A stretch of DNA of 38,330 bases, from the NCBI GenBank assembly GCA_028875055.1, contig JAPPGG010000018.1:1-38330 (forward strand), in the 5' to 3' direction. Shown one piece after another: positions 1 through 38,330 of the stretch. The notes under the pieces are model-generated. The model was not told the DNA's origin. It worked only from the letters and a program-made list of their open reading frames with translations, and did no database searches. Each line of letters opens with the position of its first letter. Position 1 is the stretch's first letter. This DNA is from Chloroflexota bacterium. Lineage in GTDB: Bacteria; Chloroflexota; Dehalococcoidia; Lucifugimonadales; UBA3495. The position numbers and the translations under genes were made by a program.

Positions 1-53
1 CAGCTCCATTCAACACTTAATAGGCCTGTCTTTACCAGTTTGACCGACTACTA

Positions 54-80
54 GGCCCTTCGGAAAGCTCAGGGCGACAT
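54..80 (-). repeat. Dispersed 27-bp repeat, copy A
   Basis: Read on the minus strand, this 27-mer matches 23683-23709 at 26 of 27 positions (core CCCTGAGCTT, then CCGAAGGG). A looser relative lies near 38205-38255. It looks like a short dispersed intergenic repeat. I see no other feature in bases 1-297; the ORFs there are weak and overlap the end of the flavin gene. Confidence 0.6.
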
Positions 81-297
81 CGGTTTGCCTTGTGGATATT
101 AGCCGGCTGCAGGACGAATCTTTCATGCGATTGCCCTGACCGTCCCAGGAGTTACCTGCTTATTGAACGTCAATGGTTGGAGTGGGGGTGAGGCGGATGC
201 GAGAAAATGGCTCCGATCCGCAACTTGCCAGTATGGAGAGAGTTTCCAGGGTCCGTCGGGGCCCAACGACGAACCGCTGATAGAACAGGACCGCCGC

Positions 298-1449
298 TCA
301 CCGGCTAAGGGCATTGCCGATTATCCACGCCGCTGGCGGGCAACCGATGCCGAAGCCGAAAAAGGGGCCAAAGTCCCGGGTGGCCGTCTGGCCCGTAAAG
401 TAGAGGCCCGGAATGCTGGACTGGAACCGGCTGTCCAGTACCGGAAAGCCCTCCTCGACCCTGAGATTCCTGGTGATGCTGGGGTCACGCAGGTAAGGCT
501 CCCGGGCCACTTCCACCCGGTACCCGGTGGCCAGGATGGTCTGGTCCACGTTCAGGGCGCTGCCGTCATCCAGGGAAAGAGCAGTCGAGCCATCCCCGTT
601 CAGCCGGGCGCCCGTAATTCGGGTGTTGGGCCACAGATGGACATTGTCTCCCTGGATGCGCGGTTGCAGCCAGGGTTCCAGCTTGAGGCGTCCCTCGCCC
701 CAGAGACGCTGGTAAATGCGGTCTCGCTCTCCCGCACTCAACTCCTTGAACCAGCCAGGGCTTTCCCTGGTACGGTCCATCAGGTCGTCGATCCAGTCCC
801 AGTCAGACTCGGTAAAGGCGGGCGTGTCGTGGCGGTAGATGATGTGAATGTCAGCACCTGCTTCCTCGTTGATGAGGGCAGCCCACTCGAAGGCGCTCTG
901 CCGCCCGCCCACGATGGCGCACCGCTTGTCCTTCAACCCGCTGAAGTCAACCAAGTCGCAGGTGTGCGCAAATTTCTGCCGGGGCAGCAGGGAAGCTACA
1001 TCCTCCGGTATGTTCCGGTAATGGGTCAACCCAGTGGCGGAAAGCGCCCGCCGGGCGCAAATCTCCGCGCCATCTTCCAGAGTTGCCGTGAAGGGCAGTG
1101 TAAGGCCTTCCGTCCACCGGAGGTTCCGCACGAAGTTTCGCCGTACCTCAAGTTCGCTCCCTTCCTGGAACCACCGGCAATACTCCAGGTACAGCGACAG
1201 GGAAATGGGCGATACATCCTCCGGAGTCAGTCCCCGCTCGCTTACAAACTTTTCAAAGGTTAACTCCCCCACGGCGTCCAGGTGCCAGGAGGTCGGTGAC
1301 CGCAGCAGCATACCCGAGGGCATGTGGTCCCGCCAGAAGCTCATGGGATCGCCCACCACCACGCAGTCCAGCCCAAGCCGTCGAGCATAAGAAGCTGTGG
1401 CCAGGCCGTAGGGGCCGGCGCCAATGATAAGCAAATCCGTTTCCGTCAT
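298..1449 (-). CDS. FAD/NAD(P)-dependent oxidoreductase, flavin monooxygenase-like
   Basis: This 383-residue protein has the architecture of the flavin-containing monooxygenase and N-hydroxylase group. An N-terminal Rossmann FAD site GAGPYG lies at residues 10-15. A second dinucleotide site, in the stretch AIVGGRQSAFEW near residue 180, would bind NAD(P)H. The late ATGYR motif is typical of these enzymes, and the C-terminal TGQ region closes the FAD fold. There is no signal peptide, so it should be cytoplasmic. The substrate cannot be read from the sequence: small-molecule monooxygenation and a thioredoxin-reductase-like role are both possible. It stands alone on the minus strand, divergent from the binding-protein gene at 1742. 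The ATG at 1449 begins directly with the FAD-binding strand, which supports that start. Confidence 0.85.
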   Translation of the reverse strand: MTETDLLIIGAGPYGLATASYARRLGLDCVVVGDPMSFWRDHMPSGMLLRSPTSWHLDAVGELTFEKFVSERGLTPEDVSPISLSLYLEYCRWFQEGSELEVRRNFVRNLRWTEGLTLPFTATLEDGAEICARRALSATGLTHYRNIPEDVASLLPRQKFAHTCDLVDFSGLKDKRCAIVGGRQSAFEWAALINEEAGADIHIIYRHDTPAFTESDWDWIDDLMDRTRESPGWFKELSAGERDRIYQRLWGEGRLKLEPWLQPRIQGDNVHLWPNTRITGARLNGDGSTALSLDDGSALNVDQTILATGYRVEVAREPYLRDPSITRNLRVEEGFPVLDSRFQSSIPGLYFTGQTATRDFGPFFGFGIGCPPAAWIIGNALSR

Positions 1450-1604
1450 GGCCTGTTAATATCAGTGGCCGGTGGACCTGTCAAGAGCGTTTCCGGCCGG
1501 AATCGAATAGTGTTCACTTCGACAAGCCTGCCGCCGTATTGCCTGTATTGGATTGTGCCCTTTCGCCGCCGCCTGCATGGTTTCGTCTCCCATGACAGGA
1601 ATTA

Positions 1605-1633
1605 TTGACAGACCGGGGTTTCTGTAATATAAA
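1605..1633 (+). promoter_or_regulatory. Sigma70-type promoter of the solute-binding protein gene
   Basis: TTGACA (1605-1610) and TATAAA (1628-1633) are separated by exactly 17 bp, a near-perfect housekeeping promoter. Transcription should start near 1640, leaving a leader of about 100 nt. The leader holds two purine-rich AGGAGG-like sites, at 1671-1676 and 1730-1735. Only the second is correctly spaced from the GTG start at 1742. Confidence 0.75.
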
Positions 1634-1741
1634 GCTGCTTACTACGCGAACAAAGTAGTAATCGATGTGCAGGAGGATAAAACCAAAGCATTAAAATAGC
1701 AGTACAAGTTTACGCAATTCGTAATAAATAGGAGGGAATTT

Positions 1742-3613
1742 GTGGGAAAGCTAGTCAAACGATATAGCAGATCTTTCAACGCCCGCCTGTGGGTGATTCT
1801 GCCCTTGGTCGCGGTGCTGGCAGTGGCCTGCGGCTCTGCTGATGAACCTGCCGCCGCCCCCGCGTCGGAAGCGCAGGAAGCAGCTCCCACGGCTACATTT
1901 GCGCCCCAGATGATTCCTGCGGCCACCTCGGCTCCGGCCGAAGCCATGGCCCAGCCTGAAGCGCCGGCCCAGAGCGCGGGCGGTTCTTCGGGAGGCGATA
2001 CTTCCAGCCAGGCGGCTCCCGCTCCCACGGCTGCGCCTGCCCCCACCGCCGCTCCACCGGCGGCAGACCCCGCCAAGAATCACGCTGTGGTGGTTACCGA
2101 AGCGGAACCCGCCAGCGTCGGAGCCTGGAGCGAAGGCTGTTCTGCGGAAATCCATAGCATGGGCTGCCAGGACTTTGTCACCGACTTCCTGACCTGGCTG
2201 GACGACCGCACCGCCGAAATCGTTCCTCTTTCCGGTGTGGTGGACTGGGAACAGATTGATATTGACCGCTGGCAGTTTAACCTGCGGGATGGCGTCAAGT
2301 TCCACAACGGCGCTCCATGGAACGCCGCCGCCGCCAAGTACGGCATCGAGTACAACGCCTTCCCCGACAATCCCAGCGCGTCGGTTACCTGGACTGGCCC
2401 GGACATGACCGCCGAAGTCATTGACGATTTGACGGTTCACGCCGTTTGCCCGAATCCCTGCCCCATTTACCCTCGCACTGCCCTCTTTGCCGATTTCCAG
2501 GACCCGGTGTGGTTTGAATCCATAAAGGATGATGACGAAGCCCGTTCCACCAATACCATCGGCTTCGGTCCTTACAAGATTATCGAGCATACCGGTGGCG
2601 TCAAGACCGAGTTCGAGGCATACGAAGACTATCTGCCCAATGACAACTGGTTCTCGCAGATGCCCACCATTCAGTACTTGACTCACACCTGGCGGGCGGA
2701 AGCCACGGTGCGCGCCGCGATGATACGGACCGGTGAAGCGCACTGGGCTGCTGACATCGGTTTCGAAGAAGCCGAGACGGTGAGCAAGACCGTTAGCGGA
2801 AAGACCGCAGAGGTTTACACGCTGGTGTTCGACACCGTCTTCCATGAAGAACTGGCCAAGCAGAAGGTCAGGCTGGCCCTGTCCCACGCTGTGGACTGCC
2901 AGACCATGCTGGACTCCTTCTTCAACGGTCAGATCCCGTGCCACCAGGCTATTTCCATGAAGGGCACAGTGGGCATTACCGATGCCAACTCTGCTCCCAG
3001 GGAATACAACCCCGAACTGGCAATGCAGTTGCTTGCGGAAGCCGGCTACAATCCGGACAACGAGATCAACATTAACACCCGCCCCGGCTCCAACATCCGC
3101 GGCGAGGAAATCCTGGAGTCCGTGGTCCAGTCTTGGCGCGAAATTGGCGTCAACGCTAACCTGAACTCCTTTGGCGACCTCGGCGCTGCCAGGGAACTGC
3201 AGATCTCCGGCTGCGGACGCTTCTCCGGCGAGGCCGGCTACAAGGAAGCTATGGACTGCGCCGACCGGGATCCCCCGGGACCGGCCTTCGTAAGCTCCCA
3301 CGCCTACGAGGTCGCTACCTCCAACGAGATCCTGGACATGCAGCGGTTCAACAACTCCCGCCTGAGCTGCTTCAGCCGCAGCAGTCGCCACTGCACCGCG
3401 GAATTTGAAGAGTGGAAGACCGAGGCCAACTCCATTCCGGAAGGTCCGGAACGGACCAAGGCCATGGAAGAGATCGCCGACTTCGCCTATGAACAGGCTA
3501 TCTTCCTGCCCTTCTTCGAGGTTGTGTACGTTTACGGTCTGGCTGATGACATCGATTGGCAGCCCTACTACGCGCCGCGCCTCCGGGGCAACACTCTTCG
3601 GTTCACCGAGTGA
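1742..3613 (+). CDS. ABC transporter substrate-binding lipoprotein, family 5 (peptide/nickel type)
   Basis: This 623-residue exported lipoprotein has a positively charged N-terminus, a hydrophobic stretch and a lipobox ending LAVAC, with the lipidated cysteine at residue 30. An Ala/Pro/Thr-rich linker (about 36-110) follows. The family-5 solute-binding fold then runs to the end; GFGPYKI near residue 275 and the terminal EVVYVYGLADDIDWQPY-type tail are typical. It should bind a peptide or other small solute at the outer membrane face. The mature part has ten cysteines in five close pairs (133/142, 236/240, 386/400, 491/506, 543/551), which suggests disulfides. No permease or ATPase genes are adjacent, so it is an orphan here. 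The start is GTG with AGGAGG 6 nt upstream. A strong promoter precedes it and two hairpins follow. Confidence 0.9.
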   Translation: MGKLVKRYSRSFNARLWVILPLVAVLAVACGSADEPAAAPASEAQEAAPTATFAPQMIPAATSAPAEAMAQPEAPAQSAGGSSGGDTSSQAAPAPTAAPAPTAAPPAADPAKNHAVVVTEAEPASVGAWSEGCSAEIHSMGCQDFVTDFLTWLDDRTAEIVPLSGVVDWEQIDIDRWQFNLRDGVKFHNGAPWNAAAAKYGIEYNAFPDNPSASVTWTGPDMTAEVIDDLTVHAVCPNPCPIYPRTALFADFQDPVWFESIKDDDEARSTNTIGFGPYKIIEHTGGVKTEFEAYEDYLPNDNWFSQMPTIQYLTHTWRAEATVRAAMIRTGEAHWAADIGFEEAETVSKTVSGKTAEVYTLVFDTVFHEELAKQKVRLALSHAVDCQTMLDSFFNGQIPCHQAISMKGTVGITDANSAPREYNPELAMQLLAEAGYNPDNEININTRPGSNIRGEEILESVVQSWREIGVNANLNSFGDLGAARELQISGCGRFSGEAGYKEAMDCADRDPPGPAFVSSHAYEVATSNEILDMQRFNNSRLSCFSRSSRHCTAEFEEWKTEANSIPEGPERTKAMEEIADFAYEQAIFLPFFEVVYVYGLADDIDWQPYYAPRLRGNTLRFTE

Positions 3614-3664
3614 TCAGAACCCTGATCGCGAACTTCCCCAATGGGGAACGGTGAGAACAAACTC

Positions 3665-3690
3665 GGGGGCGGGTCCAAAGACCCGCCCCC
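3665..3690 (+). terminator. Rho-independent-type hairpin after the binding protein
   Basis: An 11-bp perfect GC-rich stem (3665-3675 with 3680-3690) has a 4-nt CAAA loop and is followed by a moderately T-rich stretch. It lies 50 bp after the stop at 3613, between convergent genes, so it probably ends the plus-strand transcript. Confidence 0.7.
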
Positions 3691-3717
3691 ATCATTTCTA
3701 TGCAGTTGCAACGTTTG

Positions 3718-3740
3718 GGGGCGGATATCAGATCCGCCCC
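3718..3740 (-). terminator. Second GC hairpin between convergent genes
   Basis: A 9-bp stem (3718-3726 with 3732-3740) has a 5-nt loop and the same GGGGCGG-type arm as the first hairpin. It lies just beyond the stop of the minus-strand alcohol dehydrogenase and could terminate it. The pair may act in both directions. Confidence 0.55.
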
Positions 3741-3773
3741 TCTTATTGCCTACCGGGAGCAGTGTCGGCCCGT

Positions 3774-4859
3774 CTAATCAAACAGGATCACGCTGCGGGC
3801 CACGTTGCCGCCCTTCATGTCGGCGAAAGCCTCGTTAATCTGCTCCAGCTTCATATGCTGGCTCACCAGCTCGTCCAGCTTCAGCCGTCCCTGCAGGTAG
3901 AATTCAATGTAGCGGGGCATATCCGTCCGGAAGCGGTTGGACCCCATGCTGCTGCCCTGCAGCTTGCGTTCCCGCCGCAGGAACCCGCCGGCGTCAATCT
4001 CGATCATCGTCCCTTCCGGAATCATCCCGATGACCGTGGCGGTGCCGCCCGGGCGCAGCATCTGGTAGCACTGCTCCGCCGTTTGCTTGAGACCGATGGC
4101 TTCAAAGGAGTAGTCCACTCCGTCGTCGGTCAAGTCTCGAATGCGTTCAACCACGTCGCCGCTGGAGGCGTCAATCACATCGGTGGCGCCGAACTCACGG
4201 GCCATGGTCAACTTGGTCTCCACCGTGTCCACCGCGATTATCCGCAAAGCCCCGGCCAGGGCCGCGCCCTGGATGCAGTTGAGTCCCACCCCGCCGCAGC
4301 CCACCACGCATACCGTGCTGCCCGGCTCCACCGCGGCCGTGTTCAGTACCGCCCCCAGGCCGGTGGTGGCCCCGCAGCCAATCAGGGCCAGCCGGTCCAT
4401 GGGCACGTCGTCCCGCACCTTCACGCAGGCGTTCTCGTGGACGAGCATCATTTCAGCGTAGGACCCCAGCTGCGCCATCTGCGTAATGGCCTCGCCGTTC
4501 TTCCTGAGCCTGGGAGCCTGGTCGGCGCTGCGGACCACGTCGGTGCGGGTGCAGAGGACGGGCTGCCCCCGCAGGCAGAACTCGCAGTGGCCGCAAAAGA
4601 CGGAAAGGCACATAATTACCGTGTCCCCCGGCTTCAGGTAATTGACCTGTTCTCCCACAGCCTCAACGGTACCGGCAGCCTCGTGCCCCAGGATGGCCGG
4701 CTTGGTGATGCTGTAGCTTCCTTCTACGTAGTGCAGGTCGCTGTGGCACACGCCGCTGGCGCCGGTACGAATCAGGACTTCACGGGGGCCCGGGGCGTCA
4801 ACCTGCACCTCCTCCACTTCCAGGGGCACGTTTACCTCTCTCAAAACGGCAGCCTTCAT
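3774..4859 (-). CDS. Zinc-dependent alcohol dehydrogenase (MDR superfamily)
   Basis: This 361-residue medium-chain dehydrogenase would oxidise or reduce an alcohol/aldehyde pair with NAD(H). The catalytic zinc site appears as GVCHSDLH, followed by GHEAAG. The structural zinc lobe is intact as C-x2-C-x2-C-x7-C in the stretch CGHCEFCLRGQPVLC. The nucleotide-binding loop is GCGGVG. Closest by eye are the class III-like and aryl-alcohol dehydrogenase branches of the family; the substrate is not clear. I chose the ATG at 4859 because AGGAGGT lies 6 nt upstream and the protein then begins MKAAVL, the usual start of the family. An upstream in-frame start at 4898 would add 13 unlikely residues. Confidence 0.9.
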   Translation of the reverse strand: MKAAVLREVNVPLEVEEVQVDAPGPREVLIRTGASGVCHSDLHYVEGSYSITKPAILGHEAAGTVEAVGEQVNYLKPGDTVIMCLSVFCGHCEFCLRGQPVLCTRTDVVRSADQAPRLRKNGEAITQMAQLGSYAEMMLVHENACVKVRDDVPMDRLALIGCGATTGLGAVLNTAAVEPGSTVCVVGCGGVGLNCIQGAALAGALRIIAVDTVETKLTMAREFGATDVIDASSGDVVERIRDLTDDGVDYSFEAIGLKQTAEQCYQMLRPGGTATVIGMIPEGTMIEIDAGGFLRRERKLQGSSMGSNRFRTDMPRYIEFYLQGRLKLDELVSQHMKLEQINEAFADMKGGNVARSVILFD

Positions 4860-5064
4860 AGCCGCACCTCCTTGATGTTGGTACACCGGTCTTCCCATTG
4901 GGATTGTGTGGAGAGTCTAACACTACGGCGGCCGGCTGGCACCAGCCTGGGCGACGCCGACGCTTCAGGCCAGGGCCGGTATTCCAGCAGTCCGAGCGAC
5001 GACAACAGCCAGGGCCCTATCCGGAGGCGTGGCCAGGGAAAGCCGGCGCTTCCCGGTAGCCTCC

Positions 5065-5742
5065 TCAGCAGGGTCCCTGCACCGTCGGGGTCCTGCGAGG
5101 ATTCTTCCGGCCGGTATTCAGCTTGGTTCTTACTTCGCGCTTGACCCTGGACGCCAGGCAATGGTCGTACTCCGCCAGGAACACCTCCACCGCCCCGCGG
5201 TCGTGCTGCTCAACCACCCGCAGGGCCCAGGACAGCGCCTTCTCAACCATGTCCTCGTGGTCGGCGGCCAGCATCCGGCAAACTGGCATGGTACGGGCCA
5301 CATCGCCCGTTCCGCCCCGCGCCTTCAGGTTCAGCGCCACGGTACTGACCAGCGCCACCCGCCGCCACCAGCGGTTTTCTGACCCAGCCCATCGGTGGAC
5401 GACTTCATCGCTAATCTGCCCGTTGCGCCATGCCGGCCCCGAAAGGTAGAGGGAAAAGACATCCACCGAGTCCCAGCTGTTCAGACCAGCCCCCAATTGC
5501 TCGAGAGTTGCCTTGTCGAGAGCAGCCAGTGTTGGGCGATGGTAATGGGCAATTTCGTAGCCCATCCACCGTATTTCCCGTTCCCCCTCCCGCAGCGACC
5601 GGTCCACTATGGCCTGGACCAGTTCCAGAACATCGCCGGCCGCGTACCTGGCAACCCTTCGGCTAATTTCCCGCCGGATAGGACGGATGGCGGGAATTGT
5701 AGGGGTGGGCAGGGTGTTTACGCGTGAAAAGAGTTCATTCAC
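5065..5742 (-). CDS. AlkD-like DNA alkylation repair protein
   Basis: This all-helical HEAT-like protein of about 225 residues matches the AlkD/AlkC DNA glycosylase family, which removes positively charged alkylated bases. W90 and D94 in WDSVD correspond to the tryptophan-aspartate pair of the active site. An arginine in RWWRRVA (127/128) fits the conserved DNA-facing arginine. The C-terminal stretch DMVEKALSWALR is the family signature. The start is uncertain. The GTG at 5742 lies 21 nt from a strong GGGAGGT site, whereas in-frame ATC and ATT codons lie 6 and 9 nt from it, so translation may begin a few residues earlier at a non-canonical codon. The family assignment is fairly secure; activity is inferred. 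Confidence 0.8.
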   Translation of the reverse strand: MNELFSRVNTLPTPTIPAIRPIRREISRRVARYAAGDVLELVQAIVDRSLREGEREIRWMGYEIAHYHRPTLAALDKATLEQLGAGLNSWDSVDVFSLYLSGPAWRNGQISDEVVHRWAGSENRWWRRVALVSTVALNLKARGGTGDVARTMPVCRMLAADHEDMVEKALSWALRVVEQHDRGAVEVFLAEYDHCLASRVKREVRTKLNTGRKNPRRTPTVQGPC

Positions 5743-5843
5743 TGGGCTTGCAATGATGATCGTACCTCCCTGGCTTGGCGGGGAACAAGCTCTGGTTGGG
5801 GCATTCTAGCAGACCTGCCAGGAGTGGGGTCGTCAAAACAATC

Positions 5844-5971
5844 TTGTCCACATTCCTTGGCTCGGGTCTGGCGGATTGCCAGGAATGAGGCTTCATTGCG
5901 TCGCCGCCCTTTCCACACCCCTCACTCTCACCTGTATCGCTGATCTCCCCTGTCCTACCGTCTTATCCACA
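5844..5971 (+). other. Three DnaA-box-like 9-mers in a gene-free stretch
   Basis: Bases 5743-6282 hold no credible gene. Within them are TTATCCACA (5963-5971, a perfect DnaA box), TTGTCCACA (5844-5852, one mismatch) and CTTTCCACA (5909-5917, two mismatches), all in the same orientation. There is no AT-rich unwinding region and no dnaA or dnaN nearby, so an origin is not supported. A DnaA-binding cluster or chance are both possible. Confidence 0.3.
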
Positions 5972-6117
5972 CCCTCCAGGCTGAATCCGACGCCATCGAT
6001 ACCTGGCATGATTACCGCCCCGCTGAACTTCCTGCATCCAGCAGAAGCAATCACCGCGGGGCCACGATGGCGGACCCGCGAGACAAAACCCGACCACCGA
6101 TACGCTTTCAACTGACC

Positions 6118-6189
6118 GGGGCGCGCCAAAGGGGGCGCCCCCTAGTTGCAGACAAATGGCGGGGAGACCGTGGCCCCCACGGTCTCCCC
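6118..6189. other. Two strong GC hairpins downstream of the Calx-beta gene
   Basis: A 12-bp palindrome (6131-6142) partly overlaps a possible 7-bp stem (6118-6124 with 6135-6141). A second hairpin follows, with a 13-bp perfect stem (6161-6173 with 6177-6189) and a 3-nt loop. They lie about 95 bp beyond the in-frame end (6283) of the extended Calx-beta frame and may terminate that transcript, although no long T run follows. Confidence 0.4.
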
Positions 6190-6282
6190 GGGTGGGGCAT
6201 CGCCGCCCCGAGCCGTTTTCCGCGCACTGGATTGCCATGGTGTCTGTGCTGCATGGCTTGAGTGCGCCCGTCTGCGATGACC

Positions 6283-6477
6283 CTATTGGCAGAGGGCCTG
6301 GGCTCTTCGGGACCAATTCCGCCCCTCCATCAGGTCGGCGTCGTTGTCGAGGGCGTGCACCCGGTAGGTGTAATCGATGCGCAATCGGCGTGTGCGGTCC
6401 GTCCAGTCCCAGTACTCATCGCCGTGGGTCTGGAGGGCCTCGGCTGCCGGGCCCAGGAAATCGAACCGGTCGGTGAT
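6283..6477 (-). pseudogene. In-frame continuation of the Calx-beta protein after TGA
   Basis: Immediately after the TGA at 6478-6480 the same frame stays open for 64 codons to a TAG at 6283-6285. The translation looks like the second half of a fibronectin type III domain, with YWDWTD, then IDYTYRVHALDND and a terminal NWSRRAQA. The first half of that domain ends the main ORF with GWRVERR. This is therefore the detached C-terminus of the upstream gene. A nonsense mutation, a sequencing error or readthrough could explain it. Confidence 0.6.
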
Positions 6478-8238
6478 TCACTCTCCGCCGCTGAGGCGCC
6501 TTCGTTCAACGCGCCATCCGTGTGGTGGCGGGTCGTCCTCGAATGCGGGTGCGGCGTGCCAGAAGAAAGATATTCCGTTGGATTGGCACATCGGCACGGA
6601 GATTCCCGGCCGCTCGATATCGTGGATGAGTTCACGCTGAGTAATGGTCACGACGGTCTCGTTGACTGGACCCTGGGCAACTCCGGGAGGCAGCATTGAA
6701 CCGAAAGACAGCTTCACGCTCTCGCCGCCGTCGTCGATGGTGTCGTAGGTGGCGGAGAAGGAGAAGGTCTTGGAGGTTTCAGTGGCGTTGAAGGTTACGG
6801 TCCGGGGCACGCCGGAATAGTCGTCGCCGGTAGCCCCGTCCTGACCGACGGCGACGATGGGGATCCTCACGGTCCGCAGGGGAGGGTCGCTCACCGTGAC
6901 GACCACGGCCTGGCTGCCGCCCTCGATTACGGTGTAGGCGGCCTGGCCAAAGCTCACCGCTACCGCCGGTTCATTGTCGGTGATGGTAACCACGTAGGGA
7001 TTGGGGCACTGAAGGGAGCACTCCTCTCCATCCGGGTCGAGGATCTTCACCTCTGACGTGAGACCCGTCGCTCGCGTCACGTGGAGGTGAAATGTCTCGT
7101 CTCCTTCGTAGATGGCGTCATCCACGATGGTGATGGTTACCGTTTTGCTCCCGACCAGCACGCCTCCTTCCATTTCGAAATCGGAGGAGTTGAACCGAGG
7201 TTGAGATGACACGGAGTGAAAATCGCGGGAGTCCTCGGAGCTGGAGGCGGTCTGAGCATCGGATAATATGCCCACGTTGAAACCATCAACGCGGGGGACG
7301 CTTGAGTGCGCACGGGCCACAATTACCACGTCCAGGGTGCCGGCGCCTTCGGCGACGGTGTAGGTCGATTGGTCGAGCGTGACGCTTACCGCAGGCCCTT
7401 CCTGGGAGATGACCTTGACCGGCGCGACGCCGCTGGTGTCGTAGCCGGCCACGGGAGCGACCGTTGCGACCAGGTTCCCGCTCCGGATCACGCTGGATGA
7501 GAATTCCGTGGGCGGGATGAACTCAGTGATTGTCTCATCACGCTCCGAGAAGTGAAACGTCCGTGTGGTGTCGGAAAGCCAATCCTCGTCCTGGGTGAAG
7601 TTGACCGTCACACCCGGCGCGTCGTCCCTAGGACCGCCGCGCGTCACGGTGAAAGACAGCGTGCCGATGCCGGCCACGTATTCGGAGGGGGTTGCCTGGA
7701 TGGTGATGTCCGGCACCGAGGGGTCGGCGGGCCGGGACAGGATGACGTAGTAAGTTTCGGTCGTCACCTGGTCCGCGGCGCGCACCCTCAGCGAGACGAC
7801 GGTCGTGGCGCCCTCGGTAAGGTCGGCCGGGACGGTCACGAGGCCGATGAGAGAGTCCAGGGTCAGCGTGTTGTCCCCGACGCTGACCCTGTCGATGACG
7901 GCCCCGGTTCTGGCGACGGCTGCGATCACGTCAACGCTTTCGGCGGCAACGGTGACCGTGTACAGCGTGGTGGCTGGATCAAACTGTGGAACAAGCGCCA
8001 CCGCTTCGCCGTTCGCGGTGACGCGGAATTGGCCAAGACTCGCATCCTCGTCGTGAGCCACCTGCCCGGGCACGGGCTGGCGTTGGTGGAGCGGATCATG
8101 GCTGCTGGCGAGGGCGGGACCGACCGCCAATTGTCCAATGGCTAAAAGCAGGATAGCAATGACCGTCAGGAATCCGACCAGCGAGATGATGCGGAGCGGT
8201 ATTCTTCGGGTTTTCGAAAATCCCATCGTTTGTGTCAT
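6478..8238 (-). CDS. Secreted Calx-beta / cadherin-like repeat protein
   Basis: This 586-residue protein begins with an N-terminal hydrophobic signal or anchor (about 14-45) ending near ALASS. A cadherin-like beta-sandwich module follows (about 65-170), with TLYTVTVAAES and the typical YYVILSRP end. Three Calx-beta-like modules come next (roughly 175-285, 290-420, 430-540), recognisable by YTVAEGAG, YTVIEGGS and DAIYEGDETF. The ORF then stops inside a fibronectin type III domain (GWRVERR). Such proteins are extracellular, often calcium-binding, adhesins or surface-layer components. The TGA at 6478 interrupts the last domain, and the frame continues in register beyond it, so the intact protein may be about 651 codons. 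The gene is alone, preceded by an AGAGGG-type ribosome site. Confidence 0.8.
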   Translation of the reverse strand: MTQTMGFSKTRRIPLRIISLVGFLTVIAILLLAIGQLAVGPALASSHDPLHQRQPVPGQVAHDEDASLGQFRVTANGEAVALVPQFDPATTLYTVTVAAESVDVIAAVARTGAVIDRVSVGDNTLTLDSLIGLVTVPADLTEGATTVVSLRVRAADQVTTETYYVILSRPADPSVPDITIQATPSEYVAGIGTLSFTVTRGGPRDDAPGVTVNFTQDEDWLSDTTRTFHFSERDETITEFIPPTEFSSSVIRSGNLVATVAPVAGYDTSGVAPVKVISQEGPAVSVTLDQSTYTVAEGAGTLDVVIVARAHSSVPRVDGFNVGILSDAQTASSSEDSRDFHSVSSQPRFNSSDFEMEGGVLVGSKTVTITIVDDAIYEGDETFHLHVTRATGLTSEVKILDPDGEECSLQCPNPYVVTITDNEPAVAVSFGQAAYTVIEGGSQAVVVTVSDPPLRTVRIPIVAVGQDGATGDDYSGVPRTVTFNATETSKTFSFSATYDTIDDGGESVKLSFGSMLPPGVAQGPVNETVVTITQRELIHDIERPGISVPMCQSNGISFFWHAAPAFEDDPPPHGWRVERRRLSGGE

Positions 8239-8430
8239 GTTTTACATCCCTCTCGTTTGAATTGAGCTGTCGTGGATTGGCCACGGCAGGGATGGGAGTT
8301 CTTGCGGCGTTGGTGTGAAGGTGAACTATGAGCGCATGTGCCCCTCCGACAGGTGATGCGTGATAATGTGTGACAGGTATCGAGCAATTGCGCAGGCTGC
8401 CGATTTGCGAATAGCACGCTCGACCACTGT

Positions 8431-9051
8431 TCAGCCGGTTACAGGACCGTGCAGGCCGGGTGTCTGACCGATGTGGCTTTCCGGCGCCTGCTCCAGGTAT
8501 TCAGCCAGAGCCGTTGCCTCCCGGGCATCGGACGTGGCGAACCATCCGAAACTTTTGCCACGGTCGGTTACACTGCCGATTCCCAACCGGTCTTCCGGGG
8601 AAATCTCCCAGTCCACAGAGGCAATTGGTCCACGTGCGGTGTTCGCCAGGAACCACTGGCTAATCAGCAGGTGAAAGCGCCTGGGCAGGGGAATCCATTC
8701 GGCGGGAGGATCGGCCAGGAGTACGGGCGCCTTTCCATCGGCAAACCCAACCCGCCAAACTTCGGCGTCCAGGATGCGGCGGTCCTGCCGCTGTTTCCTC
8801 ATCCGCTTCTCCAGGTTCTGGAAGCCTGCAAAAGGGTCCGAGCCATCGGGATTTTCCAGCGCTTCTTCCTCTATTTCCCGGCTGAAGCGCAGTATCTCCA
8901 GGGAGGAGTACAGGAACGGCAACTCCTTAGTGAAAGCGCCCCCATTTCGGAAGTTCCGCTCCCTTGGCCCAATAGACCGGGCTACACTGCCCTTCTCCGG
9001 ATGCGACAGGTCGTCTTTGCTATTTGCCCTGTCCCTTGGTTCGACTCTCAT
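8431..9051 (-). CDS. Hypothetical protein, 206 residues
   Basis: I do not recognise this protein. The N-terminal 45 residues are charged and may not be translated, since no clear ribosome site precedes the ATG at 9051. The middle is rich in Arg, Glu and Gln (about 55-95). The C-terminal half reads like a compact alpha/beta domain (WRVGFADGKAPVLL, ISQWFLANTA, FGWFATSDAREATALAEYL). No signal peptide or membrane helix is visible. An equally long ORF runs on the opposite strand (8449-9069), but its composition looks like a shadow. The region upstream holds an unusual inverted repeat. Confidence 0.5.
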   Translation of the reverse strand: MRVEPRDRANSKDDLSHPEKGSVARSIGPRERNFRNGGAFTKELPFLYSSLEILRFSREIEEEALENPDGSDPFAGFQNLEKRMRKQRQDRRILDAEVWRVGFADGKAPVLLADPPAEWIPLPRRFHLLISQWFLANTARGPIASVDWEISPEDRLGIGSVTDRGKSFGWFATSDAREATALAEYLEQAPESHIGQTPGLHGPVTG

Positions 9052-9063
9052 TTGGCAATTGCT

Positions 9064-9262
9064 GGCTAGCTAAGAAATATTGCCTGTAGTTATTTGTTAT
9101 CACTCATTGATATATTGTCATTATATCATTGCGTGTGGTGATGTTCAGTATTATGGGAGAATAACAAAGAGCTACCTCCCGCCATGGCGGGAGGTAGCTC
9201 TTTGTGCCATTGCCGATATTTAGTGTCTCAAATCACGGCATATTTCTTATCTCCGCTAGCCA
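9064..9262. repeat. Inverted-repeat element enclosing a perfect 42-bp palindrome
   Basis: Imperfect inverted arms (9064-9084 and 9238-9262) share GGCTAGC and TAAGAAATAT and enclose an AT-rich core. Inside lies a perfect palindrome at 9164-9205 with 21-nt arms and no spacer. The whole sits in the 543-bp gap between divergent genes (9051 and 9595), where a terminator is not expected. It resembles a small non-autonomous element or a cruciform-forming site. Confidence 0.6.
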
Positions 9263-9332
9263 ACGATAATCACTTTGAGCGCAACTTTTGAACCGGAGCC
9301 AGGGTGAATACTACATTTGCCGGAATGCTGCC

Positions 9333-9359
9333 GTCATACCGGCTTTCCCCGGTTTCCAG
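9333..9359 (+). repeat. Degenerate REP-like repeat (GTCATACCGG family)
   Basis: This 27-bp sequence begins GTCATACCGG and ends TTTCCAG. It is a degenerate relative of 15320-15346 and, more loosely, of 24051-24074. It is a short dispersed intergenic repeat. Confidence 0.5.
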
Positions 9360-9543
9360 GATCTTGGCATCGAATACGTTGACCCGAACGGGACAGTTCT
9401 GGAGTCCTGGCCTCGCCTGACCTGAGTGCACTGCCGGCCTTGCCGGTTCCCCTTATGCACTGGTGACGCGTTTCCGTCCACCGTGAATCTTCAACTCTGG
9501 ACGGCGCCAAGCTGAAGTGAACCCGGTGACCAGTCCCCCAATA

Positions 9544-9552
9544 TGCTAAAAT
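9544..9552 (+). promoter_or_regulatory. Extended -10 promoter candidate for the MBL-fold gene
   Basis: TGC-TAAAAT (9544-9552) forms an extended -10 element 42 bp before the start codon. No convincing -35 is present, which is usual for this promoter class. Confidence 0.4.
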
Positions 9553-9594
9553 AACCCCCGGCTTTCCCCATTCAACCAGTACGGGAGGCGCGCT

Positions 9595-10446
9595 ATGGCC
9601 GGTAATCGCGTAACCATCGGAAACGTGGAGATTACTTCCCTGTCCGACGGCATTCTCGAGTTCGACCTGTGCAACTTCTTCCCCAATCACAAGTCTGACG
9701 ATGAATGGCAGGGCTACCGGCAGCACCTGGTGGACGGCCACAAGGTCCGCTTCAACCTGGCCTCCTACCTCATCCGCTCCGACGGCCGGACCATTATCGT
9801 GGATACGGGTATGGGCGCCCGCCCCGCCGACGCCCCCGACACTCCCTGGGGCGAGTTGATGAACGACTTCCAGTCCCATGGAATCCGCACCGAAGACATC
9901 GACATGGTGGTGATGACCCACTTGCACCGCGATCACGTGGGCTGGAACCTGGTTCCGCCAGCCGAGGAGGGCGGCAAGTATGTCCCCACCTTCCCCAACG
10001 CCCGCTACTGGTTCAGCGCCAAGGACTGGGAAGCTTGCCACGACCCCGACATTATGCCCGCCAGGTTCCCCAACGCCCCGGCATCGGTATGGCCCCTGGA
10101 AGACCTGGGGTTGATCGAGTTCATGGACGGGGAGCACGTGCTGACTTCCGAGTTGACCGCTTTCCCCTCCCCGGGCCACACCCCGGGACATATGAGCATT
10201 ATGATCAACTCCCAGGGAGAGCGGGCCATCATTCTCGGCGACGCCATCCACAACCAGGCCCAGGTCAACGAGACCGACTGGGAGTCTCGCGCCGATATGG
10301 ACCCGGAGCAGACCCGCATTACCCGCGGCAAGCTGATGGAACAGCTTGAAACCGAGGATATCCTGGGGATAATCGGTCACTTCCCCTACCCCGGCTACGG
10401 CAAAGTCGTCCGTGCCGCCGGCCGCCGCTACTGGCAGCCGCTGTAG
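9595..10446 (+). CDS. Metallo-beta-lactamase-fold hydrolase
   Basis: This 283-residue cytoplasmic protein has the complete dinuclear metal site of the family: HLHRDH with H109, H111, D113 and H114, then GHTPGH, then the bridging aspartate in LGDAIH and a final histidine in IGHFP. The length and the N-terminal layout (MAGNRVTIGNVEI, then the long insertion WQGYRQHLVDG) resemble lactonase and organophosphate-hydrolase-like members. The reaction is hydrolysis of an ester, lactone or related bond; the substrate is unknown. GGGAGG stands 6 nt before the ATG. The luciferase-like gene follows 105 bp later on the same strand. Confidence 0.9.
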   Translation: MAGNRVTIGNVEITSLSDGILEFDLCNFFPNHKSDDEWQGYRQHLVDGHKVRFNLASYLIRSDGRTIIVDTGMGARPADAPDTPWGELMNDFQSHGIRTEDIDMVVMTHLHRDHVGWNLVPPAEEGGKYVPTFPNARYWFSAKDWEACHDPDIMPARFPNAPASVWPLEDLGLIEFMDGEHVLTSELTAFPSPGHTPGHMSIMINSQGERAIILGDAIHNQAQVNETDWESRADMDPEQTRITRGKLMEQLETEDILGIIGHFPYPGYGKVVRAAGRRYWQPL

Positions 10447-10551
10447 CTGGCAGCTCAAGCCGGCAATGAAGGCAAGCCCTGGCTTATGTCGACACGCCCC
10501 AATTTCCAGGTTGTCACAATCAATTGGTAACTCGTACAAGGTTGGTAATCA

Positions 10552-11604
10552 ATGAAATTCGGTCTCTTTCACTCCGTTCAGCTGCCCGACCCCGCCAGGC
10601 AGAACCAGTATTATCGCGATGCCCTGGAGCAGGTACTGTGGGCCGAGCAACTGGGCTACGATTCGGTCTGGATGACCGAGCACCACTTCTCCCGCCACGG
10701 CATAGTCTCGGCATCTCTGACGGTCCTGGGCTACCTGGCCGGTTTGACCAGCACCATCCGCCTGGCCACGGCCGTCACGGTACTTCCCTTCCACAATCCC
10801 ATTCAGATTGCCGAAGAGGCCGCCACGGTTGACCTGCTGAGCAACGGACGCCTGGACCTGGGGGTTGGGCGCGGTTACCAGTGGGGTGAATTTCACAAGC
10901 TGAACATACCCATGGACGAGGCCGACCGGCGGTTCCAGGAATCCATAGACGTTATGACCCGCGCCTGGACCACCGAGGAACCCTTCGACCACCGGGGCGA
11001 TTTCTGGACCTTCAATGATATGACGGTGCTGCCCAAGCCGGTCCAGGAGCCCCATCCGCCCCTTTGGGTGGCGGCCGCCAGCCCTGGCAGCATGGACCGC
11101 ATCGCCCAGAACGGCTGGAATCTCCTGGTTGGCCAGGGACTGACCTTTGACCAGGTGGGAGAGCAGGTTGCCTACTTCAAGGGCGCCGTGGGCGAGGCGG
11201 GCCAGGACTTTGACCCCTACACCGTCAAGGTTGCCCGGGCGATGTACACTGCCCCAACCCACCAGCAGGCCCGGGATGATGCCGAACAGCCCTTTATGTG
11301 GTTCAAGACCACCGGCGATGAAGTGGGCGCCCCGCCCGAACGCCGCGGTGATCTGCTGCCCGAGAACTACCAGGCCTACCGCCGTCGGTTTGCTGCCGAA
11401 ACCACCTTCGATTTCGACGATATGTCGGAGAAGGTGATTCTATTCGGCACTCCCGACGAGGTGGCCGAGCGGGTGGAGCGAATGCGCAAGGCCGGGGTGA
11501 AGAGCATCATCTTTTTCACCAACTACGGCGGGATTGAAAGCCAGAAGGTAAAGGACTCCCTGGAGCTTTTCGCCACCGAGGTGATGCCCCACTTCCAGGA
11601 CTGA
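10552..11604 (+). CDS. Luciferase-like (LLM class) flavin-dependent monooxygenase
   Basis: This 350-residue TIM-barrel flavin enzyme belongs to the bacterial luciferase-like family. Recognisable parts are the N-terminal MKFGLFHSVQL strand, AEQLGYDSVWMTEHH, the TSTIRLATAVTVLPFHNP segment, and LDLGVGRGYQ near residue 105, which forms part of the flavin site. FMN-dependent and F420-dependent relatives share this fold, and the motifs seen do not separate them cleanly. The presence of an F420:NADP oxidoreductase gene at 31294 shows that F420 may be available in this cell. It would oxidise a small organic substrate in the cytoplasm. The spacing to the upstream hydrolase allows co-transcription. Confidence 0.9.
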   Translation: MKFGLFHSVQLPDPARQNQYYRDALEQVLWAEQLGYDSVWMTEHHFSRHGIVSASLTVLGYLAGLTSTIRLATAVTVLPFHNPIQIAEEAATVDLLSNGRLDLGVGRGYQWGEFHKLNIPMDEADRRFQESIDVMTRAWTTEEPFDHRGDFWTFNDMTVLPKPVQEPHPPLWVAAASPGSMDRIAQNGWNLLVGQGLTFDQVGEQVAYFKGAVGEAGQDFDPYTVKVARAMYTAPTHQQARDDAEQPFMWFKTTGDEVGAPPERRGDLLPENYQAYRRRFAAETTFDFDDMSEKVILFGTPDEVAERVERMRKAGVKSIIFFTNYGGIESQKVKDSLELFATEVMPHFQD

Positions 11605-11736
11605 TTACGACCGGTACTTTGCGATCGAGGATGCCTGCCTGCGGGTGTCCTCGATTCTGTTTCAACCAGCGCCTGAAGGGGAACAGTCGAATTCAAGCAT
11701 CCGCGCGTGTCCGTCTGCAATCAGGGATGGGCGTCT

Positions 11737-12489
11737 ATGGCTTCGATTGTATTTCGCATCGCGAGAGTGTTTCCCGCTCCGGCTCAAAGCCGCTGGCACG
11801 GTCATGTCCGCGAGCTCGCTCTTTACCTCGGCCTCTTCCTGCTCTACCTGCTCCTGAGGGGCCTGGTCTTTGATGGAGATTCCACTGCCCTAGCCAACGC
11901 CGAAAGGATTATCGCCCTCGAGACTGCCCTGGGGATATTTCTGGAGGCTGACCTGCAGCAGTGGGCCCTCGCCAGCGCCAGGCCCCTGGTAATTGCTCTC
12001 AACTGGGTTTACATCCTTACCTATTGGCCGGTAATCCTGGGTGTTGCTCTCTTCCTCTACCTCACCCGCCGCTCGACTTACTTGCGGTACCGCCGCCTGA
12101 TTGTGTTTCACCTGGTGTTGTCGCTCGTTGTATTCACCTTCTTCCCCCTGGCTCCACCGTTCAAGACCGGCTACCTTGCCGACACCATCCAGGTGTTAGG
12201 CCCCGCCTTCTATGGGGGAGAGGCGATGTCCGTGTTCTACAACACCAATGCCGCCATGCCCAGCCTGCACTTCAGCTGGACGTGCATACTTGCCTGGCTT
12301 GTCGTGAAGGAACTGCGGGGGTGGTACCGGTACCTGGGAATTGGCTATCCCGTGCTTACCCTGGCCTCTATCGTGGTAACGGGCAATCATTTCCTGCTGG
12401 ATGCGGTGGTGGGGCTGGCATTGGTTGGAGTATCGCTGGCCGGGCTTAATGCGGCAACCAGGCTTCAAGCCTGGCTGCTTAGGCGGTAA
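11737..12489 (+). CDS. PAP2-superfamily membrane protein
   Basis: This 250-residue membrane protein has about six hydrophobic segments. Two conserved PAP2 boxes are visible: NAAMPSLHFSW, the SLH-type box carrying the catalytic histidine, and GNHFLLDAVVG, the last box with His and Asp. The spacing of helices matches the PAP2_3 group, which includes inositol phosphotransferases, so it may dephosphorylate a lipid phosphate or transfer a phospho-head group. I prefer the ATG at 11737, with CAGGGA 9 nt upstream. A GTG at 11707 would add ten residues. Confidence 0.8.
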   Translation: MASIVFRIARVFPAPAQSRWHGHVRELALYLGLFLLYLLLRGLVFDGDSTALANAERIIALETALGIFLEADLQQWALASARPLVIALNWVYILTYWPVILGVALFLYLTRRSTYLRYRRLIVFHLVLSLVVFTFFPLAPPFKTGYLADTIQVLGPAFYGGEAMSVFYNTNAAMPSLHFSWTCILAWLVVKELRGWYRYLGIGYPVLTLASIVVTGNHFLLDAVVGLALVGVSLAGLNAATRLQAWLLRR

Positions 12490-12579
12490 CCCCTACTCGT
12501 AGATGGAAACCGGGGTCCTGCGTCGGTCAGCAATCTCCTGGAGCCGGGACCTCCATGGATAGACCTGCGGCAGATTGTC

Positions 12580-12801
12580 TCAGTCCTTGGTGTTACTTTG
12601 ATGCCCTTCCTGGCCGGGCGGTGGTTCATCAAAGGTCAAGCCTTTCTTCTCGGCTGTCTGTTTGCGTTCGTACCAGGCCTCCCATTGCCTTACCAGGCTC
12701 TCGGCCTTATCAATGGCTTCTTTCTCTCTTCGCTTGTGCCGCTCTCTCAACCATTGCGCCAGCATTACTCCCTCCAGGACTATGTAGGTGCTCGCCGCCA
12801 T
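12580..12801 (-). CDS. Small helical protein coupled to the VWA gene
   Basis: This 73-residue ORF starts 2 nt after the TGA of the VWA gene (TGA at 12804-12806, ATG at 12801), a spacing typical of translational coupling. The first 20 residues are mildly hydrophobic (YIVLEGVMLAQWL). They are followed by a highly charged helix (about 20-52, RHKRREKEAIDKAESLVRQWEAW-like) that could form a coiled coil, and a short Pro/Gly-rich tail. I do not recognise a family. Its position suggests an accessory factor or membrane tether of the MoxR/VWA complex. A longer frame runs upstream through the VWA gene but is a shadow. Confidence 0.6.
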   Translation of the reverse strand: MAASTYIVLEGVMLAQWLRERHKRREKEAIDKAESLVRQWEAWYERKQTAEKKGLTFDEPPPGQEGHQSNTKD

Positions 12802-12803
12802 GT

Positions 12804-14150
12804 TCAGGATGCCGGCGGTATCTGCCCCCACAGGGGATGGCGGAAGGTGGGCGCCAGGGCGGGGTTCATTTCTTCCCGCCGGCGGGTTGGCTCGGCCGGT
12901 AGTTCCTCTTCCGGAACATCTGCCAGTCGGGACCGGCGGTAGGCGGCGGCGGGCTGTTTCCTCGGCGGCAGGCTGTTCAAATGGCGGGCCAGCGCTTCCA
13001 GGCTGTTCAGGTTGTGCACTGGCAGGAAGTCGTCCACGTAGGGAAGGGCCGCCTTGATCCCCTGGGTCAGGGGCTGATAGCCGGGCGACCCCAGCAAGGG
13101 ATTCAGCCAGATCAGGCGGTGGCAACTGCGCTGCAGCCGGGACATCTCCCGGGACAGGAGCTCCGGCTCGCCCCGGTCCCACCCGTCGGAGATGACCAGC
13201 ACTACCGGTCCGCTGCCCAGCGTGCGCCGGCCCCACGTATAGTTGAAAGCCTTGATGGCGTCGCCGATTCGGGTGCCTCCGGCCCAGTCAGGCACCGCCC
13301 GGGAAACCTCGTTTACGGCCTGGTCAACGCCGCGGTAGTTCAGGTACCGGGTTATTCGCGTCAGCCGCGTGGCAAAGAGAAAGGCCTCAACCTTTCCCAG
13401 ATCGCCGGCAATGGTGTGAATGAAGTGCAGCAGCAGGCGGGTGTAGCGCTCCATCGAACCGCTGACATCGCAAATCAGAACCAGGGGGCGGGTCTTTTCC
13501 CGTGGCTCCCGGTGGGAAAGCTCCAGGAGTTCTCCGCCGTGCTTGAGGTTCTGGCGGAAAGTCCGTCGCCAGTCCAGGGCCGTCCCTTCACCCACCTGGG
13601 TGCGGCGGGTCTTTCGCTGTCCGATGGCCCAGGAAAGTTCCGACATCATGGTGCGGGCCTGGGCAATTTCCGCCGGAGTGTAGTCAGCGAAGTCCTTCTG
13701 GCGCAACACCTCCCGTGCGCTGTAAGTCTGGCTCATATCGATGGCGGGCATGCCCTCGGGAGCCTCCCCCGCCAGTTCCGAGTTCTCCTCGTCGCCGGAC
13801 ACGGGAGGACCCACCCGGGGATTGCGGTACCTGCGCTCCTCCCCCATGCTGTGCAGGTCCCGGGTGCTGATTCCGTGGGCGGGACGCCGCCAGAAAATCT
13901 GGAATGCATCGTCAAACAGCGGAAAATCCTGCTTGCGGTGCACCAGCAGGCAACGGGCGGCATGGCGGAAGTCCTGCCGCCGGCCAATGGGTATGGTCTC
14001 GGTGGCCTTGACCAGGTCCAGCATATTGCCTGAACCAAAGTCCAGCCCCAGCCGCCGCAATGTCTCCCCGAAAAGCATCAGGTTGTGGAGGATATGGCCG
14101 TCCGACTCGGGGAGGCTGGAAGTAGCGCTTTCGAAATGTTCAGTGCACAT
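12804..14150 (-). CDS. VWA-domain protein, CoxE-like
   Basis: This 448-residue protein has a helical N-terminal half (about 20-200) and a von Willebrand factor A domain (about 220-390). Its MIDAS motif DVSGSM starts at D228, with further metal-site residues in GGTRIGDA and VISDGWDRG. The layout is that of CoxE and related partners of MoxR ATPases, which remodel or insert metal centres into target enzymes. The MoxR gene lies 78 bp upstream and a small coupled ORF follows. No CO-dehydrogenase genes are nearby; the closest metalloenzyme in the window is the sulfite-oxidase-type protein at 17851, so the client is unknown. There is no signal peptide. Confidence 0.87.
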   Translation of the reverse strand: MCTEHFESATSSLPESDGHILHNLMLFGETLRRLGLDFGSGNMLDLVKATETIPIGRRQDFRHAARCLLVHRKQDFPLFDDAFQIFWRRPAHGISTRDLHSMGEERRYRNPRVGPPVSGDEENSELAGEAPEGMPAIDMSQTYSAREVLRQKDFADYTPAEIAQARTMMSELSWAIGQRKTRRTQVGEGTALDWRRTFRQNLKHGGELLELSHREPREKTRPLVLICDVSGSMERYTRLLLHFIHTIAGDLGKVEAFLFATRLTRITRYLNYRGVDQAVNEVSRAVPDWAGGTRIGDAIKAFNYTWGRRTLGSGPVVLVISDGWDRGEPELLSREMSRLQRSCHRLIWLNPLLGSPGYQPLTQGIKAALPYVDDFLPVHNLNSLEALARHLNSLPPRKQPAAAYRRSRLADVPEEELPAEPTRRREEMNPALAPTFRHPLWGQIPPAS

Positions 14151-14228
14151 TTTTGGACGGGGAGCAGTCTCGGGTAAATTCAGGACGGACGGCGCCGCTG
14201 GGAATTAACTTGCGACGCTGTCGGCGTG

Positions 14229-15164
14229 CTAACCCCTCCGGCCTCCCCGGCGGGGGCCGCGGTTCTGCGAGCGCTCAAGGATGTTCCTCACGGGTTCGCC
14301 GCGGACCAGTTCGATGTCGTCCTGGTACTTGAGCATTATGCCCAGGGTATCGTCTATTACCTGGGCGTCCAGTTCTGTCTGGTTCAGCGCCAGCAGGGCG
14401 GAGGTCCAGTCTATGGTCTCGGAAACCCCTGGAATCTTGTATAGTTCCGTTTCCCTGAGTTCCTGTATGAATCCTGTAACCTGCTGGGCAAGTCTTCGCG
14501 GCGCATCGGGCAGCCTGGCGCTGACTATCTGCAGCTCCTTCTGATAGTCGGGATAGTCTATCCAGTAGTACAGGCAGCGGCGTTTCAGCGCGTCGTGAAT
14601 CTCCCGGGTGCGGTTAGAGGTGATGATTACCACGGGCGGGTGGGTCGCCTGGTAAGTGCCCAGTTCCGGTATGGTTATCTGGAAGTCGGCCAGCACTTCC
14701 AGCAGAAACCCCTCGAACTCCTCGTCCGCCCGGTCCAGTTCATCTATGAGCAGGACCGGGGCCTTTTCCCTGCTGCCGTCAATGGCCCGGAGTAGGGGCC
14801 GCTTTACGAGGAACCGCTCGCTGAACAGGTCGTCGGTGGCTGAGGCGCGGTCAACACCCCCGGTCGCTTCCAGCAACCGGATCTCCAGCATTTGGCGGGT
14901 GTGGTTCCACTCGTAAACCGCGTGATTAACGTCCAGGCCCTCGTAACACTGCAGGCGGATAAGCTCGGTGTCCAGGGCCAGGGCCAGGGAGCGGGCGATT
15001 TCGGTCTTGCCCACGCCAGCCTCGCCTTCAAGGAACAGGGGCCGCTGGAGAGTAAGGGCCAGGTAGATGGCCACGGCCAGCCCCCGATCGGCGACGTACT
15101 GCTGGTCACGCAGCAGATTCTGGACCTGGTCTATGGAAGTGGGCAGCGCTTCGGTGGTGGTCAA
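14229..15164 (-). CDS. MoxR-family AAA+ ATPase
   Basis: This 311-residue AAA+ chaperone has Walker A at 47-54 (GEAGVGKT), Walker B (LLIDELD), sensor 1 (ITSNRTRE) and an arginine-finger region (LKRRC). The N-terminal IDQVQNLLRDQQYVADRGLAVAIYLAL-type helix and the fold are typical of the MoxR/CoxD group, which works with a VWA protein. The start codon is TTG at 15164, with GGGAG about 8 nt upstream and no later methionine that would keep the domain whole. The C-terminus is Arg/Gly-rich (RGPRRGGRRG). It is the first gene of a three-gene minus-strand operon. Confidence 0.9.
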   Translation of the reverse strand: MTTTEALPTSIDQVQNLLRDQQYVADRGLAVAIYLALTLQRPLFLEGEAGVGKTEIARSLALALDTELIRLQCYEGLDVNHAVYEWNHTRQMLEIRLLEATGGVDRASATDDLFSERFLVKRPLLRAIDGSREKAPVLLIDELDRADEEFEGFLLEVLADFQITIPELGTYQATHPPVVIITSNRTREIHDALKRRCLYYWIDYPDYQKELQIVSARLPDAPRRLAQQVTGFIQELRETELYKIPGVSETIDWTSALLALNQTELDAQVIDDTLGIMLKYQDDIELVRGEPVRNILERSQNRGPRRGGRRG

Positions 15165-15319
15165 AACGGGTTCTCCCTCTGGCGAACAGGCAACATTGCC
15201 GGTGCGGTAACCTGGAGCCGGGTGACTTGCCAGCCTATTCTATCCCATCCGGCACGCCAATTCACCAGCATTATTCTTAACAGTTCAGAGCTGGTGGAAT
15301 TTCCCGGCCAGCCAGCCCC

Positions 15320-15346
15320 GTCATACCGGCGAAAGCCGGTATCCAG
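15320..15346 (+). repeat. REP-like hairpin repeat in the 15165-15556 gap
   Basis: GTCATACCGGCGAAAGCCGG-type sequence with a self-complementary core (ACCGGC...GCCGGT). It is related to 9333-9359. Apart from this repeat I see nothing convincing in the 392-bp gap between the MoxR and NTP-pyrophosphatase genes. Confidence 0.55.
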
Positions 15347-15556
15347 AAATCCTTGCTGCGCTTGACCTGCATTCAATTTCAGCCTTGTTGGATTCCGGCA
15401 AATTCAAACAAGTGTCCCCCTGGCCCGAATTACCGAAAATCAGGGAGCAGGCAGGGACAAAAGGCATCCCTTGAACCCAAGCTGTCCGGACCTGAGACTC
15501 CCCATAAGGCAGCGCCATTCAAACATTTACATAAGGAGCAGTCTTGCGGAGGTTCC

Positions 15557-16186
15557 TTAGCGCTCGTTGGTGAAATAGTCCTGGACCAGCCTTCGCAGTG
15601 CTGTCCAGTGGTCCCCCAATTCTGCCTTCTCCTGGTCGGAAAGCTGATTGTAATACTTGCCCAATTTGGGAAAATACCACAGGGGAAATACCCAGAACCC
15701 CGGAGAATGGGGTCCCGCTTGCGGCTCGCTGGCAATTACTCCCTCGCTTCCCCGCAGTTCCCACGACTTCAAGGGCGTCCCGTTGTCGGCGATAGCCAGC
15801 GCTTCCACCCAGGAAGCTGCCCGCTCACCCCCGGCGCTTTCCTCAAGGAGCTGCAGCAGGCGTTCCCTCCGGTCGTCGTCGTTGGCGGCCGGGCCGGCAA
15901 AACGGTGGGTGTACCGGCTTTGCCAGTTTGGCCCCAGGGACGGAATCAACAGTCCTCCATCGGAGGCAATGGCCAGCATACCGGCCGCCCGCGACCACTC
16001 CACGGCTTTTTCTACTGCGATAGCTTCGTGGGTTTCCGCGGTTTCCTCCGGGTCCGCCTCGATGCCCAGGTCTGCCGGGCCGACCGGTTGCAGGGGCAGT
16101 CCCGCCAGCAGGTCCCCGAGGGCCCGCTGTTTGGCGGGATTGCCGGTTGCCAGGAGAATGGGTGTTGATTCAGGGGAAAGCGCCAC
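15557..16186 (-). CDS. RdgB/HAM1-like non-canonical purine NTP pyrophosphatase
   Basis: This 209-residue protein opens with ILLATGNPAK, the substrate-binding signature of the ITPase family. The acidic ETAETHEAIAVEKA stretch corresponds to the family's E-x-x-x-F-x-E-N-A-x-x-K-A motif but is degenerate. ASDGGLLIPSLG stands where most members have DSGL. It should hydrolyse dITP/XTP to the monophosphate, unless the altered residues have shifted its specificity. The C-terminal part (FWVFPLWYFPKLGKYY) departs from typical RdgB. I chose the GTG at 16186 because the upstream cyclase gene ends at 16204 and the fold begins a few residues later. The longer frame from 16273 overlaps that gene. Confidence 0.7.
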   Translation of the reverse strand: MALSPESTPILLATGNPAKQRALGDLLAGLPLQPVGPADLGIEADPEETAETHEAIAVEKAVEWSRAAGMLAIASDGGLLIPSLGPNWQSRYTHRFAGPAANDDDRRERLLQLLEESAGGERAASWVEALAIADNGTPLKSWELRGSEGVIASEPQAGPHSPGFWVFPLWYFPKLGKYYNQLSDQEKAELGDHWTALRRLVQDYFTNER

Positions 16187-16203
16187 GTGCCCTGGTGTTC
16201 CGC

Positions 16204-16917
16204 CTAGAGGATGCGGGCCACGGCCCGGGCGGCGGCTCCATCTCCGTCCTTCAGCTTGATGGGAAGCGCCCACAGTTCAAACTCACGCCCCACCAGCTGG
16301 TCCAGGTTTATCAGATTCTCGATCAGGGGTATCCCCTGCCCCAGCAGCAGGCGGTGAACGGGAAAGTCGTCGATGGTGGATTGGGGGCTGGGAGGGTGCT
16401 TGTCTATGGGGAAATCTACGGAAACGGCATTCACACCGTTGTCCGCCAGGTATGCCGCGCCCTCGTTGCTCAGGTATGGGCCCTGGGAATAGAAGCGAAC
16501 GCCCCCCGACTCCGCGGCAGCCCAGCCGGTGAACAGCACAACTATCTTGTCCCTCACCGCTTCGGGAGTTCCCCCGGCCTGCTGGATGTCGGCAACGGAC
16601 AGGGGAGTCAGGCTCTTGGCTATCTCGCGAAAGTCCAGCAACAGCGCCGGCCCCATGTATCGGTTCAGCGGCATGTTTTCTACGGTAGTGCCGTCGGCAT
16701 GGAAATGGTAAGGCGCGTCCACGTGGGTCCCGATGTGGGTCGCCAGCGTAAGCTTGGTGTTAGAACGGGCATGGGACTCATGGGTGTGGAGCGGTTCGGT
16801 GCAAACGCCAATCAAGCCGGGCACGGGAACCACCCGGTCGCTGCCCAGGGTCAGGGTCAAATCAATCAGTTCGGTCAATCTCGCTCTCCCCAGGGTTGTC
16901 TCCCGGTCCGGGTTCAC
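16204..16917 (-). CDS. Cyclase / kynurenine-formamidase-like hydrolase
   Basis: This 237-residue metal-dependent hydrolase of the cyclase family (PF04199 type) carries the signature HIGTHVDAPYHF (H61, T64, H65, D67, H71). The C-terminal metal residues lie around SVDFPIDKHP. Members hydrolyse N-formylkynurenine, isatin or other cyclic amides; the substrate here is not clear. The start is uncertain: the GTG at 16917 is in frame, but an internal TTG giving LTELIDLTL fits the usual N-terminus better. The pyrophosphatase start lies 18 nt downstream, so the two are probably co-transcribed. Confidence 0.85.
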   Translation of the reverse strand: MNPDRETTLGRARLTELIDLTLTLGSDRVVPVPGLIGVCTEPLHTHESHARSNTKLTLATHIGTHVDAPYHFHADGTTVENMPLNRYMGPALLLDFREIAKSLTPLSVADIQQAGGTPEAVRDKIVVLFTGWAAAESGGVRFYSQGPYLSNEGAAYLADNGVNAVSVDFPIDKHPPSPQSTIDDFPVHRLLLGQGIPLIENLINLDQLVGREFELWALPIKLKDGDGAAARAVARIL

Positions 16918-17037
16918 AATCCCGGCCGGGGCCGTATTGGGTAAGGAAGAGATTCAAACTCCCACCGGCGCCCAGGCCGACCGCCGGGGGTTCGGGCTAC
17001 GCGGTCAAAGGCGCCGGGAGGGCCGCCCGGTCTGCCC

Positions 17038-17781
17038 CTATTCCCCCACGCAATCTGCTATGGCGGATTCCCATTCGTCCAGGTCAAAGAAATGAGGGCC
17101 CGCCCCGCCGTGATACGCCACCCTTCCGTCGGCGCCTATCAGGTACAGTCGTTCCGGAGCTGCGCCATAGGCTTCATCAATGGCGTTGTCCATTTCCTCA
17201 ATCAGGACGGGCAGCCCGATATTCAGGTCAATGCTGCATGCGTGGGCAACTTCCTCCCGCTCTTCGTAGCTCTGGTGCTGCCGAAACAGCACGCCCTGCC
17301 GGACGTTGCTCTCGGTTTGCCAGCCATCAGTGGGATGGGCTTCCTGGACGTAAACGACAAAGAACTCCACCTGGCCCCGGTATTGTTCGTAAATCCTGGT
17401 CATGCGCTCAGCCTGGGCGCGGAAGGGAGGTCAAGTATAGCTCCCAAAGGCCAGGGCCACCGGCCGCTTGTCCCGAAACTCCGACAGCCGTACCCGCTCC
17501 TCGGAACCCAGCCGCTTCAGGTGAAAATCCTCAGGAAATTCGCCAGCCCTGGGTCCGCTCTCGTCCCTGGCAAGGATGGCCTCCAATGCGCTCATCGCTT
17601 CTAGAGTCAACACATCCTGCCAATCTTGCAGCAACTCCCTGGCGGAAGTACCGCCGTCACTCCTGGCCAGGTCCGGGCTGTTGCCACGGGTGTCCTTGAT
17701 TGCGGCAATCACCCGCTGGACACTCTCGCGGTCTTCCCCTTTCAGGCTGCTAATCTTGCTGTCACGCTGTGACTTCAGCAT
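17038..17781 (-). CDS. Iodothyronine-deiodinase-like selenoprotein (in-frame UGA)
   Basis: Read straight through a TGA at 17431-17433 (codon 117), this is one 247-residue thioredoxin-fold protein. The join reads FGSYT-U-PPFRAQ, which lines up with the catalytic GSCT-U-PxF site of iodothyronine deiodinases and with the Cys form GSYTCPPFR that I recall from bacterial relatives. Downstream come FFVVYVQEAHPTDGW, equivalent to the conserved EEAHxSDGW segment, and a normal thioredoxin C-terminus (LYLIGADGRVAYHG). Upstream is a helical region (1-90) and the strand RLSEFRDKRPVALAF. TGA is an ordinary stop elsewhere in the window, so local recoding to selenocysteine is the best reading. A TGC/TGT-to-TGA error is the alternative. 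The likely role is a selenol-based redox or reductive dehalogenation reaction. Confidence 0.82.
17404..17420 (-). promoter_or_regulatory. Candidate bacterial SECIS stem-loop
   Basis: In the mRNA, 11-27 nt after the UGA, GCGC pairs with GCGC and a further C-G pair closes above a bulged A, leaving loop CAGGCU. Bacterial SECIS elements lie just 3' of the UGA within the coding region and carry loop guanines, as here. The stem is short and closer to the UGA than average, so this is tentative. Confidence 0.35.
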
Positions 17782-17850
17782 CTCGGCCTCGCCTGGGCGC
17801 GGATTTGAAACAGGTGGGCCCCCGCTGTTTTGTCGCGAGGGCCCCGAATC

Positions 17851-18957
17851 CTAGCTTACCTGCACTTCTACCGGGAAGACCATATTGTTGCCGTATCCCC
17901 GGCCGTCCCACTTGTTGGGGAATTCCATTGGCTGGGTCTCGCCGAGGCTGTTGGTGGCCCGCGACATCAGCGTGTAGCGGCCGGGACCCGGGGGCTGCCA
18001 CCGGTACTGCCAGCGGAACCAGGCATAGGAGCTGGCTCTCGGCGCCAGGTCTGCCAGGTCCCACGTCTCGCCTCCGTCGGCGCTTATCTCCACTTTAGTC
18101 ACCTCTTCCTCGCCCGACCAGGCGGCGCCGGCCAGCGTATAACCGGCGGCGGGAAGGACCTCCCCGGGAGAGGGATTGGTGATAATGGACTTGACCTTCA
18201 TCTTGGTGTGGTAGGTGTAGTATTCCGGGCTGTCCGGACCGTTCTGGGTCATGTACCGCTCGGTCTGGTAGAAGCCCTTGAACTCGTGGTCCAGGACGTG
18301 GATGCCAACCAGCCACTTCACCGAATTCATGCCGTACCAGCCCGGCACCAGCAGGCGCAGGGGGTAGCCGTGATTCAGTGGCAGCGGCTCGCCGTTCATC
18401 TCGTAGGCCAGCATGGTGTCCTGGTGCTGGGCCTTGGCGATGGGCAGACTGCGTTCATAGGTAACGTCCGGCGGGTCGCCCACGGTTTCATCCGGGCCAT
18501 GGTCCGCTCCCTCGAACATCACCTCAACCGCCGACGCCTTGACGCCCGCCCTCGCCAGGATGTCGGCCAGGGAGACTCCGGCCCACTCGGCGTTGCCCAT
18601 TATGCCGTGGCCCTTGATCATTTCCATCACGGAGCCGGTCCGGGTGGACCTGGCCCAATAATCGGGCACCGGGCTGTTCCCGCAGCATTCAAACGTTACC
18701 TGGAACCGCTGCTGCGCCATGCTCAGAATTTCGTCGAACGAGAGGCTCAGCGGCGTCTCAACTTCTCCGTCAACTGTCAGCCGGTAGGTGTTGATGTCTA
18801 TCTCCGGACAGTCAGTCCAGTGGTTGCGTATATAGAAGAGGTCGTTGGGGACTACCTCCTGCTGCAACGCCTCCGGGGGCGCCGCCCACGTGCGCAGACC
18901 GGCGTTGGTCGGGATTAGCTGGGGTTGTACCGCGGTTCGCAGACTCCGGGTTGCCAT
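17851..18957 (-). CDS. Sulfite-oxidase-type molybdopterin enzyme
   Basis: This 368-residue protein has the sulfite oxidase molybdopterin domain (about 35-230) followed by the Mo-co dimerisation domain (about 250-365, with KVEISADGGETWDLADL). The molybdenum ligand is Cys91 in FECCGN, equivalent to the family's CAGN. The stretch HGYPLRLLVPGWYGMNSVKWL is the classic cofactor-binding segment. No Tat or Sec signal and no heme domain are present, so it should be cytoplasmic and use an external electron acceptor. Oxidation of sulfite to sulfate is likely, given the thiol dioxygenase and rhodanese genes upstream on the same strand. AGGAGG lies 6 nt before the ATG. Confidence 0.92.
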   Translation of the reverse strand: MATRSLRTAVQPQLIPTNAGLRTWAAPPEALQQEVVPNDLFYIRNHWTDCPEIDINTYRLTVDGEVETPLSLSFDEILSMAQQRFQVTFECCGNSPVPDYWARSTRTGSVMEMIKGHGIMGNAEWAGVSLADILARAGVKASAVEVMFEGADHGPDETVGDPPDVTYERSLPIAKAQHQDTMLAYEMNGEPLPLNHGYPLRLLVPGWYGMNSVKWLVGIHVLDHEFKGFYQTERYMTQNGPDSPEYYTYHTKMKVKSIITNPSPGEVLPAAGYTLAGAAWSGEEEVTKVEISADGGETWDLADLAPRASSYAWFRWQYRWQPPGPGRYTLMSRATNSLGETQPMEFPNKWDGRGYGNNMVFPVEVQVS

Positions 18958-19064
18958 GATTGGCCTCCTGTCCAGTTATTTCGTTTGCCACCGGCCTCGG
19001 TGGACCGTTGTATTCAAGCCGTTTAGAGGCTGCCGGACCTTTCAGACGATTTCGTGGCCGGATT

Positions 19065-19415
19065 TCACTCCAGGTATTCGGTTTCCAGTTCCGTTGTGGG
19101 ATACGTCACCAGCAGCCTGACGGGAATCCACAGCTTGTTGACCAGCTTGTGGGGCGTGCCGGGCGGCGCGAACAGGGTGCATCCTGCCCGCACGGTTCGG
19201 AGTTCATCGTCGATGATCAACTGTACCGCGCCGGCCATCACCATTATGGCCGTGTCGGTGGGATGCCTGTGCAGCCGGCCCTCCCACCCCGGGTGCAGCT
19301 CAACCTCCTTGATGGTTAGAGACGCCGCGCCCTGCTCCGCCGATACAAAGGTGCGCTCGGCCCAGTAGTCCGTCGGCGCCGACATCCTGATGCTGCTGTG
19401 TTCAATTATGGGCAT
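19065..19415 (-). CDS. Small single-domain cupin protein
   Basis: This 116-residue beta-barrel protein has cupin motif 1 around HPGWEGRLHRHPTDTAIMVMAG (His residues in GRLHRH) and motif 2 around GCTLFAPPGTPHKLVN. It could bind a metal and act as a dioxygenase, isomerase or binding protein; the sequence does not say which. GAGGT lies about 5 nt before the ATG. It sits between the rhodanese and the sulfite-oxidase genes, all on the minus strand with gaps of about 85-110 bp, so a link to sulfur metabolism is plausible but inferred from position. Confidence 0.8.
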   Translation of the reverse strand: MPIIEHSSIRMSAPTDYWAERTFVSAEQGAASLTIKEVELHPGWEGRLHRHPTDTAIMVMAGAVQLIIDDELRTVRAGCTLFAPPGTPHKLVNKLWIPVRLLVTYPTTELETEYLE

Positions 19416-19500
19416 GCATTACCTCAAAGTGAGACCAATTACCCTGTACGGCAAAGACTTCCAACGCCGTGTATGGCCTGCATTTAACTCCAGGCGGTCA

Positions 19501-21093
19501 TCAGGCCCCGGCGTACTTCTCCCCCAGGGCCGTCTCCCAGCGCAAGTAGTTCATCATGTCGGCGTAGTTCCGGTCGGGTCCACTGGCCACCAGGTCGGTT
19601 GGGGGACTCATTACCCCCGACAGGCCCGTCTCCAATGGCAGGCCGGCGGCGCGCCAGGCATTCATTCCGCCCGACAGAATTGCCACGCTGCTGTAGCCCA
19701 TATCTCGCAGGGTAGCTGCGGCAAAGAGGGAATTCTGGCCGTCCCGGCAAGAAACCGTTATTGACGTGTCCTTGTCCGGTACCAGGCCTTCTATTTGCAG
19801 CTCCAGCCAGCCGCGCGGCGCCCAACGGGCTCCCGGAACGTGGCCCTGGGCAAAGTCGCCGCTGGTGTCCACGAAAATTACCGCCGAGCCGGAATCGGAG
19901 GCTCTCGCCCGTTCCAGTTCCTGCGGAGAAATCTCCCTGCTTCCGGCCTTGGCGGCGTCCAGCCCCATGACCGGTTCCGACGGTCCGCCGGTTTCCACGT
20001 CGAGACCGGCCGCGGCCCAGGCGGCGACGCCTCCGGCAACGGCGTAAACCTCTTCGTGCCCCAGCTGCCGGTACCAGGATGCGGTAATGGTGGACCGGAC
20101 CTTATCGTCGCAAGCGAAGATGATGGGAGTGTTCCTGACCACCGCTACTTCATCCGACCGTTGCACGGCCTGTCCCCCGGGGAACCAGCGGAAACCCGGG
20201 ATGTGGCCTTCCCGGTACTCTTCAGTGGTGCGCACGTCCACGAAATAGACGGTCTCTGACGTGGCGCGTTCCATCATCTGCTTGAGGGAAGGGATGTCCA
20301 GGTAGCGAACGCCGTCCTCCGCCGCCAGTTGGTCGGCATATGCCTCCGCGGCGGCCAGTCCCTCGGCGGACGGCTGCGGCAGGCCCACCCGGTCGGCGCC
20401 CGATTCCAGTTCGAAGCCGGCCAGCACCCAGCCGGAAGTGCCATTCTTGAGGCCAAGCACGTTCTGGCGGCCCATGCGCTGCAGCACTCGGGTGCCGATT
20501 ATGCTGCGTGTCCGCCCCGCGCAATTGACAATCACCGTGGTGTCCGGGTCCAAATCGGCGGTAATATCCGTGATGCGCAGCGCCAGTTCTCCTCCCGGCA
20601 CGCTCCGTCCGCCGGGGATGCAGAACCTCCGATATTCCTCCGGCGTGCGCGTATCGAGTATTACAAGCTTGTCGCCCCGTTCAATACGCTCGTGGAGTTC
20701 TGTGGCGTCAATTTCGGGGACGTGGTGGACCACCTCCATTTTCTCCCCGAAGTCCTTGCTGGGAACGTTTACCCCCCATTCGGTGGGATAGTCCAGGCTG
20801 GCCCACCCGTTAATGCCGCGGTCCAGCACGGCAACGTCGGTGTACCCCAGCCTTTCCAGGGTGGCCGCCGCCAGGCTTGCCCTGCGGCCATCGTCATCGC
20901 AAATGACCACCTGGGCCCCCCTTTGGGGAACGGATGCGGCTATGCGAAACTCCAGCTCCCGGCGGGGAATGAGGCTTGCCTCAGGGATATGTGTGCTGTT
21001 GTATTCACCCGCCTCCCGCACGTCAATGAGGGCGAAGGAGTCCTTGCTTTCCAGGAGTTTTGCCAGGGCTTCTGGGGATATTTCCCGGGCCAT
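19501..21093 (-). CDS. Four-domain rhodanese (sulfurtransferase)
   Basis: This 530-residue protein consists of four tandem rhodanese domains (about 5-110, 120-230, 255-370, 385-495). Each keeps a cysteine at the active-site loop position: VVICDDDGRRAS, VIVNCAGRTRS, IIFACDDKVRS and ITVSCRDGQNS. Only the second (CAGRTRS) looks like a standard catalytic loop; the others are more diverged. Rhodaneses carry persulfide sulfur between donors and acceptors such as thiosulfate, cyanide or proteins. The quadruple arrangement resembles YnjE-like and other multi-domain sulfurtransferases. Its place between a thiol dioxygenase gene and a sulfite-oxidase-type gene supports a role in moving sulfur from organic thiols. 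An AGAGGTGA site precedes the ATG. Confidence 0.92.
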   Translation of the reverse strand: MAREISPEALAKLLESKDSFALIDVREAGEYNSTHIPEASLIPRRELEFRIAASVPQRGAQVVICDDDGRRASLAAATLERLGYTDVAVLDRGINGWASLDYPTEWGVNVPSKDFGEKMEVVHHVPEIDATELHERIERGDKLVILDTRTPEEYRRFCIPGGRSVPGGELALRITDITADLDPDTTVIVNCAGRTRSIIGTRVLQRMGRQNVLGLKNGTSGWVLAGFELESGADRVGLPQPSAEGLAAAEAYADQLAAEDGVRYLDIPSLKQMMERATSETVYFVDVRTTEEYREGHIPGFRWFPGGQAVQRSDEVAVVRNTPIIFACDDKVRSTITASWYRQLGHEEVYAVAGGVAAWAAAGLDVETGGPSEPVMGLDAAKAGSREISPQELERARASDSGSAVIFVDTSGDFAQGHVPGARWAPRGWLELQIEGLVPDKDTSITVSCRDGQNSLFAAATLRDMGYSSVAILSGGMNAWRAAGLPLETGLSGVMSPPTDLVASGPDRNYADMMNYLRWETALGEKYAGA

Positions 21094-21211
21094 TTTAAGT
21101 TCACCTCTTGTCTGTTGGCTTGTTCAGGCCCCGCCTGGGGCGCCTTGCGGTATAAAGCAGTTTGATAGATGTAAATGGCTGGCCAGCGGCGGTCAATATC
21201 TGGCCCCGACT

Positions 21212-21796
21212 CTAGCAGTTGTCGTATCTCTCGGTTACGAAGGGAATAATCTTGCCGGACTCCAGGTCGTAGCGGCTCCGGTGCAGGCCCCGCAAGTCGT
21301 TCCCGTAAACGTGGATTTCCACGGTGGGCCGGTCGGTGAAGTTGTCCATCTGGTGGATCTCGTCCACCTCGGGAATCAGCAGGGTTATTTCACCCGATGT
21401 GAACTCCACGCTCCGGTCCTTTTCCAGCCTGGCGTAGCCTTCCGTCTCACGGTCGTCCACGCGCCGGAAGCGGGTTTCGGTCAGGTTGTTGCCCATCACC
21501 CCAATCATTCCCCAGGTGCAGTGGTCGTGCGGAGACGCGTGGTCCCCTGGCCCCCATACCACCGAGGTGACCAGCAAGCCGCTGTCTCCCTGGTACAGGG
21601 CGTAGGAACCGTGGTTGCTGCGGGCGCCATTCCCCACCGGAACGAGGTATTCCTCGGGAATGGCAGCCGGATTGGCAATCAGCTTTTCCAGGTAGGACGA
21701 ACCCTGATCGAAAATCCTGTGCTGGTCGGGCTGGTCCCGGAGCAGGGCTTCCATATCATGTATGAACTCATCCAGCGAATATTTGACGGTGGTCAT
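21212..21796 (-). CDS. Cysteine-dioxygenase-type thiol dioxygenase
   Basis: This 194-residue cupin matches the cysteine dioxygenase type I family. It has the iron-binding three-histidine set: H90 and H92 in PHDHCTWGMIGV and H148 in DEIHQMDN. HVYGNDLRG follows as in the family. It should convert a small thiol, such as cysteine or 3-mercaptopropionate, to the sulfinate with O2. Cys93 directly follows H92 rather than lying five residues on as in mammalian enzymes, so the Cys-Tyr cofactor cannot be assumed. GGGAGG lies 6 nt before the ATG. It is the first gene of the minus-strand sulfur run. Confidence 0.87.
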   Translation of the reverse strand: MTTVKYSLDEFIHDMEALLRDQPDQHRIFDQGSSYLEKLIANPAAIPEEYLVPVGNGARSNHGSYALYQGDSGLLVTSVVWGPGDHASPHDHCTWGMIGVMGNNLTETRFRRVDDRETEGYARLEKDRSVEFTSGEITLLIPEVDEIHQMDNFTDRPTVEIHVYGNDLRGLHRSRYDLESGKIIPFVTERYDNC

Positions 21797-21922
21797 TCGT
21801 AGCCTCCCGCGGTAGCTGGTGTGAATCGGGCCGGGGATGGGAGAAGGCCCGGAAGCGTATCTGAAGAGTTAGTGGAATTATGGTAGCGGCATATGGGTAT
21901 GTCAAGAAAGAAGCATGCCCGT

Positions 21923-22134
21923 TTACTGTTCAGAGTTGGGGTGTTCCCCTCACCCCTGCCCCTCTCCCTCAGGGAGAGGGAAGAAATATTCTCCTTAAGA
22001 GAGGCGCGGCCGGATGGGTTGCCAAATACAGAGGCAATTGACTGGGACGAATCCACCATCAGAGATGATCACCCCTCTCCCATAGGGAGAGGGGCCGGGG
22101 GTGAGGGCATTCCCCTCAACTCTGAACTGTTACC
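21923..22134. repeat. MITE-like element, copy 1
   Basis: The 200-bp core (21928-22127) begins GTTCAGAGTTG and ends CAACTCTGAAC, and the complementarity of the ends continues to about 32 bp, up to CCCTCACCCC/GGGGTGAGGG. Each end carries an internal hairpin (CCCTCTCCC...GGGAGAGGG). It is about 92 percent identical by eye to 26099-26298 in the same orientation and codes for nothing. It fills much of the 505-bp gap between the thiol dioxygenase and DUF1015 genes. Confidence 0.82.
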
Positions 22135-22301
22135 CTGCTCGTTCAGGGTCCTTCGACTGTCCCCTCCATCTTCCTTTATGTGGGGCGGCTGGCGCTCCAA
22201 CAGGAATGCATTCATTGGGGTCGGGATTTCTCCGCGGGCATTCTGGACTCTCCCCTTTTTCCTCACCTATAATTTCTACACTTCTCCCAGGAGTTTCAAC
22301 G

Positions 22302-23603
22302 ATGGCCGTATTCCGTCCTTTTCGTGGTTGCCGGTATGTGCCGCAAAGTGCGGGCAACCTGGCAGACCTGCTATGCCCACCCTACGATATGATTGGCCCC
22401 GCCCTCAAGGAATCGCTGCAGGAGCTCAGTCCCTACAATGCGGTGCATCTGGAAGGTGGTGAACAGCCCGACCCCGTGTACCCGGAAGCCGGATACCGGA
22501 GGGCCGCCTCCCTCTTTCGCCAGTGGCTGGAGCAGGGGGTGCTGCGGCGGGAGGAGTCCCCATCCTTCTACCTGATGCGGCACACCTACCAGGACCAGGG
22601 AGAACTGAAGCAACAGCTGGGCCTCTTTGGCGATGTTCTGGTCGAGGATTACGGCGACGGGTCGGTGCTTCCCCACGAGTTTACCCGGGAACCGGCGGTG
22701 ATGGACCGGGTGTCTCTCCTGCAGGCCTCGATGACCCAGTTCAGCCCCCTTATGACCCTCTACAGGGATGCCGACAACGAGCTGAAGCCGCTGCTGGACC
22801 TGGTGACGTCGGGCCAGCCGGACGTCCAGTCTCCCGGCAACCCCGGTTGCAATATAGGGTCGCTGGACCTCTGGCGAATTGCCGACCAGGGCCTGCAGGG
22901 CCGGATTACGGAATTCTTTGAAGGACGCCCGGTCTTCCTGGCCGACGGGCATCATCGCTATGAGGCGGCCCTGCGGTACAGAAGGCTGCAGGGAGCGGCT
23001 TCCGACGGGGAGACCGATGCCGCCAGCAACTACGTCATGATGTCCCTTACCGAGTTCGGCGACTCGGGCCTGCAGCTGCTTCCCTACCACAAGGTGATTG
23101 GCGGGCTGTCGGCGCAGCAACTGGCGCAGTTGGAGGATGGCATTCTGGAACTGTTCGAGGCCGAGCCCGTTGACCTGTCCCAGTGCGGCGGGGGAGAGGG
23201 CCTGGGCCGCATGGTGATTGAACGGGGGCAGGAACGCCACATGGTCGGGCTGGTCGGGCCACGGGCCGGTCAGGCCAGGCTGCTCACCTTGCGCTCGGGG
23301 ATTGACTGGGAGAGTTGGGGAGAACTGGCGGTCTCAGAGGCCTGGTTGCTGGATGAGAAGGTCATCAAGCCCCTCCTGGGCGATTCCCTTGCCCGTCACG
23401 TTGATTACAGCCACGATGCGGCGCGGACGGCGGCCATGGTAAGTGATGGTTCGCAGCAGCTGGCATTCCTGCTGAAGCCCTTTCCTATGGACGCTTTTGA
23501 GGCCATCGTCGGAGGCGGTCAGCGGCTGCCGTCCAAGTCCACCTTCTTCTACCCCAAGCTGCCCACGGGCCTGGTCATCAACCGGCTGGACGGGACCATT
23601 TAG
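22302..23603 (+). CDS. DUF1015 family protein (SerK-like)
   Basis: This 433-residue protein has the full set of DUF1015 features: the N-terminal MAVFRPFRGCRY and LLCPPYDMI, the central FLADGHHRYEAALRY around residues 210-225, and the C-terminal KSTFFYPKLPTGLVI. The family belongs to the ParB/sulfiredoxin superfamily and includes an archaeal free serine kinase; the bacterial members are poorly characterised. The HHRY block is the likely nucleotide-handling site. AGGAG stands 8 nt before the ATG at 22302. The longer frame from 22101 runs through the MITE-like element and should be ignored. A class V aminotransferase nearby makes a link with serine metabolism conceivable. Confidence 0.88.
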   Translation: MAVFRPFRGCRYVPQSAGNLADLLCPPYDMIGPALKESLQELSPYNAVHLEGGEQPDPVYPEAGYRRAASLFRQWLEQGVLRREESPSFYLMRHTYQDQGELKQQLGLFGDVLVEDYGDGSVLPHEFTREPAVMDRVSLLQASMTQFSPLMTLYRDADNELKPLLDLVTSGQPDVQSPGNPGCNIGSLDLWRIADQGLQGRITEFFEGRPVFLADGHHRYEAALRYRRLQGAASDGETDAASNYVMMSLTEFGDSGLQLLPYHKVIGGLSAQQLAQLEDGILELFEAEPVDLSQCGGGEGLGRMVIERGQERHMVGLVGPRAGQARLLTLRSGIDWESWGELAVSEAWLLDEKVIKPLLGDSLARHVDYSHDAARTAAMVSDGSQQLAFLLKPFPMDAFEAIVGGGQRLPSKSTFFYPKLPTGLVINRLDGTI

Positions 23604-23682
23604 GAATTAGGAAAAGCCTGAATACCGCTCAAAAAGCGCCAGGGCCGGCCGCAAGGAGTCTTGTGTCTCCCGGCTCTCTGTC

Positions 23683-23709
23683 ATGTCGCCCTGAGCTTGC
23701 CGAAGGGCC
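23683..23709 (+). repeat. Dispersed 27-bp repeat, copy B
   Basis: It matches the minus strand of 54-80 at 26 of 27 positions. It starts a cluster of short repeats filling the 594-bp gap 23604-24197, in which I see no gene. Confidence 0.6.
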
Positions 23710-23853
23710 TGAAGTTTTTATCCTCAGGCAGGTTGCGGGCAGGAAGCTGGTTTCGAGGATATTTTCTAAACCAATGCCAGGGTGGGATGTGCATTTCCGT
23801 CAAGCCAACGTCCGCGTTCAAGCTAAATGCGAGGCCCGGGCATCTTTCGGTAG

Positions 23854-23965
23854 GGGCAGGTTTCAAACCTGCCCTGTCCCAATAGCGAGTCTGTAAAACG
23901 GAACGGAATGCTATCTCGCCCATGCTGTCACCAGTGCGGGAAACATGGCGGGTTTCAAACCCGCC
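23854..23965. repeat. Pair of related palindromes (GGTTTCAAACC core)
   Basis: Two near-perfect palindromes share the centre GGTTTCAAACC: 23854-23874 (10-bp arms) and 23947-23965 (9-bp arms, GGCGGGTTT). They are probably copies of the same small hairpin repeat. Confidence 0.55.
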
Positions 23966-24050
23966 ACTACGGTAAATGCGCATCCCACCCGGGCTTTAGA
24001 TCAGGGGCCGTGGACAAACTGAAAATCGATGCTTCCCAGCGCACCATCTC

Positions 24051-24074
24051 GTCGTTTCCGCGAAGGCGGGAACC
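24051..24074 (+). repeat. REP-like repeat (GCGAAGGCGGGAA type)
   Basis: The sequence GTCGTTTCCGCGAAGGCGGG and its flank are a degenerate member of a common bacterial intergenic hairpin repeat. It is related in layout to 15320-15346. Confidence 0.45.
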
Positions 24075-24197
24075 TCGCCGGCTGTGGTCAAGCCTGCTCC
24101 CGGTTCAAGTATGACGGGCCAATTTGACCACACTCCGTGGATGCTTCGGCGCAGCCTGTCCTGAACCTGCCGAAGGGCTCAAACCCGGGGAAGCAAC

Positions 24198-24656
24198 CTA
24201 AAGCCCCTCGTGCCGCTCCTGGTAGCGGGAGGTTATTACCTGCTCTGCCAGCCGGCTGTGCTCAGCGATGAAGTACTCCAGCCGCCGGACCTCGGCCAGC
24301 CCCTCCAGCGTTTCGCCCTCCAGCCGCATCTGCCGCTTCAGGGATGACAGGGACTTCTTGGCTTCGTCAACCTGCCTTACCGACTCCAGGGCAGCCAGTT
24401 CCTCGGTGGCGGTTTTCTTGATGGCCAGCAGCCGGCGCTTGGTGGCTTCCGTGTCTGCCAGCCGCTCTTCAATCTCTCCCATCGATGACAGGGAAACTTC
24501 CAGCGGAGTACGGCCGTAAATTACCTGGCGCGGCAGTCGCTGCAACTGGGTCCGGAACTGGGAAATGAGCGTGTCCAGTTGCTGCTCCTTGTTCTGCAAT
24601 TCCGCCAGGGTCATGCGCAGGGTGGCCATGGTCTGCTGCAACTGGGACATTGACAT
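24198..24656 (-). CDS. Coiled-coil hypothetical protein
   Basis: This 152-residue protein is almost wholly helical and highly charged, with heptad-like spacing in two blocks (about 3-38 and 60-150). The blocks are separated by a short break rich in Pro and Gly (RLPRQVIYGRTPLEV). No signal, membrane segment or catalytic motif is visible. It may be structural or a partner of another protein; I do not recognise a family. The ATG at 24656 gives the natural start, MSMSQLQQ; the frame upstream is low-complexity His/Tyr sequence and probably not coding. It is followed on the same strand, across the repeat-rich gap, by nothing related. Confidence 0.6.
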   Translation of the reverse strand: MSMSQLQQTMATLRMTLAELQNKEQQLDTLISQFRTQLQRLPRQVIYGRTPLEVSLSSMGEIEERLADTEATKRRLLAIKKTATEELAALESVRQVDEAKKSLSSLKRQMRLEGETLEGLAEVRRLEYFIAEHSRLAEQVITSRYQERHEGL

Positions 24657-24838
24657 AGGTAAAACCCTGTAAACGGTTTCGGGGCCGCACCGGCGCCCGA
24701 CTGGTCGGTAATGGTAGTGGCAACGGTAATGGTATTGGAAATTCCCTCCGGCCTGGTCAGGAGGGGTTGGGATGGATGGGGCGACCGCCTGCCGGAGGCC
24801 GCCAGGTTCCATCTATACATCCGGCCCTGCCTCGGGCG

Positions 24839-25939
24839 CTAGAAACCCACGCGGGGCAGCACCCGCCCAAGGGCGTCCAGGACTTCCTGGATGTGGTCCT
24901 CGGTGAAGTAGCCCAGGTGGCCGATGCGGAATATGTGCCCGGTCAGTTTGCCCTGCCCGCCGGCCAGTACCACGTTCTCCTCCACCCGCATGATTTCCAT
25001 CAGCTGCTCGCCGTCGATGTGGGCGGGCATTTTGACGGCGGTCACGGTGTTGGAAGCCCGCTCCTCGTCGGCGCAGAGCAGTTCCAGGCCCAGGGACCTG
25101 ACCCCGTCACGGGTGAACTGGCCAATGCTGGCGTGGCGGCCAAACACGCTCTCCATACCCTCGGCGGTCAGGCTCTCCAGCGCGGCCCTTAACCCGTACA
25201 TCGCGGACAGGTTGGGCGTCCACGGGGTCTGGTTCCGTTGCAGGTACTTCTTGGCCTCATCCAGGTCGAAATAGAACCTGGGCATGGTGGCCGTCTTCTG
25301 CGCTTCCCACGCGTCGTCGCTGAAGCTCACGAAGGCCAGCCCCGGGGGAATCATGAAACCCTTCTGGGAGCCGGTGGCAACCACGTCGCAGTCCCACCCG
25401 TCCACGGGAAGGGGCACGCAACCCAGGCTGCTGACCGCGTCCACGATAAGCAGCTTCCCGAATTCTCCCTTCACCACGCTGGCGATGCTCTGCAGGTCGT
25501 GGGTTACGCCGGTGGATGTCTCGTTGTGGGTGACGATTACCGCCTTGATTTCCGGGTCGTCGCGCAAAGCCTGGCGAAGGGCCTCGGGTTCGATGGCCTC
25601 GCCCCACTCGAAGATAATCCGCTGGGTATCGGCGCCGTAAGCATCCAGCATGTCGGCGAAGCGGTCCCCGAAGGAACCCGCGCTGGCCGCCAGCACCTTG
25701 TCCCCGGCGGACAGGGTGTTGACCACCGACGCTTCCAGACCTCCGGTGCCGGAGGAGGTCAGAATGAACAGGTCGTTGTCCGTCATAAAGACCTGTTTGA
25801 GCATGTCCGTGCATTCGGTAATCAGTTCAAAAAACTCCGGGCCCCGGTGGTTGATCATGGGGTCCGACATGGCCTCGTAGATTTCGGCCGGAATGGGAGT
25901 TGGTCCGGGTGTTCGCAGGTTATGGGGTTGGATCCTCAC
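24839..25939 (-). CDS. Class V aminotransferase (serine/alanine-glyoxylate type)
   Basis: This 366-residue PLP enzyme of fold type I has the N-terminal PGPTPIP loop, SSGTGGLEA for phosphate binding, HNETSTG, IVDAVSSLG with the pyridine-binding aspartate, and the Schiff-base lysine K193 in TGSQKGFM. The layout is that of serine-pyruvate/alanine-glyoxylate aminotransferases and related SgaA proteins, acting on serine, alanine and glyoxylate. It should be cytoplasmic. The start is GTG at 25939 with AGGAGG 4 nt upstream. It is the first gene on its strand after the MITE-like copy 2, with the coiled-coil gene 183 bp downstream. Confidence 0.9.
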   Translation of the reverse strand: MRIQPHNLRTPGPTPIPAEIYEAMSDPMINHRGPEFFELITECTDMLKQVFMTDNDLFILTSSGTGGLEASVVNTLSAGDKVLAASAGSFGDRFADMLDAYGADTQRIIFEWGEAIEPEALRQALRDDPEIKAVIVTHNETSTGVTHDLQSIASVVKGEFGKLLIVDAVSSLGCVPLPVDGWDCDVVATGSQKGFMIPPGLAFVSFSDDAWEAQKTATMPRFYFDLDEAKKYLQRNQTPWTPNLSAMYGLRAALESLTAEGMESVFGRHASIGQFTRDGVRSLGLELLCADEERASNTVTAVKMPAHIDGEQLMEIMRVEENVVLAGGQGKLTGHIFRIGHLGYFTEDHIQEVLDALGRVLPRVGF

Positions 25940-26091
25940 GTTGCCTCCTGGTCTGTTCCCTGGAGCTGGCGGTGGCGCCAGCAGATTTCGTTAAATGGTT
26001 TGCGGTTTACAGTCGTCCGCACGCCTCGCAGTGGGCGTCCGGCACTGGATTATAGCACTTGGGGTTGCCTGCCGCACCGCCCAGGTTCGCT

Positions 26092-26305
26092 GGTAACAGT
26101 TCAGGGTTGGGGAGTCCCCCTCACCCCTGCCCCTCTCCCTCAGGGAGAGGGAAGAAATACTCTCCTTAGGAAAGGCGCGGCCGGATGGGTTACCAAATAT
26201 AGAGGAAATTGACTGGGACGAGTGCACCATCAGAGATGATCACCCCTCTCTCTATGGGAGAGGGGCCGGGGGTGAGGGCATTCCCCCCAACTCTGAACTC
26301 TTACC
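26092..26305. repeat. MITE-like element, copy 2
   Basis: The core at 26099-26298 is the same length as copy 1 (200 bp), in the same orientation and about 92 percent identical by eye, with both internal hairpins kept. The ends GGTAACAGTTCAG and CTGAACTCTTACC extend the inverted repeat outward. It lies in the 754-bp gap 25940-26693; the rest of that gap holds only a promoter. Confidence 0.82.
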
Positions 26306-26621
26306 TCCGCTGCCTCAGGGCTATCGCACCATAATTTCAGCTCCACTTGGCGCCGGAGCCGGTGGCAAAGCCCCATGCATGTCCCCATGATCTATTGGAG
26401 GCGTCGCGATTCAGCCCTCAGGAAACCGTCGATGTCCAACAGTTCAGGCGTGCCGCCCTTTGGCTGAGCGCAGTGCCCTCCCTTCAAGACCGGCGAACCG
26501 CCAAGGCTGAAGTAGAGTTCCGGCGCAGGCCGCATCTCCAAAAAGATTCACCGCAATGGGGCATCCCCTTGGCTCAACTGCCCGTTAACCGAAAATTTGC
26601 AATTCCGGTCGGCGGGCGTTG

Positions 26622-26650
26622 TTGACGCGATTGACGCCGGGGACTAAACT
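26622..26650 (+). promoter_or_regulatory. Promoter of the NYN-LOTUS gene
   Basis: TTGACG (26622-26627) and TAAACT (26645-26650) are separated by 17 bp. Transcription would begin near 26656, just before AGGAG at 26679. This supports translation starting near 26694 rather than at the GTG at 26799. Confidence 0.5.
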
Positions 26651-26693
26651 TTCGAAGTAGGCATCACCAAGGCTTCACAGGAGATGTGAGCTT

Positions 26694-28499
26694 ATCATAA
26701 CTACAAACGGACACCCCATTTCGGGAGATGACGTAGCCCTATTCATAGACTGGGAAAACTTCAAGATCAGCCTGGCCGGAGGCAACCGGACGCCTAACGT
26801 GAGCGCCCTCAAGGAAGAGGTCGCCAACCACGGGCGGGTGGTGGTGGCCAAGGCCTACGCTGACTGGGTTACCAGGTCTCCTGAGCTAAAAGGGGCCAGC
26901 CAATTTATAATTGACCCCCCTGCCCTCTACGCTTCCGGCATAGAGCCGGTCTATGTTCCCACCCGCCTGCCCCTGGGCAGCCCCTCCGCGATGAACTCCC
27001 GTACCACCCGGGTCAAGAACAGCGTGGACGTGAAGATGACGGCGGACTGCATTGAGTGCGCCCACTCCTACCCCAACATAGGGACTTATGTGCTGGTTTC
27101 GGGCGACTCCGACTTCATTCACGTCATCAACTCGCTCAGGGCCATCGGCAAGCGCGTCATTATCATCGGCGTGTCCTGGAGCACCTCCCGCCGGCTGGCG
27201 GATCAGGTGGACGGGCTGATTCTTTACGACATTGACGTGGACCCGGAGATTCAGCAGGCCCCCGAACCCGCTCCCGCCATGGGACGCTCCTCCAGGTCGG
27301 GCAGCGCCAACCGGCAGCAGCTTGCCGACGTGATGCGGGTAATCGAGGACGTTGTCCGCTCCGAGCGACAGGCCGGCCGGACTCCGCTGCTGACCTCGCT
27401 GAAGCAGCGCATCATGCGGCGCGTCCCCGGTTTCGACGAAAAGAAACTGGGCTTTTCCGGGTTCAAGAAGCTGATGCTCCGTACCGCCGAAGAGGGGAAC
27501 ATCAAGCTGGTAACCGTGGGCCTGGTGGACTGGGTCATTCGGGCCGACGAAACGATACCGGAAGAGGCCATGCCCGAAACCCAGCCTGCGGAAGGGGCCA
27601 TCGAGTCGGTAGCCGCCGGTGAGGAAGTTGTTCCCGATACGTCCACCGATACGGCTGCGGATACAGCCACCGAGCCAGACGCCCCGGCCGCCCCCGAGAG
27701 CGAAGAGGCTGGAAGCAAGCAGACCGGGAGCAAAGAGACCGGCCGCCGGACCTCCAGGTCCAGGGCCAAGGCCGCGCCCGCGAGTGAGGCGGAAGACCAG
27801 CCCGATGCCCCCGCGGCCCCCGAAGCGGAAGCCGACGCATCAACCGATCCCATTTCCGTAACCAGTGAAGACCAACAAGACATTGAAGCCGCCAGCGATG
27901 CCACGGAAATGGTTGAGGAAGATGCGCCAGCCCCGGCCCTCAGTCCGGAACTGGAAAGGGTTCTCGAGGAGACCCTGGCCCAGCTCGAGCTGCCCCGCGG
28001 CCCGGGCGACGGCCAGGACGGGCGGAGAATCACTGACCTGGTGATTATGGCTGATATGCTGGAACACCAGGAAGGCATTTCCCACGTGGCATTCAACTTC
28101 CTGCTCAGTGAAATCTGCAGCGCTCTGCAGCAGGGGCTCGAGGCGGAACACCCGGAGATTACCAGCCGCTGGGGCGGACGCACCTATTCCCGCACCTACG
28201 TCACCCGCCTGCTGCGGGAGCTGGGGGACAAGGAAGTGTTCCTTCGCGACTGGCACCAGGAAAGGAACGAGGAGACCGGACGCAGCCGCCGGTTCCGCAC
28301 CTTCAACCTGAACCGTTCCAATCCCCTGGTGAAGGTAGCGGTGGTTAACCAGTGGGGTCCGGACACGGACGCCGTACCCCCGGAGGCGGAGTCTTCAGGG
28401 GAGGCCGTCGAAGAGGATGCCGCGGTGGTCTCTTCCGACGGACCCGGCGACGCGGCGCCTGGGCCGGAAGCGGAGCCCGCCGTTGCCGGCGTAGAATAG
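26694..28499 (+). CDS. NYN-LOTUS RNase-like protein with extra C-terminal domain
   Basis: The N-terminal NYN/DUF88 (PIN-like) nuclease domain (about 10-185) shows the acidic motif LFIDWEN, then VDVKMTADC and VSGDSDF, all with catalytic aspartates. A LOTUS/OST-HTH RNA-binding domain follows (about 205-285, LKQRIMRRVPGFDEKKLGFSGFKKL). A long Ala/Glu/Pro-rich acidic linker (about 290-415) leads to a C-terminal domain of about 130 residues that resembles a winged helix (SRTYVTRLLRELGDKEVFLRDW), then an acidic tail. It is probably a metal-dependent RNase. No ATG, GTG or TTG lies between the in-frame TAG at 26658 and the LFIDWEN motif. AGGAG at 26679-26683 points to ATC at 26694 or ATA at 26697. 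A start at 26799 would remove the first catalytic motif. Confidence 0.82.
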   Translation: MITTNGHPISGDDVALFIDWENFKISLAGGNRTPNVSALKEEVANHGRVVVAKAYADWVTRSPELKGASQFIIDPPALYASGIEPVYVPTRLPLGSPSAMNSRTTRVKNSVDVKMTADCIECAHSYPNIGTYVLVSGDSDFIHVINSLRAIGKRVIIIGVSWSTSRRLADQVDGLILYDIDVDPEIQQAPEPAPAMGRSSRSGSANRQQLADVMRVIEDVVRSERQAGRTPLLTSLKQRIMRRVPGFDEKKLGFSGFKKLMLRTAEEGNIKLVTVGLVDWVIRADETIPEEAMPETQPAEGAIESVAAGEEVVPDTSTDTAADTATEPDAPAAPESEEAGSKQTGSKETGRRTSRSRAKAAPASEAEDQPDAPAAPEAEADASTDPISVTSEDQQDIEAASDATEMVEEDAPAPALSPELERVLEETLAQLELPRGPGDGQDGRRITDLVIMADMLEHQEGISHVAFNFLLSEICSALQQGLEAEHPEITSRWGGRTYSRTYVTRLLRELGDKEVFLRDWHQERNEETGRSRRFRTFNLNRSNPLVKVAVVNQWGPDTDAVPPEAESSGEAVEEDAAVVSSDGPGDAAPGPEAEPAVAGVE

Positions 28500-28527
28500 A
28501 CGACTCGGGTATCTGGTAATTGGTTTT

Positions 28528-28559
28528 GGGGCGGGAGAATTCCCGCCCCTCTTTTTTTT
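28528..28559 (+). terminator. Rho-independent terminator of the NYN-LOTUS gene
   Basis: A 9-bp GC stem (28528-28536 with 28541-28549, GGGGCGGGA arm) with a short loop is followed by TCTTTTTTTT. This is the clearest intrinsic terminator in the window. Confidence 0.9.
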
Positions 28560-28661
28560 GCAATTCGGAGGATTGGGGAGCGGATGCAGTCCTGCGGAAG
28601 CGTTGCCCGCGCGGGCCGCAGCCGCGTAGTCCCGGCAGCGGGGAGTTGGCGCGTAGTCCCC

Positions 28662-29891
28662 TTACATGTCCAGGATTAGGGTAGTCCACCCGAAGTCCCG
28701 CGCCCCCAGCCCCTCGGCCGTGTAGGGATGGTAGTACTCGCGGAACCCGGACTTTTCCACCGCCTCGTGAGTTTTGGCTACGATGGTTTCAGCCAGTTCG
28801 GGGTAGCCGTGACCCTTCAGGGAGTGGGACAGGAACCAGTTGGTGTTCACCCAGGTTGGCCCCCTCCAGATGAAGCCCCGGGGGTTGCCGGGCATGAACT
28901 TGGGGTTGGAGGCGGGCACCGAGGGCAGGGGATACGGCAACCAGAAGTGCTCGGGCCTGGACACCCAGTCCTCCACCAGCCTCTCAACAATGTCAGCCGG
29001 CAGGTCGTGCAGGATCAGGGGCATCAAAGAGCTGATGGTTACCATTTCCACGGGCTCTTCCGCCTTGCCCCGCAGGTCGAAGAAGGCTCCAGCCTTTTCG
29101 TTCCAGCACTTCTCCAGCAGGGCGTCCCGGGTCCGGCTCGCCTGCAGGCGAAATTCCTCCGCTTCGGCGGCGTCACCCAGCATCCTGGCCAGCGAACGCA
29201 TACCGAAGGTGTAGATGGAATTCACCAGCACGTCCTCGAAGTGGAAGATGTCGGCGTCGAGGATGCGACGGTCGTCGCCCCGCATGGGTTCGTATGCGGC
29301 ATATACCTTCCGCAGGGCGGCAATAAAACCCTGGTTGCTGAGGTCCTCCAGCCCCAATGCCTCGTCGTACTTGGGCGAGCAGTCCGTACCCGCCTCTTCA
29401 GGCTGAATGATGGCAATCAGCCCGTCCTCGTCCGGGTCCCGGTGGTTTCTCAGCCAGCGGTAGTAGGCGATCAGGACGGGCAGGGCTGCGTCCCTGAACT
29501 GCTCGTCCCCGGTGGCCCGGTACACGCGTTCCACGGCATAGGCGATGATGGGAGGCTGGATGGTGGCGCTGAAATTGGGGGAAGTCATCCCCACGATGTT
29601 GCGGCTCAGGAATTCGGGCTGCTTTTCCATTTCCCAGAATATTATGTGGGGAATAAACCCGTCGGGCTGGGCCCCGCTGAGGAGGGTGGTTAGCTCGGCT
29701 TTTGCCTGCTCCGGGTCCAGGTGGGTAAGGGCGATGGCGTGGAAGCACGAGTCCCAGAACCACTGGAAGGGATATCCGGTCAGCGACGGTACGACAAAGC
29801 TGAACTCCTTGCCGTTCCAGTCGGCGACTCCCTGGCGCAGGTTGGTCAGGAGGATTTGCCGCGCCCGGTTCTCCAGTTCTGCCCTCTCCAT
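28662..29891 (-). CDS. GH63-like six-hairpin glycosidase
   Basis: This 409-residue (alpha/alpha)6-barrel protein is of the trehalase/GH63/mannosylglycerate-hydrolase type. Signatures are YPFQWFWDSCFHAIAL near residue 40, with the family's W-D-S-x-F-H-A core, then IWRGPTWVNTNWFL and the C-terminal YYHPYTAEGLGARDFGWT. The acid residues D47 (in WDS) and a glutamate near the C-terminus are candidates for catalysis. Closest by eye are glucosyl/mannosylglycerate hydrolases, which degrade compatible solutes. It starts directly behind the stop of the glycosyltransferase (TAA then ATG at 29891), so the two are translationally linked. Confidence 0.85.
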   Translation of the reverse strand: MERAELENRARQILLTNLRQGVADWNGKEFSFVVPSLTGYPFQWFWDSCFHAIALTHLDPEQAKAELTTLLSGAQPDGFIPHIIFWEMEKQPEFLSRNIVGMTSPNFSATIQPPIIAYAVERVYRATGDEQFRDAALPVLIAYYRWLRNHRDPDEDGLIAIIQPEEAGTDCSPKYDEALGLEDLSNQGFIAALRKVYAAYEPMRGDDRRILDADIFHFEDVLVNSIYTFGMRSLARMLGDAAEAEEFRLQASRTRDALLEKCWNEKAGAFFDLRGKAEEPVEMVTISSLMPLILHDLPADIVERLVEDWVSRPEHFWLPYPLPSVPASNPKFMPGNPRGFIWRGPTWVNTNWFLSHSLKGHGYPELAETIVAKTHEAVEKSGFREYYHPYTAEGLGARDFGWTTLILDM

Positions 29892-31073
29892 TTACATCAC
29901 CCCCGTTTGCGTGCCCTGGTAGGTGGTCAGGTATTTGTCGGCCACGGCCTGCCAGGAAAATTCCCTTTGCGCGTATTCCCGGCCCTGCTCCCCCAATGCT
30001 TGCCGGTAGCCCTCGTCATTTACCAGCCGTGCCAGCTCCCGGACAGCTGCTTCCCGGTCGAATCGGGGCACCACCACCGAGCCGCTGGTCAGCAATTCCT
30101 GGTTGGCCCCCACCCGGTGGGTCAGAACGGGCAGACCGCAAAGCATGGCCTCGAAGTACACCAGCCCAAAGGCTTCGTAGCGCGAAAACAGGGCGAAAAT
30201 ATCTGCCCGGCCGTACCAGCGGCCCAGGTCTTCGTCGCCCAGTTCGCCGGTAAATACCACCTGGTCCCCCAGCCCGAACTCCCTGGCCTGCAGCCGCAGG
30301 CTTGCCTCGGAATCCTCATCCTGCCCCACCAGAACCAGCCGGGTGGCGCGCTGAAACTGGGGCAGCGCCCTGCGGTACACTTCCAGCAGCCAGGCCTGGC
30401 CCTTGTGCTGGCTGAGGCGTCCGACGCAGAGGATATCCACGGTTTCGCTGTCGTGGGATGCCTTCCCCGTCCCTGCTTGCCCTTCGCCCAGCGCCGAGGC
30501 TCCCCAGCCGATAACCTCCAGGTCCCCGGGGTTAACGCGATAGTCCCTGGCAACCTGGACCTCCTCCTGCCTGGTCAGAGTGACCACCCGGTCCATCCGG
30601 CGGCAGAGAAACCGGTTGATGTGCTTCAGCCACGCGCGGGAAGCGGGGAGGGTGTGGTACGAGGGAGTAAAGATGAACCGCGCGCGCTGCCGGCGCCACC
30701 GGTACGCCCACAGGTGGCCCCAGAACCAGCCGTCCCCCACGAAGTGAATGACGTTGGGGTTAAACTCGTCAAGGTAACGCCGTATCTTCCGGGGAGACAG
30801 CCAGACCAGCGGCACCGAATAAAAGGGCGGGGGCTTGGCCGGAAATCCCGCGACACGGTAGATGGATATGCCACTGGACGTCTGCTCCCGGTCGGGCCAC
30901 TCCGGGTGAGGAGTCGGGGGAAACGAGTACTTGGTTGTAAGGACTCCCACCGCCTCCACCGAAGGCGATTCCAGCAGCTGGTGGGACAGTCGCTCGATGG
31001 CGCGCTCGATACCGCCCAGGTAGGGCCGGAAATAGGGGCTCAGAAACATTACCCGGAGGGGGCCGCTTTCCAT
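29892..31073 (-). CDS. Family 4 glycosyltransferase (GT-B)
   Basis: This 393-residue glycosyltransferase has the acceptor-side glycine loop PYLGGIERAIE near residue 17, a linker, and a donor-binding C-terminal domain. VDILCVGRLSQHKGQ opens that domain, and the E-x7-E signature EAFGLVYFE lies near residue 307. It transfers a sugar from a nucleotide-sugar with retention of configuration. The acceptor is unknown; a glycerate or lipid is possible. It directly precedes the GH63-like gene with no gap, which suggests a pair that makes and degrades the same glycoside. No signal peptide is seen. Confidence 0.9.
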   Translation of the reverse strand: MESGPLRVMFLSPYFRPYLGGIERAIERLSHQLLESPSVEAVGVLTTKYSFPPTPHPEWPDREQTSSGISIYRVAGFPAKPPPFYSVPLVWLSPRKIRRYLDEFNPNVIHFVGDGWFWGHLWAYRWRRQRARFIFTPSYHTLPASRAWLKHINRFLCRRMDRVVTLTRQEEVQVARDYRVNPGDLEVIGWGASALGEGQAGTGKASHDSETVDILCVGRLSQHKGQAWLLEVYRRALPQFQRATRLVLVGQDEDSEASLRLQAREFGLGDQVVFTGELGDEDLGRWYGRADIFALFSRYEAFGLVYFEAMLCGLPVLTHRVGANQELLTSGSVVVPRFDREAAVRELARLVNDEGYRQALGEQGREYAQREFSWQAVADKYLTTYQGTQTGVM

Positions 31074-31107
31074 CGCCTTTACCCTGCTGTCTGACTAGCC
31101 GGTTGGC

Positions 31108-31150
31108 CTGCCCGTGGTCTGCCCGTGGTCTGTAGCTGGCCTGCCCGTGG
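31108..31150 (+). repeat. Short tandem repeat (CTGCCCGTGGT)
   Basis: Two exact, abutting copies of CTGCCCGTGGT (31108-31118, 31119-31129) and a third partial copy (31141-31150) lie in the 220-bp divergent gap before the F420:NADP oxidoreductase gene. Confidence 0.7.
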
Positions 31151-31256
31151 CCGGTCGTGGTCACCCGGAATTCTAGGCTGGCAGTCGAAGCAGCGTCAAT
31201 CGGATGAGGGGAACTGCAGGTCGCCAATCGTTCCTGGCAAGGGGACCGCTTCCCTG

Positions 31257-31265
31257 TGTTATATT
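31257..31265 (+). promoter_or_regulatory. Extended -10 promoter candidate for npdG
   Basis: TGT-TATATT (31257-31265) is an extended -10 element 28 bp before the ATG at 31294. No good -35 is present. Confidence 0.4.
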
Positions 31266-31293
31266 AGGGGCAATTCATAGGGGGATTGGCAAT

Positions 31294-31959
31294 ATGCTGG
31301 CATTCCTGGGAGGCACCGGACCGGAAGGAAGGGGGCTGGCCTTGCGGCTGGCGGTATCGGGCGAGGATGTAATAATCGGGTCCCGGGACGCCCAGCGGGC
31401 AGCCGATGCCGCCGTTGAACTGGCCGCCCTGGTCGAGGGCGTTGCCGGCTGCGGGCGCATTGAGGGAGCCGACAACCTGGAAGCGGCCACCCGGGCCGAC
31501 GCGGCCTTCCTGACCGTGCCCTACGAGGCCCAGGCCCCCATGCTGGCCCCGCTGGCCGAACCCTTGGTTGGCAAGGTTGTGGTAAACGTCATTGCTCCCA
31601 TGCGGTTCGAACGGGGCAGGGGAGCCATTGCCGTACCCGTGGAAGCCGGCTCAGCCGCCGAGGAAGCCCAGGGCCTGCTGCCCGATTCCCGGATCGTTGC
31701 CGCCTTTCAGAACGTCAGCGCGGAGGAACTTCAGGAACTGGGCCACGAGATGGAAGGCGACGTGGTTATCTGTTCCGACCACGCTGAGGCCAAGGAACTG
31801 GTGAAGTCTTACACCAGCAAGATCGCCAGCCTGCGGCCGGTGGACGGCGGTGGACTGGGCAACTCCAGGTACGTTGAGCAGATAACCCCCCTACTGGTAA
31901 ACATAAACCGCATCTACAAGGTGCATTCGGGAATAAAAATCGTGGGCGTTCAGGAATAG
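31294..31959 (+). CDS. npdG: Coenzyme F420:NADP+ oxidoreductase
   Basis: This 221-residue protein transfers hydride between reduced coenzyme F420 and NADP. The N-terminal GGTGPEGRGLALRLA glycine loop and IIGSRDAQRA, which selects for the NADP phosphate, are characteristic. VPYEAQAPMLAPLAE, NVIAPM and the C-terminal GGLGNSRYVEQITPLLVNINR complete the family pattern. It acts in the cytoplasm and supplies reduced F420 or NADPH. The ATG at 31294, behind AGGGGGAT, begins directly with the Rossmann strand; an ORF start at 31204 lies before the promoter and is wrong. Its presence implies F420 use, possibly by the luciferase-like enzyme at 10552. Confidence 0.9.
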   Translation: MLAFLGGTGPEGRGLALRLAVSGEDVIIGSRDAQRAADAAVELAALVEGVAGCGRIEGADNLEAATRADAAFLTVPYEAQAPMLAPLAEPLVGKVVVNVIAPMRFERGRGAIAVPVEAGSAAEEAQGLLPDSRIVAAFQNVSAEELQELGHEMEGDVVICSDHAEAKELVKSYTSKIASLRPVDGGGLGNSRYVEQITPLLVNINRIYKVHSGIKIVGVQE

Positions 31960-32008
31960 GTAAATGCCATTCCGCGGCAGTAATTGTGAAGTACAGGAGG
32001 CGTTGACT

Positions 32009-32533
32009 ATGCCGAGAGGAACTTTGAACTTGCAGGACCCGGCTGACCTGCAGGCGGTTAACGGGGTATGGCGTTGGGCCCAGGGCCTGGTGCCGGGCGA
32101 ACCCAACGAGGGCCTGGTGTCCCAGCTGGAAGGCAGCCCCGCCCGGTTGCCGGACTACGACGATTCCGGCTGGGAGGTCTGCGACGACCTCGCCGAATGG
32201 CGCTCCCGGGGCGTGACCTTTGCCTGGTACCGCATCAATATTACCCTGCCGGAGCAGGTGGAGGGCCGGGACATCGCGGGCGCCCGCTGCATTTTCGAGA
32301 CCTGCATTGACGACTATGGCGAACTGTGGATCGACGGCGAGTGCAACCGGGACCGGGGCGCGGTGCAGGGCTTTAACGTTCCCCAGAGGGTGGTTGTGGA
32401 TATCGAACCCAGCCCCGGCGACCAGCACACCATTGCCCTGCTGGCGATGAACGGCCCCATAGCCGCGCCCGGCGGCGCCGTTTTCGTTCGTTACGCCACG
32501 CTGGCCTTCGAGTGGCGCACCCCGGGCTATTAG
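32009..32533 (+). CDS. Stand-alone galactose-binding-like (jelly-roll) protein
   Basis: This 174-residue protein resembles the sugar-binding beta-sandwich of family 2 glycosidases. DDSGWEVCDDLAEWRSRGVTFAWYR and FETCIDDYGELWIDGE are the usual DSxW, R-x-F and ELWIDG signatures. No catalytic domain is fused and there is no signal peptide, so a cytoplasmic sugar-binding or regulatory role is possible. AGGAGG lies 8 nt before the ATG at 32009. A start at 31964 would lie further upstream with no ribosome site. The thioredoxin-like gene follows 37 bp downstream. Confidence 0.75.
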   Translation: MPRGTLNLQDPADLQAVNGVWRWAQGLVPGEPNEGLVSQLEGSPARLPDYDDSGWEVCDDLAEWRSRGVTFAWYRINITLPEQVEGRDIAGARCIFETCIDDYGELWIDGECNRDRGAVQGFNVPQRVVVDIEPSPGDQHTIALLAMNGPIAAPGGAVFVRYATLAFEWRTPGY

Positions 32534-32570
32534 CTCCGGGTTTCCCCATTCCGAGTAAGGAGGTATCGAT

Positions 32571-33206
32571 ATGGCCCTCTCCAGGGACAAGTTTGAACAG
32601 GGAATGACGACCCAGCAGTACATCGAGTACATCAAGGTCAACAAGCAGCCCTTCATTGACATCTACAACGGCGTGGAGGTGCCCGAAGACACCAAGTCCT
32701 TCTTCGACGCGCTGGAGGAGCCGCTGAACCTGGCGGTCTTCACCTCCGACTGGTGCGGCGACGCCATGAGCACCACCCCGGCAATTCTGAAACTGGCTGA
32801 TGCCACCGACAAGCTGAACCTCCAGGTATTCAGCCGCGACGACGAACTGGAGACGACCAATAGCTTCCTGCCCGAGAACCGGGCTGGAACGGTGCCGGTC
32901 TTCGTAACTTTCGACGCGGAAATGGGCGAAATCTCCAGGTTCATTGAAACGGCCCGTTCCCTGGTACCCCAGATAGACGCTATGGATGATGCCATCGCCC
33001 AGGAGGTGGCCAGCGAGGGCGCCAGCGGCGACGATGTGCGCGCCGCCACCCGCGGAAAGCGCACCGCCTTCCGCGTGGGAAAGGCCAGGGATTGGGGAGA
33101 CGTTATCCTCCGCGAGTTCCAGCAGGTGGTAGCGGAGGGCCTCCAGCTGGCCCCGGGGCAGCGACCGTCGGAGGGCGGCACCCAGTGGCCCCCGCCTGAA
33201 GAATAA
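32571..33206 (+). CDS. Thioredoxin-fold protein with single active-site cysteine
   Basis: This 211-residue protein has the thioredoxin-like core (about 45-150) with strand LNLAVFTSDW, the active-site motif WCGDA (C62, A65) and the cis-proline P109 in GTVPVFV. Relatives usually carry WCGDC or WCGDS; here the resolving cysteine is Ala, so monothiol chemistry or a structural role is likely. The C-terminal tail is charged and Pro-rich. There is no signal peptide, so it is cytoplasmic. AAGGAGG lies about 8 nt upstream of the ATG. It is second in a run of three plus-strand genes, 22 bp before DUF167. Confidence 0.85.
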   Translation: MALSRDKFEQGMTTQQYIEYIKVNKQPFIDIYNGVEVPEDTKSFFDALEEPLNLAVFTSDWCGDAMSTTPAILKLADATDKLNLQVFSRDDELETTNSFLPENRAGTVPVFVTFDAEMGEISRFIETARSLVPQIDAMDDAIAQEVASEGASGDDVRAATRGKRTAFRVGKARDWGDVILREFQQVVAEGLQLAPGQRPSEGGTQWPPPEE

Positions 33207-33227
33207 GCGGCGGTTCGTATCCTTCTG

Positions 33228-33551
33228 GTGCGTTCAGAAGTAGGGGACCGGGCAAGCCGGGGAAAGCCTCTGGTCATCCCCTTGAAGGTTATACCCATGA
33301 GCTCCCGGGACCAGGTTATGGACTTCCGGGACGGGGTGCTGCGAGTAAAGGTGGTTGCCCCTCCCCAGGCTGGCAAGGCCAATGCCGCCGTCATCGCGCT
33401 GCTGGCCCGACACCTGGGAGTTCCCCGGCGGCAGTTGCAAATCGTCCGCGGTGCGTCGTCCAGGGACAAGGTGGTGGAAGTGGCTGGTTTGGGTCAAGAG
33501 GAATTGCTGGCCCGGTTGGCTGTCAAAGACAAAGAGGGGCGGAGCGAATAG
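33228..33551 (+). CDS. DUF167 (YggU/UPF0235) family protein
   Basis: This 107-residue protein contains the DUF167 domain (about 18-95): LKVIPMSSRDQV, VKVVAPPQAGKANAAVIALLA and LQIVRGASSRDK-VVEV. The family is small, conserved and without a settled function. The first ~15 residues are atypical, so the true start may lie inside the ORF; the GTG at 33228 has no good ribosome site. The stop codon lies in the loop of a terminator-like hairpin. Confidence 0.85.
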   Translation: MRSEVGDRASRGKPLVIPLKVIPMSSRDQVMDFRDGVLRVKVVAPPQAGKANAAVIALLARHLGVPRRQLQIVRGASSRDKVVEVAGLGQEELLARLAVKDKEGRSE

Positions 33552-33560
33552 CCGCCCCTT
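33535..33560 (+). terminator. Terminator hairpin overlapping the DUF167 stop codon
   Basis: An 8-bp stem (AGGGGCGG at 33535-33542 with 33552-33559) encloses the TAG stop in its 9-nt loop. A short T-containing tail follows. It probably ends the three-gene transcript. Confidence 0.6.
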
Positions 33561-33642
33561 CCTCATATATGCTTTGCTTCCACAGGGTCAAGTTCACTCC
33601 CGGACCTGGCTCACTGACAAGTACCTGTTGCTGGTGTAATTG

Positions 33643-33671
33643 TTGGCTTGCCCCGGGCCAGGCATTATAAT
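33643..33671 (+). promoter_or_regulatory. Promoter of the dual-specificity phosphatase gene
   Basis: TTGGCT (33643-33648) and a perfect TATAAT (33666-33671) are 17 bp apart. It overlaps the GTG at 33648, so that codon cannot be the translation start from this promoter. The TTG at 33714 fits instead. Confidence 0.7.
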
Positions 33672-33713
33672 TGGCCTCGCGCACTCGCAAAGGGATATGG
33701 ACGGAGTAGATTC

Positions 33714-34187
33714 TTGGCACAACACCTGAATTTCAGCTGGGTCCTGGAAGGTTACCTGGCCGGGGCCATGGGTCCCACCAGCCGCCGGGACCTCATTTTT
33801 TTCCAGCAGCAGGATGTCCGCGCAGTCCTGAGGATGGAGGAAAACACCATCTCGGCCGAGATGTGGCATATGTACGACATGTTCGAGCCTGTGCCCGACT
33901 TCTCTGCCCCGACTCTCGAGCAGATCGACCGGATGTGCCGCTGGATTGAGGACCAGATTGAGAATTGGGAAAGGCCCGTGGCGGTTACCTGCTACGCGGG
34001 AATCGGCCGAACCGGTACCGTCCTGGCCTCCTACCTGGTATATACCGGTTACGAACCCCAGGTCGCCATAGACTTCGTCCGCCAGCTGCGTCCCGGCTCG
34101 ATCCAGACTCCCGACCAGGAGCAGGCGGTTTTCGACTACGCCGAGCACAGGAAGAACACCGGTGGCGCTCGCGTAAGGTCTGGCTAG
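33714..34187 (+). CDS. Dual-specificity (tyrosine) phosphatase
   Basis: This 157-residue protein has the cysteine-phosphatase signature CYAGIGRTG (nucleophile C93, phosphate-binding R99), a likely general acid in the upstream MYDMFEPVPDFSAPT stretch, and the C-terminal LRPGSIQTPDQEQAV typical of the DSP group. It should remove phosphate from Tyr/Ser/Thr residues or from small phosphates. I chose the TTG at 33714 because ACGGAG stands 7 nt upstream and the promoter at 33643-33671 lies between it and the GTG at 33648. It is cytoplasmic. No kinase partner is visible in the window. Confidence 0.87.
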   Translation: MAQHLNFSWVLEGYLAGAMGPTSRRDLIFFQQQDVRAVLRMEENTISAEMWHMYDMFEPVPDFSAPTLEQIDRMCRWIEDQIENWERPVAVTCYAGIGRTGTVLASYLVYTGYEPQVAIDFVRQLRPGSIQTPDQEQAVFDYAEHRKNTGGARVRSG

Positions 34188-34315
34188 GCAGCTGCCGATC
34201 ATTCCCGTCGAATAACCTGGGTGTCGGCGGTGAAATTTGACCTGCCCCTCTGGTTGTGGGGAATCCATTCGGACCGAACTCAACCGGCGCTGACAGCGAT
34301 TAACCGGCAAAAACC

Positions 34316-34379
34316 ACGGACCCCGTTTCGGGGCGGGGCTGGAAATCCTGCCCTCGCTGCCACCGAAATCGGGGTCCGT
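34316..34379. terminator. Large stem-loop between convergent genes
   Basis: The arms 34316-34331 (ACGGACCCCG-TTTCGG) and 34363-34379 pair over 16 bp with one bulge, around a 31-nt loop. It lies between the phosphatase (+) and zinc-ribbon (-) genes and is followed by a T-containing stretch. It could terminate both. Confidence 0.5.
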
Positions 34380-34404
34380 ACCGCCAGGTTTTCTTGCTTT
34401 GGTC

Positions 34405-34581
34405 TCAGGCGGCAAGTCTCTTGCCCGGGTTTTCCATCACCGCCTCGGGAGAAGCCCCCAGGTCGATAATGCGGCCGCACTGCAGACACTTGCGGAAGTA
34501 CCCGTCCAGGTCCCGGTCCTGGACCATGTCACCCCCGCATTTTGCGCAAGATTTGAAGAAGAACCTGGTATTGTTTTTCAT
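34405..34581 (-). CDS. Small zinc-ribbon protein
   Basis: This 58-residue protein has two CxxC pairs (CAKC and CLQC) 16 residues apart, the pattern of a zinc ribbon. GDMVQDRDLDGYFRKC between them looks like the usual ribbon strands. The function is unknown; such proteins often bind nucleic acid or a partner protein. The ATG at 34581 has AAGGA about 11 nt upstream. An alternative start at 34623 would add 14 residues. Confidence 0.72.
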   Translation of the reverse strand: MKNNTRFFFKSCAKCGGDMVQDRDLDGYFRKCLQCGRIIDLGASPEAVMENPGKRLAA

Positions 34582-34623
34582 AACCGCAGCTGTCCTTTCC
34601 CCCATAGGGTTTGCGTGATTCAC

Positions 34624-34800
34624 GTCGCCCGTTGTTACGTTCGATGTAATGGTTAAGATTCATTTAGGCTGGAAATGTTTAAGCACGCATTGATTATGAT
34701 TTCTTATTATATTGAATAATTTATTGAGAAGCTACTATTCATAAATAAACTTTCACAATTGACCGCCTCCCTGGTTGTGTGGATTGAATAGGGGCGTCAG
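34624..34800. promoter_or_regulatory. AT-rich divergent intergenic region
   Basis: This stretch is much more AT-rich than the rest of the window, with runs such as TTATTATATTGAATAATTTATTG near 34710. It separates the zinc-ribbon (-) and JAMM (+) genes. It should hold both promoters, although no single -35/-10 pair stands out. Confidence 0.4.
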
Positions 34801-34828
34801 CCTGGTTGACTGAATGGAGAGAAACGCA

Positions 34829-35335
34829 ATGCCCGACCCCAACCAAAGCTGCCAAGACATCCAGCCTGTAGCGATTCCCCGCGCTTTGCTGGAAGCCGCC
34901 TTCCGGGAAGCCCGCGCCAGTTTTCCCTCCGAATGCTGCGGCTGGCTTTCCGGCCCCCGCGCCGGCAACTCCGCCACCCAAATTCACCCCTGCGTCAATG
35001 ACCAGGACTCGGGCAACCATCCCATTGTGGCCGACCGGACGGCCGAGCGGGCCTATGTTTTTGGACCTCGGGACCTGCTGGAACTCAACCGCACCCTGGA
35101 TGACGATTGCCCGCCGCTGGTCATTTACCACTCTCACCCCAACGGCCAGGCCTACTTTTCACCCACCGACCGGCAGGTGGCGGCCAGTCCCTGGGGCGAT
35201 GGCCCCGCCTACCCGGTGCAGCAACTGGTGGTTGGCATAGATGAACGCCGGGTGGTGGAAGCGGCCCTCTTCGCCTGGTCGGATGATGAAGCCGGCTTTG
35301 TGGAGATCGCCCGGTACGAAGGGGCGGACATTTAG
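34829..35335 (+). CDS. JAMM/MPN (Mov34) metallopeptidase
   Basis: This 168-residue protein has the complete JAMM zinc site: the glutamate in PSECCGW near residue 33 and HSHPNGQAYFSPTD, that is H-x-H-x7-S-x2-D. Bacterial stand-alone members of this size include Mec, which frees cysteine from the sulfur carrier CysO. A role in sulfur-carrier processing is therefore possible and would fit the sulfur genes at 17-22 kb, but no ThiS/MoaD-like gene is adjacent. The ATG at 34829 has GGAGAG 7 nt upstream; the ATG at 34814 is less well placed. Confidence 0.88.
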   Translation: MPDPNQSCQDIQPVAIPRALLEAAFREARASFPSECCGWLSGPRAGNSATQIHPCVNDQDSGNHPIVADRTAERAYVFGPRDLLELNRTLDDDCPPLVIYHSHPNGQAYFSPTDRQVAASPWGDGPAYPVQQLVVGIDERRVVEAALFAWSDDEAGFVEIARYEGADI

Positions 35336-35644
35336 CTCTGGATGCCCGGCGGCCGTCCGCGCCGGGTCAACGGCGCCCGGCCTGCGGAGTTCTGCTGGTG
35401 GCGGCGAAAAGCGTCGGAAGTGACCGCCCGGCGTCCTTCGGCAGTCTTGGAAAACTGTCTCGAAAGTTCCCCTGAAGGGGGACCGCCGGGGTCGGCTGCG
35501 GAAGAGTCCCCTTCCCTTTGGCGGGGCTGGGCCCCGGTGAGGGCGTAAAGATTGCCAGCAGAAACGACTGGTCTGCGTTCGTCATTTTTGAGATAGTCTC
35601 TATATCCCCGGCGGCAAACTCTATGGATTTACAGGAGAATCCAC
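35336..35644. other. Gene-free stretch with GC-rich repeat remnants
   Basis: No credible gene is visible. Bases 35478-35548 carry CCCCTGAAGGGGG, CCCCTTCCCTTTGGCGGGG and GGTGAGGGCG. These resemble decayed pieces of the CCCTCACCCC...GGGAGAGGG element type found at 21923 and 26092. AGGAGA precedes the ATG at 35645. Confidence 0.35.
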
Positions 35645-36451
35645 ATGAACATAATCGATACCCATGCCCACGCGGGCATTAACTGGTTCGAACCGGTGGA
35701 GATGATCCTGCACCAGATGAACCTGAACGGTGTCCAGCGAACTGCCCTCATCCAGCACGCTGGCAACTATCACAACGACTACCTCCTGGAGTGCGTCAAG
35801 CGGTTTCCCGGCAGGTTCGGCGCCGTGGTCTGGGTGGACGTCAACGACCCCAACGCCCCGGAAACCCTGGAACGCCTGGCCCAGCATGAAGAGGTAATTG
35901 GCATGCGCCTGCACCCGCCGCAGCGGTCCCCGGAACCGGACCCCCTGGCAATCTGGCGCAAGGCCGCCGAGCTGGGGTTGCCGGTAAGTTGCTTTGCCCG
36001 CAATGCGGCCCAGGCGGCGGACCCCGGCTTCCAGTCTATTGTGGAGCAGTTCCCCAACCTGACCGTCATCCTCGAACACCTGGCCGGGGCCTACCGGCCG
36101 CAGAGTCCCGAGTCCGTAACTGCCCCCTATGACGACTACCGAGTGGCCCTCACCCTTTCCCGGTTCCCCAACACCTGCATCAAGTTCGGCGGCCTGGGCG
36201 AATTCTGCGTCCGTCCCAATCCGCTGGCCGCCCAGTACGGATTCGAGGAGATTCCGCCCCTGATGGAAATGGCTTATGAAGCCTTTGGCCCGGAACGGAT
36301 GATGTGGGGCAGCGATTTTCCCCCGGTGGCTGGACGGGAAGGCTACCGCAACTCCCTGGAGGCCCTGAAGGAGTACCCCTGCTTCAGGAACCAGGAGGAA
36401 CGGGACTGGGTGTTCGGCAAGGCGGCAGAGGCTGCCTTCCGCTGGTCGTAG
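35645..36451 (+). CDS. Amidohydrolase-2-like TIM-barrel metal-dependent hydrolase
   Basis: This 268-residue protein starts at once with DTHAHAG, the H-x-H metal site of the amidohydrolase superfamily. MRLHPP in the middle, VILEHLAG with its histidine, and the late metal aspartate in WGSDFPP complete the pattern. The family includes decarboxylases such as ACMSD and lactone hydrolases; the substrate is unknown. It is cytoplasmic. AGGAGAATCCAC precedes the ATG. It stands alone between the JAMM and the reductive-dehalogenase-like genes. Confidence 0.88.
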   Translation: MNIIDTHAHAGINWFEPVEMILHQMNLNGVQRTALIQHAGNYHNDYLLECVKRFPGRFGAVVWVDVNDPNAPETLERLAQHEEVIGMRLHPPQRSPEPDPLAIWRKAAELGLPVSCFARNAAQAADPGFQSIVEQFPNLTVILEHLAGAYRPQSPESVTAPYDDYRVALTLSRFPNTCIKFGGLGEFCVRPNPLAAQYGFEEIPPLMEMAYEAFGPERMMWGSDFPPVAGREGYRNSLEALKEYPCFRNQEERDWVFGKAAEAAFRWS

Positions 36452-36645
36452 CCTGCCCAACGTGCTTTTCCAGCGTCTTGCAGAGGTAATTCGTAGCTGA
36501 AACGGACCGGGATGCTGAAATGCAGGGCGAGTTGCCAGCCAGGAAAATCTCCCGGTTCCGGCGGGGTGAAAAGCGGCAAATTACCATACACCGGGTTGCT
36601 TTTTAATATTGCGAAAAGGAATACAAAAACTGTTGCCCCATAGTA

Positions 36646-36674
36646 TTGACAAATATAAAAGCAACCTTTATCGT
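36646..36674 (+). promoter_or_regulatory. Sigma70-type promoter of the reductive-dehalogenase-like gene
   Basis: A perfect TTGACA (36646-36651) and TATCGT (36669-36674) are 17 bp apart, inside an AT-rich island. The leader would be about 45 nt, ending with GGAGGAG 5 nt before the ATG. Confidence 0.7.
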
Positions 36675-36725
36675 AACCCCCAAGACTTGACCGTAGGTTC
36701 AAGATAACTATAGGGAGGAGTAGGT

Positions 36726-37997
36726 ATGCTCAAAATCGGACATGAGGTTGTTCGACCCGGTAAGAACGTGGGCGATTCCCCCGTCACTATTCCGGTACCC
36801 GAAGAACTGGAAACCGTACCCGGCATCCCCAAGATTCAGCGCGAAGTTGACTGGTACGCCCGGGAATACCCGGTGGAGACCATGAACATCACTGAGCGCG
36901 CTTCCCGCGACTGGGCCAACGCCATTCGCGACCAGCACGTTGAGATGCGTGAGATCCGCAAGGAGCACGACAAGCTCAACCGCTCCCTGATCATGGGCGC
37001 CCGCCTGACCGGCGACCTGGAGCCCACCGCTGAGCCCACCGGCGAAGACGTCAGCGAATTGATCAAGGCCAAGGCCCGCGAACTGGGTTATGTGGAAGTC
37101 GGCTTCACCGCCTACGACACCCACTACACCTACCAGAGCAAGAAGGACTGGGTAAAGTTCCCCCACGTCATCTGCCTGGCTTACGAACAGGACTTCGAGC
37201 CCACCCAGACCATCCCCAGCGTTGACGCCGAGATCGTGCACTCCAGCACCTATCGGACCGAAGGCGCCGCCGGTCTGGAACTGGGTAACTACGTCCGCAG
37301 CCTCGGCTATCGCGCCCAGGTTCACAGCCCCAATGACAACACCGGCCCTTACATTCCCATGTTTGTCGCCGCCGGTCTTGGCCAGTTGGGCGCTTGCGGC
37401 TACCTGCTGACTCCCCACGTCGGCTCCCGCTGCCGCATCATGATGATTACTACCGACGCCAACATCACCTATGACCAGCCGGTGGACTATGGCATCCACG
37501 CCTTCTGCCAGGTTTGTCAGGTGTGCGTCAACCGCTGCCCCGGCCGCGCCCTCATGCGCGACAAGATCTGGTGGCGCGGAATTGAGAAGAACAAGCTCTA
37601 CTTCAAGCGCTGCCGCCCCGTCATGGCCCGCTACCTGGGCTGCGGCATCTGCATGAAGGTCTGCCCCATCCAGAAGTACGGCCTCCAGAACGTCATGGAG
37701 CACTATGCCGAGACCGGTCAGGTACTGGGCAAGGGCACCCACGACCTGGAAGGCTACAGCCTGGAAGGCAAGGGCTACTTCGGCCCCGGCGAAATGCCCG
37801 TATTCGACGCTGGCTTCTTCAGCATGCCTCAGGGCGACACCGAAGAGTGGGCGTTCCAGCAGTTCAAGGACAAGGCCAATGCCAACGGCGGGAACATCAC
37901 CGACGAGATGCTCGAAGAGTTCCGTGCCGAGGTCGCCCGTGGTCTGACCCAGAGCCGCGACAACATGGGCATGATGGAAGAGGAAGACTACATCTAG
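36726..37997 (+). CDS. Cytoplasmic reductive-dehalogenase-like Fe-S protein
   Basis: This 423-residue protein has the RdhA-type layout. A helical N-terminal part precedes a cobalamin-binding-like domain (about 110-250, including GLGQLGACGYLLTPHVGSRCR, as in RdhA and QueG). A double [4Fe-4S] ferredoxin module follows: C261-x2-C264-x2-C267-x3-C271-P and C296-x9-C306-x2-C309-x3-C313-P. It lacks the Tat signal of respiratory dehalogenases and the HEAT-like C-terminus of QueG, and no rdhB-type anchor is adjacent. A cytoplasmic cobalamin-dependent reductase, perhaps of halogenated or other aromatic compounds, is the best reading. Strong promoter, strong ribosome site and C-ending codons suggest high expression. 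The C-terminal 60 residues are acidic (MMEEEDYI end). Confidence 0.85.
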   Translation: MLKIGHEVVRPGKNVGDSPVTIPVPEELETVPGIPKIQREVDWYAREYPVETMNITERASRDWANAIRDQHVEMREIRKEHDKLNRSLIMGARLTGDLEPTAEPTGEDVSELIKAKARELGYVEVGFTAYDTHYTYQSKKDWVKFPHVICLAYEQDFEPTQTIPSVDAEIVHSSTYRTEGAAGLELGNYVRSLGYRAQVHSPNDNTGPYIPMFVAAGLGQLGACGYLLTPHVGSRCRIMMITTDANITYDQPVDYGIHAFCQVCQVCVNRCPGRALMRDKIWWRGIEKNKLYFKRCRPVMARYLGCGICMKVCPIQKYGLQNVMEHYAETGQVLGKGTHDLEGYSLEGKGYFGPGEMPVFDAGFFSMPQGDTEEWAFQQFKDKANANGGNITDEMLEEFRAEVARGLTQSRDNMGMMEEEDYI

Positions 37998-38026
37998 TCC
38001 GGTTCTTCCAGCTTACTCAGGCAACC

Positions 38027-38058
38027 AGGGCCGGTGGTTCTCCCACCGGCCCTTCTTT
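38027..38058 (+). terminator. Rho-independent terminator of the last gene
   Basis: A 10-bp stem (38028-38037 with 38043-38052) with a 5-nt loop is followed by TTCTTTA. It lies 30 bp after the stop. Confidence 0.85.
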
Positions 38059-38204
38059 ATGGCCCATTTGTTCCCCGGTAACCCCTTTTCGACAGCCACT
38101 CCTCTGTTGGCCGACACTCCTGCCCTGGTGTTGTCCCCTTTCGGCCAGGTCAAACGCGTCTTTGGTCTAGGCCAATACTCTAAACGGTTGTAATGTGGCC
38201 TGAA

Positions 38205-38255
38205 CCCTTCGGCCTGGCTCAGGGTAAACGCTGCCGAAAAGCTCAGAGTGACAGT
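38205..38255 (-). repeat. Dispersed repeat, diverged copy
   Basis: Both halves (CCCTTCGGCCTGGCTCAGGG and GCCGAAAAGCTCAGAGTGACA) resemble the CCCTGAGC...CCGAAGGG repeats at 54-80 and 23683-23709. Apart from the terminator and this repeat I see no feature in 37998-38330. Confidence 0.45.
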
Positions 38256-38330
38256 CAATTAAGCCGACATGGCCCTGCAGCTTCATCTGGGTGTCCGTCA
38301 AGATTTTGGTAGAGCAACTGGATAGGGGCA

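Follow-up and report, generated by a model that had tools for sequence, protein, structure and literature searches.

A conserved in-frame UGA in a deiodinase-like gene of SAR202 bacteria marks a probable selenoprotein

A 38,330-nucleotide stretch of DNA from a Chloroflexota bacterium (contig JAPPGG010000018.1 of assembly GCA_028875055.1), hereafter the window, harbors a gene that very probably encodes a real selenoprotein of a known kind, a deiodinase-like protein in which an in-frame UGA would be read as selenocysteine (Sec). We place the probability of Sec insertion at codon 117, together with a deiodinase-type fold and active centre, at about 0.93, a figure that leaves the chemistry of the product outside. 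A sequence-only reading of the window had proposed such a selenoprotein, and the proposal is supported by four lines of evidence computed here: the conserved UGA, the machinery genes in the genome, a covarying hairpin and the alignment of the active site. The product is most likely a thiol-dependent redox selenoenzyme. The features discussed are listed in Table 1.

Table 1. Features of the window around the deiodinase-like gene
Feature	Position	Strand	Remarks
Probable deiodinase-like selenoprotein gene	17038..17781	-	247 residues, ATG start, TAG stop; in-frame TGA is codon 117
Codon 117 (UGA), catalytic residue, probably read as Sec	17431..17433	-	TGA in 28/28 relatives and 34/34 close matches in the order; aligns with Dio3 Sec170
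SECIS-like hairpin	17404..17420	-	spans +11 to +27 counted from the UGA; stem of 7 positions, one of them a C-A mismatch in the window's own copy; loop GGC of 3 nt
Cys182 codon	17236..17238	-	does not vary among relatives; possible resolving thiol
Upstream neighbour, molybdopterin sulfite dehydrogenase-like (SorA/SoxC type)	17851..18957	-	PF00174, 3.5e-54; NF052245, 2.4e-75, below its cut-off
Downstream neighbour, cyclase/arylformamidase-like	16204..16917	-	PF04199, 2.5e-27
Further upstream: cupin, four-rhodanese protein, cysteine-dioxygenase-like	19065..21796	-	PF07883, PF00581, PF05995

The two adjacent open reading frames recognized earlier, 17431-17781 and 17038-17403, were both recovered in the same minus-strand frame, split by the TGA at 17433-17431. 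Translating this TGA as a residue confirmed the proposed join, FGSYT-U117-PPFRAQ, and yielded a protein that also carries the motif QEAHPTDGW. Nine sense codons (17430-17404) separate the TGA from the downstream ATG, and not ten as had been counted before. The start Met of the 247-residue frame is conserved among relatives. In all genomes of this lineage, ordinary annotation would probably divide the gene in two or miss it.

The conservation of the TGA was assessed in two collections, which overlap in part because some assemblies are present in both. A scan of genome contigs with peptide patterns that left out the TGA site recovered 29 relatives, whose record titles all name Chloroflexi, Dehalococcoidia or SAR202; 28 of them span the site, and every one of these has TGA there as the sole in-frame stop over the matched stretch. 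When 250 genomes of the order (the source genome included) were searched with a profile, all 34 matches at E < 1e-50 that cover the site contain exactly one internal TGA. The earlier argument that a TGA would hardly fall on exactly this codon by chance is thus borne out by the TGA and the open frame after it in both sets. A TGC or TGT at codon 117, which would have spoken against a selenoprotein and was looked for in the other assemblies, occurs in no close relative, and Cys is accordingly absent at this position from all close relatives compared. The ratio of nonsynonymous to synonymous codon differences, as raw counts uncorrected for opportunity, was 0.88 after the TGA, 1.57 before it and 0.64 in the 31 codons just before it; by this comparison, the codons after the TGA are under protein-level constraint similar to that on the codons before.

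At the level of the phylum, 13 of 400 genomes had a match over the Pfam cut-off, and ten of these matches carry a TGA, in all ten cases at the catalytic codon (FGSxTU) and followed by PPF, TVF or PIT; the other three have Cys, Ser or Gly at the catalytic codon. A scan of viral contigs found no relatives of the gene, and a scan of plasmids gave one distant match, annotated as deiodinase-like. Weaker matches with one TGA, at about 1e-10 to 1e-20, are also numerous in G539, G554, G557, G558 and other genomes of the order, which suggests that the order may hold more related selenoproteins of the same fold.

The search for a SECIS element that the earlier reading had recommended revealed a hairpin just downstream of the UGA, with covariation among relatives. 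The alignment of 29 sequences is gap-free from the TGA onwards, and the seven-pair stem is paired in 90.1% of cells, a value drawn from relatives that are not independent, and for which the counts from shuffling do not amount to probabilities; shifting the stem partner by one to three columns lowers pairing to 16-55%. In three stem pairs both partners have changed; examples are C-G to U-A in L021, L024, L025 and L028 and G-C to U-A in L012. The loop keeps three bases across relatives (GGC, GGT, GTC and similar), and the hairpin lies where synonymous variation is the lowest of the gene, at codons 119-127 (0.22, whereas the mean is 0.47). The hairpin stands as far from the UGA as known bacterial SECIS elements do, and its small apical loop carries a G, as in bacterial SECIS. 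The folding energy of the single sequence was no better than that of shuffled sequence, RNAalifold gave a weak structure that kept only four of the pairs, and Rfam at its gathering threshold detected neither a SECIS nor any other RNA across the window. Since the single-sequence folding is not significant and the RNAalifold result is weak, the case for the hairpin rests on sequence comparison.

The source genome (98.4% complete) contains all four of the components whose presence had been suggested as a check: selA (E 1.2e-162), selB (4.6e-103), selD (2.1e-115) and a tRNA-Sec (67.5 bits) with the anticodon TCA (UCA in RNA). As selA was found in 321 of the 400 genomes of the phylum, its presence alone is weak support, a necessary condition and not a strong proof, and co-occurrence with selA was for this reason set aside as proof of Sec decoding. 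No selA above the cut-off was found in the genomes of two TGA-bearing family members, G270 (95% complete) and G217 (86% complete), where its absence is likely an assembly gap. The member in G270 (L058) is a distant one with FGSVT-TGA-PPF. In symbiont bins of the sponge Aplysina aerophoba, SelA and SelB were reported from most bins but not from most close reference genomes (PMC5649159). In the SelD of the source genome (L090:315-1238, contig C49), the catalytic position is itself occupied by an in-frame TGA (SHCAG-U-AAKIS), and the genome therefore has a second use for Sec. Another likely selenoprotein of the same genome is a 210-residue ResA-like protein (L089:401-1030; contig C28, 26300-27700) with a hydrophobic N-terminal stretch and an in-frame TGA inside a UPVC motif; one-TGA matches of equal open-frame length occur in G572 and in G569, which belongs to the same genus as the window's genome.

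Three other accounts of the TGA must be weighed against decoding as Sec. If a Cys-type gene had acquired a nonsense mutation or been misread in sequencing, a single copy would look just as it does here, with one TGA splitting an otherwise open frame. However, the same TGA recurs in 28 of 28 relatives from separate assemblies and in all 34 matches of the order, the constraint continues after it and no close relative has Cys; because of this conservation and continued constraint, a pseudogene or read error is effectively excluded. Reassignment of UGA to an ordinary amino acid throughout the genome, or readthrough of another kind, would also keep the frame open, but this is highly improbable: the genome holds the full Sec machinery, the codon is a known Sec site and, as noted in the earlier reading, TGA serves as an ordinary stop in the window, where it ends three other predicted genes (12804-14150, 19065-19415 and 19501-21093). 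It is conceivable, given the downstream in-frame ATG at 17403, that the UGA terminates a first polypeptide and that a second starts there. Such an arrangement would cut a thioredoxin-fold domain at its catalytic residue and lose that residue; moreover, the nine intervening codons match the remainder of the gene in conservation, the frames of all relatives reach the common end without another stop, and the ATG is not conserved, being replaced by Ile in L017, L019, L020, L022 and L027. We consider it very improbable, and Sec insertion remains by far the preferred reading.

The readthrough product belongs to the iodothyronine deiodinase family: residues 51-237 match PF00837 at E 2.9e-33 with 115.6 bits, above the curated cut-off of 27, while the AhpC-TSA Pfam match is weaker (E 1.4e-6). 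The closest solved structures by sequence are the catalytic cores of mouse Dio3 (E 1.9e-25) and Dio2 (7.3e-22), with other chains far behind. As the earlier reading had asked, codon 117 was placed against the family, and it aligns with the catalytic Sec/Cys of PF00837 members and with the catalytic Sec of Dio2 and Dio3, which was mutated to Cys in the crystals. An AlphaFold2 model (mean pLDDT 79, pTM 0.76; omega loop near 148-164 poorly modelled) superimposes best on Dio2, with Z 19.3 (rmsd 2.7 A, 167 residues), and on Dio3, with Z 19.2 (2.8 A, 166 residues). Its match to AhpE, at Z 18.8, is within error of these, and the fold alone is thus undecided between them.

In the active centre, the window protein has every one of Dio3 Ser167, Thr169, Sec170, Tyr197, Glu200, His202, Asp205, Gly206, Trp207, His219 and Arg225, whose roles follow PMC7506546 and PMC11592359, so that the Ser/Thr/Sec/Tyr/Glu/His/His/Arg network of iodothyronine deiodinases is complete; it also retains the first part of the omega loop (EAHPTDGW). 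Only Trp207 varies among the tabulated SAR202 relatives, being Arg in some. In contrast, Dio3 Tyr257, Phe258 and Arg275, which have been proposed to hold or gate thyroid hormone (PMC7506546, PMC11592359), correspond to Ala208, Pro209 and Ala227, none of which varies among relatives. In Dio2 the three positions hold Ala, Phe and Lys, and the window protein has neither the basic residue nor the Phe at the hormone site. Because the protein lacks the residues by which thyroid hormone is gripped, 'deiodinase' is used here as a family label only. Among the Chloroflexota members compared, the combination of His219 with a DGW (or DGR) loop is found only in the SAR202 lineage. In an unrooted FastTree tree of 25 sequences, with only two animal sequences among them, this lineage and four other loop-bearing Chloroflexota members group with Dio2 and Dio3, apart from the loop-less forms, with a support of 0.99.

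In the mechanism that we propose, UGA117 would be decoded by SelB and Sec-tRNA(UCA), guided by the hairpin 11-27 nt downstream. From about residue 75 to residue 247 the product would adopt a peroxiredoxin/thioredoxin fold, and its active centre would be of the deiodinase type, with the Sec117 selenolate predicted to lie in a hydrogen-bond network of Ser114, Thr116, Tyr144, Glu147, His149, His169 and Arg175. The likeliest reaction is an attack of Sec117 on an electrophilic atom in some small substrate, such as a peroxide or a halogen, after which thiols would regenerate the selenolate. Cys182, whose position differs from that of Dio3 Cys239, may act as the resolving thiol and could take part in this regeneration.

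The surroundings of the gene were compared as well. Beyond the downstream cyclase lie Ham1, a MadB-like ATPase and a CoxE-type protein, and much of this arrangement is shared by the nearest relatives (L001, L002, L005, L008 and L009/L029) but not by most others, whose neighbours include a dienelactone hydrolase, a TPP enzyme or other genes. As the neighbours differ beyond close relatives, the gene has no fixed operon, and its neighbours say little about its function. The row from 17851 to 21796, with its cysteine-dioxygenase-like, four-rhodanese, cupin and SorA-like genes, suggests the oxidation of organic sulfur; a role for the selenoprotein in such an operon was considered and rejected, since the order holds only in near relatives. 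Near relatives include SAR202 symbionts of A. aerophoba, bins 22 (L001) and 87 (PMC5649159), and relatives from open-ocean samples, according to their record titles, carry the gene too.

With respect to function, a thiol peroxidase or other antioxidant reductase is an evenly balanced proposition. The modelled peroxiredoxin fold, with AhpE among its top structural matches, and the AhpC-TSA match are consistent with it, as is the redox role suggested for bacterial deiodinase-like proteins in a 2005 paper (PMC1088965); nevertheless, deiodinase-specific residues are strongly conserved, and a plain peroxidase would not need them. Reductive dehalogenation of haloaromatics, in the manner of the animal enzymes, would account for the retained Dio network and omega-loop start, and it would suit the sponge host, as halogenated metabolites are described from the genus Aplysina (PMC6644159). 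However, the hormone-binding and gating residues are replaced, the gene is also carried by open-ocean relatives, and known dehalogenation genes were not seen adjoining it in the window or in the neighbourhoods of relatives, and we regard this function as unlikely. Still more doubtful is the wider idea that SAR202 bacteria, including sponge symbionts, use an animal-deiodinase-type Sec enzyme to dehalogenate marine haloaromatics reductively and that their lineage is close to the source of the animal deiodinases. A thiol-dependent redox selenoenzyme is the description we prefer. The gene adds a conserved selenoprotein to the SAR202 marine bacteria.

Deiodinase-like selenoproteins were reported in bacteria in 2005, from the Sargasso Sea (PMC1088965), and were counted in later ocean surveys (GOS 2008, PMC2398784; PMC9402790); the passages of the 2005 and 2008 surveys drawn on here name no Chloroflexota or SAR202 members, and no paper on SAR202 selenoproteins was found in the open-access literature. 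The window protein resembles these bacterial proteins in its PF00837 domain, the UGA at the catalytic position and a bacterial SECIS-type hairpin. Recent reviews give the motif as UxxC (PMC9312934, PMC13188914), whereas a Cys three residues after Sec is absent here and UPPF is found in 28 of 28 relatives, as in animals. The 2008 survey gives no fixed motif (PMC2398784), so that UxxC may not be a defining trait of the bacterial family. NCBIfam NF038285 (deiodinase family protein, 347 model positions) matches over the catalytic domain at E 6.5e-55, but its 187 bits lie below the cut-off of 250. The 1-Cys peroxiredoxin AhpE and ResA-type thioredoxins share the fold (Z about 18-19), but with only 16-21% identity in structural alignments.

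The likeness to animal Dio1-3 extends to the TUPPF motif, the fold and the equivalents of Dio3 Ser167, Thr169, Tyr197, Glu200, His202, Trp207, His219 and Arg225. The window protein differs from them in lacking equivalents of Phe258, Arg275 (Lys in Dio2) and Tyr257 (Ala in Dio2 too), in having no Cys at Dio3 positions 168 or 239, in about 75 extra N-terminal residues that are predicted to be helical, and in the bacterial type of SECIS placement in its gene. The seemingly new element is a lineage conserved within SAR202, sponge symbionts among its members, that combines the animal-type catalytic network and UPPF with the loss of the hormone-clamp residues; a bacterial protein with the network of the animal deiodinases minus the hormone clamp offers a natural test of this network without thyroid hormone.
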